The notes under the pieces were generated by a model. That model made no database searches, was not told the DNA's origin, and saw only the letters and a program-made list of their open reading frames with translations. A program made the position numbers and the translations under genes. Positions 1 to 64,000 of a stretch of DNA of 64,000 nucleotides are shown in pieces. This DNA comes from Bacteroidales bacterium (GTDB lineage: Bacteria > Bacteroidota > Bacteroidia > Bacteroidales > Marinilabiliaceae), in the NCBI GenBank assembly GCA_017960905.1, contig JAGCYH010000014.1, positions 1 to 64,000 on the forward strand. The letters run 5' to 3'. Positions within the stretch are counted from its first letter, which is position 1, and every line of letters begins with the position of its first letter.

Positions 1-6
1 GGAATT

Positions 7-117
7 AAGGCGGTTATAGCGGCGGGGATCCACCTCTTCCCATCCCGAACAGAGAAGTTAAGCCCGCTTGCGCCGATGGTACTGCACCACAATGTGGGAG
101 AGTAGGTAGCCGCCCTT
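7..117 (+). rRNA. rrf: 5S ribosomal RNA
   Basis: The conserved 5S core is directly readable: GGGGATCCACCTCTTCCCATC, then CCGAACAGAGAAGTTAAGCCC, then GCGCCGATGGTACTGC and GTGGGAGAGTAGGT. The terminal helix forms between GGCGG at 9-13 and CCGCC at 110-114. The exact ends are approximate by a few bases. It is probably the last gene of an rRNA operon whose 23S lies left of the window, and it is followed at once by a strong terminator. Confidence 0.96.
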
Positions 118-126
118 TTAAAACAC

Positions 127-166
127 AGCGCCCCGCAGCTTACGCTGCGGGGCGCTTTCTGTTTTT
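127..166 (+). terminator. Intrinsic terminator after the rRNA operon
   Basis: A perfect 13-bp stem (127-139 with 144-156) closes a 4-base loop and is followed by TTTCTGTTTTT. Its GC-rich arm and position just behind the 5S gene fit termination of the rRNA operon. The following stretch up to about 340 shows no gene on either strand. Confidence 0.93.
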
Positions 167-355
167 ATTCCGTGATTGATTTAGAAGTTTCAGTCTCAAA
201 ATCCTTTGTATTATCTGTTATTTCTATGCTTTTTTTAACTAAAAGTCCAATCACTTTTTCATTGCTTCTGCGTACAACAAATAAAAAATGCACATTGAGC
301 AGCCTGAGTAACATAATTTAACTATGCTTATAGTGGCTGTTTGGACTTTTGGCAG

Positions 356-363
356 TAATTTTG
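356..363 (+). promoter_or_regulatory. Bacteroidetes -7 promoter box for the giant T9SS protein
   Basis: TAATTTTG matches the TAnnTTTG box. No TTTG lies at the usual 19-21 base distance upstream; the nearest, at 340-343, is too close. Transcription would start near 370, leaving a leader of about 35 bases before the ATG at 405. Confidence 0.6.
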
Positions 364-404
364 CAGTTCCTTATGGAGATTATTAATTGAAAAACTTGAA
401 GACT

Positions 405-3400
405 ATGAATATATTTAAACTATCAACGTTTCTAATTAGCTTATTAATAAGCTTATCAGCAACTGCGCAAGGTACGCAGAATACTTATTATTTTGCTGAA
501 ACTGAAGGTGTTTGGGGTGAGTCAGATTCGTGGACTACTTCCGAAGGTGGCTCTTTCCACAACGATGGTAATGTCGTTCCAGGTGTTGCCTCTACAGGTG
601 GCTCTGCGACCGACCGAGTGGTTGTGTTGGCCGGTAGAACTGTGACCTACAACCTTACTCAAGATCTGGTTCTTGATGAATTGGTTGTCAAAGGTACTTT
701 GATTTTTACCTCTGACTATAACTATACAATTACCGTTAATAGCTTGTCTGGCGAAGGAGAAATAGTTTACGCCAAGGAAAACAACATTATTGCAACAACC
801 AATACCTTCACTGGTGTTTCGGCCTTTACTTGCAGCCTTAACATTACAGACAAAACCTACGGCGGCGGTGTCCGTTTCTCTGGTAATGGTGTTGTGGCAC
901 GACTGAAAGATAATGTCACAGTTAATGGCAATCTCGTTGTAGAGAATGGTGCCACTATTACTTCTAATACGGGTAATACAGGTTCGTATACGCTGACAGT
1001 TAATGGCAATCTTACTGTTGAGCAGAACTCTACTATTACTAGTGTAAGCAATCAGGAAAGTTATGTTTCTGTGGCTGGCGATATTACTAACAATGGTAGC
1101 TTGATATTTGCGTCAGGTACAAAGCCAACTTATTCTCAAAATAACACTACTCTCTCAAACAGAGTGGTGCTCTCTATGATTGGGAATCAAGATGCTGTCT
1201 TCACTCAAAATGGCACGGCTAATCTGTTCAAATTTGTATGCGAAAAGTCGAATATGGCTACGGCAGAAGTAAATGGCAGTATCAATATGCTCGGCAGAAC
1301 TGCTAATTTGTCGTCGTATACTGATTTGCCTTGGGTGCCAAAGAGTGGTGTGCTGAAGCTTGGTAGCGGACTGACTATTAGCGCATGGGGTACTAATCAA
1401 AGTGTACAGAGTAGTGGATATGCTGAAGATGAGCCTACTGCCAATAGTGCAACTATGTATATTCCTGAAGGTGCGAAAGTACTTATTGCAGGAGCTAATG
1501 TTAATGTTGGTAGTGAAACATATAGCAATAATCGAACGCTCAAAGGTAATGTACTTGTTGCTGGCGAACTTGAAGTGATGGGTGGGGAACTTATACTTGC
1601 TGAAGGCTCTTGGGGTATTTTGGCTGTTGAACCATTTGAAGGTACTCCTACTCAAGCTGCTTCGCGTATTACCATCTCTGGCGGTGTTGTTAAGGCTCCT
1701 CGTATAGTTAGTTGGACTAAGAATAATAAATCGCGAGGTCTTGTTTATGAACAGACTGGTGGCGAAGTCTCTATTGATGTTACTCCGAATACACGTTGGG
1801 TCAACTCTCACAGTAACAAGGATTTTTTTCTAGGCGATGATTCTAAATTCCTGATGTCGGGCGGTACGTTTACTATGGCTGTACAACATGGTACCACTGC
1901 TTACAAAGGCATTACAGGTATGTGGCTTGCAAAAAACGACTATACGCCAATCGAATCTGTAGTTTCGGGCGGTACGATTGTTTTCAAATCGAACAAACTG
2001 ACTGATTTTTCCTTCTTCGCGCCTGATGTGAATTTTTATAATATCACTATCAGTGGCGGAGCGAAGGTTTCTTCGCTCCGTCCTGATAATATGAGATACA
2101 ACGGAGCGGTTGTCAATGGCATTCCTGTTGTTGCCGATGTGCATGTTCTTAAAAACCTTACAATCAATGGCAATAGTACTCTTAGTTGCGGAAAGAGCGG
2201 TAATTTATTTGATGAGCTTTATGTAGGTGGCAATTTTTCTGTTGTTTCTGATTGTACACTTACTCTCGGCAGCGATAAAAACGTATACCTCGATGGCGCA
2301 AACAATGGTACTTTCAGCAGTGCTGTTAACATTCCGAACCTTTATCTTAAGAAGACTAAGGCGACGGCCAAAGTTACCATTGCCTCTGGTACGCCGATGA
2401 AGATTGTCGGAACTGTTTACGCTAATTTGGGTCAGGTGGCAGGGCCTATCCAACTGTGCGGTACCGCACAGCAGACTATTGAGGATAAATGCCTCGCTTT
2501 TGCCGAAGCAGACCTCACTATTAATAACTCTAAAGGTGTTAAACTGCTCAGCAATACTGAGTTTAAAAGCGTAACGTTCTCTACGAATGCTTTATTCACC
2601 TTACAGGAATTTAATCTCAAGGTTAATACCGACCTAGCCACAAGTGGTTGGGGTACTTCGCGAATGTTCGTTACCGACAACTCTACAAGTGCCGGCGGTC
2701 TGACAGTGCCTGCCACTTCCGGAAAAATACTGCCAGTCGGTACTAACGGAATGTATGGTCCTATTACAATAAAATACACAAGTGCTGGAGATTTTGTAAC
2801 TGGCGCTGCTGTATATGGTCAGAATCCTAATCTTGATGACGGGGTGAATTTTTATTGGGTTATATATTCCACTCGCGCCGATTACGGAGATGGTAATAAT
2901 ACCAACACTTATTCTTGTAGGATACCCAATAGTAACAACATCTCTATCCCGGGTAATCTTTTGGGACTTCATTGTTATGCGTGTGGCAGTCAGTATGTTT
3001 GGGATTCGGGGTTAGTATCTGTCAGAAAGAATTCCGATGTGGCTTTTAGGTCAGTCGCATCTGGTATGTATATGATAGGTTCGGGCTTGTTGGCAACTTG
3101 GTGGAATACCGAGTCGAAAGTCTATCAAACAACAAAAAGCGGCAACTGGAAAGACCAATTGTGGAGTGATGGAAGCACAACACATATAGGAGGCCATATC
3201 TCGTTAGACGATAAAGTGGTTATCAAGTCGGGGCATACCATAACGATTAACTCCACCGTTACATTGTACCATTATAGAGATGTAATATTATTTGGAGGTT
3301 GGGTAAGTGATGGAACCGGAGCAGCACGTGCCGGTACCATCGAAGTTGAAGCAGGAGGTAAACTTATTATAGAAGTAAATGAAAATTACGATATAAGCAA

Positions 3401-6400
3401 TATGGACATTTCTCGCTTTGCCGGCGAGGGTACTATAGAGTATAAATATGTGAAGAGCACTCAAGCGCCCGAAGTATATAAGCCGACTACCAAATCGGTT
3501 TATACCGACTTCTGTTCGAACGACAAGGCTACCTTTATATACAATATGGTTAACAACAATATCATTTCTGTATACAATTTTAATAGTTTCCTGACCGAAT
3601 ATCCAAATCTTAAAATTACAAGTAACGCTGCTACGAAATCATTCACCATCCAATGTCCGGGCAATAAGGAGATAAAAGTAAACGGTAACTTGGAGCTTGA
3701 ACGCGGCAACTTCGTGTACAACTTTGACGGTGGTAATTGCGGTTCGCTCTCGGTAGCAAAAGATGTTGTTTGCGCAGCAGGTTCAGTATTTGGCACTACG
3801 GGAAATAATGAAGGTACATTCTCGATTGGTGGAAATATTATCAATAATGGTACGATGTCGTTGTCGTCTGTCACAATGCTGTCTGGCGGTATTACTAATA
3901 ATGGCGTGTTGACAACAACGGGTAATAATTTATTCTACTTCTGCGGTGGTATGCTCAATGATGCTGTCTCTAATGTTAGTGGCTCGGCTACCGCTGGCAG
4001 GACCAACATTCAGAATATAGTCATTTGCCGCGATCTTGCCAATAGGGCTGTTAAATTTGATATTCCCGTTGGCGATGCCAACGGCAACTGCTCGATACAC
4101 CTCTTGCGAGGTGAGCTCCGTATCGCAACGGCTTCACCGATGATTCTTAAAGATTTCTCTAGCGAAAAGACTTGGCAAAGTTGTGTCGATGATTTGGAAT
4201 ATATGGGAAAGAAGAGTACCGCAGCAAAAGACGTATTCGATATACCTGCCGAAGCCAAGCTTCAGGTGCTCAACAATGCCAATGTCGCTATAGCGACATC
4301 GGGCAACGATGGCCGTGTTCGTTTGGCGGGCGCACTGACTGTAGAGAAGGGCAGCTTTACCGTGAACAATGGCAACACCTTGTCGGCTATCGGTTATGAG
4401 CAAGGTAGCAAAATGCAGGTCGGCAACGGAGGCGTGCTTACTGTTTCGCAATTTGCCCCTTACGAGAGTGATGCTGACATTACAGTTACTATGAACGAAA
4501 ACGCTATTGTTAATATCAATAGCGGTAAGGTATTCGGCATATTTGGTGTGTTGGATTTCCGCATGGGTTCTGTAACTACAAAACGCAACTCTGTATTTAA
4601 CATAAATAACGTTGCTACTAGCACTTCGGCAAATGCAAGTTTGTATTACTGCCCGCGTAGCTCGTCGTTACATGCCGAGTCGGCAATCAATATTGCCGAC
4701 AACCTCGGCACATTCAAGGTTAACGCTTCACAAGCGTTAAGCAAAGTATCTATCGGCACGGGTACTACGGTCTCTATGCTAAGCGATGTTGCCATTAAAG
4801 GTGATTTGGTGGATAACGGCACTCTGCGAGCTGAGGGATACGATCTTACTCTCGGCGGACATGCTACATTCAACGGCTCCTATATTTCGGGTGTAAACAC
4901 TACACACTTCAATGGAACCAAAACGCAGAACGTAACGAGCAGTTCTCCTCTTAATTTAAGCTCGGTTGAATTGTCGGGGCAGAATGTTACATTCTTCAAT
5001 GATGCTGTTTGCAACGCCGATTTTACCATGACCAACGGCAAGATGTTCCTCAAGGATAATGTTACATTCACTGTGAAAGGATCTTATCATGAGGAAGCCG
5101 ATTGCGAAGTGAATGGCACAAATGGTAAAGTGCTTCTTACTAACGCCAGCGAGAGCCAGTCGTTATACTGCGAGGGCTCTATACGCAATCTGTCAATCGA
5201 CAATGCGCATGGCGTAACGAGTTCGGCGCAGCAGGCGCTGCCTATAACCATACTTGGTGAACTCGACCTTATAAATGGTCAGTTCTCTATTGGTGGCAAC
5301 CAGCTTCTGCTCGAGACAACAGCCGAGGTCGTAACCTCGAATCCCAACGGTTTTGGTCTTGAACGAATGATTGCGACATACAGCTCTGAGCCCGACCGAG
5401 GTGTTAGAGTTAACTTCAAAGCTGGCGATGCCGCTCGCACATTCGTATTGCCTATAGGCAATGCGAACAAATACGCGCCTGTAAGATTCGTCTCTGTCAA
5501 GGCTTCAAATGGTGTCGGCTCAATTGTCGTGGCTGGCGTCAGCGAGGTATATCCTGCAATTAAGGCTTATAGCAATTATGCTGGAAATGCTCTCAAATAC
5601 TATTGGTCGGTTTCTTCGACCGATGTCAATGTGTCGCAGGGCAAACTTGAGTTCTATGCGAACCGAGCAGATGCTATCGGCTATCCGTCAGATGAATATC
5701 GTGGAGCATTCCTCAATATGTCTACTGGCTTGTGGGATAAATCGCTTCAAGATATTCTGGTTACAGGTGATGACTTCCTTGTAATGACGTACGACATAAA
5801 AGGCTCATATTCAAAATACAGCGGTATATATACCGCTGGTATAAAGAACGAATTGCCCGACCAAGTGCTCACCTTTATATCTGATCATACTGGTAACTGG
5901 TCCGACAACACTGTATGGTATGTTTACGATTTGAGTACTAAGACTAAGACCGATGTCCAGAAGACGGCTGATCAGTCGTTCAATGGTTGCGGTATTGTAA
6001 TCGACGATAACACTACGGTCACAATGGGCGAGACGGACAAGAAACTTGACTTGTGTTTTGTTGAGATAAAAGAGAACGGTGTTCTCGATGCCAACAATTC
6101 AAGCAGAAATAATGCCGGATACGTGAGAGGTACTGGTAAACTGGTGGTTCGTACGGCAAATGCTATGCCGGCCGGCAACTACGAAGAGTTCTTCTCGGAG
6201 AATGGCGGTACAGTCGAATATGCAGGTACTACCGATTATCAAGTGTTTGTCTATCAGGCAAATCACAACAATGTGATATTCTCTGGTACTGGCTCTCGCA
6301 AGTTGCGTAGCGATGTCGATGTGGCTGCGCTTGGTACGGTTACTCTTCGCGATGGTGTTAACGTTACTACATACGAGGGTCATAAATTTACTATTGCGAA

Positions 6401-8708
6401 AGACTTAATTGTCGAAAATGGTAAGTTTACAAATAAAGGTGTTGTGTCGTTCAATGGTGTTGAAACACAAACTATTAAAGGTGCTGCTTCGTCAGTAACA
6501 TTTGCCGGTCTTGAACTTCACACAAATACTTCGGTCGTTTCCGAGATAGATATTGTAACAAGCAATTTGAACTTGCAAAATGGTGTGCTCTCTATCGACG
6601 AAGACCACAGCATCAGAATATCAAGTACAGCTACTGACGCCATTTCGGGTGGTAGCAAAAACAGTTATGTCGATGGCCGACTGATACGTAATATTGGTGG
6701 TAGCAGCGCATACAAGTATCCTGTAGGCAACAGTGGACGCTATGCTCTTACCGAACTTAGCTCTGCAAGTGCCAAAGGCGATTACGAAGTACGCTACTTC
6801 AACACTCAGTGCACCGAATATACGCTGCCGCCTACCGCTAACGACGAAGTAGAATCAATAGGCAACGAGTATTGGGCTGTCAAAGGTACATCGAGTACGG
6901 CAACGGCTCGTCTGAAAATGCGTTGGGACGAAAGCAGCGGCGGTATCGACAAGAATACTTCTGTAGCATCGTACAATGGCGGCTGGAAGTTGGTTTCGTG
7001 GAACAGCTATAATGGCAACACATCAAACGGTACTTTGATTACTTTGGCCGAAAAGATGCGTTACAACAATGGTTACCGTTACTTCGCCTTTGGAGTTTCG
7101 CAGTTGCCTTCAGGTGTGCACTGGTTAGGTGCTATCAATAGCTATTGGGATGAGGAGGACAACTGGTCCGATGGTAAAGTGCCTAACCGTTATAGCACTG
7201 TCAGCATACCTGCTGGTACTCCAAATTCACTTGTAATCAACTCTATAGCGAATGTGAAAGTGATGAGTATAGAGCAAGGCGCTACTGTTACTCTCGAGGG
7301 TGCATCAGGCGTACTTACTGTTGCCGACGACGGCCAGATAGCCAATGAAGGTCAGTTCGTCATCAACTACCATTACGATGCAATGCCTTCGTTCATACAT
7401 AAGGCATATTCGGGCAATGATGTTGTTGTCAACCGTACATTCATTCAGAATCGAATCTATTACGTAGGTTCGGCAGTTGATAACAGTAATATTGAGGGTA
7501 TGTCATCTATGGATCGTCTCCAACATTATGATGGTGAGCAATTTGTCATTAAGGATCCTTTAGCTGGCTTCGCTGGTGGTTATGGTGTTGCTGCAACTAT
7601 AGGATTGACGCATGATATGATGACTCAGCGTGGTAAGCTGATGACCAAATCTGCGAAGACGATCACCATCGCTAATGAATGGAGTTGGGTCGCTAACCCG
7701 TATCCGTATACTCTGGATTCGAAAACGGCATTTAAGAATACCAAGGCTGAACAATTAGCAGAGCATGGTGTCGACCCCACAATTTGGATGCGTATCAGAG
7801 AAAAAGGCGAAACAGCGTTCACATGGGCAACATTCAACATTGCTACAGGAGTCTCTACTAACGGCAATGCGAACAACATAGCACCATTCCAGGCTGTCTG
7901 CCTCAAAGTATCCGACCAAGATAAAGACCGAAAGATAACATGGTCGGGCACGCCTTCGGCTTCTACTACAACGTTGAAGTCGGCCGAAATAGTCGATGAG
8001 AGCGATGTGCTTCGACTGACTATCGTTGGCGACCAGTCGCCAAGAGATGAGATGGCCTTCGTATTCCGCGATGGTGGTCAGACGGCATATTTCTATGGCG
8101 ACTCGGAGAAGAAACTGGAAGTCAAAGCTGAACGCAGCGCCATAGGCGCTGTGAAGGACGGCGATAAGGTAGTAGCTATTGCTTACTATCCGAAAGCTTC
8201 CGAGGTTGAAGATGTCGAAATGCCACTCTATATGTGGAAAGGCACTGCTAATAAGTCAGTTAGCATCGAAGCCAACAACATTGATGTGTTCAACACTGCC
8301 GATGACGTATACCTCATTGACAACCTCACTGGTGAGACTGTCAGCCTGCGCGACAATCCGGTTTACGACGTACCGTTGTCCGACAACATAGCAGCTGGAC
8401 GTTTCGCGATAAAACTCTCTAACGCAGTTGTAGAAGACCCGATTAACAACGGTGGCAATGCAACGGCGATTGAAGAGCAGCCGGTTGTAACTGACATTAA
8501 AGTGTTTGCTACTGGCAACACAGTGATAATCAGAAGCAATGCAGCCGAATCGGGCGTAGCTAAGATATACGACATCTCGGGCCACATGATTATGCAGCAG
8601 CCGATAAAGACCGACCGTACCGAGATTCTGATGCCTGAATCAGGTATCTATATGGTTGAGGCTGTTAGAGGCGCAAGCAAATCGACTGAGAAAGTGATTA
8701 TTGAATAA
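405..8708 (+). CDS. Giant secreted surface protein with T9SS type A C-terminal sorting domain
   Basis: A protein of about 2767 residues, likely exported by Sec and then delivered to the cell surface by the type IX secretion system. It starts with a signal peptide ending in SLSATAQG. The last 70 or so residues (KIYDISGHMIMQQ, then SGIYMVEAVRG, then STEKVIIE) match the T9SS sorting tail. The bulk is Asn/Gly/Thr-rich and beta-helix-like. Two modules recur: a Trp module (GNW..LWSDG, GNWSDNTVW, YWDEEDNWSDGKVP near residues 910, 1830 and 2245) and a P[VI]GN..Y..V module followed by a YW pair (near 775, 1680 and 2100). An in-frame TTG at 387 is an alternative start; ATG 405 gives a cleaner signal peptide. 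Adhesin or matrix roles are plausible but unproven. No T9SS machinery gene lies in the window. Confidence 0.85.
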   Translation: MNIFKLSTFLISLLISLSATAQGTQNTYYFAETEGVWGESDSWTTSEGGSFHNDGNVVPGVASTGGSATDRVVVLAGRTVTYNLTQDLVLDELVVKGTLIFTSDYNYTITVNSLSGEGEIVYAKENNIIATTNTFTGVSAFTCSLNITDKTYGGGVRFSGNGVVARLKDNVTVNGNLVVENGATITSNTGNTGSYTLTVNGNLTVEQNSTITSVSNQESYVSVAGDITNNGSLIFASGTKPTYSQNNTTLSNRVVLSMIGNQDAVFTQNGTANLFKFVCEKSNMATAEVNGSINMLGRTANLSSYTDLPWVPKSGVLKLGSGLTISAWGTNQSVQSSGYAEDEPTANSATMYIPEGAKVLIAGANVNVGSETYSNNRTLKGNVLVAGELEVMGGELILAEGSWGILAVEPFEGTPTQAASRITISGGVVKAPRIVSWTKNNKSRGLVYEQTGGEVSIDVTPNTRWVNSHSNKDFFLGDDSKFLMSGGTFTMAVQHGTTAYKGITGMWLAKNDYTPIESVVSGGTIVFKSNKLTDFSFFAPDVNFYNITISGGAKVSSLRPDNMRYNGAVVNGIPVVADVHVLKNLTINGNSTLSCGKSGNLFDELYVGGNFSVVSDCTLTLGSDKNVYLDGANNGTFSSAVNIPNLYLKKTKATAKVTIASGTPMKIVGTVYANLGQVAGPIQLCGTAQQTIEDKCLAFAEADLTINNSKGVKLLSNTEFKSVTFSTNALFTLQEFNLKVNTDLATSGWGTSRMFVTDNSTSAGGLTVPATSGKILPVGTNGMYGPITIKYTSAGDFVTGAAVYGQNPNLDDGVNFYWVIYSTRADYGDGNNTNTYSCRIPNSNNISIPGNLLGLHCYACGSQYVWDSGLVSVRKNSDVAFRSVASGMYMIGSGLLATWWNTESKVYQTTKSGNWKDQLWSDGSTTHIGGHISLDDKVVIKSGHTITINSTVTLYHYRDVILFGGWVSDGTGAARAGTIEVEAGGKLIIEVNENYDISNMDISRFAGEGTIEYKYVKSTQAPEVYKPTTKSVYTDFCSNDKATFIYNMVNNNIISVYNFNSFLTEYPNLKITSNAATKSFTIQCPGNKEIKVNGNLELERGNFVYNFDGGNCGSLSVAKDVVCAAGSVFGTTGNNEGTFSIGGNIINNGTMSLSSVTMLSGGITNNGVLTTTGNNLFYFCGGMLNDAVSNVSGSATAGRTNIQNIVICRDLANRAVKFDIPVGDANGNCSIHLLRGELRIATASPMILKDFSSEKTWQSCVDDLEYMGKKSTAAKDVFDIPAEAKLQVLNNANVAIATSGNDGRVRLAGALTVEKGSFTVNNGNTLSAIGYEQGSKMQVGNGGVLTVSQFAPYESDADITVTMNENAIVNINSGKVFGIFGVLDFRMGSVTTKRNSVFNINNVATSTSANASLYYCPRSSSLHAESAINIADNLGTFKVNASQALSKVSIGTGTTVSMLSDVAIKGDLVDNGTLRAEGYDLTLGGHATFNGSYISGVNTTHFNGTKTQNVTSSSPLNLSSVELSGQNVTFFNDAVCNADFTMTNGKMFLKDNVTFTVKGSYHEEADCEVNGTNGKVLLTNASESQSLYCEGSIRNLSIDNAHGVTSSAQQALPITILGELDLINGQFSIGGNQLLLETTAEVVTSNPNGFGLERMIATYSSEPDRGVRVNFKAGDAARTFVLPIGNANKYAPVRFVSVKASNGVGSIVVAGVSEVYPAIKAYSNYAGNALKYYWSVSSTDVNVSQGKLEFYANRADAIGYPSDEYRGAFLNMSTGLWDKSLQDILVTGDDFLVMTYDIKGSYSKYSGIYTAGIKNELPDQVLTFISDHTGNWSDNTVWYVYDLSTKTKTDVQKTADQSFNGCGIVIDDNTTVTMGETDKKLDLCFVEIKENGVLDANNSSRNNAGYVRGTGKLVVRTANAMPAGNYEEFFSENGGTVEYAGTTDYQVFVYQANHNNVIFSGTGSRKLRSDVDVAALGTVTLRDGVNVTTYEGHKFTIAKDLIVENGKFTNKGVVSFNGVETQTIKGAASSVTFAGLELHTNTSVVSEIDIVTSNLNLQNGVLSIDEDHSIRISSTATDAISGGSKNSYVDGRLIRNIGGSSAYKYPVGNSGRYALTELSSASAKGDYEVRYFNTQCTEYTLPPTANDEVESIGNEYWAVKGTSSTATARLKMRWDESSGGIDKNTSVASYNGGWKLVSWNSYNGNTSNGTLITLAEKMRYNNGYRYFAFGVSQLPSGVHWLGAINSYWDEEDNWSDGKVPNRYSTVSIPAGTPNSLVINSIANVKVMSIEQGATVTLEGASGVLTVADDGQIANEGQFVINYHYDAMPSFIHKAYSGNDVVVNRTFIQNRIYYVGSAVDNSNIEGMSSMDRLQHYDGEQFVIKDPLAGFAGGYGVAATIGLTHDMMTQRGKLMTKSAKTITIANEWSWVANPYPYTLDSKTAFKNTKAEQLAEHGVDPTIWMRIREKGETAFTWATFNIATGVSTNGNANNIAPFQAVCLKVSDQDKDRKITWSGTPSASTTTLKSAEIVDESDVLRLTIVGDQSPRDEMAFVFRDGGQTAYFYGDSEKKLEVKAERSAIGAVKDGDKVVAIAYYPKASEVEDVEMPLYMWKGTANKSVSIEANNIDVFNTADDVYLIDNLTGETVSLRDNPVYDVPLSDNIAAGRFAIKLSNAVVEDPINNGGNATAIEEQPVVTDIKVFATGNTVIIRSNAAESGVAKIYDISGHMIMQQPIKTDRTEILMPESGIYMVEAVRGASKSTEKVIIE

Positions 8709-8726
8709 TAGTTTTCTGTAATACTT

Positions 8727-8768
8727 ATAGTCGGCTCATGGCATTCGCCATGAGCCGACTATTTTTTG
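8727..8768 (+). terminator. Intrinsic terminator of the giant surface protein gene
   Basis: A perfect 16-bp stem (8727-8742 with 8747-8762) with a 4-base loop runs into a T-tract, 19 bases after the stop codon. Confidence 0.92.
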
Positions 8769-8794
8769 CATTCGCTTGAAAAAAAAGAAAAAAA

Positions 8795-8822
8795 TCAAGC
8801 CGTTATGGATATAACGGCTTGA
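8795..8822 (-). terminator. Hairpin oriented like a minus-strand terminator
   Basis: A perfect 12-bp stem (8795-8806 with 8811-8822) and 4-base loop. The A-rich run at 8779-8794 lies on its left, so the T-tract follows the stem only when read on the minus strand. No minus-strand gene ends here; both neighbours are on the plus strand. It could block antisense transcription from the alpha-2-macroglobulin side, or act as a 5' structure next to that gene's promoter. Confidence 0.5.
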
Positions 8823-8831
8823 AAAATTATG

Positions 8832-8839
8832 TATTTTTG
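8832..8839 (+). promoter_or_regulatory. -7 promoter box for the alpha-2-macroglobulin gene
   Basis: TATTTTTG fits TAnnTTTG and lies 28 bases before the ATG at 8867. No good TTTG was seen at the expected upstream distance, where the hairpin 8795-8822 sits. Confidence 0.5.
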
Positions 8840-8866
8840 GCGTTGATTTTTTAAAATTTATGTATA

Positions 8867-11800
8867 ATGAATAAATTTATTTCCAACACATTAGCATATA
8901 TAATGCTAATAGTATTATCTGTGTTAAGTTCGTGCAGCGACAAAAATCCGTCTGCGATAATCGACTCCAACGCTTACGTTGAGGCGTTTACCCATGGGAC
9001 AATATCGCGCAAATCAACTATTTATCTTATCTTCAACAGAGATATAGAGAGTTCGAAACTCGACTATACAAAGTTGGAGAGTCTGATTAAAATCAGCCCT
9101 AAAGTTGAAGGAACATTCGCGTTTGAAAACAATCGTACGATTGCTTTCAAGCCCGCCGACGCTTTTAAGCGCGGCGAGTCGTACGTGGTCGATGCCGACC
9201 TCTCTGAGTGGTTCGGCGAGGGCGAGAGCTTCAAATTCTCGTTCGACATTCTGACTGGCCAGGTACGATGCCGTTTCGACGAACTCGCCATCAACGAAAA
9301 GAACGAGGACGCCTACGATGTGAAGCTGGCAGTGATGACCACCGATGTGGAGTCCGATGCCGATGTTGAAAAAGCCATTGGCATTTACAGCGGCTCGAAG
9401 GATGTTACTTCGCAACTCAACTGCGAGTGGACGCACGACGTCGACGGCTATCACCACACGCTGACTCTCGTCGGCGTGCAGAGCCTCTCGACGGTGCAGA
9501 CCTTTACTATCAAAGGCGACAACTCGGTGTTCGAAAACAACAATGTTGCTGTTCTCGAAGAGGTGGATATTCCTACCAACGAATTCGACTTGCTGAGTAT
9601 CAATTACGTAACAAGCCCCGAACGCTACATCGAGGTGGCTTTCACGAAGCTGCTCGACGAAAAGGCCAATTACAACGGTCTGGCTTTCATCTCCGACAAT
9701 GTGTCGGAAGCGGTGAAGGTGAAAGGCAATACGCTGCGCCTTTTCCCCGATGCGGGGAAAAGCGGCGACGTGCTTGTTTCGCTCAGCCAGAATATCAGAA
9801 GCAAAAAGGGACAGAAACTCGGAAAAGACATTATGCGGAATGTTGAAATCAACAAGAACGAGAACAAACCGCAAATAAAACTCATAGGCAAAGGCACTAT
9901 CATTCCTACGTCTGACAAGATTATCATTCCGTTCCAGGCTGTCAATGTGCGCGGCGTGGTAGTACGCGTTGTGAAGGTGCTGAGCGACAATATGGGCCAG
10001 TTCCTGCAAGAAAACGACTACTCGGAGTATACGTATCTCACACGTGTGGGCCGCATTATTGCATACAAGACCGTGTTCCTCGATGAGGACGGTGCCGACC
10101 TCACACGTTGGAACAATTTCGGTATCGACCTGAAGGAGATTATCAACCCCGAACCTGGTACTATCTATCGTGTCGAACTGTCGTTCGACAAGTCGCTCTC
10201 GGCTTGGCCGGGATGCGAAAACGACAACCTCTCGAAATCGCAGATTATGGCTAACGACAAACTGAGATTCAAAGAGGAATGTGAACGCTTCAATAACGGA
10301 AGTTATTACTATACAGATTATTACAGCTATTGGTGGGACGATGAGGACGAAGATCCAACAAAAGATTCGTACTATCATGGCAAAGCCAAAGGCCGCAACG
10401 TGCTGGCTACCAATCTGGGCATCACTGCCATGTGCGGTGCCGACGGTGTTTACAAGGCAGTTGTCAACAACCTGACATCTGCAAAACCTGAATCAGGTGT
10501 GAAGATTGAGGCTTACAACTATCAGAATCAGAAGATTGCCGAGGCCGAGACCAACAGTCAGGGCTTCGCCGACGTGAAAGTGGCCGACGAAACCAACAGT
10601 CCGTATTACCTTAAGGCTATCAAAGGCAAAGAGGTGACATATCTGAAAGTAAATAGTGGCAACTCGTTGTCGTACAGTGCATTTGATACGAAAGGTGAAG
10701 TCGTTCAAAAAGGTCTTAAGGGCTTTATCTACGGTGAGCGCGGTGTATGGCGTCCGGGCGATACGCTTCATTTGGGCTTTATGCTCAACGAAGTGGTGAA
10801 GACTCTGCCAGAAGACCACCCAGTAGTCCTTTCGGTGTCGAATCCTATGGGTCAGGTTTATTCGAACCAGACGCGCAACAAGAGCGTAATGGGTATCTAC
10901 CGCTTCGACGTTCCTACCGAACCTGAAGTGCCGACAGGCATTTGGACGGCGACTGTGTCCGTTGGCGGCACATACTTCTCGAAAAACCTGCGTATTGAGA
11001 CTATTAAGCCTAACCGCTTGAAAATCAATTTGGCACTGCCTAAAGTGATTGTTGCTAACCGCCAGTTGGGTGCTACGCTTCATTCGGAGTGGCTCAACGG
11101 CTCACGTGCCAAGAATCTGAAATACGACATTGAGGCGACGTTCTATCCGACAAAGACCGAGTTCGACAATTATAAGGACTATGTGTTCGACAGCCCTGCA
11201 ACAGAATTCACAAACAGCGAGTATCAGGTTGCCAACGGTGTTCTGTCGAATGTCGGCGATGCTAACATTAATGTCAGCTTGAGCGGTGCTTCTGATGCGC
11301 CAGGTATGCTCATAGGCAACTTCACGACGCGAGTTTACGAGCAGTCGGGTGAGTTCAGCACCGACGTCAGCAGCACTAAGTTCTCGCCTTACCAGTACTA
11401 CGTTGGCGTCAAATCGCCGCAAAAGGGCTGGCGCCAACTGGCGACAGGCAAGAAGCACAAATACATGATAGCTACTGTCGATGCTAACGGCCAAACTGCT
11501 CCGACACGCAATGTTACCATCGAAGTATACAAAGTATCGTGGTATTGGTGGTGGGAGTCGATGTCGAGCTCCGAGATGGCCGACTACGTATCTGACTCGT
11601 ACAACAAACCAGTCAAACGTTTCTTGCTCAGAACCAATAGCAGCGGTGTTGCCGAATTCGACCTCGACTTCGCCGACAACGAATGGGGTACTTACATGGT
11701 GCTTGCTTCTGACGTTCAGGGCGGCCATAAGTCGGGCGTGCTGAGCTATTTCGACTGGGATTACATGGAGAACCGTCAGAGCGTAAGTAGCGGCGAAGCT

Positions 11801-14398
11801 GCTACGCAGCTGAAATTCACTGTCGACAAAGACGAATATCAGCCGGGCGACAAGATAAGTGTGGTAATACCGTCGTCGCAAGGCAGCCGCGCCATTGTCA
11901 GCGTTTGCAACGGCTCGAAAGTACTTTCGACCGACAGCTATGAGTGCTCTGCTGAGCAGACAACTGTGAAACTGCCGGTAACAGAGGATATGCACCCGAA
12001 CGCTTACGTTTGCGTGAACCTCATTCAGCCTCATTCGAACACCGAAAACGACCTGCCGATTCGTCTCTACGGCGTTCAGCCGGTGAAGGTAACTTCACCT
12101 AAGAGCTATTTGTATCCTGAGATTTCGATGGACGATGAGATAAAATCAGAATCGGACTATTCTATATCGGTAAGCGAGAAAGACGGTCGCGAAATGGCTT
12201 ATACACTGGCCATTGTCGACGAAGGCCTTCTCGATCTTACGCATTTCAAAACGCCTGATCCTTGGGCTGCGTTCAATGCACGTGAGGCTTTGGGCGTACG
12301 CATGTGGGATATGTATCAGGACGTTGTAGGTGCTTTCGGCGGTCGCCTCGAGCAGATATTCAGCATCGGTGGTGACGATGCGCTCAACAATGGCCCGAAG
12401 GCCATTGTGAACCGATTCACGCCTATTGTGAAGGTCGAAGGTCCGTTTATTCTTGCCAAAGGTAAGAAACAGAAACATACCTTCAACATGCCTAACTACA
12501 ACGGCCGTGTAAGGGTGATGGTTATTGCCGGCGACGGCCGTGCATACGGCAGCACCGACAAGAGTGTGCTCGTGCGCAAGCCTATAATGCTTTTGGGTAC
12601 TCTGCCGCGCGTGATAGGCGTGGGCGAGACGATGGATATTCCGGCAACGGTATTCGCCACCAAAGACGGCGTTGGCAACATATCTACCAAGATAGAATGC
12701 TCTGATAATATGGAAGTTGTGGGCGGTTCTACACAGACACTGACGCTCAACAAACAAGGCGACGAAACAGTTCGTTTCCGTATAAAAGTAAAGGATAAAT
12801 CGGGCACAGGATATGTTAAGCTTACGGCATCGGCCGGCGGCGACAAGGCTGTGTATGAGACGAATATCGACATTCGCTCTACGAGCGAACGTCAGGTGAA
12901 AGTATTCTCGTCGGTTGTGGAGGCCGGCAAAGACTGGACATCGACAATTAACCTGCCGGGCATTGAAGGCACCAACTCGCTCAACATTGAGTTATCGGGC
13001 ATTCGCCCGATAAACTTGGAGGCGCGTCTAAGCTATCTGCTTGGTTATCCGCACGGTTGCATCGAGCAGACAACTTCGAAAGTATTCCCGCAGCTCTATC
13101 TGAGCGATTACACTCAGATGAGCGCCGAACGCAAGAAATCGACCGAAGAGAACGTGAAGGCCGGCATTAACCGTCTGCGCTCGTTCCAGCTTGGCAACGG
13201 ACTGATGTCGTACTGGCCGGGCAGCAACTCGCCCAGCGACTGGGGCTCGGTATATGCAGCACATTTCCTCATCGAGGCTTCGAAGAAAGGCTATCTGATA
13301 AGCGGAAATATGAAAGACAACCTGCTCTCGGCACTTCGCAAAGCGGCTCGCGATTACAACAACACCAAATCGCACGGTGAGGATCTCACTCAGTGCTATC
13401 GCCTCTATGTGCTGGCTTTGGCAAGCAAAGCCGAGATGGGTGCAATGAACCGTATGAAAGAGGGTAGTGCCAAACTGACACAAACCGCCAAATATCTTCT
13501 GGCTTCGGCTTACGCCGTTTCGGGTCATGCCGATGTGGCCAAAACAATTGCCGGTCAGACCAACAACCTCTCCGACTCGCAGTCGTGGGGCTACACATAC
13601 GGCAGCGCACTGCGCGACGAGGCCATCAAACTCATAATGGCTAACGCCATTAATGATAACGACCTGATAAAGAGCGGTGTAGATTACCTGTCGGACAAAC
13701 TGTCGTCGGACGATTGGCTCTCGACGCAGGAGACTGCATTCTCGCTCTTCGCACTTGCTCAGTACTATGGCAAAAATGCCGTCGACAATACACTCAACTA
13801 CGCCGTTACACTCGACGGCAACAACCTTGCCACCGACAAGGTTGAGGCTCGTGTGGTGAATATCAACGCATTTGAGAACGGCAAGAAGTCGGCTAAGGTA
13901 AACGTGAAGAACAACGGCAAGGGTCAACTCTTCGTGCGCGCAATCACCGAAGGTGAAATGGCGCAAGGCACCATAGAGCCGACGGCGAACCGCATATCCA
14001 TTTCGGTTGCCTACGTCAACGAGGCCGGTCAGGCCATGTCGGTTGACAAGTTGCAACAAGGCACCAACTTCAAGGCTCGCGTGCTTATCGAGAATAAGTC
14101 GAATACCGACATCAACAACTTGGTACTCACGCAGATACTACCTTCGGGTTGGGAGTCGCTCAGCACGCCTTACATCGACAAAGGCGGCGATGCTAACACG
14201 CTGAGCTACCGCGATGTGCGCGACGACCGCGTGTTCAGCTATGTCGACTTGCTGCGTGCCGGCAAGTACATCGAGCTCGAGATAGACCTCTGCGCTACTT
14301 ACTCAGGCGAGTTCTACCTGCCTGCTGTGGTGTGCGAGGCTATGTACGACAACACCATCCACGCCAACAGCGACAGCCGCTTCGTAGTGGTGGAGTAA
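8867..14398 (+). CDS. Alpha-2-macroglobulin family lipoprotein with thioester motif
   Basis: An 1843-residue bacterial alpha-2-macroglobulin, a periplasmic or surface protease trap. The signal peptide ends in a lipobox (LSSC, Cys23). The N-terminal half holds macroglobulin domains, including the MG2-type stretch GFIYGERGVWRPGDTLHLGF. The thioester motif is C1398-I-E-Q1401 within YPHGCIEQTTS, followed by the alpha-helical thioester region (SYWPGSNSPSDWGSVYAAHF) and a C-terminal receptor-binding-like domain. Length and order fit the family. In many bacteria this gene sits beside a pbpC-type penicillin-binding protein; none is seen here. It has its own promoter and terminator, so it is probably monocistronic. 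The start is fixed by the lipoprotein signal. Confidence 0.93.
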   Translation: MNKFISNTLAYIMLIVLSVLSSCSDKNPSAIIDSNAYVEAFTHGTISRKSTIYLIFNRDIESSKLDYTKLESLIKISPKVEGTFAFENNRTIAFKPADAFKRGESYVVDADLSEWFGEGESFKFSFDILTGQVRCRFDELAINEKNEDAYDVKLAVMTTDVESDADVEKAIGIYSGSKDVTSQLNCEWTHDVDGYHHTLTLVGVQSLSTVQTFTIKGDNSVFENNNVAVLEEVDIPTNEFDLLSINYVTSPERYIEVAFTKLLDEKANYNGLAFISDNVSEAVKVKGNTLRLFPDAGKSGDVLVSLSQNIRSKKGQKLGKDIMRNVEINKNENKPQIKLIGKGTIIPTSDKIIIPFQAVNVRGVVVRVVKVLSDNMGQFLQENDYSEYTYLTRVGRIIAYKTVFLDEDGADLTRWNNFGIDLKEIINPEPGTIYRVELSFDKSLSAWPGCENDNLSKSQIMANDKLRFKEECERFNNGSYYYTDYYSYWWDDEDEDPTKDSYYHGKAKGRNVLATNLGITAMCGADGVYKAVVNNLTSAKPESGVKIEAYNYQNQKIAEAETNSQGFADVKVADETNSPYYLKAIKGKEVTYLKVNSGNSLSYSAFDTKGEVVQKGLKGFIYGERGVWRPGDTLHLGFMLNEVVKTLPEDHPVVLSVSNPMGQVYSNQTRNKSVMGIYRFDVPTEPEVPTGIWTATVSVGGTYFSKNLRIETIKPNRLKINLALPKVIVANRQLGATLHSEWLNGSRAKNLKYDIEATFYPTKTEFDNYKDYVFDSPATEFTNSEYQVANGVLSNVGDANINVSLSGASDAPGMLIGNFTTRVYEQSGEFSTDVSSTKFSPYQYYVGVKSPQKGWRQLATGKKHKYMIATVDANGQTAPTRNVTIEVYKVSWYWWWESMSSSEMADYVSDSYNKPVKRFLLRTNSSGVAEFDLDFADNEWGTYMVLASDVQGGHKSGVLSYFDWDYMENRQSVSSGEAATQLKFTVDKDEYQPGDKISVVIPSSQGSRAIVSVCNGSKVLSTDSYECSAEQTTVKLPVTEDMHPNAYVCVNLIQPHSNTENDLPIRLYGVQPVKVTSPKSYLYPEISMDDEIKSESDYSISVSEKDGREMAYTLAIVDEGLLDLTHFKTPDPWAAFNAREALGVRMWDMYQDVVGAFGGRLEQIFSIGGDDALNNGPKAIVNRFTPIVKVEGPFILAKGKKQKHTFNMPNYNGRVRVMVIAGDGRAYGSTDKSVLVRKPIMLLGTLPRVIGVGETMDIPATVFATKDGVGNISTKIECSDNMEVVGGSTQTLTLNKQGDETVRFRIKVKDKSGTGYVKLTASAGGDKAVYETNIDIRSTSERQVKVFSSVVEAGKDWTSTINLPGIEGTNSLNIELSGIRPINLEARLSYLLGYPHGCIEQTTSKVFPQLYLSDYTQMSAERKKSTEENVKAGINRLRSFQLGNGLMSYWPGSNSPSDWGSVYAAHFLIEASKKGYLISGNMKDNLLSALRKAARDYNNTKSHGEDLTQCYRLYVLALASKAEMGAMNRMKEGSAKLTQTAKYLLASAYAVSGHADVAKTIAGQTNNLSDSQSWGYTYGSALRDEAIKLIMANAINDNDLIKSGVDYLSDKLSSDDWLSTQETAFSLFALAQYYGKNAVDNTLNYAVTLDGNNLATDKVEARVVNINAFENGKKSAKVNVKNNGKGQLFVRAITEGEMAQGTIEPTANRISISVAYVNEAGQAMSVDKLQQGTNFKARVLIENKSNTDINNLVLTQILPSGWESLSTPYIDKGGDANTLSYRDVRDDRVFSYVDLLRAGKYIELEIDLCATYSGEFYLPAVVCEAMYDNTIHANSDSRFVVVE

Positions 14399-14425
14399 AT
14401 TCAGATTGTTATTAGTGATATAATC

Positions 14426-14462
14426 AGAGCTGTCCGATGAAAATCGGACAGCTCTTTTTTTT
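14426..14462 (+). terminator. Intrinsic terminator after the alpha-2-macroglobulin gene
   Basis: A perfect 13-bp stem (14426-14438 with 14443-14455), a GAAA loop and a run of eight T. Confidence 0.94.
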
Positions 14463-14470
14463 AAAAAAAA

Positions 14471-14513
14471 GTTATACAAATTTGGAATGACATTCCAAAT
14501 TTGTATAACTTTG
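14471..14513 (+). promoter_or_regulatory. Promoter buried in a perfect 39-bp palindrome (putative operator)
   Basis: Arms 14471-14489 and 14491-14509 are perfect reverse complements around one central A (core TTTGGAATGACATTCCAAA). A -33 TTTG (14481-14484) lies in the left arm. The -7 box TAACTTTG (14506-14513) starts in the right arm, with 21 bases between them. A dimeric repressor bound to the palindrome would cover both boxes. The downstream ATPase gene begins at 14534. Confidence 0.8.
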
Positions 14514-14533
14514 TGCAATAAAAAATTGAAAAT

Positions 14534-15751
14534 ATGGCATACATTGAACGGACAATCAAGGAATACCTTTTGTACTTGGCTGCGCATTCCCCTGTGGTGG
14601 TGGTTACAGGAGCGCGACAGGTTGGTAAATCCACGCTGATGAAAAACACCTTTGGCGGTGCTGACAATGTGAAATACGTCACTTTGGACCATCCCATTCT
14701 GCGAAATCTTGCCAAGACTGACCCTGAACTCTTTCTGCAGCAATACACAGCCCCAGTCATTATCGATGAGATTCAATACGCTCCAGAGTTGCTGCCGTAT
14801 ATCAAAATGCAGGTTGATTCCGACCGAAAAAACGGACAGTATTTTCTTACCGGCTCGCAAATGTTCCACTTGATGAAGAATGTTAGCGAATCGCTGGCGG
14901 GGCGCGTCGGAATAGCATCGCTTTACGGAATGAGCCAATGTGAGATTGACGGCCGCAATGAACGACTCTTTTTGCCTTCCAACAAGTTCGACGGACAAAG
15001 CACGGCAACCATCACAAGCGTATTTGACCGTATCTATCGCGGTTCAATGCCGCAAATAGTTGTTGATGAAACTCTTTCGCCAGAAGACTATTATGGTGCA
15101 TACGTTCAGACATATATCGAACGCGACATCCGCGACCTTGTTGAAATAAAGAAGGAAAGCGCATTCTTGAAATTCATATCGTGTGTTGCAGCCCGCACAG
15201 GGCAGGAACTGAACTTGAGCAATATCGCCGCCGATGCGTCAATCGATGTTAAAACTGCTGAACGGTGGCTGTCGCTTCTGGTTACTTCGGGGCTTGTTTT
15301 TCTTTTGCAGCCATATTCGGGAAACACCATCAAACGCATTGTAAAGCGTCCGAAACTCTATTTTATGGATACAGGTTTAGCGTGTCACCTATGCCTGTGG
15401 AACAATCCGCGTTCGCTCGAAATTTCAGCAATGGCTGGCGCAATGTTCGAAACCTACGTCGTTGCTGAACTTGTAAAACAATACAGCAACAAAGGATTAG
15501 ATGTTCGGAGCCGTTTCTCATATTACCGTGATAATAATGGCGGTGAGATTGATTTGCTTATCACTGAAAACAGCATTACCTACCCCGTGGAGATAAAGAA
15601 AAACGCCGACCCTGGAAATTCGGCGCTCAAAAACTTCAAGGTACTGTCGGCTCTAAATATCAATGCGGGGGAAGGAGCGGTAGTTTGCCTTTCGGCTTTG
15701 TCATATCCGCTCGACGATAGAAACAAAATCGTTCCTGTTGGACTGGTATGA
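14534..15751 (+). CDS. ATP-binding protein, AAA_14 plus DUF4143 domains
   Basis: A 405-residue ATPase of the large AAA_14/DUF4143 family. The P-loop is GARQVGKST (residues 26-34), and the Walker-B-like IIDEIQYAPELL lies near residue 75. A middle winged-helix-like part (LNLSNIAADASIDVKTAERWLSLL) is followed by the DUF4143 end, which carries a restriction-nuclease-like GGEIDLLI...YPVEIKK pattern. Such genes occur in many copies in gut Bacteroidales and their cellular role is not settled. It is cytoplasmic, with no signal peptide. It stands alone between a terminator and a structured RNA, and its promoter lies inside a palindrome, which suggests repression by itself or by another factor. Confidence 0.93.
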   Translation: MAYIERTIKEYLLYLAAHSPVVVVTGARQVGKSTLMKNTFGGADNVKYVTLDHPILRNLAKTDPELFLQQYTAPVIIDEIQYAPELLPYIKMQVDSDRKNGQYFLTGSQMFHLMKNVSESLAGRVGIASLYGMSQCEIDGRNERLFLPSNKFDGQSTATITSVFDRIYRGSMPQIVVDETLSPEDYYGAYVQTYIERDIRDLVEIKKESAFLKFISCVAARTGQELNLSNIAADASIDVKTAERWLSLLVTSGLVFLLQPYSGNTIKRIVKRPKLYFMDTGLACHLCLWNNPRSLEISAMAGAMFETYVVAELVKQYSNKGLDVRSRFSYYRDNNGGEIDLLITENSITYPVEIKKNADPGNSALKNFKVLSALNINAGEGAVVCLSALSYPLDDRNKIVPVGLV

Positions 15752-15914
15752 CGTCTCGTTTTTTTATATTGCCCGCTTGCAAAATGGCAATAATATAGCT
15801 AAACTTGTACCACTAAATGAACGTAATAAGATTAGGAAAAATAAAACAATAAAAAGGAAGAAGAAAAGAATAGTTTTATAAACTTAACATATTATTAATT
15901 AGCGCGTTTGCTAT

Positions 15915-16071
15915 TTAATCTGAAACGTTCGGAAACCTGGCAGTAGAAGAACAGATTTGAGAATAAATAAGCAAATGCCTACGCGTAAGGCGTGGGCATT
16001 TCTTATCTCGAATCTGTAGGTCATGCCAGGTACCTCGAACGTTGGATAAGAAATTGTCCCACGTTCTTTTT
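15915..16071 (+). ncRNA. Structured non-coding RNA with its own terminator, possibly 6S-type
   Basis: This lies in a 391-base gene-free gap. A long rod is built from nested helices: 15924-15931 with 16036-16043 (8 bp), 15935-15942 with 16024-16031 (8 bp), 15952-15962 with 16006-16016 (11 bp, one G-U), and 15973-15984 with 15990-16001 (12 bp, one G-U). It ends in a terminator hairpin at 16037-16066 plus TTTTT. The outermost helix and the terminator share 16037-16043, so the two folds exclude each other. Size and rod shape would suit 6S RNA, but I cannot confirm the family. A leader RNA of hsdM is the alternative. The rest of the gap (15752-15914) is AT-rich with nothing recognisable. Confidence 0.6.
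16037..16071 (+). terminator. Terminator hairpin of the structured RNA, overlapping an alternative helix
   Basis: Stem 16037-16049 with 16054-16066 (13 positions, one mismatch and one G-U), a GAAA loop and five T. Its 5' arm is also the partner of 15924-15931, giving an attenuator-like switch. It separates the RNA from hsdM, which begins 72 bases downstream. Confidence 0.75.
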
Positions 16072-16142
16072 GTATACAGAGGTATCTGCATGGCTTTCGT
16101 TTTTTTAGACACAGATAGCATTCGTATTAAACTGGTATTATT

Positions 16143-17588
16143 GTGAAATACGAATCAACATTTAATGCGATTGACAACATCCTGTGGAAAGAACCAGGAT
16201 GCAGCAACGAACTTGACTACATTGAGCAGACTTCGTGGCTGCTCTTTCTCAAATATCTCGACGACCTTGAAACCGAGCGCGAGCAGGAAGCCGAACTCAA
16301 CGGCAAGGAGTATCGCCGAATAATTACGGGCTTCAACCGTTGGAACGCGTGGGCAGCGCCAAAGAACGCCAAAGGCGAACTCGACGTCATTAATGCTATG
16401 ACAGGCGACGACCTTGTGGAGTTTGTAAACACGAAACTCTTCCCTTCGCTTAAGAAATACAAAGATACAGCCACTTCGTCGGACACGCTCGAATATAAGA
16501 TTGGTGAGATATTCTGCGAGCTGCACAACAAAATCAGCAGTGGTTATAATATGCGCGAGATTATCAACAAGATAGACTCGCTGCATTTTCAGAGTGCCGA
16601 TGACAAGCACGAAATGACCGTTCTCTACGAGGATAAGATACGCCGCATGGGCAACGCAGGGCGCAATGGTGGCGAATACTATACGCCGCGTCCGCTCATA
16701 CGCACAATAGTTAAGGTGGTGAATCCGCGCATTGGCGAAACCGTTTATGATCCGGCTTGCGGCTCGGCGGGCTTCCTTTGCGAGGCGTTCAATTATATGC
16801 AGGAGCAGGTGAAGTCGGTGGCCGACAACGACACATTGCAAAAGGCAACTTTCTTTGGCAAAGAGAAAAAGGGCTTGCCATACATCATTGCCACAATGAA
16901 TATGATTTTTCACGGAGTGGCAGCACCCAACATCATTCGCGGCAACACACTCACCGAAAACCTTGCCGCCATTCAGCAACACGACCGCAAGGATGTTATC
17001 CTTGCGAATCCGCCATTTGGTGGCAACGAGCGTGCCGAAGTGCTTCAAAATTTCGACATCCGCACAAGTGAAACCGCATACATGTTTATGCAGCATTTTA
17101 TAAAGATGCTGAAGGTGAACGGTCGCGCCGGCATTGTGATAAAGAACACCTTCCTGAGCAACGGCGATGCCGCTGCTCTGCGTCGTAAATTGCTCGAAGA
17201 GTGCAACTTGCACACCGTTCTTGACCTTCCTCAAGGAGTTTTCACTGGTGCGGGCGTAAAAACCGTGGTGCTCTTCTTCACCAAAGGTGAACCCACGCGC
17301 AAGATTTGGTACTATCAACTAAACCTTAATCGCACGCTGGGCAAGACAAATCCATTGACCGAAGCCGATCTTGCCGACTTCGTTGCATTGCAGAAAACCA
17401 AAGCCGAAAGCGAAAACTCTTGGACTCTCAATGTTGCCGACCTTGGCGACGACTGCGACCTCTCGGTTAAAAATCCTAACAAGCCCGAAGTGGTTGACAC
17501 CCGCACAGCCGCCGACATTCTCGGCACCATCGCCGACCTCAACAGCGATTCCGCAAGATTAATTAACGAAATAAAGGAGATGCTATGA
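16143..17588 (+). CDS. hsdM: Type I restriction-modification DNA methyltransferase subunit M
   Basis: The 481-residue adenine-N6 methyltransferase subunit, which acts with HsdS to methylate the recognition site and with HsdR to restrict unmodified DNA. The N-terminal helical domain (DYIEQTSWLLFLKYLDDLE) is followed by the methylase fold. The S-adenosylmethionine motif is DPACGSAGF (residues 203-211) and the catalytic motif is NPPFGG (289-294). The start is GTG, chosen because the family normally begins MKYESTFNAIDNILW. Its end overlaps hsdS by 4 bases (ATGA), so the two are translationally coupled. No clear TAnnTTTG box lies just upstream; the ncRNA terminator does. Confidence 0.97.
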   Translation: MKYESTFNAIDNILWKEPGCSNELDYIEQTSWLLFLKYLDDLETEREQEAELNGKEYRRIITGFNRWNAWAAPKNAKGELDVINAMTGDDLVEFVNTKLFPSLKKYKDTATSSDTLEYKIGEIFCELHNKISSGYNMREIINKIDSLHFQSADDKHEMTVLYEDKIRRMGNAGRNGGEYYTPRPLIRTIVKVVNPRIGETVYDPACGSAGFLCEAFNYMQEQVKSVADNDTLQKATFFGKEKKGLPYIIATMNMIFHGVAAPNIIRGNTLTENLAAIQQHDRKDVILANPPFGGNERAEVLQNFDIRTSETAYMFMQHFIKMLKVNGRAGIVIKNTFLSNGDAAALRRKLLEECNLHTVLDLPQGVFTGAGVKTVVLFFTKGEPTRKIWYYQLNLNRTLGKTNPLTEADLADFVALQKTKAESENSWTLNVADLGDDCDLSVKNPNKPEVVDTRTAADILGTIADLNSDSARLINEIKEML

Positions 17589-18778
17589 AAGAAGGATGGA
17601 AATATATGAAGTTGGGAGAAATTGTTGTTTTTGATAAACGGTTCAAAGGTGTTCCAAAAGAGCAACAAAAACAAATTGTTTCTTTCAAGCATGTATCTGC
17701 GGAAACTTTAAAAGGGTTACATGTTGATAATGGAGATGTGAAATTGTTGGCTACTGGTCTATTTACTGGTTATACTACACAAGAATTAGCCGGAAACAAT
17801 TTAAATTCAGGAGAGGTTATATCTTTTCCAACTGGTGGTAATGCAAATATAAAATATCATAAAGGAAATTTTGTCGATAGTGGGAATATTTTGTGTGTTG
17901 CAAAAGATGACAGCATTTATTTGAAATATGTTCATTTTGGTTTATTATATCAAAATGATTATATAGAGTCTTGTTATAAGGGTACGGGTATTCACCATCC
18001 CTTTATGCCTGATATTTGGGATGTAAAAGTTCCTATACCTGATATTTCTACCCAATATTCCATTGTCGCTCGTTTGGATGCCGAGTTCGCGAAGATAGAA
18101 GCCCTAAAAGCCAATGCCGAAAAGCAACTGCAAGCCGCCAAAGATTTGTTTCAAGCCGCTCTAAAAGAGTTGTTGACACCGAAAGAAGGATGGGGGGAGA
18201 AGAAGTTAAAAGAGTTAGGCAAAACACAAACTGGATGTACACCCTCAATGTCAAACAAGGATTATTATAATGATAATTATATCCCTTTTGTAAAACCTTC
18301 TGAAATCAATTATGATGGTTTAGGTGGAATAAACTATGAAACACAGATGTTGAGCAAATTAGGTGCTAATGCCGGTCGAGTATTTCCTGCCAAATCAATT
18401 TTTATGGTGTGTATTGGAGCAACAATCAGCAAATTAGGATATAGTGTTAGAGATGTGTCTTGCAATCAACAGATTAATGTTATTACGCCTAATGAAATGT
18501 ATGATTATAAATACATTTATTATGCAATGCTTCATCCACATTTTATCCAAAAAGTTATCAAGGAAGGGACAAGCGCACAAGCCACATTGCCAATAATAAG
18601 TAAGGGCAAGTGGGAAGTTTTGTCAATAAAGATACCCTCGCTATCCGAGCAGCAACGTATCGCTGCCCGCCTCGACGCCCTCTCTGCCAATGTGAAAGCA
18701 TTGCAAACCAACTACACCGAAACCATAACTCTCTGCAACGACCTGAAACAGGCATTGCTTAAAAAAGTGTTTGAATAA
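17585..18778 (+). CDS. hsdS: Type I restriction-modification specificity subunit S
   Basis: A 397-residue specificity subunit with two target-recognition domains (about residues 10-155 and 205-345). They are separated by a conserved coiled spacer (ARLDAEFAKIEALKANAE) that recurs in variant form at the C terminus (ARLDALSANVKALQTN). It directs HsdM and HsdR to a bipartite DNA site. The recognition domains are clearly AT-richer than hsdM and than the spacers, which fits exchange of recognition domains by recombination. No second hsdS copy, inverted repeats or invertase gene is visible nearby, so phase variation by inversion is not supported here. Confidence 0.95.
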   Translation: MKEGWKYMKLGEIVVFDKRFKGVPKEQQKQIVSFKHVSAETLKGLHVDNGDVKLLATGLFTGYTTQELAGNNLNSGEVISFPTGGNANIKYHKGNFVDSGNILCVAKDDSIYLKYVHFGLLYQNDYIESCYKGTGIHHPFMPDIWDVKVPIPDISTQYSIVARLDAEFAKIEALKANAEKQLQAAKDLFQAALKELLTPKEGWGEKKLKELGKTQTGCTPSMSNKDYYNDNYIPFVKPSEINYDGLGGINYETQMLSKLGANAGRVFPAKSIFMVCIGATISKLGYSVRDVSCNQQINVITPNEMYDYKYIYYAMLHPHFIQKVIKEGTSAQATLPIISKGKWEVLSIKIPSLSEQQRIAARLDALSANVKALQTNYTETITLCNDLKQALLKKVFE

Positions 18779-18795
18779 ATAAAAACGTAAACGTT

Positions 18796-19206
18796 ATGAA
18801 AACAAAATCAATTACATTTTTTCTACTTGCTTTTGCAAGTTTATTGTCTATCACATTTATCGCATCTTGTAGTAATGACGATGATGAAGACGACAAACCA
18901 ACAAAGGTTGATAACTACTATGTAAAATATGAAGTGCAGACGGAAAAACGAGTGTATATATGTGATAAAAACATCACATATAAGGATGTTGACGAAGGGA
19001 AAAAAATAGCTACACGCCAAGATTGGAGCGGAACCTATGGACCTTTTAAAAAAGGCGATAATGTATATTTGCGTGTCAGTATAAATAATACACTTAATAT
19101 GATGAGTGGGCGAATAAGTGTTTCAAAAAATCATGAACCATTTGTAGTAAGAGCAGAAACAATAAAATCGAATTCAATAAGTCTTGAATATACAATAGAT
19201 TTTTAG
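18796..19206 (+). CDS. Small lipoprotein embedded in the type I restriction operon
   Basis: A 136-residue predicted lipoprotein. The signal peptide has lipobox FIASC, followed by SNDDDEDDK, which resembles the Bacteroidetes surface lipoprotein export signal. The mature part (about 110 residues) is rich in Tyr, Asn and beta-type sequence; I recognise no domain. It lies 17 bases after hsdS and 4 bases before hsdR, on the same strand, so it is probably cotranscribed with a cytoplasmic defence system. That is an odd place for a surface protein. It is AT-rich like the hsdS recognition domains, and may have arrived with them or be a passenger. Confidence 0.8.
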   Translation: MKTKSITFFLLAFASLLSITFIASCSNDDDEDDKPTKVDNYYVKYEVQTEKRVYICDKNITYKDVDEGKKIATRQDWSGTYGPFKKGDNVYLRVSINNTLNMMSGRISVSKNHEPFVVRAETIKSNSISLEYTIDF

Positions 19207-19210
19207 AATT

Positions 19211-21622
19211 ATGGACGAATCAACAACACGCCGGAAAAAGATAGACCCCGCGCTCTATGCCGTGGGATGGGAGCAAGTGCCCGAAAGTCAGATACTCAAC
19301 GAACAACGCGCATATCTCATTGCGCCTGGTCGGGTGGAGAAACTGAAAGCGCGCCACCCTAAGAAGGTGGACTATATACTTGAATATAAGGGTATAAAAC
19401 TTGCCGTAATAGAGGCGAAATCGGACGAGACAGACGTGTCGGTGGCCGTACCTCAAGCCAAACTATATGCCGAAATGTTGCAGATTCGCTATACCTACGC
19501 TACTAACGGTGACAAAATCTACTTCATTGACATGGGTGTGCGTGATGCTCGCGGCAAGTACATAGTGCCTTCTGTAGAGAAGTTTGTAGAGCGATTCCCA
19601 ACACCACAGGAGTTGTGGCAGATGACATTCCCCGACGTCAACGAATGGCGCGACCGCTTCAACCTCGAACATATAAACCGCAGTGGCGGTCGCGAACCGC
19701 GCTACTATCAGATAAACGCTATCAACAATGTACTTGGCGCAATAGCCAACGGCAAAAAGCGGATATTGCTTACGATGGCTACAGGCACTGGTAAAACATA
19801 TACTGCATTTCAGATATGCTGGAAGCTTTTTCAGACAAAATGGAACTTACACGGAGCAGAACAGAGTCCGCGCATACTCTTCATTGCCGACCGTAATATA
19901 CTGGCCAACCAGGCCATTAACGATTTTGAGCAGTTCGATGATGGCGCAAAGGTGCGCATAACGCCCGACGAGTTGCGCAGGAATCATGGTAAAGTGCCAA
20001 CAGCAAGGCATCTTTATTTTACTATCTTCCAAACCTTTATGTGCAATGATGATAGTGGCAACCCATACTACAAACAATATCCGGCAGATTTCTTCGACTT
20101 GATAATCATCGATGAGTGCCACCGTGGTGGCGCCAACGACGAGAGCCAATGGCGTGAGCTAATGGAGTACTTCTCATTTGCTTGTCAATTGGGTATGACT
20201 GCTACGCCTCGTCATAAAGAGAACTCTAACACTTACAAGTATTTTGGCGAACCTGTATATACGTACTCGCTTAAGCAAGGTATTTCCGACGGCTATCTGA
20301 CACCTTTCCGAGTCAGAATATCACAAAGCAATATCGACGAGTATATCTACGACCCCAATGATGACATTGAGGGTGAGATTGACACCGAAAGGACGTATAC
20401 AGAGCAGGATTTCTATAATGGCAGAATAGAAATCCGCCAACGCGATGAGCATCGCGTTGTGGAGATGCTATCACAAATAAATCAGAACGAAAAGACAATA
20501 GTTTTCTGCGCAACTCAGCTTCATGCCAACATCATTCGCGACATGATAAACCAACATAAGATAAACCCTGCGCCAAATTATTGTGAGCGAGTAACAGCCA
20601 ACGACGGCGCTGAAGGTGAAGAACGTCTGAGACTGTTTCAGGACAACGAACGCAGTCTGCCTACAATTCTCACCACATCGCAAAAGCTCTCAACAGGTGT
20701 TGACGCACGAAACGTGCGCAACATAGTGTTGATGCGTCCGGTGAACAATATTGTGGAGTTCAAACAGATAATCGGTCGTGGCACCCGGCTTTTTGATGAT
20801 AAATACTACTTCACCATTTACGACTTCGTAGGCGCAAGCCGCAACTTCCAAGACGCTGAGTGGGATGGCGACCCATTTTGCCCTGTTTGTGGCAATTATC
20901 CTTGTACATGCAAGAAGGCTGCGAGACCATATCAGGAAACGCCAGAACCGGAAACGCCTAGTGTTCATGACCCCGAGGTATGTCCTGTCTGTGGTCACTT
21001 GCCATGCACTTGCCCTGCTGGTACAAAGCAGAAAAAAAGAATAATTGTGAAGCTGTCGGATAAGCGTAGCATGGAGCTTAAAACAATTTGGACAGAACGC
21101 ATTCAGTATGGCGATGAACAGATTACTATAGAAGAGTTTATACAGAAACTCTTTGGCCGTCTGCCATCGTTTTTCAAAGGCCAGGATGACTTGCGGGAAA
21201 AGTGGGAACATCCCGACACTCGCAAAGCCCTTCTCGAACAACTTGAACGCGAAGGATTCCATGAGACAAAACTACAAATCATACAGCGTGTCATAGGGTG
21301 CGAAGACTGCGATCTGCTTGATGTGCTCGAATATCTCGCATACAATACCACACCAATAGAGCGCGAAAAGCGTGTGGATCTGGTACTTCAGGACTATTAC
21401 AAAACTCAGACTGCCGCACAGAAAGTATTCATCGACTTCCTTCTCGGTCAGTATCGGCGCAACAGCTATCAAGATTTCACTTCCGACAACCTTTCTTCGT
21501 TGATAAACATGAAATACGGAACGATTGCCGATGCTATGAAAAAGCTGAAAATGAACGTTGCTCAAATACGAAATAAATACATAGAGTTTCAAAAACAATT
21601 GTACGCCCCTCATTCGTTCTGA
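19211..21622 (+). CDS. hsdR: Type I restriction endonuclease subunit R
   Basis: An 803-residue motor and nuclease subunit. The N-terminal PD-(D/E)XK nuclease-like region holds VDYILEYKGIKLAVIEAK (about residues 50-67). The SF2 translocase has P-loop ATGTGKT (190-196), a DECH box (301-304) in IIDECHRGG, GMTATP, and motif VI QIIGRGTRLFDD. An EcoEI-type C-terminal domain follows. Between motor and C terminus sit two Cys clusters, CPVCGNYPCTC (557-567) and CPVCGHLPCTC (591-601), likely metal-binding knuckles. It cuts unmodified DNA after translocation when complexed with HsdM and HsdS, and is the last gene of the operon. Confidence 0.96.
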   Translation: MDESTTRRKKIDPALYAVGWEQVPESQILNEQRAYLIAPGRVEKLKARHPKKVDYILEYKGIKLAVIEAKSDETDVSVAVPQAKLYAEMLQIRYTYATNGDKIYFIDMGVRDARGKYIVPSVEKFVERFPTPQELWQMTFPDVNEWRDRFNLEHINRSGGREPRYYQINAINNVLGAIANGKKRILLTMATGTGKTYTAFQICWKLFQTKWNLHGAEQSPRILFIADRNILANQAINDFEQFDDGAKVRITPDELRRNHGKVPTARHLYFTIFQTFMCNDDSGNPYYKQYPADFFDLIIIDECHRGGANDESQWRELMEYFSFACQLGMTATPRHKENSNTYKYFGEPVYTYSLKQGISDGYLTPFRVRISQSNIDEYIYDPNDDIEGEIDTERTYTEQDFYNGRIEIRQRDEHRVVEMLSQINQNEKTIVFCATQLHANIIRDMINQHKINPAPNYCERVTANDGAEGEERLRLFQDNERSLPTILTTSQKLSTGVDARNVRNIVLMRPVNNIVEFKQIIGRGTRLFDDKYYFTIYDFVGASRNFQDAEWDGDPFCPVCGNYPCTCKKAARPYQETPEPETPSVHDPEVCPVCGHLPCTCPAGTKQKKRIIVKLSDKRSMELKTIWTERIQYGDEQITIEEFIQKLFGRLPSFFKGQDDLREKWEHPDTRKALLEQLEREGFHETKLQIIQRVIGCEDCDLLDVLEYLAYNTTPIEREKRVDLVLQDYYKTQTAAQKVFIDFLLGQYRRNSYQDFTSDNLSSLINMKYGTIADAMKKLKMNVAQIRNKYIEFQKQLYAPHSF

Positions 21623-21645
21623 TTGTAAATCCGAACACTGAGAAA

Positions 21646-21786
21646 ATGTCGGGAAAGATGTCGGGAAAGATTTCCGCGACAGAACGTACTATCCAGCGCG
21701 ACTTGCAATATTTGCCGCAGCATGGATTTCTCCGCCGTGTAGGTGGCCGAAAAGAAGGACGCTGGCAAGTGTTAAAGCTACAGTAA
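21646..21786 (+). pseudogene. Winged-helix C-terminal remnant of an AlbA_2/Fic-type ATP-binding or regulator gene
   Basis: A 46-codon open stretch starting at ATG 21646. It encodes two MSGK repeats, then ATERTIQRDLQYLPQHGFLRRVGG and RKEGRWQVLKLQ. This is the familiar last winged helix of Bacteroidetes Schlafen/AlbA-type ATP-binding proteins or Fic proteins, without the catalytic part. The frame runs upstream into the hsdR tail with no start of its own. It is best read as the leftover 3' end of a deleted gene, implying a rearrangement between hsdR and the next gene. Confidence 0.7.
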
Positions 21787-21813
21787 CATAGTTACACCGC
21801 ATCATCCATCCTT

Positions 21814-21844
21814 TTTGCAAAAGCGATAATTTGTAGTACTTTTG
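21814..21844 (+). promoter_or_regulatory. Canonical Bacteroidetes promoter for the YhcG-type gene
   Basis: A -33 TTTG (21814-21817), 19 bases, then -7 TACTTTTG (21837-21844). This is the best-formed promoter in the window. The start codon is at 21889, giving a leader of about 38 bases. Confidence 0.85.
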
Positions 21845-21888
21845 CAGCCGGAAAATAGAATCTGAAGTATGGAACTGACGCAAAATGT

Positions 21889-23031
21889 ATGACGGAAGAG
21901 ATTAAAATAGCGGTAGAAGCGATTAAAAATGCTGTCCTAAGTTTTCAGTATGAGGCGGCAAAAGAAGTAAACCGAGTACAGTTGTCGCTATATTTCGGTG
22001 TCGGTAGATATTTGTCGTCAAAAAAGGGGAAGGATACTTGGGGCACGGCTGTGCTTGATACTATAAGCTCACAACTGAGAAGGGAACTTCCTGGTTTAAG
22101 AGGTTTTTCGGCAGATAGCCTTAAAAAAATGCGTCAGTTTTACGACAGCTGGCACTTCTTAGATTCTTCATCTCAAGAAGGTGAAAAAAATGTGAGTCTG
22201 CCAGTCTCTGATAATTCGGGAATTGCTATTCCCGAATTATATAAATCGGGAATTATGATTCCCGATTTCAGAATCAATGCGGTTGATTTCCCTATAGAAG
22301 AATTTTTTAAAGTACCATTCACTCATCATATTAAGATTTTTCAGAGCGTAAAAAAACTTGAAGAACGTTATTTCTACATACGCAAAACAGTGCAAGAACA
22401 CCTTTCTGTCAGTGCTCTTACCTTGAGTATTAAACGTGACGACTTCGACCATAAAAGCGAGTTAGTCAATAATTTCGCATCAAAACTACCATCTGCAAAG
22501 CTCGCCCGGCGCGCCGTAGAGATGTTTAAAGATGAATATCTTTTAGATTTTATAAATGTTGAAGAGATAGGCGAGCGTGATAGTCAAGACATTGACGAAA
22601 AAGTGGTAGAAAAAGAGATAGTCCATAATATAAAGAACTTCATAATGACGTTTGGTAAGGACTTCAGTTTTGTGGGCAATCAATACCATTTGGAAGTATA
22701 TAGCAAGGAATTTTTCACCGATTTATTATTTTTCAATCGAGAATTAAACTGTTTGGTTGTTGTTGAATTGAAAAAAGGAGAGTTTAAGCCTTCTTATCTT
22801 GGTCAGCTTAGTGCATATTTGAAAATAATAGACGATAAAGTTAAAAAAGCACATGAGAATCCTACTATAGGCATTGTGCTTTGTAAAACAATGGATAAGG
22901 ATTTTGCTGAATATGTTATACAAGACTATAACAAACCTATGGGGGTATCTACATATAAAACGATGGCAGATATGCCGCAGAAAATGCAGCGTGTAATGCC
23001 TGATATTGAAGAGTTGAAAAAACTATTATGA
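21889..23031 (+). CDS. PDDEXK nuclease of the YhcG/DUF1016 family
   Basis: A 380-residue protein. The N-terminal DUF1016 helical region (VQLSLYFGVGRYLSSKKG, then GFSADSLKKMRQFYDSW) is followed by a variable linker and a C-terminal PD-(D/E)XK nuclease domain (about residues 255-345). Catalytic-type residues are visible in FFTDLLFFNRELNCLVVVELKKG (D...ELK). YhcG-like proteins are associated with DNA processing and often sit next to type I restriction genes, as here. The linker codons (residues 108-127) are made of two adjacent perfect hairpins, giving the near-repeat SGIAIPELY / SGIMIPDF. It has its own strong promoter and lies 15 bases before the helicase gene. Confidence 0.92.
   Translation: MTEEIKIAVEAIKNAVLSFQYEAAKEVNRVQLSLYFGVGRYLSSKKGKDTWGTAVLDTISSQLRRELPGLRGFSADSLKKMRQFYDSWHFLDSSSQEGEKNVSLPVSDNSGIAIPELYKSGIMIPDFRINAVDFPIEEFFKVPFTHHIKIFQSVKKLEERYFYIRKTVQEHLSVSALTLSIKRDDFDHKSELVNNFASKLPSAKLARRAVEMFKDEYLLDFINVEEIGERDSQDIDEKVVEKEIVHNIKNFIMTFGKDFSFVGNQYHLEVYSKEFFTDLLFFNRELNCLVVVELKKGEFKPSYLGQLSAYLKIIDDKVKKAHENPTIGIVLCKTMDKDFAEYVIQDYNKPMGVSTYKTMADMPQKMQRVMPDIEELKKLL
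22211..22268. repeat. Two tandem perfect hairpins inside the YhcG-type gene
   Basis: Stem 22211-22223 with 22228-22240 (13 bp, 4-base loop), then stem 22243-22253 with 22258-22268 (11 bp, 4-base loop). Both share the core CGGGAAT / ATTCCCG. They encode the linker between the two domains, so the DNA or RNA structure may be what is selected. Confidence 0.9.
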
Positions 23032-23046
23032 AATAAAAGCAAAGCG

Positions 23047-24309
23047 ATGAAATTCACAGAGTTCGGTTTCGATGAAGAACTGATGGAAGGTCTCGAAGCG
23101 ATGCGCTTCGAGAACGCCACCGAAGTACAGGAGAAGGCAATACCGATAATAATGGACGGCGCCGACCTGATAGCCTGCGCCCAGACGGGCACAGGCAAGA
23201 CGGCCGCTTATCTGCTGCCCGTCATCAACGACATAATACAATATTCATACAACGGCATCGACACGGTGATACTGGTGCCCACGCGTGAGCTGGCCATTCA
23301 GATCGACCAGCAGATGGAGGGCTTCGGCTATTACGTGCCAGTAAGTTCTACCGCTATATATGGCGGTAGCGACAGCAGCGAGTGGAGCCGCCAGCGCACA
23401 GCCATAGAGCAGGGCGCCGACATAGTAATCTCTACGCCAGGCCGCTTGCTGCAGCACATTCTGATGGGCTATGTCGATTTCTCGCACGTGAGCCATCTGA
23501 TACTCGACGAGGCCGACCGTATGCTCGACATGGGCTTCTACGACGACATTATGAAGGTGGTGGAGCTGCTGCCGCAGGAGGGCCGTCAGACGCTGATGTT
23601 CTCGGCTACCATGCCCGACAAGATACGCGAATTGGCCAAAAACATCCTCATCGACCCCAAAGAGATAAACATTGCCATCTCGAAACCCGCCAAGGGCATA
23701 CGACAGACGGCTTACCTGACATACGACGACCAGAAACTGCCGCTCGTGAAGTACATCTTGCAGGACCGCAAAGATCAGAGTGTCATTATCTTCTCGTCGA
23801 AAAAACAAACGGTGAAGGACTTGGCACGTTATCTGGCATCGTACGGATTCAGCGTCGGAGCTATACACTCCGACCTTGAACAACGCGATCGAGAAGCTGT
23901 GCTTCTCGACTTTAAAAACCGCAATATCAACGTCTTAGTGGCTACTGATGTCATTGCCCGCGGTATAGATATAGAGAAGATAGATTTGGTAATCAACTAC
24001 GACGTGCCGCGCTACGCCGAGGATTATGTTCACCGCGTAGGTCGTACGGCGCGTGCCAACAACAAGGGCGAGGCATTCACCTTTATCAATCAGCACGATA
24101 TGTTCAATTTTGGCAAAATTGAACAGCTCATTGAGAAAAAGATATTTAAGAAATTCCTGCCGCCGTTCCTCGGTCGCGGTCCACGCTACACGCCCGATGC
24201 GAAGCCAGTGCTGAACCTCAATGACAAGAATCGTGGCGATCGGCGTCGCAGTTCCGACCAAAACAAACGCAACGCTAAGCGCAACAAACGTCCAACGACC
24301 AACAAATGA
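23047..24309 (+). CDS. DEAD-box RNA helicase, RhlE-like
   Basis: A 420-residue ATP-dependent RNA helicase for RNA unwinding in ribosome assembly or RNA decay. In order: F and Q-motif TEFGFDEELMEGLEAMRFENAT... region, P-loop AQTGTGKT (residues 45-52), PTRELA, DEAD (154-157), SAT, and motif VI HRVGRTARA. The Lys/Arg-rich tail ends RRSSDQNKRNAKRNKRPTTNK-like, typical of RhlE proteins. The start ATG lies 15 bases after the YhcG-type gene. Its stop overlaps the apbE start by 4 bases, so it is translationally coupled to apbE. Confidence 0.95.
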   Translation: MKFTEFGFDEELMEGLEAMRFENATEVQEKAIPIIMDGADLIACAQTGTGKTAAYLLPVINDIIQYSYNGIDTVILVPTRELAIQIDQQMEGFGYYVPVSSTAIYGGSDSSEWSRQRTAIEQGADIVISTPGRLLQHILMGYVDFSHVSHLILDEADRMLDMGFYDDIMKVVELLPQEGRQTLMFSATMPDKIRELAKNILIDPKEINIAISKPAKGIRQTAYLTYDDQKLPLVKYILQDRKDQSVIIFSSKKQTVKDLARYLASYGFSVGAIHSDLEQRDREAVLLDFKNRNINVLVATDVIARGIDIEKIDLVINYDVPRYAEDYVHRVGRTARANNKGEAFTFINQHDMFNFGKIEQLIEKKIFKKFLPPFLGRGPRYTPDAKPVLNLNDKNRGDRRRSSDQNKRNAKRNKRPTTNK

Positions 24310-25331
24310 GCAAGTTAATAGCTGTATTGGTGGCGGTTGCCGTTGTGTCGGCCGCCTGTTCGAGGCGCCCCGATGCGCCCGGCTACCTGAAGGACTCTGG
24401 CTATATTTTCGGAACGTACTACAACTTTGTGTATCAGTCAGATACCGACTACAACGACGAGATAATCAATCTGCTTGGCGAGTACGACAGTTCGCTGTCG
24501 TTATACAACGACAGCTCTATCCTGAGCCGCATAAACCGCAACGAAGATGTCAGTGCCGATTCGTTTTTCGTCCACGTATTTCAGCAGGCGCGCCATTTCT
24601 ACGAACTGTCCGAAGGACGGTTCGACATAACCGTGGCACCGCTTTGCCGCTTATGGAAGTTTGGCAAGGAACATTCCGACACCATCTCGCTTGCCGAGTA
24701 CCAGCAGATACTCTCGAAAGTCGACAGTGTGAGAGAATTTGTTGGGATGAGTAAGGTGCAAATGGTTGACAATAAGATAGTTAAAGCTGACAATAGAATC
24801 AAACTCGACGCCTGTGCCATAGCCGAAGGCTATGGCATCGATGTGGCTGCGTCGGTGCTTGAGCGGCACGGCATAAGCAACTATATGATAGAGCTTGGCG
24901 GCGAGCTGCACGTGAAAGGGCAGAGCCCCTCGGGGCGCGGCTGGCGCATTGGCATCAACAAACCTGTCGATGGCTCGACGGCCTATGGCGCTGACAACCA
25001 ATGCATTGTCGAAATGCGCGATGGTGCATTGTCGACATCGGGCGACTACCGCCAGTACTATTTCACTGCCGACGGGCGCCGCCTCTCGCACGAGATAAAC
25101 CCGCTCACCGGTCAGCCCATCGACAACCTGACTCGCAGTGTTACCGTTTTCGGTCCCAATACTCTCACCACCGACGCCCTCTCGACGACACTTATGATTT
25201 ACCCTCACGATGAGGCTTTGGCCTTGGCCAAAACCCTCGACGGCATCGAAGCCTACATCATTTACGAAGACTCGCTCGGTGTGCAGCACGAAGCCATGAC
25301 CGACGGCTTCAGAGAAATGATAGTGAGATAG
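24306..25331 (+). CDS. apbE: FAD:protein FMN transferase, lipoprotein form
   Basis: A 341-residue enzyme that attaches FMN covalently to Thr residues of flavoproteins such as the NQR and RNF complexes. The lipobox is SAAC (Cys19), placing it on the periplasmic face of a membrane. Family motifs seen: IKLDACAIAEGYGIDVAASVL, IELGGELHVKG, GALSTSGDYRQYY, then SHEINPLTGQPI and TTDALSTTLMI, which carry the FAD- and magnesium-binding residues. The first codon overlaps the helicase stop (ATGA). A perfect 10-bp hairpin (24815-24837) lies in the DACAIAEGYG codons. Confidence 0.95.
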   Translation: MSKLIAVLVAVAVVSAACSRRPDAPGYLKDSGYIFGTYYNFVYQSDTDYNDEIINLLGEYDSSLSLYNDSSILSRINRNEDVSADSFFVHVFQQARHFYELSEGRFDITVAPLCRLWKFGKEHSDTISLAEYQQILSKVDSVREFVGMSKVQMVDNKIVKADNRIKLDACAIAEGYGIDVAASVLERHGISNYMIELGGELHVKGQSPSGRGWRIGINKPVDGSTAYGADNQCIVEMRDGALSTSGDYRQYYFTADGRRLSHEINPLTGQPIDNLTRSVTVFGPNTLTTDALSTTLMIYPHDEALALAKTLDGIEAYIIYEDSLGVQHEAMTDGFREMIVR

Positions 25332-25351
25332 GGAAAAAACTATCCGAAAAA

Positions 25352-25383
25352 TTTCCGCCGGTGGATAATTTTGCTTACCTTTG
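25352..25383 (+). promoter_or_regulatory. Promoter of guaB
   Basis: -7 box TACCTTTG (25376-25383), with an imperfect -33 TTTC (25352-25355) 20 bases upstream. The start codon is at 25415. Confidence 0.65.
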
Positions 25384-25414
25384 CAAGCAATTTTATTTTA
25401 AATAACAATATCAC

Positions 25415-26893
25415 ATGTCTTTTATTGAAGATAAAATCGCGTCGTATGGTTTGACATTCGACGATGTGCTTCTAATACCAGCATATTCGGAAGTACTGCC
25501 AAGAGAGGTTAACCTCAGCACAAAATTTTCGCGTAACATTACGCTCAACGCGCCAATCGTGTCCGCTGCCATGGATACCGTAACCGAAGCCCGCTTGGCT
25601 ATTGCCATTGCGCGCGAAGGCGGTATTGGTGTCATTCACAAAAACATGACCATTGAGGAGCAGGCTAAGCAGGTGGAGATTGTGAAACGTGCCGAAAACG
25701 GTATGATTTACGACCCAGTATCCATCTTGCGCGACAAGACTGTCGGCGATGCTCTTGCTATCATGAAAGAGTACAAAATCGGCGGCATCCCTGTTGTCGA
25801 CAAAGACGGAACGCTCGTGGGCATCGTTACGAACCGCGATTTGCGGTTCGAACGCGACATGAAACGCAGCGTTGAGGAGATTATGACTAAGGAAAACCTC
25901 GTAACTACTGACCAGACGACAAACCTCGAACAGGCTGCCGAGATTTTGCAGAAATACAAAATCGAAAAACTGCCTGTGGTCGACAAGAACCACAAACTTG
26001 TGGGCCTTGTTACTTACAAAGACATTACTAAAGCCAAGGACAAACCTTTCGCATGCAAGGACTCGAAAGGCCGTCTGCGTGTGGCAGCCGGTGTAGGCGT
26101 TACCTACAATACATTCGAGCGTATCGACGCGCTCGTGAAGGCCAATGTAGATGCCATAGTTATCGACACCGCCCACGGCCACAGTCGTGGCGTTATCGAA
26201 ACGTTGAAACAGGCTCGTGCAAAATACAAAGATATCGACATAGTGGTTGGCAACATTGCCACGGGCGCAGCTGCGCTTGAACTTGTAAAAGCAGGTGCCG
26301 ATGCAGTGAAGGTCGGCATCGGACCGGGCTCTATCTGTACCACGCGCATCATTGCTGGTGTGGGTGTGCCTCAGCTATCGGCTATCTACGATGTGGCTAA
26401 GACACTCAAAGACAATGGATTCGGCAATATACCTGTCATCGCCGATGGTGGTCTGCGCTACTCGGGCGACTTGGTCAAAGCGCTCGCGGCTGGCGGCAGC
26501 TGCGTGATGTGCGGCTCGCTCTTCGCTGGTACCGAAGAATCGCCTGGCGAGACGATAATATATAACGGCCGTAAATTCAAAGCCTACCGTGGCATGGGCT
26601 CGCTCGAGGCCATGCAGAAAGGCTCTAAGGACCGTTACTTCCAGGATGCCGAGGACGACGTGAAGAAACTCGTTCCTGAAGGAATCAGCGCTCGTGTGCC
26701 TTATAAAGGAACGCTCTATGAGGTTATCTACCAGCTCTTGGGCGGTATACGTTCGGGCATGGGTTATTGCGGTGCTGCTACCATTGAGCAGCTTCACAAT
26801 GCCAAGTTCACTCGCATTACCGCATCGGGTATGCAGGAGAGCCACCCGCACGACGTGGCTATCACCCAGGAAGCGCCTAACTATTCGAGATAA
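25415..26893 (+). CDS. guaB: Inosine-5'-monophosphate dehydrogenase
   Basis: A 492-residue cytosolic enzyme that oxidises IMP to XMP, the committed step of GMP synthesis. The TIM-barrel start ([19 protein letters not shown]) is interrupted by two CBS domains (about residues 95-215) that sense nucleotides. The barrel then continues with the catalytic loop [11 protein letters not shown], in which Cys308 forms the covalent intermediate, the phosphate-binding DGGLRYSGD, and the flap region [10 protein letters not shown]. Length and motifs are normal. It has its own promoter and is followed by a short repeat tract and a terminator, so it is probably monocistronic. Confidence 0.98.
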
Positions 26894-26899
26894 TGGTTT

Positions 26900-26957
26900 T
26901 AGAGTAGAGAGTAAAGAGTAGAGAGTAAAGAGTAAAGAGTAGAGAGTAGAGAGAGAG
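26900..26957. repeat. Short tandem AGAGTA/AGAGTAA tract
   Basis: An imperfect run of GAGTAGAGAGTAAA-type units between the guaB stop and its terminator. All units are purine-rich on the plus strand with TA steps. It is non-coding, and slippage could change its length. Units are too short and continuous for a CRISPR array. Confidence 0.85.
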
Positions 26958-26971
26958 ATTGATTATAATTC

Positions 26972-27007
26972 AAAAAGCGTTTGAGCTTTCGCTCAAACGC
27001 TTTTTTT
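26972..27007 (+). terminator. Intrinsic terminator after guaB
   Basis: A perfect 15-bp stem (26972-26986 with 26991-27005), TTTC loop, with a T-tract continuing to 27007. The A-run at its left would also let it act on the minus strand. Confidence 0.92.
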
Positions 27008-27022
27008 CCTCATTTATTAGGA

Positions 27023-27053
27023 TTGCACATTGTGGTTTTTTGCTGTTATTTTG
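27023..27053 (+). promoter_or_regulatory. Probable promoter of the lipoprotein/TonB-receptor pair
   Basis: TTG (27023-27025), 21 bases, then TATTTTG (27047-27053), one T short of the TAnnTTTG consensus. The start codon follows at 27077. Confidence 0.45.
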
Positions 27054-27076
27054 CACAAAAAATAAAACGACAACAG

Positions 27077-27598
27077 ATGAAAAAATTATTCTTCGCTTTT
27101 TCAAGCATGATGCTCGCACTCATAAGTGCTTCATTACTTGTGGCTTGCTCTGATGACGATGACGACGAAAGCCAGACTTCACTCGACGATATTGTCGGCC
27201 TCTATTCGGGCGATATGGATTGCGACGTTACCGTTATGGGGCGCGTCATCAATATCGACTATAATGAGGTGAAGGCCGAAGTGTCGAAAAATGCTGACGG
27301 GCAGACACTTTGTATCAAAATCAAGGACTTTGCTTACGCCGGTGATAACTATGGCGACATTGTCATCGACAACGTTGTTGTCGATAAATACAACGACGAC
27401 GGCAGTGTGACGCTTGCCGGCACTAACGTTTGCCCGCTCACTAAAAACGAAAAGGCATACGATGCCACAGTGGCTATGCTCGGCTCGTTCACGCGCTTGC
27501 AGAACTCGCTTCAGCTCGACATCGACATGTCGCTGCCCGTGAGCGAAAAGATGACTATTCTGTTCAAGATTGATTATCAGAGCCTTACGCGCAATTGA
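27077..27598 (+). CDS. Calycin-like surface lipoprotein
   Basis: A 173-residue lipoprotein. ATG 27077 is chosen because it gives a clean signal peptide with lipobox LLVAC followed by SDDDDDES, a strong surface lipoprotein export signal. The mature part (YSGDMDCDVTVMGRVINIDY, then KIKDFAYAGDNYGDIVIDNV, ending in an LDIDMSLP strand) resembles the calycin-like beta-barrel lipoproteins of Bacteroidales. Its stop codon shares one base with the TonB-receptor start (TGATG). The pair is therefore translationally coupled, and the lipoprotein may be a substrate-capturing partner of the receptor. The substrate is unknown. Confidence 0.82.
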   Translation: MKKLFFAFSSMMLALISASLLVACSDDDDDESQTSLDDIVGLYSGDMDCDVTVMGRVINIDYNEVKAEVSKNADGQTLCIKIKDFAYAGDNYGDIVIDNVVVDKYNDDGSVTLAGTNVCPLTKNEKAYDATVAMLGSFTRLQNSLQLDIDMSLPVSEKMTILFKIDYQSLTRN

Positions 27599-29889
27599 TG
27601 AGAAAAAAAATAGTCCTATTCGTTTCTTTCATAGCAACAAATGTCGGCGCCTTTGGTGCCGACATTGTTGTAAACAACGATTCTATTCTTTCTATCTCAC
27701 TTTCAGAGATTTACATAGAGGCTTCGCCGAAAGAGAATGCCACGGTACAACGACTGCCTTTGTCGGCCTCTGTTCTTGGTCGCACGCAGCTTGCAGAAAA
27801 TCAGGTTGTTACGACGAAAGACCTTTCGTCGGTCGCGCCCAACTTCTTCATGCCCGACTATGGTAGCAGCCTCACTTCGGCCATCTACATACGCGGTGTC
27901 GGCTCGCGCATTAACACGCCCGCAGTGGGCCTCTATGTCGACGATGTGCCCTACATCGACAAGTCGTCGTTTGCGTTCAACTTCATCGGCGTAGAGAGCA
28001 TCGACGTGCTGCGCGGCCCGCAATCGACTCTGTATGGGCGCAATACGATGGGCGGTCTCGTGCACATTCATACTACAAATCCGTTTGGGCCACGTTCCAC
28101 TACGCTGCGCCTTGGCGCAGCGGCTCAAAACGAGCAGATAACGCTGCAACTATCGCACCACGGCTCTCTTAATCAGCATGTTGCGGTGCTTGCCGAAGGC
28201 TTTTTCAATAAAAACAACGGTTTCTTCCGCAATGATTTTCTGGGCGAAAATGCCGATGCATCGACGCTCGCAGGCGGTCGCCTTCGAAGCGTAGTAATTC
28301 CTGCCGACAATCTAAAAGTCGATATGTCAGTGAGTTATGAGTACACTCACGAAAATGGCTATCCTTACGAGTATTGCGGTGTTGCGAGTGGCGACGAGCA
28401 GTTCCCTGACCTTATTGGCAAAATAACGAGCAACCGCGAAAATGGCTATCGGCGTTCGATGTTCAATGCCGCGGTGAAGATTTTGTCGCAAAGCGACAAA
28501 ATCACCTTTACGTCAGTGACTGGTTTTCAGGGACTTAGCGACCACATGATATTCGACCAGGATTTTCTCCCAACCGATACATTTGGCCTCGATCAGTATC
28601 AGCATCAACACACTCTTACTCAAGAGTTTATACTTAAAAACCGTTGCGCTGCCGACCGCTGGCAATGGACGCTTGGCGCCTTTGGTTATCGCCAATGGCT
28701 AAGAATCGAAAGCCCCGTGCGTTTCAACCGTGGCGGTGTGCAGATGATTCAGCAGGCCATGGATAAAGCCATGAGAGCATCACAATCGGCCGAAGCGCCT
28801 GATTATGTGCGCATTACCGACGACGAAATGCTTGTGCCTGGCGATTTTGACAATCCGTCGATGGGTGCTGCCATTTATCATCAGTCGTCGGTCGGTATAA
28901 CCGACAAGCTCAGTGTAACTGTCGGTGCGCGAGTGGATTACGAGCGCTACAATCTCGATTATCTCACTGGTGCTACCATAGGTTGCGACATAGGCATGAA
29001 CGGCACTGTGGTTCACGGTCGCAACAAGATATGGTATTCGAACTCAGAGCAGACAGATTATTTGAAGTTTTTGCCCAAAATAGCCCTTTTATACCGTTTC
29101 GACAAATCGAATACGATTTTCGCTTCAGTTACAAATGGCTATCGTTCAGGTGGTTACAATGTTCAGATGTTTGCCGATATTATCAGCACTTCGTTTCAAA
29201 ACGGTTCGAAGATTTCCGACGATGAGGTAGGCGAGTCGGTTGAGTTCGACCCCGAGATATGTTGCAATTACGAGCTCGGAACTCGCTTGCTATTAGGTGG
29301 TTATGTTCATCTCGACGCTTCGGTGTTCTATATGGATATGCGGCATCAGCAGATAGCCAAGTTTGCTGAAGGCGGTTTGGGACGGCGCGTTACAAATGCT
29401 GGTCGGAGTCGAAGCGCAGGCGGTGAACTGTCGGTCGCTTTTTCGGCCTTCGCCGAAAAACTCTCTTTTCGTGCCGACTATGGCTACACTCGCTCGGAGT
29501 TTGTTGAGTATTCTACCGTTGTCGATAATCGGCAAGCCGATTATGAGGGCAATTTCGTGCCGTTTGTTCCGCGTCAGACATGCTCAGCCACAGTAAGTTA
29601 TGCGTTTGTCGACAATGCAGTCGGCACGTTTCGCCGATTGTCGGTCGGCATGAATGCTTCGGCAACGGGCCGTATATATTGGAATGAGGAGAATTCGGCC
29701 CTTCAACACAGCTACGCTGTGTCGGGTGCGTTTGCCGATGCGCAGTTTGGCAAGGTTGCCATTCATTTGTGGGCCAAGAATATTTTCAACGAAGAGTATT
29801 CCACCTTCAGTTTCGAAAGCATGAACCACCGCTTTGTGCAGCGTGGCAAACCGTTTCATCTTGGTGTCGAAGTAACCGTAAGGTTTTGA
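27598..29889 (+). CDS. TonB-dependent outer-membrane receptor
   Basis: A 763-residue outer-membrane active transporter. A signal peptide (to about residue 22) leads into the plug domain (LSEIYIEASPK as TonB-box region, then PNFFMPDYGSSLTSAIYIRGVGS and VLRGPQSTLYGRNTMGG, about residues 30-160). The 22-strand barrel ends in the characteristic Phe (GVEVTVRF). It lacks the N-terminal carboxypeptidase-like domain of SusC proteins and no SusD partner follows. A siderophore, haem or vitamin substrate is therefore more likely than a glycan. It is coupled to the preceding calycin-like lipoprotein. No terminator hairpin was seen after it. Confidence 0.93.
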   Translation: MRKKIVLFVSFIATNVGAFGADIVVNNDSILSISLSEIYIEASPKENATVQRLPLSASVLGRTQLAENQVVTTKDLSSVAPNFFMPDYGSSLTSAIYIRGVGSRINTPAVGLYVDDVPYIDKSSFAFNFIGVESIDVLRGPQSTLYGRNTMGGLVHIHTTNPFGPRSTTLRLGAAAQNEQITLQLSHHGSLNQHVAVLAEGFFNKNNGFFRNDFLGENADASTLAGGRLRSVVIPADNLKVDMSVSYEYTHENGYPYEYCGVASGDEQFPDLIGKITSNRENGYRRSMFNAAVKILSQSDKITFTSVTGFQGLSDHMIFDQDFLPTDTFGLDQYQHQHTLTQEFILKNRCAADRWQWTLGAFGYRQWLRIESPVRFNRGGVQMIQQAMDKAMRASQSAEAPDYVRITDDEMLVPGDFDNPSMGAAIYHQSSVGITDKLSVTVGARVDYERYNLDYLTGATIGCDIGMNGTVVHGRNKIWYSNSEQTDYLKFLPKIALLYRFDKSNTIFASVTNGYRSGGYNVQMFADIISTSFQNGSKISDDEVGESVEFDPEICCNYELGTRLLLGGYVHLDASVFYMDMRHQQIAKFAEGGLGRRVTNAGRSRSAGGELSVAFSAFAEKLSFRADYGYTRSEFVEYSTVVDNRQADYEGNFVPFVPRQTCSATVSYAFVDNAVGTFRRLSVGMNASATGRIYWNEENSALQHSYAVSGAFADAQFGKVAIHLWAKNIFNEEYSTFSFESMNHRFVQRGKPFHLGVEVTVRF

Positions 29890-29979
29890 ACTTTAGATAG
29901 TTGGCTTTAACGATACTCTGTCACGTTTTTTTAATAATAAAAAGATGAGTTAATTTCGCGGTCGAAAAAAAACGTGATT

Positions 29980-30390
29980 ATGATAGCTCAAGTTGAATTT
30001 TCGTTACAACCGCGCAAGCGCGGTTGTCATCTGATAACCAGTGAGATATTGGCAAATCTGCCCGATTTGCCACAGTCGGGTTTGCTCAATCTTTTTGTCA
30101 GGCATACAAGTTGCGCTCTTACCATTAACGAGAATTTCGACCCCGATGTGCGGGTCGATATGAATGCCATTTTCGATCGTCTCGTGCCCGATGGTGAGGC
30201 GTATTACCGCCACACCGATGAGGGTGACGACGATATGCCCAGCCATTTCAAAAGCTCCATGACGGGAGTGTCGCTCACTATCCCCATCACCGACCGACGC
30301 CTCAACCTTGGAACGTGGCAGGGCATCTACCTTTGCGAGTTTCGCAATTGGGGCGGCCATCGTCATATTGTGGCAACTATATTCAGCTGA
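29980..30390 (+). CDS. YjbQ/UPF0047 family protein
   Basis: A 136-residue cytosolic protein of the YjbQ family, some members of which show thiamine-phosphate synthase side activity. Family signatures seen: LLNLFVRHTSCALTINENFD, then HFKSSMTGVSLTIPI and LGTWQGIYLCEFRNWGGHR, with the conserved His and Glu residues. ATG 29980 is preferred over the GTG two codons upstream. A possible -7 box TAATTTCG (29951-29958) lies just before it. A perfect 10-bp hairpin (30006-30027) occupies codons 10-16. It converges with the minus-strand acetyltransferase gene. Confidence 0.93.
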   Translation: MIAQVEFSLQPRKRGCHLITSEILANLPDLPQSGLLNLFVRHTSCALTINENFDPDVRVDMNAIFDRLVPDGEAYYRHTDEGDDDMPSHFKSSMTGVSLTIPITDRRLNLGTWQGIYLCEFRNWGGHRHIVATIFS

Positions 30391-30443
30391 AAATGAGCTG
30401 TGTATGTAATATGACAACTTTTAATTCATTTTGTGGGTGAACA

Positions 30444-30902
30444 TCAGACAATTTTGTACTGCATGAAATTGTGGTTGTGCACAAAACCGAATGCAGTATA
30501 GAGTTTTACACCCATATCTGATGCTGTTATCTGAACCACAGCGCATCCGTGGCTGCGAGCGTCGGAAATGACGCGTGAAAGTAGTTCCTTGGCAATGCCC
30601 TTGCGTCGGTGATTTGGTGATGTGAACATGCTTGATAGCAATGCGATTCTGCCGTTCGGACAGCCGAAGTATGGCGGTTTCTCAACAATAGAAATACCAC
30701 TCGTGCCTATTATCTCTCCGTCCAGAATGGCAATCCACGAGAAAAAAGTACCGTCGGCGATATGTCTTTGGTAATAATCTTTAAGCGCAGGCGCAATGTC
30801 GAGTTCTTCTTTCGCTCCCTCTTCGCGTAACTGATTGATACGCATTTGGATAAAAGTGTCAAGGTGTGAGACGTCAAGGCGTTGATAGATGATCTCTTTC
30901 AT
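30444..30902 (-). CDS. GNAT family N-acetyltransferase
   Basis: A 152-residue acetyl-CoA-dependent N-acetyltransferase. The acetyl-CoA binding loop is visible in SSMFTSPNHRRKGIAKELL (motif A: R/Q-x-x-G-x-A type, HRRKGIA). Motif B follows in VQITASDMGVKLYTAFGFVH. The start is placed at the codon giving MKEIIYQRLDV, 13 codons inside the longest open frame, because upstream residues do not resemble the family. The substrate is unknown. It lies downstream of the nitroreductase gene on the same strand and faces yjbQ. Confidence 0.9.
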   Translation of the reverse strand: MKEIIYQRLDVSHLDTFIQMRINQLREEGAKEELDIAPALKDYYQRHIADGTFFSWIAILDGEIIGTSGISIVEKPPYFGCPNGRIALLSSMFTSPNHRRKGIAKELLSRVISDARSHGCAVVQITASDMGVKLYTAFGFVHNHNFMQYKIV

Positions 30903-30959
30903 AATTGTAGCTTTGGAATAAATGTATATCCCAATTGTCACTCACTTATATAAGCTAAC

Positions 30960-30982
30960 GCGGGCAGCCGTAGGCCGCCCGC
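30960..30982 (-). terminator. GC-rich hairpin between nitroreductase and acetyltransferase genes
   Basis: Stem 30960-30969 with 30973-30982 (9 of 10 pairs, 3-base loop), just past the nitroreductase stop. No T-tract follows on the minus strand, so it may stabilise or pause rather than terminate. Confidence 0.4.
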
Positions 30983-30988
30983 TATTGA

Positions 30989-31621
30989 TTATTCTATGTA
31001 TTTTATTTTCGATTCGTCGCGAGGCTTCGCCTCTGGCGACTCGTCGGGATATCCGAATCCTATGGCGTAGAGTAGGGTATAGTCGGCGCTGAAGTTGAGT
31101 TTGTCGAGATACGGTTTTCCGGCGTCGGTTCTGAAGAAGTTTATCGGTCCGCCCAAGCAGCACGACCCAATACCAAGCGATTGCGCCGCCAGTATCATGT
31201 TCTCGCCGAGCAGTCCGCAGTCCAAACGCCCCAAATTGCCGTTGTTGGCTATGAAGACGACGGTCGTGGCGTTGCGGAACATATTGCGGTAGCCGGGCAG
31301 CGATTTCACTTGCGCCATGCGTGAGTCGTCGAACTCGGCAAGCATCTTTTCGCTCATCTCGGCAAGCAGCTCCTGATTGTCAACCACACGTATCTCCCAC
31401 GGCTGGGCGTTGGTGCCGCTCGGCGCGTTGATTCCGCACTTCAGTATCAGGTCCATTGTCTCGTGGTCGATGGGCGTGTCTTTATACTGGCGCACACTTC
31501 GGCGCGCCATGATTGTTTTAATCACTTCGTTGTCTTTGTTTGGCCCTGTGGTCTCATTCTGGCACGAAACCACTGATAACGTGATAATTGCCAAAATAAT
31601 AATTCTGCTGATTCTTTTCAT
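30989..31621 (-). CDS. Nitroreductase family lipoprotein
   Basis: A 210-residue FMN-dependent nitroreductase. The signal peptide has lipobox VVSC (Cys20), so the protein is expected outside the cytoplasm, which is unusual for an NAD(P)H-dependent flavoenzyme. Family features: IMARRSVRQYKDTPI (FMN phosphate contacts), INAPSGTNAQPWEIRVV, and the C-terminal LGIGSCCLGGP with YAIGFGYPDESP. The substrate is unknown. Alternatively it is a ligand-binding derivative that lost catalysis; the FMN-binding RRS and the ASGTNAQPW-type motif look intact. Confidence 0.9.
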   Translation of the reverse strand: MKRISRIIILAIITLSVVSCQNETTGPNKDNEVIKTIMARRSVRQYKDTPIDHETMDLILKCGINAPSGTNAQPWEIRVVDNQELLAEMSEKMLAEFDDSRMAQVKSLPGYRNMFRNATTVVFIANNGNLGRLDCGLLGENMILAAQSLGIGSCCLGGPINFFRTDAGKPYLDKLNFSADYTLLYAIGFGYPDESPEAKPRDESKIKYIE

Positions 31622-31759
31622 CTTGTTGCTTTAATTTCCAAACGCTAAATTAGATATACTTTTTTTAAACGATAGTTAAATAATGCGAAAATAGCTTTAT
31701 ATCGCTGCTTTCGGGCCATTTTATTTGTCATTTTAACATTTCCATTCAATTAAAAGTAA

Positions 31760-31767
31760 TAATTTTG
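31760..31767 (+). promoter_or_regulatory. -7 promoter box for the flavodoxin-fold reductase
   Basis: TAATTTTG matches TAnnTTTG, 21 bases before the ATG at 31789. No convincing -33 TTTG lies at the right distance. Confidence 0.55.
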
Positions 31768-31788
31768 TGTATCATTTGTTCAATTAAT

Positions 31789-32409
31789 ATGAAAGTACTT
31801 TTAGTAAACGGTAGCCCTCACAAAGAGGGTTGTACATATATCGCGCTTTCCGAAGTGGCTAAAACACTCGACAGTTGCGGCATCGAAACAGAGATTTTTC
31901 ACATCGGCAACGCGCCCGTTGCCGGATGTATCGGCTGTGGCCAATGCAAGCAGAAGGGTACATGTTTCCGCGACGATGTAGTAAATGCTTTTGCAGCAAA
32001 AACTGCCACTGCCGACGCTTTCGTATTCGGCTCGCCTGTTCATTTCGCAAGCGCAACGGGCTCTATAACAGCGTTTATGGACCGTGTGTTTATGCTCCCG
32101 TCGGCCCAGATGGCCTACAAACCAGCAGCTTCGGTAGTCAGTTGCCGACGAGGCGGTGCCACCGCCTCGTTCGATCAACTCAATAAATACTTCACTATCA
32201 GGTGTATGCCTGTCATCTCGTCGAACTATTGGAACATGGTGCACGGCAGCTGTGCTGCCGATGTCGCCAAAGACGAAGAAGGCTTGCAGACTATGCGTGT
32301 TCTGGGACGGAACATGGCATGGATACTGAAGTGCATCGAGGCTGGCCGCCAGAACGGCATCAACCGCCCCGAACCCGAACAGAAGATTTATACGAATTAC
32401 ATCAGATAA
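31789..32409 (+). CDS. NADPH-dependent FMN reductase, flavodoxin fold
   Basis: A 206-residue flavoprotein of the iron-sulfur flavoprotein/WrbA-like NADPH:FMN reductase group. The FMN phosphate loop is NGSPHKEGCT (residues 6-15). A Cys cluster, GCIGCGQCKQKGTC (about 45-58), resembles the compact cluster of iron-sulfur flavoproteins. GSPVHFASATGSITAFMDR follows. ATG 31789 is used instead of the more upstream frame start because MKVLLVNGSP is the family's usual beginning. It lies 1 base before coaX and probably shares its transcript. A perfect 10-bp hairpin sits at 32148-32170. Confidence 0.92.
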   Translation: MKVLLVNGSPHKEGCTYIALSEVAKTLDSCGIETEIFHIGNAPVAGCIGCGQCKQKGTCFRDDVVNAFAAKTATADAFVFGSPVHFASATGSITAFMDRVFMLPSAQMAYKPAASVVSCRRGGATASFDQLNKYFTIRCMPVISSNYWNMVHGSCAADVAKDEEGLQTMRVLGRNMAWILKCIEAGRQNGINRPEPEQKIYTNYIR

Positions 32410-32410
32410 A

Positions 32411-33202
32411 ATGCGCAATCTGGTTGTCGATTTGGGAAATACAGCCGCTAAAATGGCCATTTACAACGAGTTACATCGCGAAAGCGATGTAACAGTTGTC
32501 TCTCATGACGAAATGACCGATAAAATCACACAAATGTGTGATAATCACGGCGTTAAAGTCGTTGTGGTTGCTTCTGTGTCCGATTTTCAGTTTCCTTCCG
32601 AAGAACTGAAATGGCGCGGAATATCAACCTACATGGCGCAGTCGCCCATCAAGCTGCCTTTCCCATGTCGTTACGCCACTTGCAACACGCTTGGCATCGA
32701 CCGCGTTGCGGCCGTTGTGGCCGCGTTGGAGCAGTTCTCCGACCCGAATATGCTCATCATCGATGTGGGTACTGCCGCCACGTACGAGATGATTGTCGAC
32801 CGCGAGTACATCGGCGGCACCATATCGCCTGGCATGGCCATGCGATTCAAGGCCCTCAACGCTTTCACAGGCAAACTGCCGCTCGGCAATGCCGAGCATT
32901 TCGACTCGTGGATTGGCTACTCTACCGATACCGCCCTCGCTGCCGGTGTGGTCAACGGTTTGCAGTTCGAAATAGAAGGCTATATAAGTAACTTTTTTTC
33001 GGCCTTCGGCGAAAAAAGTAAGGTGATTATTACAGGAGGAGACCACAAATATTTGGCACAAAGGATGAAAAATAGCATCTTTGCACTGCCAAATTTGGTG
33101 TTAGACGGTATCGATGTGTTGTACGAAAAATTTTTCGACAACTATAACTGGCTGATTGACGCAATGTTACAAGGTAAAATTATTATCCAAAATACCGACT
33201 GA
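32411..33202 (+). CDS. coaX: Type III pantothenate kinase
   Basis: A 263-residue enzyme phosphorylating pantothenate in the first step of coenzyme A synthesis. ASKHA-fold motifs: VVDLGNTAAKMAIYN (phosphate 1), NTLGIDRVAAVVAA, IIDVGTAATYEMI (phosphate 2), and GGTISPGMAMRFKALNAFTGKLP. Type III kinases use a monovalent cation and are not inhibited by CoA. In many Bacteroidales coaX precedes the TPR-lptC-GldE block, as here. A perfect 10-bp hairpin with a GAAA loop (32470-32493) lies near the start. Confidence 0.95.
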   Translation: MRNLVVDLGNTAAKMAIYNELHRESDVTVVSHDEMTDKITQMCDNHGVKVVVVASVSDFQFPSEELKWRGISTYMAQSPIKLPFPCRYATCNTLGIDRVAAVVAALEQFSDPNMLIIDVGTAATYEMIVDREYIGGTISPGMAMRFKALNAFTGKLPLGNAEHFDSWIGYSTDTALAAGVVNGLQFEIEGYISNFFSAFGEKSKVIITGGDHKYLAQRMKNSIFALPNLVLDGIDVLYEKFFDNYNWLIDAMLQGKIIIQNTD

Positions 33203-33279
33203 CGCAATTTAGGCAAGCATTTTGTATAGGTTAAAAACAAAGAAATAATTGAATTAAAAATTTAATAATAGATAGAACC

Positions 33280-34638
33280 ATGAAAAGAATAATGTTTTTA
33301 GCAATTGGATTGTTCACCGCATCAATTGCATTCGCACAGAAAGGTGTCGACGACGGATCGAAATACGGACACGGAGAGGACAGCGTGCGCTGTATTCAGA
33401 ATTTGGTAATGTACGGCGACGCCGTAAAAATGAAAAACTACGCCGAAGCATATCATCCTTGGCTCATCGTTTTCAACGAAGCACCTTTGGCTAAGAAAAC
33501 CACTCTTTACACCGACGGTGTAAAGATTGTTAAGAATATGTTCGCCAACGAAAAAGACGAGGCTAAAAGAGAGGAATTCTTCAAACTCATGCAGAAAATC
33601 TACGACCAGCGTATCAAATACTATGGTACTCAGAAAAACTACCCAGAGTCGTATCTGCTTGGTATGAAGGGCGTTGATATGTTGAGCATGAGAAACGATG
33701 TTGCTGTTAAAAAGCAAGCTGTCGGTTTCCTCGAGAAAGCTATCAACGGCGATATCGCTACTGTGCAAGCCGCTTTCGTAGGCCAGTATATTCTTGCTAA
33801 ATCTGACTTGTTCAAGGCTGGCGAAATCACAGCCGAGCAAATGATCGACAGCTACGTGTTCGCATCTGACGCTGTGAACAAATTGCAAGAAGTGGCTACC
33901 GACAAAAACCGTCAGGCTATTGAAGATACTAAAGTTCAGGTTGAACAAGTGTTTGGCGCAAGCGGCGCTGCCGATTGCGAAACTCTCGCTAAGATTTTCG
34001 GTCCGCAACTCGACGAACACAAAGCCGACAAAGCTTGGCTGACTCGTATCAACAAACTCTTGTCGAAGAGCGACTGCACCGAATCGGAATTCTTCTATTC
34101 TACTTCGGAATGCCTCTACAACATCGAACCCGACGCATCTTCGGCTCGCGGTTTGGCTAAGATGTACGTGAAGAAAGGCGACGCAAGCCAGGCTCTCGAT
34201 TTCTACAATCAGGCTGTAAACCTCGAAACCGACAACGACCTCAAAGCTAAATACTGCTACGAAATAGGTGTGCTCAACTTCTCTAACAACAGCTATTCGG
34301 CCGCTAAAGCAGCCTTGCTGCAAGCTGCTAAATATCGTGAGAACTGGGGCGACCCGTATTTGCTGCTCGGTAAGGTTTACGCAGCCGGTGCAAGCCATAT
34401 CGGTGAGAAACCTTTCGAGAAACAAGCCGGCTACTGGGCTGCTGTCGATAAATTCATAAAAGCTAAATCGGTTGATAGCAGCGAAAGCGTTCAGTCGCAG
34501 GCCAACGAACTCATACGCCAGTATTCGCAATACTTCCCGAAGAAAGAAGACCTCTTCTTCGAAGGTATTCAGGATGGTTCGGGCTACACTGTAGGAGGCT
34601 TTATCAACGAGCGCACCACAGTACGCTCTAAGAAATAA
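33280..34638 (+). CDS. Periplasmic tetratricopeptide repeat protein
   Basis: A 452-residue exported protein with a cleavable signal peptide (ending ASIAFAQ). The body is helical with TPR-like units, best seen in the C-terminal part (ARGLAKMYVKKGDASQALDFY and KYCYEIGVLNFSNNSYSAAKAAL). It is conserved in Bacteroidales directly upstream of lptC, suggesting an envelope-assembly role, but the function is not established. It lies 8 bases before lptC. A strong hairpin inside the start of lptC could end or trim its transcript. Codons are strongly biased (AAA, GAA, GCT), suggesting high expression. Confidence 0.87.
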   Translation: MKRIMFLAIGLFTASIAFAQKGVDDGSKYGHGEDSVRCIQNLVMYGDAVKMKNYAEAYHPWLIVFNEAPLAKKTTLYTDGVKIVKNMFANEKDEAKREEFFKLMQKIYDQRIKYYGTQKNYPESYLLGMKGVDMLSMRNDVAVKKQAVGFLEKAINGDIATVQAAFVGQYILAKSDLFKAGEITAEQMIDSYVFASDAVNKLQEVATDKNRQAIEDTKVQVEQVFGASGAADCETLAKIFGPQLDEHKADKAWLTRINKLLSKSDCTESEFFYSTSECLYNIEPDASSARGLAKMYVKKGDASQALDFYNQAVNLETDNDLKAKYCYEIGVLNFSNNSYSAAKAALLQAAKYRENWGDPYLLLGKVYAAGASHIGEKPFEKQAGYWAAVDKFIKAKSVDSSESVQSQANELIRQYSQYFPKKEDLFFEGIQDGSGYTVGGFINERTTVRSKK

Positions 34639-34646
34639 AAGATTCT

Positions 34647-35243
34647 ATGCCGACGTGCCTCAAGAATAATATATTCAAAACAATAAGCAACGCTTTGGCG
34701 TTGCTTATTGTTTTGACTTTTTCGTCTTGTTTTAGCAACAAAACGGAGGAGTTGCAGGCCGTCGAAGACGAACAGGAACGCCCCTCGCTCATCGTCCGCG
34801 ACCTTCATACCATCGTTACCGATTCGGGCTTCATAAAGTACGATTTCGAAACCTCGGACCTCGCGCAGTACGACAACGTCGACGAGCCTTACATAAACTT
34901 TCCGAAAGGGCTCACTTTTAAAATGTATTCCGACGAAGGCAGAAACTTGAAAACCACTATAAAATGCAATAACGCAAAGTTTTACAAGACGCAAAACCTT
35001 TGGGAACTCAACAACGACGTTGAGGCTCGCACCGGAAAGGGCGACCTTCTCAACAGCGAGCAGCTGTTTTGGAACACCAAAGAGCACAGAATTTATTCCG
35101 ATAAATTCGTGCGTATCAGTACTAAAAATCAAGTCATTACCGGCTACGGATTTGAGTCCGATGAAAAAATGTCGAAGTACGAGATTAAGAATCCGGGCGG
35201 CGAAATAGAAATCCCTAACGTACAGCGAAATACTACTGATTGA
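34647..35243 (+). CDS. lptC: LPS export ABC transporter periplasmic protein LptC
   Basis: A 198-residue lipoprotein-type LptC, which receives lipopolysaccharide from the LptB2FG extractor and passes it to LptA. The signal sequence ends in the lipobox TFSSC. The beta-jellyroll is visible in the alternating strands YDFETSDLAQYDN, FPKGLTFKMYSDEG, IKCNNAKFYKTQNLWELNND, VEARTGKGDLLNSEQLFWN and RIYSDKFVRISTKNQVITGYG, the typical LptC/LptA signature. The start ATG lies 8 bases after the TPR gene. Codons 10-23 are formed by a perfect 18-bp hairpin. Confidence 0.93.
   Translation: MPTCLKNNIFKTISNALALLIVLTFSSCFSNKTEELQAVEDEQERPSLIVRDLHTIVTDSGFIKYDFETSDLAQYDNVDEPYINFPKGLTFKMYSDEGRNLKTTIKCNNAKFYKTQNLWELNNDVEARTGKGDLLNSEQLFWNTKEHRIYSDKFVRISTKNQVITGYGFESDEKMSKYEIKNPGGEIEIPNVQRNTTD
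34676..34715 (+). promoter_or_regulatory. Perfect 18-bp hairpin inside the lptC signal-peptide codons
   Basis: Arms 34676-34693 and 34698-34715 pair without a mismatch around the loop TTTG; the 3' arm ends in TTTTG and is followed by ACTTTTT. It looks like an intrinsic terminator or RNA-processing site placed within the reading frame, 38 bases after the TPR stop codon. Confidence 0.85.
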
Positions 35244-35245
35244 AA

Positions 35246-36505
35246 ATGGAAGGAAGCTATACCATAATAATCGTTATGTTAATCCTGTCGGCATTCTGCT
35301 CTGGCAGCGAAATGGCTTTCATGTCGTCGAACAAGCTCCTTCTCGAAATAAACCGTAGCAAACACCCGCGTATATCAAAAATAATCGACATTTTCTTGTC
35401 GAAACCCGATATTCTTATATCCACAATCCTTGTCGGCAACAATGTTGCCTTGGTCATTTTCGGTCTCGAATTCGGATACCTCTTCGGCCCGCCTTTGGCC
35501 GAACACTTTGAGTCGCCTTCGGCTATTCTGCTCATTCAGACGCTGATATCCACTGTTGTGATTATCGTTACAGCCGAATTCCTGCCAAAAACAATCATTC
35601 AAATCAACCCGACGACAATGCTCAACATACTGGCTGTGCCGTTGTTGCTGCTTTTCATAATATTCTATCCCATAGGTCGTTTGATGCAAATGCTTGCGCA
35701 TTTTATCATCAAATTCATATTCAAAGCCAAAGTGGAGTCGAGCTACGAAGGCTGGCTACCTTCGCGCGTCGATTTGGACAATCTGCTGCAACGTCAGACT
35801 CAAACGGCTACAAGCGACGCTTCGGTCACTCAGGAAGCACGCCTGATGAAAAACGCTCTCGACTTCTCTAAAATAAAAGTCCGTGATTGTGCTGTCCCGC
35901 GAACGGAAATAGTCGCAGTTGACATCAACGACACGCTCGACGAACTTAAACAGAAATTTATCGATACAAAGTATTCGAAAATACTTGTATATCAAGACAA
36001 TATAGACAATATCATAGGCTATGTGCACGTCTCGGAAATGTTCCATGCCGCCAAAACAATCCGCTCTATGATGACGCGAATTGTTGTGGTGCCCGAAACC
36101 ATGCGCGCCAACACTCTGCTCAAGCTCTTCACAGAGCAGCACAAGAGTATCGCTATCGTTGTTGACGAGTTTGGCGGAACCGCAGGCATGATTACTCTCG
36201 AAGACGTTCTCGAAGAGATTTTCGGCGAGATTAACGACGAACACGATGTCAACGAATTGGAAGAGAAGCAGTTGAGCGAATCTGAATTCGTATTCTCAAG
36301 CCGATTGGAAATTGATTATTTGAACGAGAAATATAAACTGAAATTGCCGATTTCCGACGATTACGACACGCTGTCGGGGCTTCTGCTCAATCAAACTGGC
36401 GCTATCCCTAAATCGGGCGACGTAATCACGTTCGACAATTTTGAAATAAAAATACTGACAACTTCCAGTGCACGTATCGAAACTGTCAGATTGTCAGTTA
36501 AATAA
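35246..36505 (+). CDS. CNNM/CorC (hemolysin C-like) membrane protein, GldE-like
   Basis: A 419-residue inner-membrane protein. The N-terminal DUF21 domain has four hydrophobic segments (TIIIVMLILSAFCSGSEMAF, then STILVGNNVALVIFGLEFGY, SAILLIQTLISTVVIIVTAEF, ILAVPLLLLFIIFYPIG). A CBS pair (about residues 210-335) contains VPRTEIVAVDIN and VVDEFGGTAGMITLEDVLEEIFGEI. A C-terminal CorC_HlyC domain follows. Relatives act in divalent cation transport, and the Bacteroidetes member GldE is linked to gliding/T9SS. ATG 35246 is preferred to the TTG two codons upstream. It overlaps no neighbour but lies 2 bases after lptC. Confidence 0.92.
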   Translation: MEGSYTIIIVMLILSAFCSGSEMAFMSSNKLLLEINRSKHPRISKIIDIFLSKPDILISTILVGNNVALVIFGLEFGYLFGPPLAEHFESPSAILLIQTLISTVVIIVTAEFLPKTIIQINPTTMLNILAVPLLLLFIIFYPIGRLMQMLAHFIIKFIFKAKVESSYEGWLPSRVDLDNLLQRQTQTATSDASVTQEARLMKNALDFSKIKVRDCAVPRTEIVAVDINDTLDELKQKFIDTKYSKILVYQDNIDNIIGYVHVSEMFHAAKTIRSMMTRIVVVPETMRANTLLKLFTEQHKSIAIVVDEFGGTAGMITLEDVLEEIFGEINDEHDVNELEEKQLSESEFVFSSRLEIDYLNEKYKLKLPISDDYDTLSGLLLNQTGAIPKSGDVITFDNFEIKILTTSSARIETVRLSVK

Positions 36506-36516
36506 CTATTATTGCT

Positions 36517-36957
36517 ATGAGTGATAACAATACAAAACAGCATTTGCTCGACCAACGTTATCTGGCAATGGCGCGTATCTGGTCGTTCAACTCGTATTGC
36601 GAGCGCCGACAAGTCGGCGCTCTCATGGTCAAAGACCACATGATTATCAGCGACGGCTACAACGGAACGCCTTCAGGCTTCGAAAATGTGTGTGAAGAAG
36701 ACGGTGTCACGAAGCCGTATGTTCTTCATGCTGAAGCAAATGCGATATCAAAGGTGGCCAAAAGCGGCAACAGCTCACTCGGCGCTACAATGTATATCAC
36801 GGCTTCGCCGTGCATCGAATGCGCAAAACTTATCATTCAAGCGGGCATCAACCGCGTTGTTTATAGCGATGAATACAGAAAAACCGATGGCATCGACCTG
36901 CTCAAACGTGCTGGTATTGAGGTGGTTCATGTCGAAGACGAATTAATTATCAAGTAG
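36517..36957 (+). CDS. dCMP deaminase / cytidine-deoxycytidylate deaminase family protein
   Basis: A 146-residue zinc deaminase likely converting dCMP to dUMP for thymidylate synthesis. The zinc and catalytic residues are in HAEANAI (His71, Glu73) and SPCIECAK (Cys99, Cys102). The dCMP-type insert (DGYNGTPSGFENVCEEDG) precedes them. It is normal length and cytosolic. It sits 11 bases after the GldE-like gene and 3 bases before the protease gene, so probably in one operon. A perfect 10-bp hairpin lies at 36601-36622 over the ERRQVGAL codons. Confidence 0.94.
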   Translation: MSDNNTKQHLLDQRYLAMARIWSFNSYCERRQVGALMVKDHMIISDGYNGTPSGFENVCEEDGVTKPYVLHAEANAISKVAKSGNSSLGATMYITASPCIECAKLIIQAGINRVVYSDEYRKTDGIDLLKRAGIEVVHVEDELIIK

Positions 36958-36960
36958 AAA

Positions 36961-38559
36961 ATGAAAAGCAGATTTACATGGGTGCCTGTTCTGATGGCGT
37001 TGGCCGCTGTAGCTGGCGTCTTCTTAGGCCGGTTGTCGTACTCGGGCGGAATGCTCGGCAGTGGCAGTCGCGAGTCGTTTATTGTCGAAAAACCAGTGCC
37101 GTCGAAAATCCAGAATATTGTCAATCTGATAAATGACTATTATGTCGATTCGGTGAATGTCGATACTCTTGTCGAAAAGGTCATACCTAATTTGCTTGAG
37201 CAACTCGACCCGCACAGCGTCTATATTCCAGCAAAGGATTTCGACCATGTGGCGGGCGAACTTAAATCAAACTTCGGCGGCATCGGCGTTATGTTCTCTA
37301 TTCTCAATGATACTGTGAATATCGTGTCGGTTGTTGCTGGCGGCCCTTCTTCACTGCTTGGCGTTCTTCCGGGCGACAAGATTATAAGGGTTGAAGGCGA
37401 AAGTTTTGTCGGCGCCAAAATCGACAATGACTACGTGATGGACCATCTGCGCGGAACTATCGGAACAACTGTTGATGTTACTATTCTTCGCGGTAGCTCA
37501 GAAATTGAATTCACTATTGAGCGCGGACTTATTCCTATGTATAGCGTCGAAGTGTCGTATAAAATCACGCCAAGTATCGGCTATATGAAAATCGATAGGT
37601 TCGCTGAGCAAACCTATCAGGAGATGCTTCAGGGCATTGCAAAACTCAAAGCCGAAGGCTGCAATTCGCTCATTATCGATTTGCGCTCTAATTCAGGCGG
37701 TTACCTTAATGTTGTTACCGACATGTGCAACGAATTCCTCGACGATAAGGATCTGATAGTCTACACTGAAGGTGTCCACCAGCCGCGCGAAGATGCCTTT
37801 GCCAATGGCAAAGGCTCTTGCAAGGACATAAAAGTAGCTGTTCTCATCGATGAGTATTCGGCTTCGGCCAGCGAAATATTCGCTGGCGCCATTCAGGACA
37901 ACGACCGTGGCATTATTATCGGACGCCGTTCTTTTGGCAAGGGCTTGGTACAGAGTCAGATACCGCTCGAAGATAAGTCTGCTGTCCGTCTTACCGTGGC
38001 GCGCTACCACACGCCGTCGGGGCGCTGTATACAGCGCCCGTACGACGATGGTGTCGAAAACTACTACGACGACACTTACAACCGCTTCAACTCAGGTGAG
38101 TTGTTCGAGGCCGATAGTGTGAAATTTGACGAAAGTCAAATTTTCTACACCCGTGGCGGACGTAAGGTTTATGGCGGTGGCGGTATCATGCCCGACATTT
38201 TTGTGCCTCGCGACACTACTAAAGCATCGAAATATCTATACCAGCTTCGTGCTAAAAGCATAATATACAATTATTCAGTCGATTATTGCAATCAGCATCG
38301 CGCTGAGTTGTCGAAGTTCGATACCGAAAATCTGATTAAATATCTGAAACAGAAAACACTGTTGCCCGAACTCATATCTTATGCTACGAGCAAAGGCTTG
38401 AAACCCGTCTCGATATCGAAAGAAGAGCGTCAACTCATTGAAAATGAGTTGAAAGCTTATATCGGCAGAAACATAAAAGACAACGAGGCATTCTATCCGA
38501 TTCTCAACGAAGGCGACATTGCCATTGAGCGGGCTGTTGAAGCGTTAAACAAACAATGA
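36961..38559 (+). CDS. S41 family C-terminal processing peptidase
   Basis: A 532-residue CtpA/Prc-type serine protease. It has an N-terminal membrane anchor (VPVLMALAAVAGVFLG), a PDZ domain (NFGGIGVMFSILNDTVNIVSVV through GDKIIRVEGE, about residues 100-180), then the S41 core. The catalytic Ser/Lys dyad lies in EYSASASEIFAG (Ser304) and SFGKGLVQ (Lys327). It cleaves periplasmic or envelope proteins near their C termini. The tail of about 100 residues after the core is longer than in minimal members but common in Bacteroidetes. Its stop overlaps the next gene by 4 bases. Confidence 0.95.
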   Translation: MKSRFTWVPVLMALAAVAGVFLGRLSYSGGMLGSGSRESFIVEKPVPSKIQNIVNLINDYYVDSVNVDTLVEKVIPNLLEQLDPHSVYIPAKDFDHVAGELKSNFGGIGVMFSILNDTVNIVSVVAGGPSSLLGVLPGDKIIRVEGESFVGAKIDNDYVMDHLRGTIGTTVDVTILRGSSEIEFTIERGLIPMYSVEVSYKITPSIGYMKIDRFAEQTYQEMLQGIAKLKAEGCNSLIIDLRSNSGGYLNVVTDMCNEFLDDKDLIVYTEGVHQPREDAFANGKGSCKDIKVAVLIDEYSASASEIFAGAIQDNDRGIIIGRRSFGKGLVQSQIPLEDKSAVRLTVARYHTPSGRCIQRPYDDGVENYYDDTYNRFNSGELFEADSVKFDESQIFYTRGGRKVYGGGGIMPDIFVPRDTTKASKYLYQLRAKSIIYNYSVDYCNQHRAELSKFDTENLIKYLKQKTLLPELISYATSKGLKPVSISKEERQLIENELKAYIGRNIKDNEAFYPILNEGDIAIERAVEALNKQ

Positions 38560-39002
38560 TGCCTGAATACGGCTACTTTGCGTTGTTTGCCGCCAGTTTC
38601 CTGTCGGCAACACTTTTGCCGTTCAGCTCCGAGGCTGTTTTATCGGCTATGCTAATTGCTGGTTTTCAACCTACTATATCTGTTCTCGTTGCCACTGCTG
38701 GCAACTGGCTTGGCAGCATGACTACTTACGCTTTGGGCTATATTGGTAATCTTGAGCGCATTGAGCGTTGGTTGCATATCTCCGAAGCTAAAATCGAAAA
38801 GTTTCGTCTTCGAACCGAAAAATATGGCAGTTGGTTTGGGCTACTTGTCTGGCTGCCTGGCATCGGCGATGTCATCGCTGTATGCCTCGGTCTGGCACGC
38901 ACACCTGTTGCGCTTACTGCAGTTATGATACTGATAGGCAAAGCTTTACGCTATATTGTGTTGGCCACATTGGTTTGCGGGGGTAGAAATATTTTTTCTT
39001 AA
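38556..39002 (+). CDS. YqaA family membrane protein (DedA-like)
   Basis: A 148-residue inner-membrane protein of the YqaA branch of the SNARE-associated/DedA superfamily. Hydrophobic segments include YFALFAASFLSATLLPFSSEAVLSAML and FGLLVWLPGIGDVIAVCLGLA, the latter with the conserved G-D region of the family. Its role is unknown; DedA relatives act in lipid carrier flipping. The ATG overlaps the protease stop by 4 bases. It is the last gene before the polysaccharide locus. Confidence 0.9.
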   Translation: MMPEYGYFALFAASFLSATLLPFSSEAVLSAMLIAGFQPTISVLVATAGNWLGSMTTYALGYIGNLERIERWLHISEAKIEKFRLRTEKYGSWFGLLVWLPGIGDVIAVCLGLARTPVALTAVMILIGKALRYIVLATLVCGGRNIFS

Positions 39003-39047
39003 GTGTTTTTTTCTTTGTATTATCAAAAAAAGGTTAAGAAAAATACT

Positions 39048-39055
39048 TATATTTG
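39048..39055 (+). promoter_or_regulatory. -7 promoter box of the polysaccharide locus
   Basis: TATATTTG fits TAnnTTTG. It lies 83 bases before the Wza-like start, giving a long leader with a hairpin. No inverted repeats flank it and no recombinase gene is near, so an invertible promoter is not supported. Confidence 0.65.
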
Positions 39056-39063
39056 CACGTCAA

Positions 39064-39111
39064 AATGCTTGGCGTGTTACTTACCGTGCGTGAGTGACGT
39101 GGCGAAGCATT
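39064..39111 (+). promoter_or_regulatory. Leader RNA hairpin upstream of the polysaccharide genes
   Basis: Helices 39064-39070 with 39105-39111 (7 bp) and 39076-39083 with 39091-39098 (8 bp, two G-U) form one branched-free hairpin in the untranslated leader. It lacks a T-tract. It may bind a regulator or stabilise the mRNA; no known riboswitch is recognised. Confidence 0.5.
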
Positions 39112-39138
39112 ATACCTTCAAACAAAAATCTGAAATAA

Positions 39139-41577
39139 ATGAAGAGAATAGTTTTATTATTGTTGGTGTTTGTCTCTTTGTGTGCTACGGCGCAGCAACT
39201 TTTTGATATACAAAGATATAGAAACGCTGATTTTTCAAAAATACCCGAGCAGCAAGTCAAGCAGATTTCCTCTGCTCTTGAGCAGAGGAAAATCACTTTC
39301 TCGCAAGCTCGCGGTGCACTTAAGGCGCAAGGCTTGTCAGAAAAGCAACTTTCCGACCTTGAACGCAGGCTGAAACGCTATTCTAAACCGGATAAGAACA
39401 ACACTACCAATAAGACTACCAAAAGCGCTAATAGTCAGACGCCTAACACTGCTGTAGAGTTCGATGCTTTATCGGAAAAAGGTCGCTTCTTGGCCACCCA
39501 CGAAGACTCGCTCATTTTCGGCTTCTCGCTTTTCAATAACGACAGATTAACGTTTGAACCAAGTCTCAACATTCCTGTTACCGACGAGTATATTCTTGGT
39601 CCGGGCGATGAGATTATCATCGACATTTGGGGACTCTCGTCACAATCGTACGAGCTTGAGGTGTCTTCCTCGGGAAGCATCGAAATACCTATAGTTGGTC
39701 CTGTTTATGTTTCTGGCCTTTCGCTGCGCGATGCGAAGCGAAGCATCGAAGGCCGACTCAAAACAATATACAGCGATCTCGGTAACAAAACCTCAGCTTC
39801 GATTAAGACGGGTAAGTTGCGCACCGTTAAGGTCAATGTGCTTGGCGAAGTGTTCCTGCCTGGTACATACACCGTTTCGGGTGCTTCGTCGTTGTTTAAT
39901 GTTTTGTATTTGAGTGGCGGTCCGAACCGTAACGGTTCGTTCCGCAACATTCAGCTTATTCGCAACGGACGTATAATCACGACTTTAGATGTCTACGACT
40001 TCCTCCTCAATGGCAAGTCGTCGGTCAATGTGCCGATATACGACAACGATATCATTATGGTGCCCACATATCAGAAACGTGTCGCCGTAGGCGACAATTT
40101 CAAGCGCACTGGTTACTTTGAGGCAAAAGAAGGCGAAACGGTTGCCGACCTGATAAGATATGCAGGCGGTTATAATCCATCGTCGCAGCCCGACAAACTG
40201 GAGTTGTATTCGGTTGGTAAGAAAGGCATTGAGATGCGCAGTTTTGCCGACGATGTGGCAGCCAATGTCATTCTGAATAATGGCGATAGCATTTCGGTCA
40301 AAGCTATAAGCTTTGACCGTATCGATAATATGCTTACTATTGAAGGCTCTGTGTTCGTCCCCGGCAATTATGAATTCACCGAAGGAATTAAGCTGAGTCA
40401 GCTTATCACCCAAGCCGGTGGATTGACTGAAAACGCATTCTTGAATCGCGGCGTAATAACCCGACTGAAAGACGATTACACGCTCGAATCTCTCAACTTC
40501 AACGTTGCCGATGTCGCTTCTGGCTCTTACGATTTAGTTCTCAAAGCTGGTGATAAAGTGCTCATTTCGAGCATTGACGACATGCGCACAGCGCCTGTCG
40601 TCGAGATAAAAGGTTCGGTGCTGTCGCCTGGTATTTTTGAATACAGAGAAAACCTTACATTAGGCGATTTAATATTATTGGCAGGTGGTTTGAGCGAGGA
40701 GTCGTCAACTAAAAATGTCGAGGTCGCCAGACGGTTGCCGTATGAGGAGGCTGAAAAGAATACAGAAAGTGTGGCTAATGGAATTTATGTTACCATAACA
40801 CGCGATTTGAATTTGTCAGATGAGAGTAATTCGTTTGCTCTCAAGCCCTTTGATGTGGTTACGGTACGAGCAATCCCGACTGCCGGTTTCTCAGGCACAG
40901 TTACTATTTCCGGCGAAGTAATGTTCGCCGGAACATACGAATTGCTAAACAAGTCGGATAACATATCTTCGCTTATTAAACGTGCCGGCGGTCTTACTTC
41001 AAACGCGTTTGTAGATGGTGCCCGCCTCTATCGTAAGGTTGTTCTCTCTGAAAAAGAGAAGATTATCAAGTACAATCAGATGAAGGATAATGTTGATACG
41101 ACGACAATGTCAATTGACCAGTTTTTTGCCGATGATAATTACGAACTAGTGAGTACGGATTTAAGATCAATACTTCTAAATCCGAATGGAGAGACCGATT
41201 TACAACTCAGAGATGGTGACGAAATAGTCATACCTCAGCGCAGTCAGACCGTAAAGGTTTCTGGCGTTGTGCTTAACCCTGTGTCGATGACTTACATGGG
41301 CCGCAAGAGTGCAAAAAAATACGTCAAGAGTAGTGGCGGTTTCGGCCCTAAGGCAAAGAAAGGTAAGACATTCGTCATCCACGCTAACGGAGAAGCTGAC
41401 GCTACTAGTCATTTCCTGTTTTTCCGTCATTACCCCAAAGTATTGCCTGGCAGTGAGGTGGTTGTACCAGAGAAGCCAGAGCGCGATGGCATACGAGTCT
41501 CTGAGGTAGTAAGCATTACAAGTACATTGGCTACCATCGCAGTATTGTTAATTACAGTTCTTGCTAAAGATAAATAG
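39139..41577 (+). CDS. Wza-like polysaccharide export protein with multiple SLBB domains
   Basis: An 812-residue outer-membrane export protein. It has a signal peptide (ending SLCATAQQ), a poly_export domain starting VTDEYILGPGDEIIIDIWG (about residue 150), and several SLBB modules. Typical turns are NVLGEVFLPGTYTVSGASSLFNVLYLSGG, then EGSVFVPGNYEF, KGSVLSPGIFEYRENLTLGDLILLAGG and SGEVMFAGTYELLN. A C-terminal hydrophobic segment follows. It forms the conduit for capsule or exopolysaccharide with the adjacent Wzz-like protein. It is first in the locus, behind the promoter at 39048. Perfect hairpins of 12 bp (39266-39291) and 11 bp (40295-40319) lie in its codons. Confidence 0.93.
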   Translation: MKRIVLLLLVFVSLCATAQQLFDIQRYRNADFSKIPEQQVKQISSALEQRKITFSQARGALKAQGLSEKQLSDLERRLKRYSKPDKNNTTNKTTKSANSQTPNTAVEFDALSEKGRFLATHEDSLIFGFSLFNNDRLTFEPSLNIPVTDEYILGPGDEIIIDIWGLSSQSYELEVSSSGSIEIPIVGPVYVSGLSLRDAKRSIEGRLKTIYSDLGNKTSASIKTGKLRTVKVNVLGEVFLPGTYTVSGASSLFNVLYLSGGPNRNGSFRNIQLIRNGRIITTLDVYDFLLNGKSSVNVPIYDNDIIMVPTYQKRVAVGDNFKRTGYFEAKEGETVADLIRYAGGYNPSSQPDKLELYSVGKKGIEMRSFADDVAANVILNNGDSISVKAISFDRIDNMLTIEGSVFVPGNYEFTEGIKLSQLITQAGGLTENAFLNRGVITRLKDDYTLESLNFNVADVASGSYDLVLKAGDKVLISSIDDMRTAPVVEIKGSVLSPGIFEYRENLTLGDLILLAGGLSEESSTKNVEVARRLPYEEAEKNTESVANGIYVTITRDLNLSDESNSFALKPFDVVTVRAIPTAGFSGTVTISGEVMFAGTYELLNKSDNISSLIKRAGGLTSNAFVDGARLYRKVVLSEKEKIIKYNQMKDNVDTTTMSIDQFFADDNYELVSTDLRSILLNPNGETDLQLRDGDEIVIPQRSQTVKVSGVVLNPVSMTYMGRKSAKKYVKSSGGFGPKAKKGKTFVIHANGEADATSHFLFFRHYPKVLPGSEVVVPEKPERDGIRVSEVVSITSTLATIAVLLITVLAKDK
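39266..39291. repeat. Perfect 12-bp coding hairpin in the Wza-like gene
   Basis: Arms 39266-39277 and 39280-39291, loop TT. One of the class of perfect short-loop inverted repeats found inside reading frames across the window. Confidence 0.9.
40295..40319. repeat. Perfect 11-bp coding hairpin in the Wza-like gene
   Basis: Arms 40295-40305 and 40309-40319, loop ATA, within an SLBB module. Confidence 0.9.
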
Positions 41578-41583
41578 TTGTCT

Positions 41584-42735
41584 ATGGAAGAGAATCAGAA
41601 AGAAAAAGACGATCAGAAGCAATTCGATATTGTTTGGCTGATAAAGTATTTGTTCAATAAACGTAAGTACATCATACGTTTTACGTGCATTTGCGTTGCT
41701 TTGTGCTTTGTCATTTTTTTACTGAAGCCAGCCAAGTATCGGGCTCAAGCATCAATCCTGCCTATATCTGATAACAAGATGTCGAATTTGGGTAATTTAG
41801 GTTCGTTGGCTTCATTTGCTGGTGTAGATATCAATAGTTTGAATCCGAGCAAAAGCATTATTACGGCCGATCTTTATCCTCGTGTGGCATCAAGTACGCC
41901 TTTCCTATTACAAATGGCCGATGTGAAGGTTAAATGGAACAAACCTGATACCATAATGAGTTATTATGAGTATGTAAAAGCAGATACAGTAATGACTTTT
42001 ATGAAGTATCTGAAGGCTTATACAATCGGTTTGCCTGGTACCATATCACAAATGTTTCAAGGCAAACAATCACAGAGCCAAGCAGCACCTACTAGTGTAT
42101 TATTAGGCGAACCGCAATACCTCAACTTAAACCCACAACAGAAACTGGCTATCGCTCTTTTAGGTCAAAAAATAGTTGTTGAAGAAGATGCGTCAACCAA
42201 CTTGATTATCGTTTCTGCCTTTGGCGAATCGCCGCTTCAGGCTTCTGTGTGGGCATCGGAGGCTGTAAATCAATTGCAGGCAACAATAGCATCGTACAAA
42301 ACCAAGCAAGCTCAATTGTCGCTCGACTTCATCGAAGACCGTTACAAAGAGACGCAAGACGAATACGAACAAATCCGACAGGCGTTTTTCCAATACAAGG
42401 ATTCGCACCGTGATATGATTGACGAACGTGTAGATATTGAATATCAGCGACTTGAAGACCAATATCAAATATCTTATTCGGTTCTGAAGTCGCTTTCGTC
42501 ACAAATGGAGCAAGCTAAAATAAAACTTATGGAAGATACGCCTGCGTTCTCGATTGTCGATCCTGTCGTTCTGCCTATGGCAAACGAAAAGTTCTCACCG
42601 AAATTCGCGTTGCATGTCATAGCCGGCATAATGCTTGGCATTATATTGTCCATCGGTTGGTTGCTGATGCAGTTGGGGTATTGGCAAGTTTTTAACGAAG
42701 AGAAAATCAAAAAGATTATCGAGGAGAACAAATGA
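41584..42735 (+). CDS. Wzz-like chain length determinant protein
   Basis: A 383-residue inner-membrane polysaccharide copolymerase. The first transmembrane segment is near residues 33-48 (FTCICVALCFVIFLLKPA). A large periplasmic helical region with coiled coil (FIEDRYKETQDEYEQIRQAFF) follows, then a Pro-containing second segment (LHVIAGIMLGIILSIGWLL). It sets chain length and couples to the Wza-like exporter. No tyrosine kinase domain is fused. ATG 41584 is preferred over TTG 41578, which abuts the preceding stop. Confidence 0.92.
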   Translation: MEENQKEKDDQKQFDIVWLIKYLFNKRKYIIRFTCICVALCFVIFLLKPAKYRAQASILPISDNKMSNLGNLGSLASFAGVDINSLNPSKSIITADLYPRVASSTPFLLQMADVKVKWNKPDTIMSYYEYVKADTVMTFMKYLKAYTIGLPGTISQMFQGKQSQSQAAPTSVLLGEPQYLNLNPQQKLAIALLGQKIVVEEDASTNLIIVSAFGESPLQASVWASEAVNQLQATIASYKTKQAQLSLDFIEDRYKETQDEYEQIRQAFFQYKDSHRDMIDERVDIEYQRLEDQYQISYSVLKSLSSQMEQAKIKLMEDTPAFSIVDPVVLPMANEKFSPKFALHVIAGIMLGIILSIGWLLMQLGYWQVFNEEKIKKIIEENK

Positions 42736-42752
42736 CATTTTGAAAAGTGTCT

Positions 42753-44288
42753 ATGTTTGAAACACGAACCCATAAAAGCATCAGAAATGGTAGCGTTGCA
42801 TTAGTTTTCAGTGTAATTCTATTAGTCTTAGGGTTCTTTTCGCGAAGAATTTTCATAGAGTGTTTGGGTATCGATTTGTTGGGCCTCAACACTACGGCGA
42901 CAGATATATTAGGTTTTCTTAATTTAGCGGAATTAGGCATCGGCGCTTCTGTGTCATTTGCATTGTACACGCCGCTGAGTAAGGGAAATGAAAGAGACAT
43001 TAACGAACTAGTAGCAATTCAGGGGTGGCTTTATAGGCGAATATCTATAGTGGTTTTTGCGGGAGCCGTGTGTGTGATGGCATGCTTCCCATTGATATTT
43101 GCCGACGTCAGTTTCCCGTTTTGGTACGTTTACGCTTCATTCGGAGTATATTTGCTATTTGCTTTGTTGGGTTATTGGTTCAATTACCAGCAAATAGTTC
43201 TGATAGCCGACCAGCGTGAATATAAGGTAACATGGTGCGTACAAGGTCTACGCTCTATAAAAATACTGGTACAGATAATTGGCATTAGCCAATTCCAATT
43301 AGGATACGAGTTCTGGATAATTACCGAGATAGTCGCAGCACTGATTACAACGTTAGCACTGCGCGTAACAATCAGAAAAACATATACTTGGCTTAAGCCA
43401 AGTATATCGAAGGGCCGAGAGTTGTCGAAGAGTTATCCTGATATAATAAGAAAGACCAAACAGCTCGTATTTCACCGAGTTAGCGAATACATAATACAGC
43501 ACGTCAGCACTATAATAGTTTATGCGTTTGTCTCATTATCGGTAGTTGCCGTTTACGGCAACTACATGATGCTGGTAATGAACATCACAATGCTGGTAGG
43601 GGCTGTGTTTAATGGATGTACAGCCAGTATTGGCAACCTTGTTGCCGAAGGCAACAAGGAACTTATAACGTCATTTTACAGAAAATACTCAGTAATAAGA
43701 TTTTGGCTCGCCTCAGTCCTTTGTTTCTGTTTTTATAAGTTATCTGACGACTTTATAACAGTTTGGATAGGCCCCCAATATGTTATTGATGATGTGTCGT
43801 TCTTGTTTTTAACCATCTACGCATTTATAGCGACCACGAGGCTCAACGACCAGTTTATCGCTGCGTATGGACTTTACCACGACACGTGGGCGCCGGTTAC
43901 AGAGGCCGTCTTGAACATTGGTTTGTCAGTAGTGTTTGGTTTAATATGGGGCTTGCCTGGAATTATAGGTGGTGCGGTTTGCGGAACGTTCGTGATAGTT
44001 TGTTGTTGGAAACCGTATTTCTTGTTCAGGCAAGGATTTAAGTTGCCAGTTTTAAAGTATTTAAAACTAATCGCTCTTTCGGCGTTTATTATTACAATTG
44101 CTTCGGTTGTAAGTTGTTATCTCTACAATCGGGTTTGCCGGACTTCAGCAACCGACATGTTCGGCTGGTTTGTCAATGCTGCAGTGACAATCGCGATATA
44201 TGCCATTATAAGTACTGTGTTATTCTCTCTTTTTAGCAGAGATTTCAAAAAAACGCTTTGTGCTTTGGCACAAAGTTTTAGAATATAA
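42753..44288 (+). CDS. Wzx-type polysaccharide flippase, first copy
   Basis: A 511-residue MOP-superfamily membrane protein with about 12-14 hydrophobic segments (SVALVFSVILLVLGFFSRRIF as the first). It probably flips undecaprenyl-linked repeat units across the inner membrane. ATG 42753 is used; GTG 42747 is two codons upstream. The locus holds a second, unrelated-looking flippase at 49909-51372. The gene is unusually dense in perfect inverted repeats: a 26-bp palindrome at 43382-43407, hairpins at 43542-43565 and 43637-43659, and one at its end (44256-44275) followed by TTTTAG. Confidence 0.9.
   Translation: MFETRTHKSIRNGSVALVFSVILLVLGFFSRRIFIECLGIDLLGLNTTATDILGFLNLAELGIGASVSFALYTPLSKGNERDINELVAIQGWLYRRISIVVFAGAVCVMACFPLIFADVSFPFWYVYASFGVYLLFALLGYWFNYQQIVLIADQREYKVTWCVQGLRSIKILVQIIGISQFQLGYEFWIITEIVAALITTLALRVTIRKTYTWLKPSISKGRELSKSYPDIIRKTKQLVFHRVSEYIIQHVSTIIVYAFVSLSVVAVYGNYMMLVMNITMLVGAVFNGCTASIGNLVAEGNKELITSFYRKYSVIRFWLASVLCFCFYKLSDDFITVWIGPQYVIDDVSFLFLTIYAFIATTRLNDQFIAAYGLYHDTWAPVTEAVLNIGLSVVFGLIWGLPGIIGGAVCGTFVIVCCWKPYFLFRQGFKLPVLKYLKLIALSAFIITIASVVSCYLYNRVCRTSATDMFGWFVNAAVTIAIYAIISTVLFSLFSRDFKKTLCALAQSFRI
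43382..43407. repeat. Perfect 26-bp palindrome in the first flippase gene
   Basis: Every base pairs around the centre between 43394 and 43395 (core CTTGGCTTAAGCCAAG). It occupies codons for a cytoplasmic loop, between hydrophobic segments. Confidence 0.92.
43542..43659. repeat. Two perfect hairpins in the first flippase gene
   Basis: Stem 43542-43552 with 43555-43565 (11 bp, TT loop) and stem 43637-43646 with 43650-43659 (10 bp, GAA loop), 71 bases apart. Confidence 0.9.
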
Positions 44289-44292
44289 CACC

Positions 44293-44862
44293 GTGGACAA
44301 CTATCAATCGCTTTGCTTGTTGATGCTTATGAGGTTGAAAACTGAGCTTTCGCCTTTCGACCGGTTGCGACTTCACAAAGCGGCAATGTTCGTTGAGGTT
44401 TTTAGTAGGAGCAATTGTTTCAAAATCAGCGATGAGCGACGTGTGTTTTTCCCCGTTGTCGACAACCTGTCAGAGCAAGTACGGCAATATCAGACAGAAC
44501 ACAAAACCGACACTGCGAATGCGTTGAAAATATTGCATGATGAGGTCTCAGACCGTGTAAAAGAATCGTATACGAAAAGTATCCCATATCTTTTGCAGAG
44601 TGCAGGGTTCGTCAATTCAATAGCCGACAGCGATTCTCTCACAGAAGTATCTGAGGTTTGTGGTGTGTTGAAACGCAGTGGCAAAGTATCTATAGCCGAT
44701 ACCGAATCGCTCATTAATGACGCAGAATGCGCCATTAATAAGAAAGATTTGATAACCATATTTGTCAATCTTGAAAAATCAGGGTTAGTCGTTAAAACCG
44801 ACTTGGGTTACAAATATGCTGATAGTTTCAACGATGTGGCTGGGTATGTGAGAGTGTTGTAA
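44293..44862 (+). CDS. Unrecognised protein between flippase and yraN
   Basis: A 189-residue protein from GTG 44293, or 200 residues from GTG 44260, which would overlap the flippase by 29 bases. It is cytosolic and mostly helical, starting DNYQSLCLLMLMRLKTELSPF. Its C-terminal third (VCGVLKRSGKVSIADTESLI through FVNLEKSGLVVKTDLGYKYADSF) has a winged-helix-like rhythm. I do not recognise a family. It is cotranscribed by position with the flippase and followed 24 bases later by the broken yraN. A regulator or nucleic-acid binder is possible, but this is inference only. Confidence 0.65.
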   Translation: MDNYQSLCLLMLMRLKTELSPFDRLRLHKAAMFVEVFSRSNCFKISDERRVFFPVVDNLSEQVRQYQTEHKTDTANALKILHDEVSDRVKESYTKSIPYLLQSAGFVNSIADSDSLTEVSEVCGVLKRSGKVSIADTESLINDAECAINKKDLITIFVNLEKSGLVVKTDLGYKYADSFNDVAGYVRVL

Positions 44863-44886
44863 TATTTTGAAAAACAGTATATTTAG

Positions 44887-45258
44887 ATGACCAATAAAGA
44901 AATTGGGATTTTAGGCGAGAATGCAGCAGTTAACTATTTGATTGCGAATGGCCACATGATTTTAAACCGCAATTATCGTGTCGGACATCTCGAGGTTGAT
45001 ATTATCGCACTAAAAGATAACATTTTGAAATTTATTGAGGTGAAGACCCGTTCGGTCAATAGCCTAGTGTCGCCGTACGAATCGATTAACTATCGCAAGC
45101 AGAATTTTATTATTAACGCTGCAAACGGCTATATCAACCGTTTCCGCCGTAAATAGGAAGCCCATCTCGATGTTATAATAGTCCGTCATAAAAACGGTAC
45201 CGTAGTAAACATAGAACATATCGAAGAAGCCTATTATCCGAGGGTTAGGACATATTGA
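44887..45258 (+). pseudogene. yraN: YraN/UPF0102 nuclease-like gene interrupted by one in-frame TAG
   Basis: The first 89 codons give a good YraN N terminus: GILGENAAVNYLIANGHMILNRNYR, then HLEVDIIALKDNILKFIEVKTR with the Asp and Glu-x-Lys of the nuclease fold. A TAG at 45154-45156 follows FRRK. Reading straight on in the same frame gives EAHLDVIIVRHKNG, IEHIEEAYYP and then TGA at 45256-45258. The total of 123 codons is the normal family length. One nonsense change explains the break. The truncated form keeps the catalytic residues, so partial function or readthrough cannot be excluded; a sequencing error is the other option. Confidence 0.88.
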
Positions 45259-45314
45259 GTATGAGAATATATTACAAAATATAATAAACATATAATATTA
45301 AAGACAAATAAAAT

Positions 45315-46424
45315 ATGGACAATAATATAATAACAGTAACATCACCACTTTTGCCTGATTTAAAGGAATTTGAAAAATATCTTGAGGATATCTGGAATCG
45401 TAAGTGGATTACTAATAACGGCTATTATCATCAGCAGCTAGAAAAGGCCCTTGCTGAATATCTAAAAGTTCCGTATATCAGTTTATTTACTAATGGTACG
45501 CTACCATTGATTACCGCGTTGCAGGCATTGAGAATTACAGGTGAAGTGATCACGACACCTTATAGTTTTGTGGCGACTACTCATTCTCTTTGGTGGAATG
45601 GAATTAAACCCGTTTTCGTAGACATAGAACCAGAAACGGGCAACATTGACCCCGCAAAAATCGAGGCGGCAATCACACCCAAGACCACGGCGATAATGCC
45701 AGTACACGTTTACGGTAAGCCTTGCAAAACCCAAGAAATTCAGGATATAGCCGACAAATACGGTTTGAAAGTAATCTATGATGCGGCCCACGCTTTTGGT
45801 GTGGAAGTGGATGGTAAAAGTATCTTAAACGAAGGAGATATTTCGACGTTGAGTTTTCATGCCACAAAAGTTTTCAACACCGTGGAAGGCGGTGCAATGG
45901 TTATGCACGATGAAAAAACTAAAAAGCGTATTGACTATCTCAAGAATTTCGGCTTTGCAGGTGAAACAGAAGTTATTGCACCGGGTATCAATTCCAAAAT
46001 GGATGAAATACGTGCAGCATACGGCATTATAAACTTGAAACAAGTGGATGCGGCGATAGAATCGCGCCGTCAGACCGCGATAAAATACCGTAATGCCTTG
46101 CGAAACGTTGATGGCATTACATTCTTTGACGATATGCCAGGAGTGAAACATAATTATTCATACTTCCCAATTTTTGTGGATGCGGAGAAATACGGTATGA
46201 CCCGCGACGAACTTTATTTCAAAATGAAAGAACGCAATGTGTTGGGGCGTAGGTACTTCTATCCGCTGATAAGCGATTTTTCGACATATCGCAACCTTCC
46301 GAGTGCTACAAAAGGAAATCTTCCCAATGCACATAAGATGGCAGATAGCGTGATTTGTCTGCCGATGTATGCGGGGCTTAGAGACGAGGATGTTGAAAGG
46401 GTAGTTGAATTAATAGAAAAATAA
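45315..46424 (+). CDS. DegT/DnrJ/EryC1/StrS family sugar aminotransferase
   Basis: A 369-residue PLP-dependent aminotransferase that adds an amino group to a nucleotide-linked keto-sugar. The N-terminal substrate region is RKWITNNGYYHQQLEKALAEY. The PLP lysine is Lys185 in SFHATKVFNTVEGG, preceded by VIYDAAHAFGVE. The best guess from overall likeness is the group making dTDP-4-amino-4,6-dideoxyhexoses, but the substrate cannot be set from sequence alone. It starts the AT-richer part of the locus and is followed 2 bases later by the first ATP-grasp gene, so it probably supplies that gene's amino-sugar substrate. Confidence 0.93.
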   Translation: MDNNIITVTSPLLPDLKEFEKYLEDIWNRKWITNNGYYHQQLEKALAEYLKVPYISLFTNGTLPLITALQALRITGEVITTPYSFVATTHSLWWNGIKPVFVDIEPETGNIDPAKIEAAITPKTTAIMPVHVYGKPCKTQEIQDIADKYGLKVIYDAAHAFGVEVDGKSILNEGDISTLSFHATKVFNTVEGGAMVMHDEKTKKRIDYLKNFGFAGETEVIAPGINSKMDEIRAAYGIINLKQVDAAIESRRQTAIKYRNALRNVDGITFFDDMPGVKHNYSYFPIFVDAEKYGMTRDELYFKMKERNVLGRRYFYPLISDFSTYRNLPSATKGNLPNAHKMADSVICLPMYAGLRDEDVERVVELIEK

Positions 46425-46426
46425 CA

Positions 46427-47629
46427 ATGCAAAAAAAAATAATGCTTCTTGGTGGTATACGTTACTTGTTGCCAGTTATTGAAGCTGCTCATAAACAAGG
46501 TTACTACGTAATTACAGCTGATTATATTCCAGATAATATTGCTCATAAATACAGTGATGAATATGTAAATGTGAGCATCGTAGACAAAGAGGCTGTTTTA
46601 CGTGTGGCAAGAGAAAAGAAGATTGATGGTATTATGTCGTTTGGTGTCGATCCTGGAGTGGTATCGGCTTCTTATGTACAAAATCAAATGGGATTGCCGT
46701 CTTTCGGCCCATTTGAATCGGTAGAGATATTGCAGAATAAGGATCGGTTTCGTGCGTTCTTAGCCGAAAACGATTTTAATGTGCCCCAAGCAAAAGGTTA
46801 TGCGACTGTTGAAGATGCTATCGGTGATGCGAAGCAGTGGAACTATCCTGTAATTGTGAAACCTACAGATTCTGCTGGTAGTAAGGGCGTGACTAGAGTA
46901 GAGAATATAGAACAACTAAAGGATGCTGTAGGATATGCTTTTGACAAATCCATTTCAGGACATATTATTATAGAGGATTTTATCGAAAAGTTGGGTTGTT
47001 CTTCAGATACCGATAGTATGTCAGTCGATGGTAAATTGGTGTTTACTAGTTTTTGCGCACAACGTTTTGATGTAAATGCAACAAATCCATATACTCCAGC
47101 TGCTTATTCTTGGCCATCTACATTCACAAAAGAACAAGAAGATTATCTTACATCAGAAATTCAACGATTAATCACTTTACTTGGATTGAAAACTGTAGTA
47201 TATAATATAGAGACTCGTATTGGAACAGATGGTAAACCATACATAATGGAGTTAACACCAAGGGGAGGTGGTAATCGTTTATGTGAGATGCTTCGTTATG
47301 CAACAGGTGTGGATATGATAACAGCGATAACTCGAGCAATGGTGGGCGATCCTATTGAATCTATAGAACAAAGACCATATAATGGACATTGGGCTGAGAT
47401 TATTCTTCATGCTGATAAAAATGGTGTGTTTGGTGGGCTTCAAATAGATTCTTCGCTTCCTGCAGAAATTGTCGAAGAAGACCTTTGGATTAAATCAGGA
47501 GCTCACGTTAGAGGATTCGAAGCAGCCAACGATGCAATCGGTACTTTAGTACTTAAGTTTAAAGATGCTATAACGTTAGAAAATGTAATAGCTAATCAAG
47601 CACAATGGATAAAAGTATTGGTGAAATAA
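46427..47629 (+). CDS. ATP-grasp ligase, first of two
   Basis: A 400-residue CarB-like ATP-grasp protein. The Rossmann-type start is KIMLLGGIRYLLPVIEAAHKQG. The ATP-binding part includes YPVIVKPTDSAGSKGVTRV and a metal region with Glu262 (NIETRIG) and E275-L-T-P-R-G-G-G. The usual Asn of the E-x-N metal pair is Thr here, unlike in its neighbour. ATP-grasp enzymes join a carboxylate to an amine or similar via acyl-phosphate. Next to a sugar aminotransferase, amide bonding of an amino or hydroxy acid to the new amine is plausible. The downstream gene overlaps its end by 25 bases. Confidence 0.88.
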   Translation: MQKKIMLLGGIRYLLPVIEAAHKQGYYVITADYIPDNIAHKYSDEYVNVSIVDKEAVLRVAREKKIDGIMSFGVDPGVVSASYVQNQMGLPSFGPFESVEILQNKDRFRAFLAENDFNVPQAKGYATVEDAIGDAKQWNYPVIVKPTDSAGSKGVTRVENIEQLKDAVGYAFDKSISGHIIIEDFIEKLGCSSDTDSMSVDGKLVFTSFCAQRFDVNATNPYTPAAYSWPSTFTKEQEDYLTSEIQRLITLLGLKTVVYNIETRIGTDGKPYIMELTPRGGGNRLCEMLRYATGVDMITAITRAMVGDPIESIEQRPYNGHWAEIILHADKNGVFGGLQIDSSLPAEIVEEDLWIKSGAHVRGFEAANDAIGTLVLKFKDAITLENVIANQAQWIKVLVK

Positions 47630-48738
47630 AAAATGACACACTTGCCATTATAGGAGCATCATTTGGTCAAGAAAAACTATTTATTAAAGCTAAAGAATTA
47701 GGCCTTCGTACAATAGCTTTTGCATGGACTCATGGTGCTATATGCAAAGACATGGCAGATGTATTCTATCCTATTTCTATTACTGAAACAGAACAGATTG
47801 TAGATATCTGCAAAAAGGAAAACGTAAAGGGTATAGTTTCAAATTGTTCAGATGTGACTGCGGCCGAAGTTTCTAAGCTTACCACTTTTTTAGGCTTGCA
47901 TGGCATACCATATAGCAGTTTCCTTTCTATTAGAAACAAATACGCAATGAGAAAACTGCTAAATGGGATCGAAGAGCTCTCTCAAGTTTGGTCTTATCAA
48001 TACGCAGGCGAAAAACCGCAATCATATCCATGTGTAGTGAAACCTTGTATAGGCGCAAGTAAAATAGGTGTGTGTTTTGTCCATAATGATGAGCAATTTG
48101 ATGAGGCTATTAAATATGCGAAGGATGCGACATCTGGCAATATTTTGGTAGAACAGTTTATCGAAGGGCATGAAGTTTCTGTAGAATCGATTTCTTTTGA
48201 AGGAAGACACTATGTTGTTCAAATTACCGATAAAGATTGTACTGGCGAGCCTCATTTTGTAGAAACTGGGCACCATCAGCCATCTTCTCTCTCTCAGAAA
48301 ATTCAGGATAAAATTATTAGAATTACTTCTCGTATCCTTGATAAAATTAACTTCCAAAATGGGGCGTCTCATACAGAAATGAAGATAACATCCAATGGAG
48401 ATGTCTACATAATAGAGGTAAACCCTCGTGGGGGGGGCGATGAAATATCCAATACGCTTGTTAGCCTCAGTACTGATTACGATTACGTAAAGGCAATGAT
48501 TACAGTAGCTATTGGTTCTTTTACAGCACCAGTTGTCCACAATGTAAGTCATGCGGGTATATACTATCTATGCAAACAAACAAAAGATTATGTAGAATTC
48601 TTTAAGAATGCAGATGGGAAACCTTGGCTTGTTAAAAAAGAAGTATCTTCGTATGAATTGCGAGAAGGCACATCTAATTATGATAGGAATGGGTATCTTA
48701 TTTATAAAGACATCAAAAAAATTGAGATAAATGAATAG
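47605..48738 (+). CDS. ATP-grasp ligase, second of two
   Basis: A 377-residue ATP-grasp protein related to but distinct from the preceding one. It begins DTLAIIGASFGQEKLFIKAKELG. The ATP-binding lysine lies in YPCVVKPCIGASKIGV, then VEQFIEGHEVSVESISF, and the metal site is HTEMK plus E271-V-N273-PRGGG, a complete E...E-x-N set. The start lies inside the end of the first ATP-grasp gene (25-base overlap), indicating tight coupling. The two may act in sequence on one sugar, or as a heteromer with one degenerate member. Confidence 0.88.
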   Translation: MDKSIGEIKNDTLAIIGASFGQEKLFIKAKELGLRTIAFAWTHGAICKDMADVFYPISITETEQIVDICKKENVKGIVSNCSDVTAAEVSKLTTFLGLHGIPYSSFLSIRNKYAMRKLLNGIEELSQVWSYQYAGEKPQSYPCVVKPCIGASKIGVCFVHNDEQFDEAIKYAKDATSGNILVEQFIEGHEVSVESISFEGRHYVVQITDKDCTGEPHFVETGHHQPSSLSQKIQDKIIRITSRILDKINFQNGASHTEMKITSNGDVYIIEVNPRGGGDEISNTLVSLSTDYDYVKAMITVAIGSFTAPVVHNVSHAGIYYLCKQTKDYVEFFKNADGKPWLVKKEVSSYELREGTSNYDRNGYLIYKDIKKIEINE

Positions 48739-49741
48739 TCTGAGAGTCGTCGTGTTTGGCGCTACCGGTAACCTTGGCGCTAATATATCAGTGTACCTGC
48801 ATAATTTGGGGTATGAAGTAATTCCTGTAGGTCATAGAAAAGATGATAATGGTTTTTTCGCTGACTATGGGATGAAATACTATTCTGTTGATATTGAGAA
48901 TGATGCTGATTTTTTAGAATTACCACATGACGATATTTATGCTGTTCTTCATTTCGCAGGTATGTTACCAGCTGTAATGAAAGGTTTTTCAGCAACACCT
49001 TATATCCAATCAATTATTCAGGGTACATTAAATGTTTTGGAGTATACTCGTAAGTGTGGTGCCCAAAGAATAATCTTTCCGCAAACACTTTTTGATATTT
49101 ATTATTTATTTGGGACTAAGGTTCCTATCCCGGCAGACTCTTCACGTCGAGTGCCGGATGGAGATCATTGGATGTATGTTGTCGCCAAAAATGCTGCTTG
49201 TGAAATGATAGAACACTACTATCACGAATTTGGCATTAAACGTTTTATTTTACGTTTATCACGTATTTATTTATACCATCCCAATCCATATACATATACA
49301 GATGGAAAGAAAGTGCTTGTTTCTGATCGAGTGCTTATTTACAAAGCAATAAAAGGAGAACCTATTGAAATATGGGGCGATCCATATAGATTACTTGAAA
49401 CGATTAGTGTGTATGATTTTCTGCAAATTATCGGAAAGACACTTGTTGCTAAAGTTGACGGCGGTATATACAATGTAGGAAGTGGAGGCACTACTCTTGA
49501 AGAACGTGTGCGTAACATAGTAGAAGTATTCAATCCGAAAGATCAAAAATCTGAAATTATATATCGTCCAGATAAGCCCAATGGAACGCAATTTGTTCTT
49601 GACATTCAAAAAACAATATTTGAACTTGGTTATGTGCCTCAATATAGTTGGCGCGATTATCTTATTAAGTTTAAAAATGAGATGGAAACACAGCCTTTTG
49701 CAAAATTGTGGGGGAGGGAAGAAGATTATTACAAGTTTTGA
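48731..49741 (+). CDS. NAD(P)-dependent sugar epimerase/dehydratase (extended SDR)
   Basis: A 336-residue extended short-chain dehydrogenase/reductase acting on a nucleotide sugar. The cofactor loop is GATGNLG (residues 10-16). The catalytic Tyr149 and Lys153 are in YVVAK. The C-terminal sugar-binding part has EIWGDPYRLLETISVYDFLQII and YNVGSGG, typical of epimerases. It overlaps the preceding ATP-grasp gene by 8 bases. Together, the aminotransferase, two ligases and this enzyme form one compact four-gene unit for a modified sugar. Confidence 0.92.
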   Translation: MNSLRVVVFGATGNLGANISVYLHNLGYEVIPVGHRKDDNGFFADYGMKYYSVDIENDADFLELPHDDIYAVLHFAGMLPAVMKGFSATPYIQSIIQGTLNVLEYTRKCGAQRIIFPQTLFDIYYLFGTKVPIPADSSRRVPDGDHWMYVVAKNAACEMIEHYYHEFGIKRFILRLSRIYLYHPNPYTYTDGKKVLVSDRVLIYKAIKGEPIEIWGDPYRLLETISVYDFLQIIGKTLVAKVDGGIYNVGSGGTTLEERVRNIVEVFNPKDQKSEIIYRPDKPNGTQFVLDIQKTIFELGYVPQYSWRDYLIKFKNEMETQPFAKLWGREEDYYKF

Positions 49742-49908
49742 ATGTCGGATAAATGTTATTAATTCAGTATATTTTTTGACTCCTGCTTTAAAGGATAGAT
49801 GGAATAATCATCGTTGATTCAGATATGTTTTGTTACGATTATATATATATGATGTTACCACATCAAATATAATAAGTTTATAGGTGGTAAAATTGCGAAA
49901 TAATTAAT
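49742..49908. other. AT-rich spacer with coding-like scraps
   Basis: No full gene fits. Near 49785-49865 one plus-strand frame reads RIDGIIIVDSDMFCYD and then YIYMMLPHQI before a stop, which looks protein-like but is too short to assign. It may be the debris of a lost gene at a join point within the locus. Confidence 0.35.
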
Positions 49909-51372
49909 ATGTCTAAGGGCATAAATCAGACATCATTAAAAACTAAAACTGTAACAGGTGTAGGTTGGTCGGCTGCTGATGCGATAGCTGGACAAGGAGT
50001 TAATTTTTTGGTAAGCTTAGTCTTGGCAAGATTATTATCTCCTTCGGAATACGGTCTGATAGGAATTGCAATGATTTTTATCACGATACTAAGTGGTTTC
50101 GTTGATTGTGGATTTTCTAATGCACTTATAAGGAAAAAGGATGTTTCGAACAATGATTACGATACAATGTTCATTACCAATTTGGTAATGAGTGTGGTGG
50201 TTTACTTTATATTGTTTTTTAGTGCACCGTTAATCGCAGACTTCTTCCAACGGCAGGAAGTTACTAATCTTTTGCGAGTGTTGTCACTGACTGTGGTGAT
50301 TCAGGCTATTTCGCTTGTACAAAATACGATTTTAACCAAACAGATTGACTTTAAAACCAAAACAAAAGCGACGATAATTGCAGCAATTATCAGTGGAATA
50401 GCCGGTATCTTAGTTGCTTTTTATGGGTGGGGCGTATGGTCGTTGGTGGTACAACAGATAGCATTCAATGTCTCTAATACGCTGTGCTTGGTTGTTTTTT
50501 GCAGGTGGCTGCCGAATTTCAGCTTTAATCGTGAAAGTTTTCATTACATGTGGGGATTCGGTTGGAAATTGATGCTCTCGGGATTTTTGGATAGGGTTTG
50601 GGCTCAATTATATCAAACAGTAGTTGGCAAATGTTATACACCAGAGACATTAGGACAATATTCAAGAGCAAAACATTTTTCGCAGATTTTTTCGCAAAAT
50701 TTTACTTCAATTATTCAACGTGTAACCTATCCTGCATTGGCGGAAGTTCAGGACGACCAGCAGCGTATGATTGCAGCGTATAGAAAAATAATCAAGGTGT
50801 CAATGTTTGTAACTGCCGTGTGTATGATTTCTTTAGGTGCTATTTCTGAGCCGTTTATTTATTGCCTTATTGGCGATCAATGGCATCAAGCAGCGACATT
50901 TTTGCCTTTGATTTGCATTTCGATGTCGCTTTATCCTTTGCACGCTATAAACTTGAATATGCTACAAGTACAAGGCCGTAGCGATATATTTCTTATTTTG
51001 GAAATCGCAAAAAAAATCATAGCCATTGGACCGATTTGTATGGGTATTTTTATTGACATTTATTGGATGTTGGTCGGAAGCATTATTTATGGATTTATTT
51101 GTTTTTTCTTAAACTCGTATTATACAGGTAAAAAACTCGGGTACTCTTCGTGGCAACAATTAAAAGATGTTGCACCGTCATATGGAATAGCACTGCTGAT
51201 AGCAGTTTCAGTGTTTTTTTTGAAGTATATACCGATAAGTAATTTTGTAATCCTGCCTTTGCAGTTGGTTGTAGGCGCGACGGTATTTGCTGGTATATGT
51301 TATGTTTTTAAACCTCAAGAATATCAGGAAATAAAGGGAATTATAGTCGGATATTTAAATAAACGTAAATGA
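49909..51372 (+). CDS. Wzx-type polysaccharide flippase, second copy
   Basis: A 487-residue MOP-family flippase of the lipopolysaccharide-biosynthesis WzxC-like group. The family start GVGWSAADAIAGQGVNFLVSL is followed by about 14 hydrophobic segments, among them GLIGIAMIFITILSGFVDCGFSNALIRK, a hallmark of this branch. It probably flips the repeat unit built by the AT-rich block. It is not a close copy of the flippase at 42753-44288. It is preceded by a 167-base AT-rich spacer. Confidence 0.93.
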   Translation: MSKGINQTSLKTKTVTGVGWSAADAIAGQGVNFLVSLVLARLLSPSEYGLIGIAMIFITILSGFVDCGFSNALIRKKDVSNNDYDTMFITNLVMSVVVYFILFFSAPLIADFFQRQEVTNLLRVLSLTVVIQAISLVQNTILTKQIDFKTKTKATIIAAIISGIAGILVAFYGWGVWSLVVQQIAFNVSNTLCLVVFCRWLPNFSFNRESFHYMWGFGWKLMLSGFLDRVWAQLYQTVVGKCYTPETLGQYSRAKHFSQIFSQNFTSIIQRVTYPALAEVQDDQQRMIAAYRKIIKVSMFVTAVCMISLGAISEPFIYCLIGDQWHQAATFLPLICISMSLYPLHAINLNMLQVQGRSDIFLILEIAKKIIAIGPICMGIFIDIYWMLVGSIIYGFICFFLNSYYTGKKLGYSSWQQLKDVAPSYGIALLIAVSVFFLKYIPISNFVILPLQLVVGATVFAGICYVFKPQEYQEIKGIIVGYLNKRK

Positions 51373-51532
51373 TAGAATAATATTTCATAACATGAGTGTC
51401 GCAAGACAAAAGAATCGGATAATTTGTCGTTTGCTCAAGTATTGATTATTTAAGTGTAAAAATTATTGAATGTCTAATTATAATTTTCTGACAAGAAAAT
51501 GTAGTATTTGTTCGTAGGGATTTAATACAATA

Positions 51533-52681
51533 ATGGAAATAAATAAGTATAAAATATGTAACATTGCTCTAGATGAAAAATTTATAGACGGCGCAATCGA
51601 GTGCTTGGATTTATTATCCGACAGATGGGATTCACAATGGGTTGTATGCCAAAATGTTGAGCAGGATTTAAAAATGATTAAGCGATATGTGGACAGGATA
51701 AAAATAATTCCAGAAAAAAACGTTTTGGACTATATTAATCAGAACAAATTTGATGCTATTATTTTGCATAGCTTTGTTGCTGTTTCACCATTAACTATTA
51801 TACAAATTCCTAAAAAAATCAGAGTGTTTTGGTTCGGATGGGGATACGATATATACAATTTTCCAGAATATAGACCTTTTTTAAAATGGAATCTATATAA
51901 ACCACTGACATATAGATATATAAATTCGTCTTTGTCCGTTCGAATTAATCAATTAGTATCGAAAATCATTTTTTTTATAAAACGTAAAGATAAATTATTC
52001 GATAAAGCATTAAATCGTATAGATTTTTTTTCGGGAATATTACCCTTTGAATACGATCTGTTAAAACATAATTCTAAATTTCGAGCGCAGAGGGTCTTGT
52101 TTTCGTATTCAAGTTTGGCTGGATTAAAATCATATGAGAATTTTGAAAGATATGATGGCAATAATATATTGATAGGAAATTCAGCTGTAAGTACCAACAA
52201 TCATTTGGATTTGCTAGAATATTTGAGACAGCTCGATTTGGAAGGTAAAAAAATAATAATGCCATTAAGTTATGGCGGTCAAGGTGATTATGTGAAATAT
52301 ATAATAAAAAAATATAAAGAATTTTTGGGTGATAAACTAATACCAGTGGTTGATTTTTTGCCATTTGATGTGTATACATCTTATATTAAAAGTTGTAGTG
52401 TAGCTATATTTTTTATGGAACGCCAGCAAGCTATGGGTAATATAATAACAGCATTGAAATATGGTTGTAAGGTTTTTTTATCCGACAAAAATCCGGTGTA
52501 TAAATTCTATAGAGATATGGGAGTGTCGGTATTTTCAGTAGAAAGAGATTTAAATAACGAAAATATAGCTAATTCATTGGAAGAATCTGAAATCGAAAAA
52601 AATAGAAATATATTTAAAAATCAAGGCGACTACAACGCCTATATTAAGAAATTGAATACTATATATGAAGCATTGAGATAA
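51533..52681 (+). CDS. WecF/RffT-like 4-acetamido-4,6-dideoxy-sugar transferase
   Basis: A 382-residue glycosyltransferase resembling family GT56, whose known member moves Fuc4NAc from dTDP-Fuc4NAc to the lipid carrier in enterobacterial common antigen synthesis. Matching patterns: VFWFGWGYDIYNF, then PLSYGGQGDYVKYII, and FMERQQAMGNIITALKYGCKVFLSDKNP, the RQQ..G motif being typical. If the likeness holds, its donor would be a dTDP-4-amino-dideoxysugar, agreeing with the aminotransferase upstream. A 160-base spacer without a recognisable gene precedes it. Confidence 0.8.
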   Translation: MEINKYKICNIALDEKFIDGAIECLDLLSDRWDSQWVVCQNVEQDLKMIKRYVDRIKIIPEKNVLDYINQNKFDAIILHSFVAVSPLTIIQIPKKIRVFWFGWGYDIYNFPEYRPFLKWNLYKPLTYRYINSSLSVRINQLVSKIIFFIKRKDKLFDKALNRIDFFSGILPFEYDLLKHNSKFRAQRVLFSYSSLAGLKSYENFERYDGNNILIGNSAVSTNNHLDLLEYLRQLDLEGKKIIMPLSYGGQGDYVKYIIKKYKEFLGDKLIPVVDFLPFDVYTSYIKSCSVAIFFMERQQAMGNIITALKYGCKVFLSDKNPVYKFYRDMGVSVFSVERDLNNENIANSLEESEIEKNRNIFKNQGDYNAYIKKLNTIYEALR

Positions 52682-52704
52682 GTGTTTTGTAGATATAATT
52701 GAGT

Positions 52705-53370
52705 ATGAAAAGCTTGAAAAACATAATAATATATATATATAATTTGATTTATATTTTTAGATTTAAATTATTAACGGAAGGAAATAACATAATTGAATGC
52801 AAGGGGAAAATATTTGGGTTGAAGATAAATATTAAAGGGGGTAAAAATAGAATAAAGATAAATGGGAAAGTTGCTTTAAATAAAAAAACTACAATTTCAA
52901 TTGTTGGTAATGACAATATTATTGTTTTTGATGAAGGCTCGAGCGTGTCAGAAGGATGTAGAATACGCATAGAAGGAAATAATAATAAACTGGTAATAGG
53001 CGAAAGAACTAGTTTAGTGAATGTGTTCTTTTCGATGGGGGACAACAATACTGATATAGAGATAGGTAAGGATTGTTTGTTCTCGGCCGATGTCGCTTTC
53101 AGGAATTGGGACAATCATAGTATTGTTATGGCTGATATGCCTGACAAGAGAATATGTAAAGGGAAGAGTATATTTGTGGAAGACCATGTGTGGATAGGTA
53201 ATGGAGTTACTGTGTTGAAGGGTGTCAGAATCGGTCATGATTCTATTATAGGTACTATGAGTGTTGTCCCTGCAGATGTGCCATCCAATTCTGTAGCTGT
53301 CGGCAATCCTGCGAGAGTTGTAAAAAACGGTGTGTCGTGGAATGTGAAGTGGCTTGAATCGTGTGTTTAG
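52705..53370 (+). CDS. Left-handed beta-helix acyltransferase (hexapeptide repeat)
   Basis: A 221-residue protein. An N-terminal hydrophobic stretch is followed by many short beta-rungs, then a clear hexapeptide-repeat end: VEDHVWIGNGVTVLKGVRIGHDSIIGTMSVV and VPSNSVAVGNPARVV. It probably O- or N-acetylates a sugar of the polysaccharide. ATG 52705 is used rather than TTG 52699. Only one base separates its stop from the next start. Confidence 0.88.
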   Translation: MKSLKNIIIYIYNLIYIFRFKLLTEGNNIIECKGKIFGLKINIKGGKNRIKINGKVALNKKTTISIVGNDNIIVFDEGSSVSEGCRIRIEGNNNKLVIGERTSLVNVFFSMGDNNTDIEIGKDCLFSADVAFRNWDNHSIVMADMPDKRICKGKSIFVEDHVWIGNGVTVLKGVRIGHDSIIGTMSVVPADVPSNSVAVGNPARVVKNGVSWNVKWLESCV

Positions 53371-53371
53371 T

Positions 53372-54292
53372 ATGGAAGAGTCTTATAAGTATACTGTAAT
53401 TATACCACACAAGAATATCCCGAATCTTCTTCAGCGTTGTTTGGATTCAATACCTCAACGAGATGATCTAGAGGTAATTATAATTGATGATAACAGCAAT
53501 GCCGAACGTGTCAATTTTGACGAGTTTCCAGGACTGAATCGAGCGAATACAAAGGTTATATTTGACAAGTCAGGTAAGGGTGCTGGCCATGCAAGAAATA
53601 TCGGAATAGAAGTAGCGTTGGGCAAAATGATTTTGTTCGCTGATTCTGATGACTTTTTTAATAATGGTTTTAATGATTTCCTGACCGACTATTCTAACGA
53701 TAATTCATCGGATTTGTTGTTTTTTAATGCAAATAGTGTTTATACTGATTCGTATAAACCAGCGCATAGAGCAGATCATTTGCATACATTTATTGATGAA
53801 TATAAGAGTGGAAAAAAGAATGGTGAGAAAAAACTACGCTTCATATTTGGAGAGCCATGGGGCAAGGTGGTAAAAAAAACACTATTAGATAAATATGATA
53901 TCCGTTTCGAGGAGACGCCAATACACAATGATACAGCATTCTCATATAAAGTCGGTTATTATGCGGAAACGATAGCTGTAGATAACCGAGAACTATATTG
54001 TATAACAGTAAGAAGTGGTTCTACAAGCGTTTCTGAAAATAGGGAGAAGTTGCTTATAAGAATTGGAGTTTTTGGACGGGCAGAGAAATTTTTGAAATCA
54101 AAGGGTGTCAAACTCTATTCGTTACTTCATTACAGACAAATAGTATCTAACCTGCGACATAGTTACTCTTTATACAAAGAAAGCAAAAACGTTTTATTAA
54201 ACGAGGGTTTTTCTAATTTCGACATTTATAAAGGGATTTTCAAATACGGATTAAGAGTAATAACTAATTTTTTTAGGAAGACGCCATATTGA
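53372..54292 (+). CDS. Family 2 glycosyltransferase
   Basis: A 306-residue GT-A glycosyltransferase. Family signs: YTVIIPHKNIPNLLQRCLDSI, IIIDDNSNAE, a GAGHARNIGIE motif, and the metal-binding LFADSDDFF. The tail is basic and may touch the membrane. ATG 53372 is chosen over TTG 53354, which lies inside the preceding gene. The sugar is unknown. It belongs to the repeat-unit assembly set. Confidence 0.92.
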   Translation: MEESYKYTVIIPHKNIPNLLQRCLDSIPQRDDLEVIIIDDNSNAERVNFDEFPGLNRANTKVIFDKSGKGAGHARNIGIEVALGKMILFADSDDFFNNGFNDFLTDYSNDNSSDLLFFNANSVYTDSYKPAHRADHLHTFIDEYKSGKKNGEKKLRFIFGEPWGKVVKKTLLDKYDIRFEETPIHNDTAFSYKVGYYAETIAVDNRELYCITVRSGSTSVSENREKLLIRIGVFGRAEKFLKSKGVKLYSLLHYRQIVSNLRHSYSLYKESKNVLLNEGFSNFDIYKGIFKYGLRVITNFFRKTPY

Positions 54293-54305
54293 GGCTTGTT
54301 AGGAT

Positions 54306-55430
54306 ATGCTTGTATATTTCTTGGTAATATCAATAGTCGTAATACTAACATACGTGGCGCAAAAAGTATTGAATAAGAGTAAAATACTTTTTGCCTTTGT
54401 CTCTTTACTAATACTGACAGTTCCGTCGTTGTTGGCCGCTTTCAGAAACGATACGGTAGGTGTGGATGTAAATGTATACGAGAAGTCATACTTTACAGAC
54501 GCAACACAATCGTCATCGTTTTTTGAGTATTATGAAACGGAGGACAGCGATTTGTTTTTTTTGGCAATTAATTATGTAGCATCCTGTTTTTCCGATTCTT
54601 TAGGTGCAGCATTCTTCCTTATAGAGTTCGTTTTCCTATTCTTTGCTTATTTAGCTATTTATAGGATGCGCGATTATTCACCTATGTGGATATCAATGCT
54701 TCTTTTTATGCTTTGCTATTTCAATCTGTCGTTTAATGTGATGAGACAGATGGTGGCAACTTCGTTTCTGTTATTTGCTTTTACATACTTACTACGCGAT
54801 AATAATATAAAGAAGTTTTTCATACTAAGTATTGTATCATTTTTCTTTCATAAGACAGCATTCATAGGTGGTTTCTTTTTCATTTATATTTTTTGGGCGT
54901 TAAGCACGCCCAAAAGCCAAAAGACTAAAACAGTTATATATGTTTTAGGATGCATTGGAATCTATGTACTTTTTCAGATTTTGTTGCTCCTACTGGCTGG
55001 TTTGGGTGGAAGATTCGAACACTATATAGCTTATGGAGGTATGGACAGTGGTGCTAACTGGCAACCAACGGTTGTTACTGTATTTGTACTTGGAGATTTA
55101 ATGTTGCTGTGCTTGACTGTTTATTTGTATCTGATAAAAGAAAAGGAAAACAAGAAAGAAGTGTATGTGTTGTTTATGCTTGTGGTGGCTGATTTAATGT
55201 CCCAACTTTTAGGCAAATACACTATGTATGCGAACAGAATGTCTTGCTATTTTGGCTCTCCATATATTTTTATACTGCCAAAATTGTTTCTTAAAACAAA
55301 CATAGTTAACAGACGAACTAAATATGTTTTTGTTAGTATATTATTATTGGCATTTGTAGTTATATGGTTGCGAATGATAAATCAGACAGGTAACACTATT
55401 CCGTATAAATCAGATCTATTAGGTATATGA
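54306..55430 (+). CDS. EpsG/Wzy-type polysaccharide polymerase
   Basis: A 374-residue integral membrane protein with about ten hydrophobic segments. The EpsG family sign is AAFRNDTVGVDVNVYEKSYF near residue 45, then NLSFNVMRQMVATSFLLFAF and FFHKTAFIGGFFFIYIF. It likely polymerises repeat units in the periplasm under Wzz-like control. Its stop overlaps the next glycosyltransferase by 4 bases. Coding hairpins lie at 54359-54394 (12-bp arms, 12-base loop) and 54891-54915 (10-bp arms). Confidence 0.9.
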   Translation: MLVYFLVISIVVILTYVAQKVLNKSKILFAFVSLLILTVPSLLAAFRNDTVGVDVNVYEKSYFTDATQSSSFFEYYETEDSDLFFLAINYVASCFSDSLGAAFFLIEFVFLFFAYLAIYRMRDYSPMWISMLLFMLCYFNLSFNVMRQMVATSFLLFAFTYLLRDNNIKKFFILSIVSFFFHKTAFIGGFFFIYIFWALSTPKSQKTKTVIYVLGCIGIYVLFQILLLLLAGLGGRFEHYIAYGGMDSGANWQPTVVTVFVLGDLMLLCLTVYLYLIKEKENKKEVYVLFMLVVADLMSQLLGKYTMYANRMSCYFGSPYIFILPKLFLKTNIVNRRTKYVFVSILLLAFVVIWLRMINQTGNTIPYKSDLLGI

Positions 55431-56488
55431 GTAATAAACTATTATCGCTAATAATTCCAACATATAACATGGAGAAATATCTTCCGCGTTGTCTCGATTC
55501 TGTAACGCGTGAAGACGTCCCCGATTCTTTGGAAGTAATAGTTGTAAACGATGGAAGTAAAGACAGCTCTTTGAATATAGCCAGAGAGTATGAATCAAAA
55601 CGCCCAGATGTCGTCAGAATAATAGACAAAGAGAATGGTAATTATGGGTCATGTGTAAACGCAGCGTTGAAAATTGCTACTGGCAAGTATATAAAAATGC
55701 TTGATGCCGATGATTGGTATGATACCGACGAGCTGATTAAACTTATTTCTGGGATAGTTAATAGCGAGTGTGATATGTTTGTCACTCATTATAGATGGGA
55801 GTTCGTGTCGGGGAAAGAGACTTGCATAAAGATATCTGATTTGTGGTCTTTTAATGAGATTTATGATGTCGACAAGGTATTCTCCAATACAGAGTTTTTC
55901 AGATTGCAAATGCATCAAATCGGATATAGAACTCAATTGCTTAGAGATATTGGATACGTACAGACAGAAGGCATATCTTATACAGATGCGGAATGGACAT
56001 TTATACCTTTATTTCATGTAAAAAATGTTGTTTTTATAGACGCTGATGTGTATAGATATTATGTGGGGCGTGCCGGACAAACTATGGATCCATCTGTTGT
56101 CGTGAAATCGTTGTCGCATGAGGTGAAGAGTTTGTTTGCTATGTTGAATTATAAGTACAAACATGCAAAAGACGCGGAACTCCTGCCAAATGTGAAGAGA
56201 TATTTAGATTTTAGAGCTAATAATAGGGCTTTGAATCTGTATTTTAATGCGTTAATATATATGCCTAATACTGCATTTGAACAGTTTAATCTTAAGGCTA
56301 TAGATGATAATTTAAAAACAATAGCATTACCGGAATATAACGCAATCGCTCATTATGATAAAAGAAGCTATTTGATAAGGCGATGGCGCCGTACCGGACA
56401 TCGACCCAATGGATTTGTAAGATATTTTGTGGGAAAATTGTTTTCTGTTTATTCAAATCTAAAGAAAAGATGGAACGTACACCGTTAG
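55427..56488 (+). CDS. Family 2 glycosyltransferase
   Basis: A 353-residue GT-A enzyme: LLSLIIPTYNMEKYLPRCLDSV at the N terminus, VVNDGSKDSS, NYGSCVNAALKIATGKYIKMLDADDWY with the metal-binding DAD, and a long C-terminal part (about 200 residues) typical of capsular transferases. It is coupled to the polymerase gene by an ATGA overlap and overlapped by the next gene by 19 bases. Confidence 0.93.
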   Translation: MSNKLLSLIIPTYNMEKYLPRCLDSVTREDVPDSLEVIVVNDGSKDSSLNIAREYESKRPDVVRIIDKENGNYGSCVNAALKIATGKYIKMLDADDWYDTDELIKLISGIVNSECDMFVTHYRWEFVSGKETCIKISDLWSFNEIYDVDKVFSNTEFFRLQMHQIGYRTQLLRDIGYVQTEGISYTDAEWTFIPLFHVKNVVFIDADVYRYYVGRAGQTMDPSVVVKSLSHEVKSLFAMLNYKYKHAKDAELLPNVKRYLDFRANNRALNLYFNALIYMPNTAFEQFNLKAIDDNLKTIALPEYNAIAHYDKRSYLIRRWRRTGHRPNGFVRYFVGKLFSVYSNLKKRWNVHR

Positions 56489-57432
56489 TGTCAATAGTAG
56501 TAGCTTGTTATAACGTTGAAAAATATGTGGCAAGATGTATAGATTCGCTATTGGCACAGACTTATAAGAATATTGAAATTGTGCTAGTTGATGATGGCTC
56601 GGTAGATGGTACATCAACGATTTGTGACAAATATGCCAAAGAAAAATCCAACATAAAGGTCGTACATCAAATAAATCAGGGACAGTCTGTCGCAAAAAAT
56701 GTAGGAGTCGCAAATGCAAGAGGTGAATACTTAACATTTGTTGATAGCGATGATACAGTAACAACAACTTATGTTGATTTTTTATATAACGCTATGATAA
56801 GTTGCAATGCACAGGTTGCAATTACTTCATTCAAACTTGTTAAGGACCCGTATGATATTGTCGAGTTAGGAGATTATTCATGTTATAGGTTAACAACACT
56901 TTCCCCGATGAGGGCAGTCGAGCAGATGTTTTACCAAAGAATGTTTGATACAACAGCACCTTGTAAGATGTATAGACGTTGTCTTTTTGATAATGTAGAA
57001 TTCCCTGTGGGTGTTTCTTATGATGATTTGCCAACAATATACAAGGTGATGCTCAAGGCTGAAAAAATAGCGTTCTCTGATTATCAGTCATATAATTATC
57101 TTATTCGTAATGAGAGTATTGAAGGATCTGCTTTTAATATGCGAAAATATGAGAGTATGAATATTATAGTAGAGCAAATGGAAAAAGATGAATTGTTGTA
57201 TCCGATTAGGAATGCGGTCAGATGTCGAATTTTTAGTTTCATGTTTCGTATATATATGAGTATGCCTAATACTTGTGAGCAGAAAACCATTTTATGGAAT
57301 AAAATAAAATCTTTGAGGTGGCGCATACTTTTTAATTCTAAGTCAAGAAGGAAAGCAAAATGTGCGGCGCTATTGTCTTTGGGCGGACAAAAACTTATAA
57401 AGAAGGTTTATAAACGAATAAAAACACGTTAA
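56470..57432 (+). CDS. Family 2 glycosyltransferase
   Basis: A 320-residue GT-A enzyme: PLVSIVVACYNVEKYVARCIDSL, IVLVDDGSVDGTS, GQSVAKNVGVANARGEYLTFVDSDD. The longest open frame starts at 56383, but the family sequence begins at ATG 56470, inside the end of the preceding gene. The basic C terminus (SRRKAKC, KKVYKRIKTR) may bind membrane. The donor sugar is unknown. Confidence 0.93.
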   Translation: MERTPLVSIVVACYNVEKYVARCIDSLLAQTYKNIEIVLVDDGSVDGTSTICDKYAKEKSNIKVVHQINQGQSVAKNVGVANARGEYLTFVDSDDTVTTTYVDFLYNAMISCNAQVAITSFKLVKDPYDIVELGDYSCYRLTTLSPMRAVEQMFYQRMFDTTAPCKMYRRCLFDNVEFPVGVSYDDLPTIYKVMLKAEKIAFSDYQSYNYLIRNESIEGSAFNMRKYESMNIIVEQMEKDELLYPIRNAVRCRIFSFMFRIYMSMPNTCEQKTILWNKIKSLRWRILFNSKSRRKAKCAALLSLGGQKLIKKVYKRIKTR

Positions 57433-57433
57433 A

Positions 57434-58171
57434 ATGAAGCTGTTTTTTAAGGCGTTATTCATCTTTTTCATGCCATCGGTATTGCTTAGATGCATAAAAA
57501 CCAGTGGATTCTCGCTAGGGAAGTCTTCACGGATCGGGTTCTCATATATAAAAAGCAAACATATTAAAATAGGTGATAATTGTAGGATTGGTAGTTTGAA
57601 TTTGATTCATGTAAATGAGATGTTATTGGGTAAGGGCGTTTTTATGGGAAGCTTGAATATAATCAGAGGACGCATACGTTTGTTGTTGGGGGATAAGGTG
57701 GAAATATATAAGCAGAATAAAATAAGCGCACCGCTTTTCAACGTAGCTGACACTACGTTCTTTATGGAACCTATGGCAAGAATAGCTGTGGGACATGTCT
57801 TTGATCTGACCAACAATATTACAATAGGGGAGGGAAGTTGTTTCGCCGGCTTGGGAAGCCAAGTCTGGACACATTCATTCTATTATAGTCAAACTTCGCG
57901 AGCAAGAGTCAGAATCGACAAACCAGTAGCTATAGGGAAATCGTGCTATATAGGGTCTTCGGTAATTGTCTGTCCTGGTGCTACGATATCGGATGGAATA
58001 ACAATCGGAGCTGGTGCGTGTGTGTCAAAGAGTTTGTTGAAACCAGGATTGTATGTAAGTTCTGCTTTGAGATATATCGAAACATTTGATACTGATGAGA
58101 TTATATCAAAACTTGGCGAATCGGAGTTTTATACAGAATACCCGATATATCATGAGAAAACAGAACCGTAA
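57434..58171 (+). CDS. Hexapeptide-repeat acyltransferase
   Basis: A 245-residue left-handed beta-helix protein. The N terminus is hydrophobic (LFFKALFIFFMPSVLLRCI). Rungs include SSRIGFSYIKSKHIKIGDNC and GKSCYIGSSVIVCPGATISD, then GITIGAGACVSKSLL. The catalytic-type His is in VWTHSFYY. It likely acetylates a sugar in the polysaccharide. It begins one base after the preceding stop. Confidence 0.87.
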   Translation: MKLFFKALFIFFMPSVLLRCIKTSGFSLGKSSRIGFSYIKSKHIKIGDNCRIGSLNLIHVNEMLLGKGVFMGSLNIIRGRIRLLLGDKVEIYKQNKISAPLFNVADTTFFMEPMARIAVGHVFDLTNNITIGEGSCFAGLGSQVWTHSFYYSQTSRARVRIDKPVAIGKSCYIGSSVIVCPGATISDGITIGAGACVSKSLLKPGLYVSSALRYIETFDTDEIISKLGESEFYTEYPIYHEKTEP

Positions 58172-58196
58172 GAGAACGTAGAGAAATAAAAGTACA

Positions 58197-59273
58197 ATGG
58201 AAATAGAAAAAGAGACATCAGATAGAATAACAAGTTTACGATTCCTATTGGTAGTTTTTGTCGTTTTTATTCACAATGATTTTAGAACCGGTTTAAATGT
58301 GCCTTCTGACGTTGTGTTTAATCAATCGGAAGTAGGACTGTGGATACAACGTATTATCAGCGGAGGATTTGCCACTGGCGCGGTTCCTCTTTTTTTCCTT
58401 TTTTCAGCGTATTTACAAGTCTTGAAGAGTGATTTATATGGTGTCATGTTGAAAAAAAGAGTTAAGTCGTTAGTCCTGCCATATTTTTTGTGGATAGGGT
58501 TGTACTTAGCTTGTAAATTGGTTGTTGTAAAGTTTTTTCAGCCTGAACTTGCGCTCAAAGAGAACAATATATTGTCTTGGACTTTTGCAGATTTTATACA
58601 TAATGTTTTTGGTTTCTCAGAAGTTGAGTTCGGAAATCCGTTAGCGGCCGAGCAATTTTGGTTCGTTAGAGATCTTTTTATTTATATTCTAGTGTCTCCT
58701 GTCTTAATATGGCTCATAAGAAAAGCACCAGTGCTTTTCTTTATAGGAATAACCGCTTTTTCTATGTATGCGCGAGTTGTTTTTGACACACATTTGCCTG
58801 TCGCTTTTTTTTATTATATCTGTGGTCTGTATTGTGGTATACTAAAGATAAATGTGTTTAAGTCTGCCGACAGAATACCTTGGGTCGTTTTGTTATCTTT
58901 GTTCTCTATACTTATTGTTTGTAAGTACTATATTTCAGATAGTTATTTTAATTCAAATTGGTTCGTTATATTGACCGCTTGTTTTATTTTTCTTAAAATA
59001 TCGAAGATTGTCGTTCAAAACAATCATTCCTTGTCTGCGTCATGTTATTTATCTAAATTTTCATTTTTCTTATTCGCGATACATGCTCCTTACTTGGTTT
59101 TATTGGCTCAGCAAATTTGGTATACATCATTCCCGATGGAAACACCATTCTTCTGTATGTTTGAGTATTTTGGCGTTGCAATAGTTGTTGTTATATTGGG
59201 GACAACAGCTGGATTTGTTTTAAGAAATGTAGCTCCACCTATATTCCATTTGTTAAATGGAGGTAGAAGTTGA
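58197..59273 (+). CDS. Acyltransferase 3 family membrane protein
   Basis: A 358-residue integral membrane O-acyltransferase with about ten hydrophobic segments. The family start is RITSLRFLLVVFVVFIHNDF, in which His26 would be the catalytic histidine. GAVPLFFLFSAYL and EQFWFVRDLFIYILVSPVL follow, then FFLFAIHAPYLVLL. It decorates surface glycans with acetyl or similar groups. It is the last gene of the AT-rich block and carries a perfect 11-bp hairpin at 58718-58741. Confidence 0.9.
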   Translation: MEIEKETSDRITSLRFLLVVFVVFIHNDFRTGLNVPSDVVFNQSEVGLWIQRIISGGFATGAVPLFFLFSAYLQVLKSDLYGVMLKKRVKSLVLPYFLWIGLYLACKLVVVKFFQPELALKENNILSWTFADFIHNVFGFSEVEFGNPLAAEQFWFVRDLFIYILVSPVLIWLIRKAPVLFFIGITAFSMYARVVFDTHLPVAFFYYICGLYCGILKINVFKSADRIPWVVLLSLFSILIVCKYYISDSYFNSNWFVILTACFIFLKISKIVVQNNHSLSASCYLSKFSFFLFAIHAPYLVLLAQQIWYTSFPMETPFFCMFEYFGVAIVVVILGTTAGFVLRNVAPPIFHLLNGGRS

Positions 59274-59316
59274 TCATGTTTTTTGTCTTTTTTTAGAAGC
59301 ACAATAAATAAAGTAT

Positions 59317-59324
59317 TATATTTG
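59317..59324 (+). promoter_or_regulatory. -7 promoter box for the family 4 glycosyltransferase
   Basis: TATATTTG fits TAnnTTTG, 23 bases before ATG 59348. It indicates a separate transcript for this gene. The -33 region is only T-rich. Confidence 0.6.
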
Positions 59325-59347
59325 CAAAATAATACATAGAGTTATAA

Positions 59348-60451
59348 ATGAAGGTTGCTTTAGTACAGGATTGGCTTACCGAGTTAGGCGGAGCGGAGAA
59401 GGTTTTTGCAGAGTTGCTTAAGATATATCCAGAAGCGGATATATACACATTGGTCGCGTCGCCTAAGGTGATAAAGAAACTTGATATAACTAGCCATGTC
59501 TGCGAATCGTTTATTTGCCATTTGCCTTTTGCTCGCAAATGGTATAGAAAATATATGCAGTTTTTCCCAATCGCAATAGAAGGTTTTGATCTGTCGGCCT
59601 ATGACTTAATAATATCATCGTCGAGTTCAGTCGCCAAAAACGTGCTTACCCATTCGGGACAAATACATATTAGTTATTGCCACTCCCCGGCCCGTTATGT
59701 GTGGGATCTGTGTTTTAGATATCTGAAGGAGGCGAAACTGAACAGGCGTTGGAGTCCTATGGCGTTTTATGCGCGAAGCGTAATGCATAAGTTCAGAGTT
59801 TGGGATGTTATAGGGTCTAATAGAGTGGATTACTTCATTGCAAATTCGAATTTTATATCAAAGCGTATACAAAAAGTATTCCGGCGTGATTCTACGGTTA
59901 TTTATCCGCCAGTTAATGTGGATATGTTTAAACTGAACGAGGAACCGCGAGAGAATTTCTATTTTACGGCATCGCGTATGGTGTCGTATAAAAAGATTGA
60001 CATGATAGTTAGGGCTTTCGCTGAAATGCCCGATAAGACTATTTATGTTGCAGGAATGGGACCAGATTTTAAGAAGATAAAAAAGATTGCACCGGATAAT
60101 GTTAAAATGTTAGGATTCATTTCAGATGATGAGATGAAGGATTACATGACACGGTCCAAAGCTTTTGTCTTCGCTGCAGAAGAAGATTTCGGAATTGTGC
60201 CTGTAGAGGCACAAGCGTGTGGTACGCCTGTGGTTTGCTTTGGTAAGGGTGGCGTTTTAGAAACAGTGGTGAATGGAGAAACAGGCTTGTTTTTCTATGA
60301 ACAGACGGAAGAGGCATTAATAGAAGCAATTAAAAAGTTTGAGACTATAGAATTTGACCCAAAAGTGATTAGAAAAAACGCAGAACGTTTCTCGGCGCAA
60401 AGATTTAGAGCTGAAATAGAGGAATTTGTACATTCAGTAATAAAAAAATAA
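59348..60451 (+). CDS. Family 4 glycosyltransferase, WbaZ-like
   Basis: A 367-residue GT-B enzyme, likely a mannosyl- or related transferase in glycan assembly. The start KVALVQDWLTELGGAEKVFAEL is characteristic of this group. It continues with ISYCHSPARYVWDL, FIANSNFISKRIQKVF with PPVNVDMF, and the nucleotide-sugar site EEDFGIVPVEAQACGTPVVCFG, which carries the E-x7-E motif. It has its own -7 box, so it may be expressed apart from the capsule block before it. Confidence 0.94.
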   Translation: MKVALVQDWLTELGGAEKVFAELLKIYPEADIYTLVASPKVIKKLDITSHVCESFICHLPFARKWYRKYMQFFPIAIEGFDLSAYDLIISSSSSVAKNVLTHSGQIHISYCHSPARYVWDLCFRYLKEAKLNRRWSPMAFYARSVMHKFRVWDVIGSNRVDYFIANSNFISKRIQKVFRRDSTVIYPPVNVDMFKLNEEPRENFYFTASRMVSYKKIDMIVRAFAEMPDKTIYVAGMGPDFKKIKKIAPDNVKMLGFISDDEMKDYMTRSKAFVFAAEEDFGIVPVEAQACGTPVVCFGKGGVLETVVNGETGLFFYEQTEEALIEAIKKFETIEFDPKVIRKNAERFSAQRFRAEIEEFVHSVIKK

Positions 60452-60483
60452 AAAAAATATTTTAAGATATTATATTTTTTATC

Positions 60484-60491
60484 TACCTTTG
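60484..60491 (+). promoter_or_regulatory. -7 promoter box for the SSB-like gene
   Basis: TACCTTTG fits TAnnTTTG, with TTTA (60461-60464) 19 bases upstream as a weak -33. The start codon is at 60520. Confidence 0.65.
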
Positions 60492-60519
60492 AAAAATCAA
60501 ACAATTAAAAGTTAGTAAA

Positions 60520-61002
60520 ATGGAAATAATTGGTAAATTAGATGAAAAGAAAGACGCAGTAAAGCGTACGGAAACTTTTACAGTTCGTGAATTTGTTTTG
60601 GAATGTCAGTCGAACAATTCACAATACACGGATTATATTTTGTTCCAAGTTACAAATGAAAGATGTGCGTTGCTGGACGCGTTCAATGTAGGTGATGTAC
60701 TTTCGGTTACATTTGACATACGCGGCCGTAAATGGACAGGTCAGGATGGAACTCAGCGTGTGTTCAACACGCTGAGCGCATGGAGGATAGAGAAATATGA
60801 CCCGGCTCGTAATGGGCAGTTCGCGCAGGGCGGATATATGCAGCAGCCGCAAGGTGGCTTCCAGATGCCGCAACAGCCGCAGTATCAGCCGCCAATGGGT
60901 AATGGTGGTTATGCTCAGCCGCAACAGCCTGCGCAACCAGCTCAAGCACCAGTGCAGCAGCCAGCTGCTGCACCATCGGCTGATGGCGATCTTCCATTCT
61001 AA
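60520..61002 (+). CDS. DUF3127 OB-fold protein with SSB-like acidic tip
   Basis: A 160-residue cytosolic protein. The first 95 or so residues (IIGKLDEKKDAVKRTETFTVREFVLEC, then NVGDVLSVTFDIRGRKWTG) match the Bacteroidetes DUF3127 family, an OB-fold like that of single-stranded DNA-binding protein. A Pro/Gln/Gly-rich flexible linker follows. The last residues DGDLPF mimic the acidic SSB tip (DDDIPF) that recruits repair and replication enzymes. A perfect 10-bp hairpin lies at 60752-60776. DNA binding is inferred, not shown. Confidence 0.85.
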   Translation: MEIIGKLDEKKDAVKRTETFTVREFVLECQSNNSQYTDYILFQVTNERCALLDAFNVGDVLSVTFDIRGRKWTGQDGTQRVFNTLSAWRIEKYDPARNGQFAQGGYMQQPQGGFQMPQQPQYQPPMGNGGYAQPQQPAQPAQAPVQQPAAAPSADGDLPF

Positions 61003-61023
61003 AAAAGTGGCATAAAATCTGAG

Positions 61024-61052
61024 ATGTGCGAACGTAAGTTCGCACATTTTGT
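61024..61052 (+). terminator. Intrinsic terminator after the SSB-like gene
   Basis: A perfect 10-bp stem (61024-61033 with 61038-61047), GTAA loop, then TTTTGT. It directly abuts the next promoter. Confidence 0.85.
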
Positions 61053-61053
61053 C

Positions 61054-61061
61054 TATATTTG
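61054..61061 (+). promoter_or_regulatory. -7 promoter box of the chemoreceptor gene
   Basis: TATATTTG fits TAnnTTTG, 29 bases before ATG 61091. Its expected -33 region falls inside the terminator hairpin 61024-61047. Its position also shows that the upstream TTG at 61049 is not the start codon. Confidence 0.65.
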
Positions 61062-61090
61062 CAGTATATTATTTTGAAAATGATAGGATT

Positions 61091-62920
61091 ATGAGAATGC
61101 CGTTCAGATTTAAAACGTTAAGGGCACTGTTTACATGCCTTATATCCGTATCGTGTTTTATTGTGTGCGCCGCGATAACACTCTTCGCGTACGAGGAGTC
61201 GTGCAAGTCGACTAAAGAAGAGGCATATAGTTCGCTTGAGCTTGAGACTCAGATAATTAGCAACGAGATACAACAGACGATAAGGATAAGAAACGGCCAG
61301 GTCGGTGTCGTGGCTGTGTCGGGTATATTTGACGAGTATAGACAGATGTCGGAGATTACGATTGACGAAAGCACAGTGCCGCCTGAGGTTGATATGCTGA
61401 GAGGCATGCTTGTAGGCGATACGACGATAAACCGTTTCGTGCTTATCGGGCACGACGGATTTGGTATAACTACAGAGGACAATCACGTTGATTTGCGCGA
61501 ACGCGCATATTTCAACGAGACTATAAAAGGCGTGGTTGGCCGTCCGGAGCTGATAATAAGCAAGACTTCGGGCCGTGCGACTGCAATGTACTCTGTACCA
61601 ATTTATAACGAGGTGAACTACGCTGTGGGCGTATTGGCCATAGGCGTTGATGCATCGGATATTTCGAACATAGTTTCGGAAATAGAGATAGGCAGTGAGA
61701 CTCCGTTCATAATTGACCAGAATGGCTATATTATAGCGCACAAGGATAATTCGCTGGTGCTTTCTCGATACAATATGCTTCAGGACTCTCTGAAGATGGA
61801 TATTGCGCAGAAGATAGTAGATTCGAAGGAACTGACGCGCGATGAATACGTTGACAATGGCGTAGCAAAGATAGTTCTGTATGAACCGATAGAAGGAACC
61901 AACTGGTTCCTTGTTGTTCCGCAAAAGAAAAGCGAGGCTCTGCAAAACAACAGAGCTGTGGCGATGCGTTTGGCCATTGTTTGTCTGATACTTGTACTGC
62001 TTTCGGTGTTCTTCGCATCGAAGATAAGCAAGGCGATAAGTCGTCCGATAGTAGTTTCGGCGAAGTCGCTTTCGGCGATGGTTGATGGCAAGCTCGACAC
62101 TACGGAGATGGACTCGGGTGATTTCAGGAAGATGGAGAAACGCGCCGACGAGCTTGGGCAGTTGAGTACGTCGCTGAGAATATTCAGCGACAAGCTTGTC
62201 GCTGTCGTGAAGCAGATAAAAGAGGCCAGCAGCGAGGTGGCTGTAGGCTCATCGGAGATAAGCCGTGCAAGTTATGGCGTGTCGGACGGTGCTAACAAGC
62301 AGGCTGCATCGGCCGAGGAGATATCGTCGACGATGGAGCAGATGGCGTCGAACATACAGCTGAACGCCGACAATGCCGTGCGTACAGCATCGATTGCAGA
62401 GCAATCGGTGATGAACGGTCAGCGTAGCGCTGAGGCAGTGAAGGCAACAATAGAAGCGATGACTGAGATTCAGGAACGCATCAGTGTGATAGAAGAGATT
62501 GCAAATCAGACGAATATATTGGCGTTGAACGCGTCGGTAGAGGCGGCTCGCGCCGGCGAAGCCGGTCGCGGATTCTCGGTTGTGGCAGCCGAAGTCAGAA
62601 TGTTGGCAGAGCGCAGCCGCGATGCTGCAGTGGAGATTACCGAACTGACGCAGAAAGGTGTGGAACGCGTTACGGAGAGTGGCGAGTTGATAGAAAAACT
62701 TGTTCCAGAAATTCAAGAAACCGGTTCGCTGGTGAAAGAGATTTCGGTGGCGAGCAAGGAACAAGAGACTGGCGCTCAGCAAGTTAATATAGCTATTTCG
62801 CAAATGGACTCGGTAACGCAACAGAATGCATCGGCATCGGAGCAGTTGGCGTCGATGGCGGCAGAGCTGTCGACACAGGCTCAGAAATTGCAGAAAATCA
62901 TAGAGTTTTTTCAGATATAG
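61091..62920 (+). CDS. Methyl-accepting chemotaxis protein
   Basis: A 609-residue transmembrane chemoreceptor. Segment 1 is at about residues 13-33 ([22 protein letters not shown]). A periplasmic Cache-type sensor ([29 protein letters not shown]) follows, then segment 2 near 290-308 ([16 protein letters not shown]), a HAMP-like linker, and a signalling coiled coil with tip [27 protein letters not shown] near residue 468. Ligand is unknown. Such receptors normally act through CheW/CheA, but no che, flagellar or gliding gene is in the window. ATG 61091 is chosen because the promoter lies between it and the frame's earlier TTG. A 20-bp perfect palindrome is at 62185-62204. Confidence 0.95.
62185..62204. 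repeat. Perfect 20-bp palindrome in the chemoreceptor gene
   Basis: Symmetric around 62194/62195 (core GACAAGCTTGTC), within codons just after the HAMP-like region. Confidence 0.9.
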
Positions 62921-62953
62921 ATCATAATACGATCATATTAATATGGTTTGACT

Positions 62954-62989
62954 ACCGCGGCTCTTGTGACAAGAGCCGCGGTTTTTTAT
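62954..62989 (+). terminator. Intrinsic terminator of the chemoreceptor gene
   Basis: A perfect 12-bp GC-rich stem (62954-62965 with 62971-62982), 5-base loop and a T-tract. It lies between convergent genes. Only the plus-strand side has the T-run. Confidence 0.92.
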
Positions 62990-63008
62990 TGTATTGCGGA
63001 CCGAATTT

Positions 63009-63689
63009 TTAAAGGAATGCGATTGGCGAGAATTCGACAGAGAACGAACGCTGAGGTTCGATGACGATAGGTCCGAAAATGCCGGCGAAGGCGGCGAATC
63101 CGGACAGTGCGCAGCTGCTTACGGGCACAGCTTTGTCGGCAAAGGCGAGGGCGCTTTCGGGCGTCAGGAAGGCGGCAAGAGCCTCGTATTCCTCGTCGTG
63201 CGTTTTGCGTTTGATGAGCGTAAGGCCGAAAACCATCTCTTTTTTAGTCATTATTTCGCCTTTAGGCGGAATACTTCCTATGAAGTATATCTTCGTGTCG
63301 CGCATCTGAAGGGCGAGCTCGGCAACCGACATTTTGCCATGGTTGAATTTCGTGAGAAGTTTGAAATTATCGACCAAAGGGGCAAAAGGCAGCAAGTCGT
63401 CGCGCGAAACGTCGAACGACGTTTCGACGACGCTGTGAACGCTGAGTCCGTCGAAATTGTTGTCGATGATGAAAGCGACGGCAGTTCCCAGGAAATCTTC
63501 AACGTATTTGAAGTCCAAGTCGGGGTATTCCGTGCGTTTTTCGGCAAGCCAGGCCGATAGCGTCTTGTTGTTCATAAAAACGTGCAAAACGCCATTGAAG
63601 CCGGCTACGCTGTCGGTAACAATGATTGCCACACGGCTGTCGATATGCTTAAAAAGCTCAAGGTCAGCTACTTTTACAGTCGATTTCAT
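63009..63689 (-). CDS. Unrecognised cytosolic protein
   Basis: A 226-residue protein without signal peptide or membrane segment. It starts KSTVKVADLELFKHIDSRVAIIV, has FKYVEDFLGTAVAFIIDNNFDGL in the middle and ends in a Phe/Ala-rich stretch. I see no catalytic motif. An SseB-like fold is conceivable from its alternating strands and helices, but this is a weak guess. Its ATG overlaps the stop of the upstream endonuclease/phosphatase gene by 4 bases, so the two are coupled. Confidence 0.75.
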   Translation of the reverse strand: MKSTVKVADLELFKHIDSRVAIIVTDSVAGFNGVLHVFMNNKTLSAWLAEKRTEYPDLDFKYVEDFLGTAVAFIIDNNFDGLSVHSVVETSFDVSRDDLLPFAPLVDNFKLLTKFNHGKMSVAELALQMRDTKIYFIGSIPPKGEIMTKKEMVFGLTLIKRKTHDEEYEALAAFLTPESALAFADKAVPVSSCALSGFAAFAGIFGPIVIEPQRSFSVEFSPIAFL

Positions 63690-64000
63690 TTTTTGTAGAT
63701 AGGTATTTTAATAAAAACAGGTAAATGGTCGCTATATCCGCCGTTGTACCGTTGTCCGATGTAAGTGCGGAAAGGTTTGTAGCCAACGTATCGGCTATCG
63801 GGTTCGACGAGGTAGTTGAGTTCGCCGATGAAGAACCAAGGTCGCTCGGGCGAACAGATTGATTTCGAGACGATTATGTGGTCGATCGTACTCCATTCTC
63901 CATGGTATTTGTAAGAATGCCTGTTGGTGAATGTAGAGAGATTGATGTAGTCGGGGCCGTTGCGTGTGGCGCCGAACACTTTAGCGAGGGCATCGGACGA
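63686..64000 (-). CDS. Endonuclease/exonuclease/phosphatase family protein, C-terminal part
   Basis: Only the last 104 codons are in the window; the 5' part lies beyond the right edge. The metal- and phosphate-binding end of the fold is visible: STIDHIIVSKSI (the D-H-I pattern) and GYSDHLPVFIKI with the SDHxPV signature. Bacteroidales members act as secreted or cytosolic phosphodiesterases. Substrate and signal peptide cannot be judged from this fragment. It is coupled to the downstream unknown gene by an ATGA overlap. Confidence 0.88.
   Translation of the reverse strand, partial: SSDALAKVFGATRNGPDYINLSTFTNRHSYKYHGEWSTIDHIIVSKSICSPERPWFFIGELNYLVEPDSRYVGYKPFRTYIGQRYNGGYSDHLPVFIKIPIYKK

Follow-up and report, generated by a model that had tools for sequence, protein, structure and literature searches.

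The window, by which we mean the whole analysed stretch of 64,000 nucleotides, is part of one contig (C46) of a 3.1-Mb genome in 58 contigs, whose closest named relatives are metagenome-derived genomes of Bacteroidales, of which at least two come from ruminants. The locus of interest is centered on lptC, upstream of which a secreted TPR protein and a type III pantothenate kinase are encoded, and which is followed in the operon by a gldE-like gene with TIGR03520 as its best match, below cut-off (220.9 of 376 bits). The LptC signal peptide is of the lipoprotein type, MPTCLKNNIFKTISNALALLIVLTFSSC, with Cys28 encoded at 34728-34730. A pattern scan for the Bacteroidetes-type promoter TAnnTTTG has returned no match in 33201-34700. 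The coordinates of all features are collected in Table 1.

Table 1. Genes and hairpin elements at the lptC locus, in window coordinates.
Feature	Position	Strand	Basis
Gene for TPR-repeat protein with signal peptide, 452 aa	33280-34638	+	ORF; weak TPR_11/TPR_8 matches
Stop codon of the TPR gene	34636-34638	+	Sequence; 36 nt ahead of the stem
lptC, LPS export ABC transporter periplasmic protein	34647-35243	+	TIGR04409 (E 8e-25), PF06835 (E 1.8e-16)
Hairpin 5' arm TCAAAACAATAAGCAACGC, outer part A-rich	34675-34693	+	Inverted-repeat search, RNA fold
TTTG tetraloop	34694-34697	+	Inverted-repeat search, RNA fold
Hairpin 3' arm GCGTTGCTTATTGTTTTGA, T-rich past the G+C core GCGTTGC	34698-34716	+	Inverted repeat, fold, terminator scan
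T tract TTTTT past the stem, one C between	34718-34722	+	Sequence, terminator scan
gldE-like CNNM/CBS/CorC_HlyC gene, next in operon	35240-36505	+	PF01595; TIGR03520

A first-pass annotation had described a perfect hairpin in the signal-peptide codons of lptC, followed by a T-rich stretch, and both have been confirmed as a perfect stem and a run of TTTTT. Its pairing, its position after the TPR stop and its location in the signal peptide stand as described, whereas its dimensions needed revision: an inverted-repeat search of the window has given a stem of 19 bp with 100% complementary arms at 34675-34716 rather than 18 bp at 34676-34715, covering codons 10-24 rather than 10-23, and starting 36 nt, not 38, past the TPR stop codon and 28 nt past the A of the lptC ATG. 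It had also been called the strongest hairpin in the window, which is true of its length, as it is the longest perfect inverted repeat within these 64 kb, but not of its folding energy, by which it ranks fifth among the 50-nt windows and third among the ORF-internal ones. The RNA has a minimum free energy of -28.7 kcal/mol, compared with a mean of -7.0 for dinucleotide shuffles (z -10.2, 0/200 as stable), and none of 150 synonymous recodings of the signal-peptide codons at this locus has folded as stably. Elsewhere in the window, a TonB-dependent-receptor-like gene (27598-29889), whose start overlaps with the stop of the lipoprotein-like gene before it, holds a strong hairpin in its own signal-peptide codons near 27633-27672, TGTCGGCGCC-TTT-GGTGCCGACA, without a T run.

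The lptC hairpin has the composition of an intrinsic terminator, with a G+C core beside the loop (GCAACGC/GCGTTGC) and a T tract at the 3' end of the stem, TTATTGTTTTGACTTTTT, that is matched in a terminator scan; this tract, CTTTTT, is imperfect and is preceded by an A-T rich stem end. In E. coli, an intrinsic terminator is most efficient once it is separated from the preceding stop codon by more than 27 nt, and placement in the first 100 bp of an ORF, even at 30 bp past the start codon, leaves it functional (PMC4824070). The spacing found here, 36 nt from the stop and 28 nt from the start, fits these experiments.

Conservation of the element has been followed by sampling lptC in 41 relatives, then in the whole family with 71 genomes, in 198 genomes of the order, where most families were represented by one or two, and at the level of the phylum, with the DNA around about 190 distinct lptC genes anchored at the lipobox Cys codon. 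A hairpin has been called when the best 50-nt fold in the LptC signal-peptide codons fell below -15 kcal/mol, an arbitrary threshold that is reached by 1.5-6% of control windows in the lptC body, and TPR homologues have been called with an iterated profile. Strong folds cluster about 60-10 nt upstream of the lipobox Cys codon, and their occurrence follows the upstream gene. In 65/70 genomes of the family and 58/91 of the order, the gene immediately before lptC is a TPR homologue; the hairpin is present in 64/65 and 43/58 of these, respectively, and in 0/5 and 5/33 of the genomes without a directly upstream TPR gene. The association is highly significant at the order level (Fisher p = 5.6e-8), where phylogenetic dependence of the sampling is less severe than within the family.

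The hairpin is dispensable in some genomes, as fifteen order-level genomes with TPR upstream are without a strong one, and in about ten of these no clear intergenic substitute has been found. Several of the cases scored as absent have weaker stems at the same place (G122, G127, G247). At six loci (L182, L057, L060, L163, L175, L198), TPR adjoins lptC, but the signal-peptide codons hold no strong hairpin and no intergenic terminator is obvious.

It is the position of the hairpin that is conserved and not its letters, the pairing being kept by compensatory change. The 105 strong hairpins comprise 102 distinct sequences with a median stem of 18 pairs, and they start at a median of 39 nt past the TPR stop, 94/105 of them at 27 nt or more. 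When ten sequences in one register were aligned by codons, 95% of cells were paired and all 16 pairs carried changes on both sides, which was matched in 0/500 shuffles, with slid-register controls at 28-58%; the alignment set containing the hairpin of the window reached 97.6% of cells paired, although these counts lean towards pairing in that the subsets were picked by shared loop position among strong hairpins. Conserved pairing in relatives had been put forward by the first-pass annotation as a check of function, and the compensatory changes at all 16 pairs bear it out. The TPR association and the synonymous-codon comparison are independent of the choice of these subsets.

The latter comparison has shown that the structure does not simply follow from the amino-acid sequence. 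Among the genomes with TPR, 64/65 in the family and 39/58 in the order had no more than 7 of 150 synonymous recodings that folded as stably, while lptC genes without TPR within the order have shown no excess stability over their recodings, five TPR-less lptC genes of the same genus giving z +0.7. A by-product of the signal-peptide residues is thereby ruled out by both the recodings and the TPR-less orthologues. A general trait of signal-peptide genes is likewise ruled out, since a start-proximal hairpin with T run has been found in 0/689 other genes of the same loci (1.49 Mb), with mid-gene rates resembling those at gene starts. The T fraction of third codon positions around the end of the stem is 0.59 in lptC genes with the hairpin; it is 0.41 at the corresponding site in genes without one, and 0.28 over the lptC body. 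The raw T content of the 8 nt past the stem (0.52 vs 0.44) is weak evidence, as signal-peptide codons are T-rich anyway.

The distribution of ordinary terminators complements this picture. In five genomes of the same genus (L009, L012, L014, L015, L017), lptC lies without hairpin directly behind a uvrB-like gene, which we take from its sequence to be uvrB, and the TPR gene is found elsewhere, carrying in 5/5 cases an ordinary intergenic terminator within about 35 nt, such as GAGACGTGCAGAAATGTGCGTCTC with T's after it. At adjacent but widely spaced TPR and lptC genes, an intergenic terminator can stand between the two, in one genome (G034) as a 22-bp stem with T8 right past the stop, and likewise in a second (G031).

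On these grounds, the hairpin and its T tract are very probably an intrinsic (Rho-independent) terminator of the upstream TPR gene that is embedded in the signal-peptide codons of lptC, because T is enriched at the third positions of the stem end, because the uvrB-lptC genomes lack the hairpin while their detached TPR genes have an intergenic terminator, and because an intergenic terminator replaces it at some widely spaced TPR-lptC loci. The first-pass annotation had offered termination as one possible reading from a single sequence, and the comparative data, namely the covariation, the tracking of TPR, the intergenic replacement and the T-rich synonymous sites, strongly support it. Its further assumption, that the codons of a signal peptide leave room for RNA structure, holds as well; the hairpin is tolerated there because the residues A, S, L, V, I and F allow a choice of self-complementary codons that end in T.

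According to this mechanism, RNA polymerase would leave the TPR gene, the stem would form about 36-75 nt past the TPR stop, and some of the polymerases would terminate around 34718-34722. Such partial termination in vivo would be expected to place TPR expression above that of LptC and GldE, as the first-pass annotation had also proposed. As the stem follows the start codon of lptC, all full-length lptC-gldE messages would have to read through the hairpin, wherever their promoter lies, and the GldE-like protein would be made either from these read-through messages or from a promoter inside lptC. Terminated messages would hold the lptC start without a stop codon, and such non-stop messages call for ribosome rescue in E. 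coli (PMC4824070). Among the lptC genes behind an embedded hairpin, 36/105 have no ATG start upstream of the stem and use GTG or TTG only, compared with 2/38 Bacteroidales lptC genes without TPR that lack an ATG start (p = 2.4e-4). This excess is consistent with a pressure for low lptC initiation, and shared ancestry may contribute to the excess.

Other explanations of the hairpin have to account for the same observations. An origin by chance, as a mobile palindromic repeat or as an assembly artefact might be suspected when a perfect 19-bp stem is seen once, in one assembly of metagenome type, but its probability is negligible given a position conserved with covariation over more than 100 genomes; a dispersed or REP-like mobile palindrome is ruled out by the single site in its own genome and by its absence from 20 relatives. 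That the hairpin acts on lptC translation, for instance by slowing the ribosome during signal-peptide synthesis, would explain its location in just these codons, and a delayed signal-peptide translation had been offered as the alternative by the first-pass annotation. We regard this as very unlikely, since the same-genus TPR-less lptC genes encode the same kind of signal peptide and have the hairpin in 0/5 cases (z +0.7), since no such enrichment occurs in other signal-peptide genes, and since it leaves both the absence of the hairpin from uvrB-lptC genomes and the terminator of the detached TPR genes unexplained. Terminator hairpins can stabilize the RNA upstream of them, as is well known, and a post-transcriptional role, as a shield for the TPR mRNA 3' end or as a processing signal, with trimming as the source of RNA 3' ends, predicts the same position and the same link to TPR. 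The selected synonymous T past the stem and the interchange with intergenic terminators of full T run argue for termination instead, which makes such a role improbable.

The remaining alternative concerns regulation, with an antiterminator, a ligand or the translation of leader codons switching the terminator and the LptC/GldE output responding to a signal. A hairpin that all lptC messages pass is a natural control point, and the fewer ATG starts behind it (36/105 vs 2/38) may mean that initiation belongs to the system. A regulated attenuator nonetheless appears improbable, as the leader up to the 5' arm has no excess structure (median z +0.34 in 104 genomes, compared with -4.1 for the full hairpin), and as the Rfam search has given no score above the gathering threshold, the best sub-threshold E-values being 0.06-0.7; by these two measures, neither a mutually exclusive antiterminator nor an aptamer is indicated. 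Ribosomes starting 30 bp upstream have, in addition, cut termination by only about 10% in E. coli (PMC4824070). A constitutive partial terminator is therefore favoured as the likely form of the element, given the lack of antiterminator potential in the leader and of a Bacteroidetes-type promoter pattern in 33201-34700.

The embedded terminator may reach beyond the order. In a Flavobacterium-like family (f124), sampled lptC signal-peptide codons have a comparable hairpin with T run, e.g., AAAGCATTGCTGCCATTTTTATGGTGGCAATGTTTTTTT, and the upstream gene, where checked, encodes an outer-membrane protein and not a TPR protein. The f124 loci with an lptC hairpin are L085, L086, L090, L091, L093, L094, L217-L221, L225 and L233. 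The upstream gene can thus differ, and the link to TPR holds within Bacteroidales. As the f124 hairpin stands behind a different upstream gene, the embedding would be either old in the class or have arisen more than once.

Terminators have usually been sought between genes, and predictions inside ORFs have mostly been treated as background. Intergenic intrinsic terminators with partial readthrough share with the lptC element the G+C-cored stem-loop and T tract at about 30-60 nt past the stop, and terminators of precisely this kind follow the detached TPR genes in the genus; the lptC element differs in lying wholly inside the coding sequence of the next gene, past its start codon, and in recurring across the order and parts of the class. 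Neither intrinsic terminators nor ORF-internal RNA 3' ends are new in themselves. In Borrelia burgdorferi, a termination hairpin has been described in the bmpAB transcript, and an RNA 3' end within the ORF of bmpB (Ramamoorthy 2005, cited in PMC10319736), and in E. coli RNA 3' ends lie inside the ORF or leader of ispU (PMC7815308). Both resemble the lptC element as terminators internal to an ORF or leader, but they are reported as single genes, from mapping of RNA. An artificial tR2 terminator placed 30 bp inside an ORF shares the arrangement of a stem about 30 nt past the start and behind an upstream gene; it is functional in E. coli and is engineered, not natural (PMC4824070). Our full-text literature searches have returned no report of a terminator embedded in lptC, and a terminator kept in signal-peptide codons across an order, with covariation and intergenic exchange, is unreported in the literature searched.

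The comparison of relatives suggests that an intrinsic terminator has persisted for very long periods within a gene that is conserved and probably essential, despite the turnover of the letters of the hairpin, and that, with changes in gene order, it alternates between a coding and an intergenic location. We consider it possible, and propose tentatively, that in much of Bacteroidia the signal-peptide codons of lptC form a standing transcriptional gate for every lptC-gldE transcript, by which the capacity for LPS export is coupled to expression of the envelope gene upstream (TPR or OMP), with the pairing shaping the residues of the signal peptide (AS..LLAV, SIV..TMLF). If confirmed, the element would provide a natural system in which one sequence meets protein, RNA-structure and transcription constraints together, and a model of the cellular handling of the non-stop messages inevitably produced at such a site. 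It would also show how the dose of LptC is set against that of its operon neighbours in a major gut phylum.
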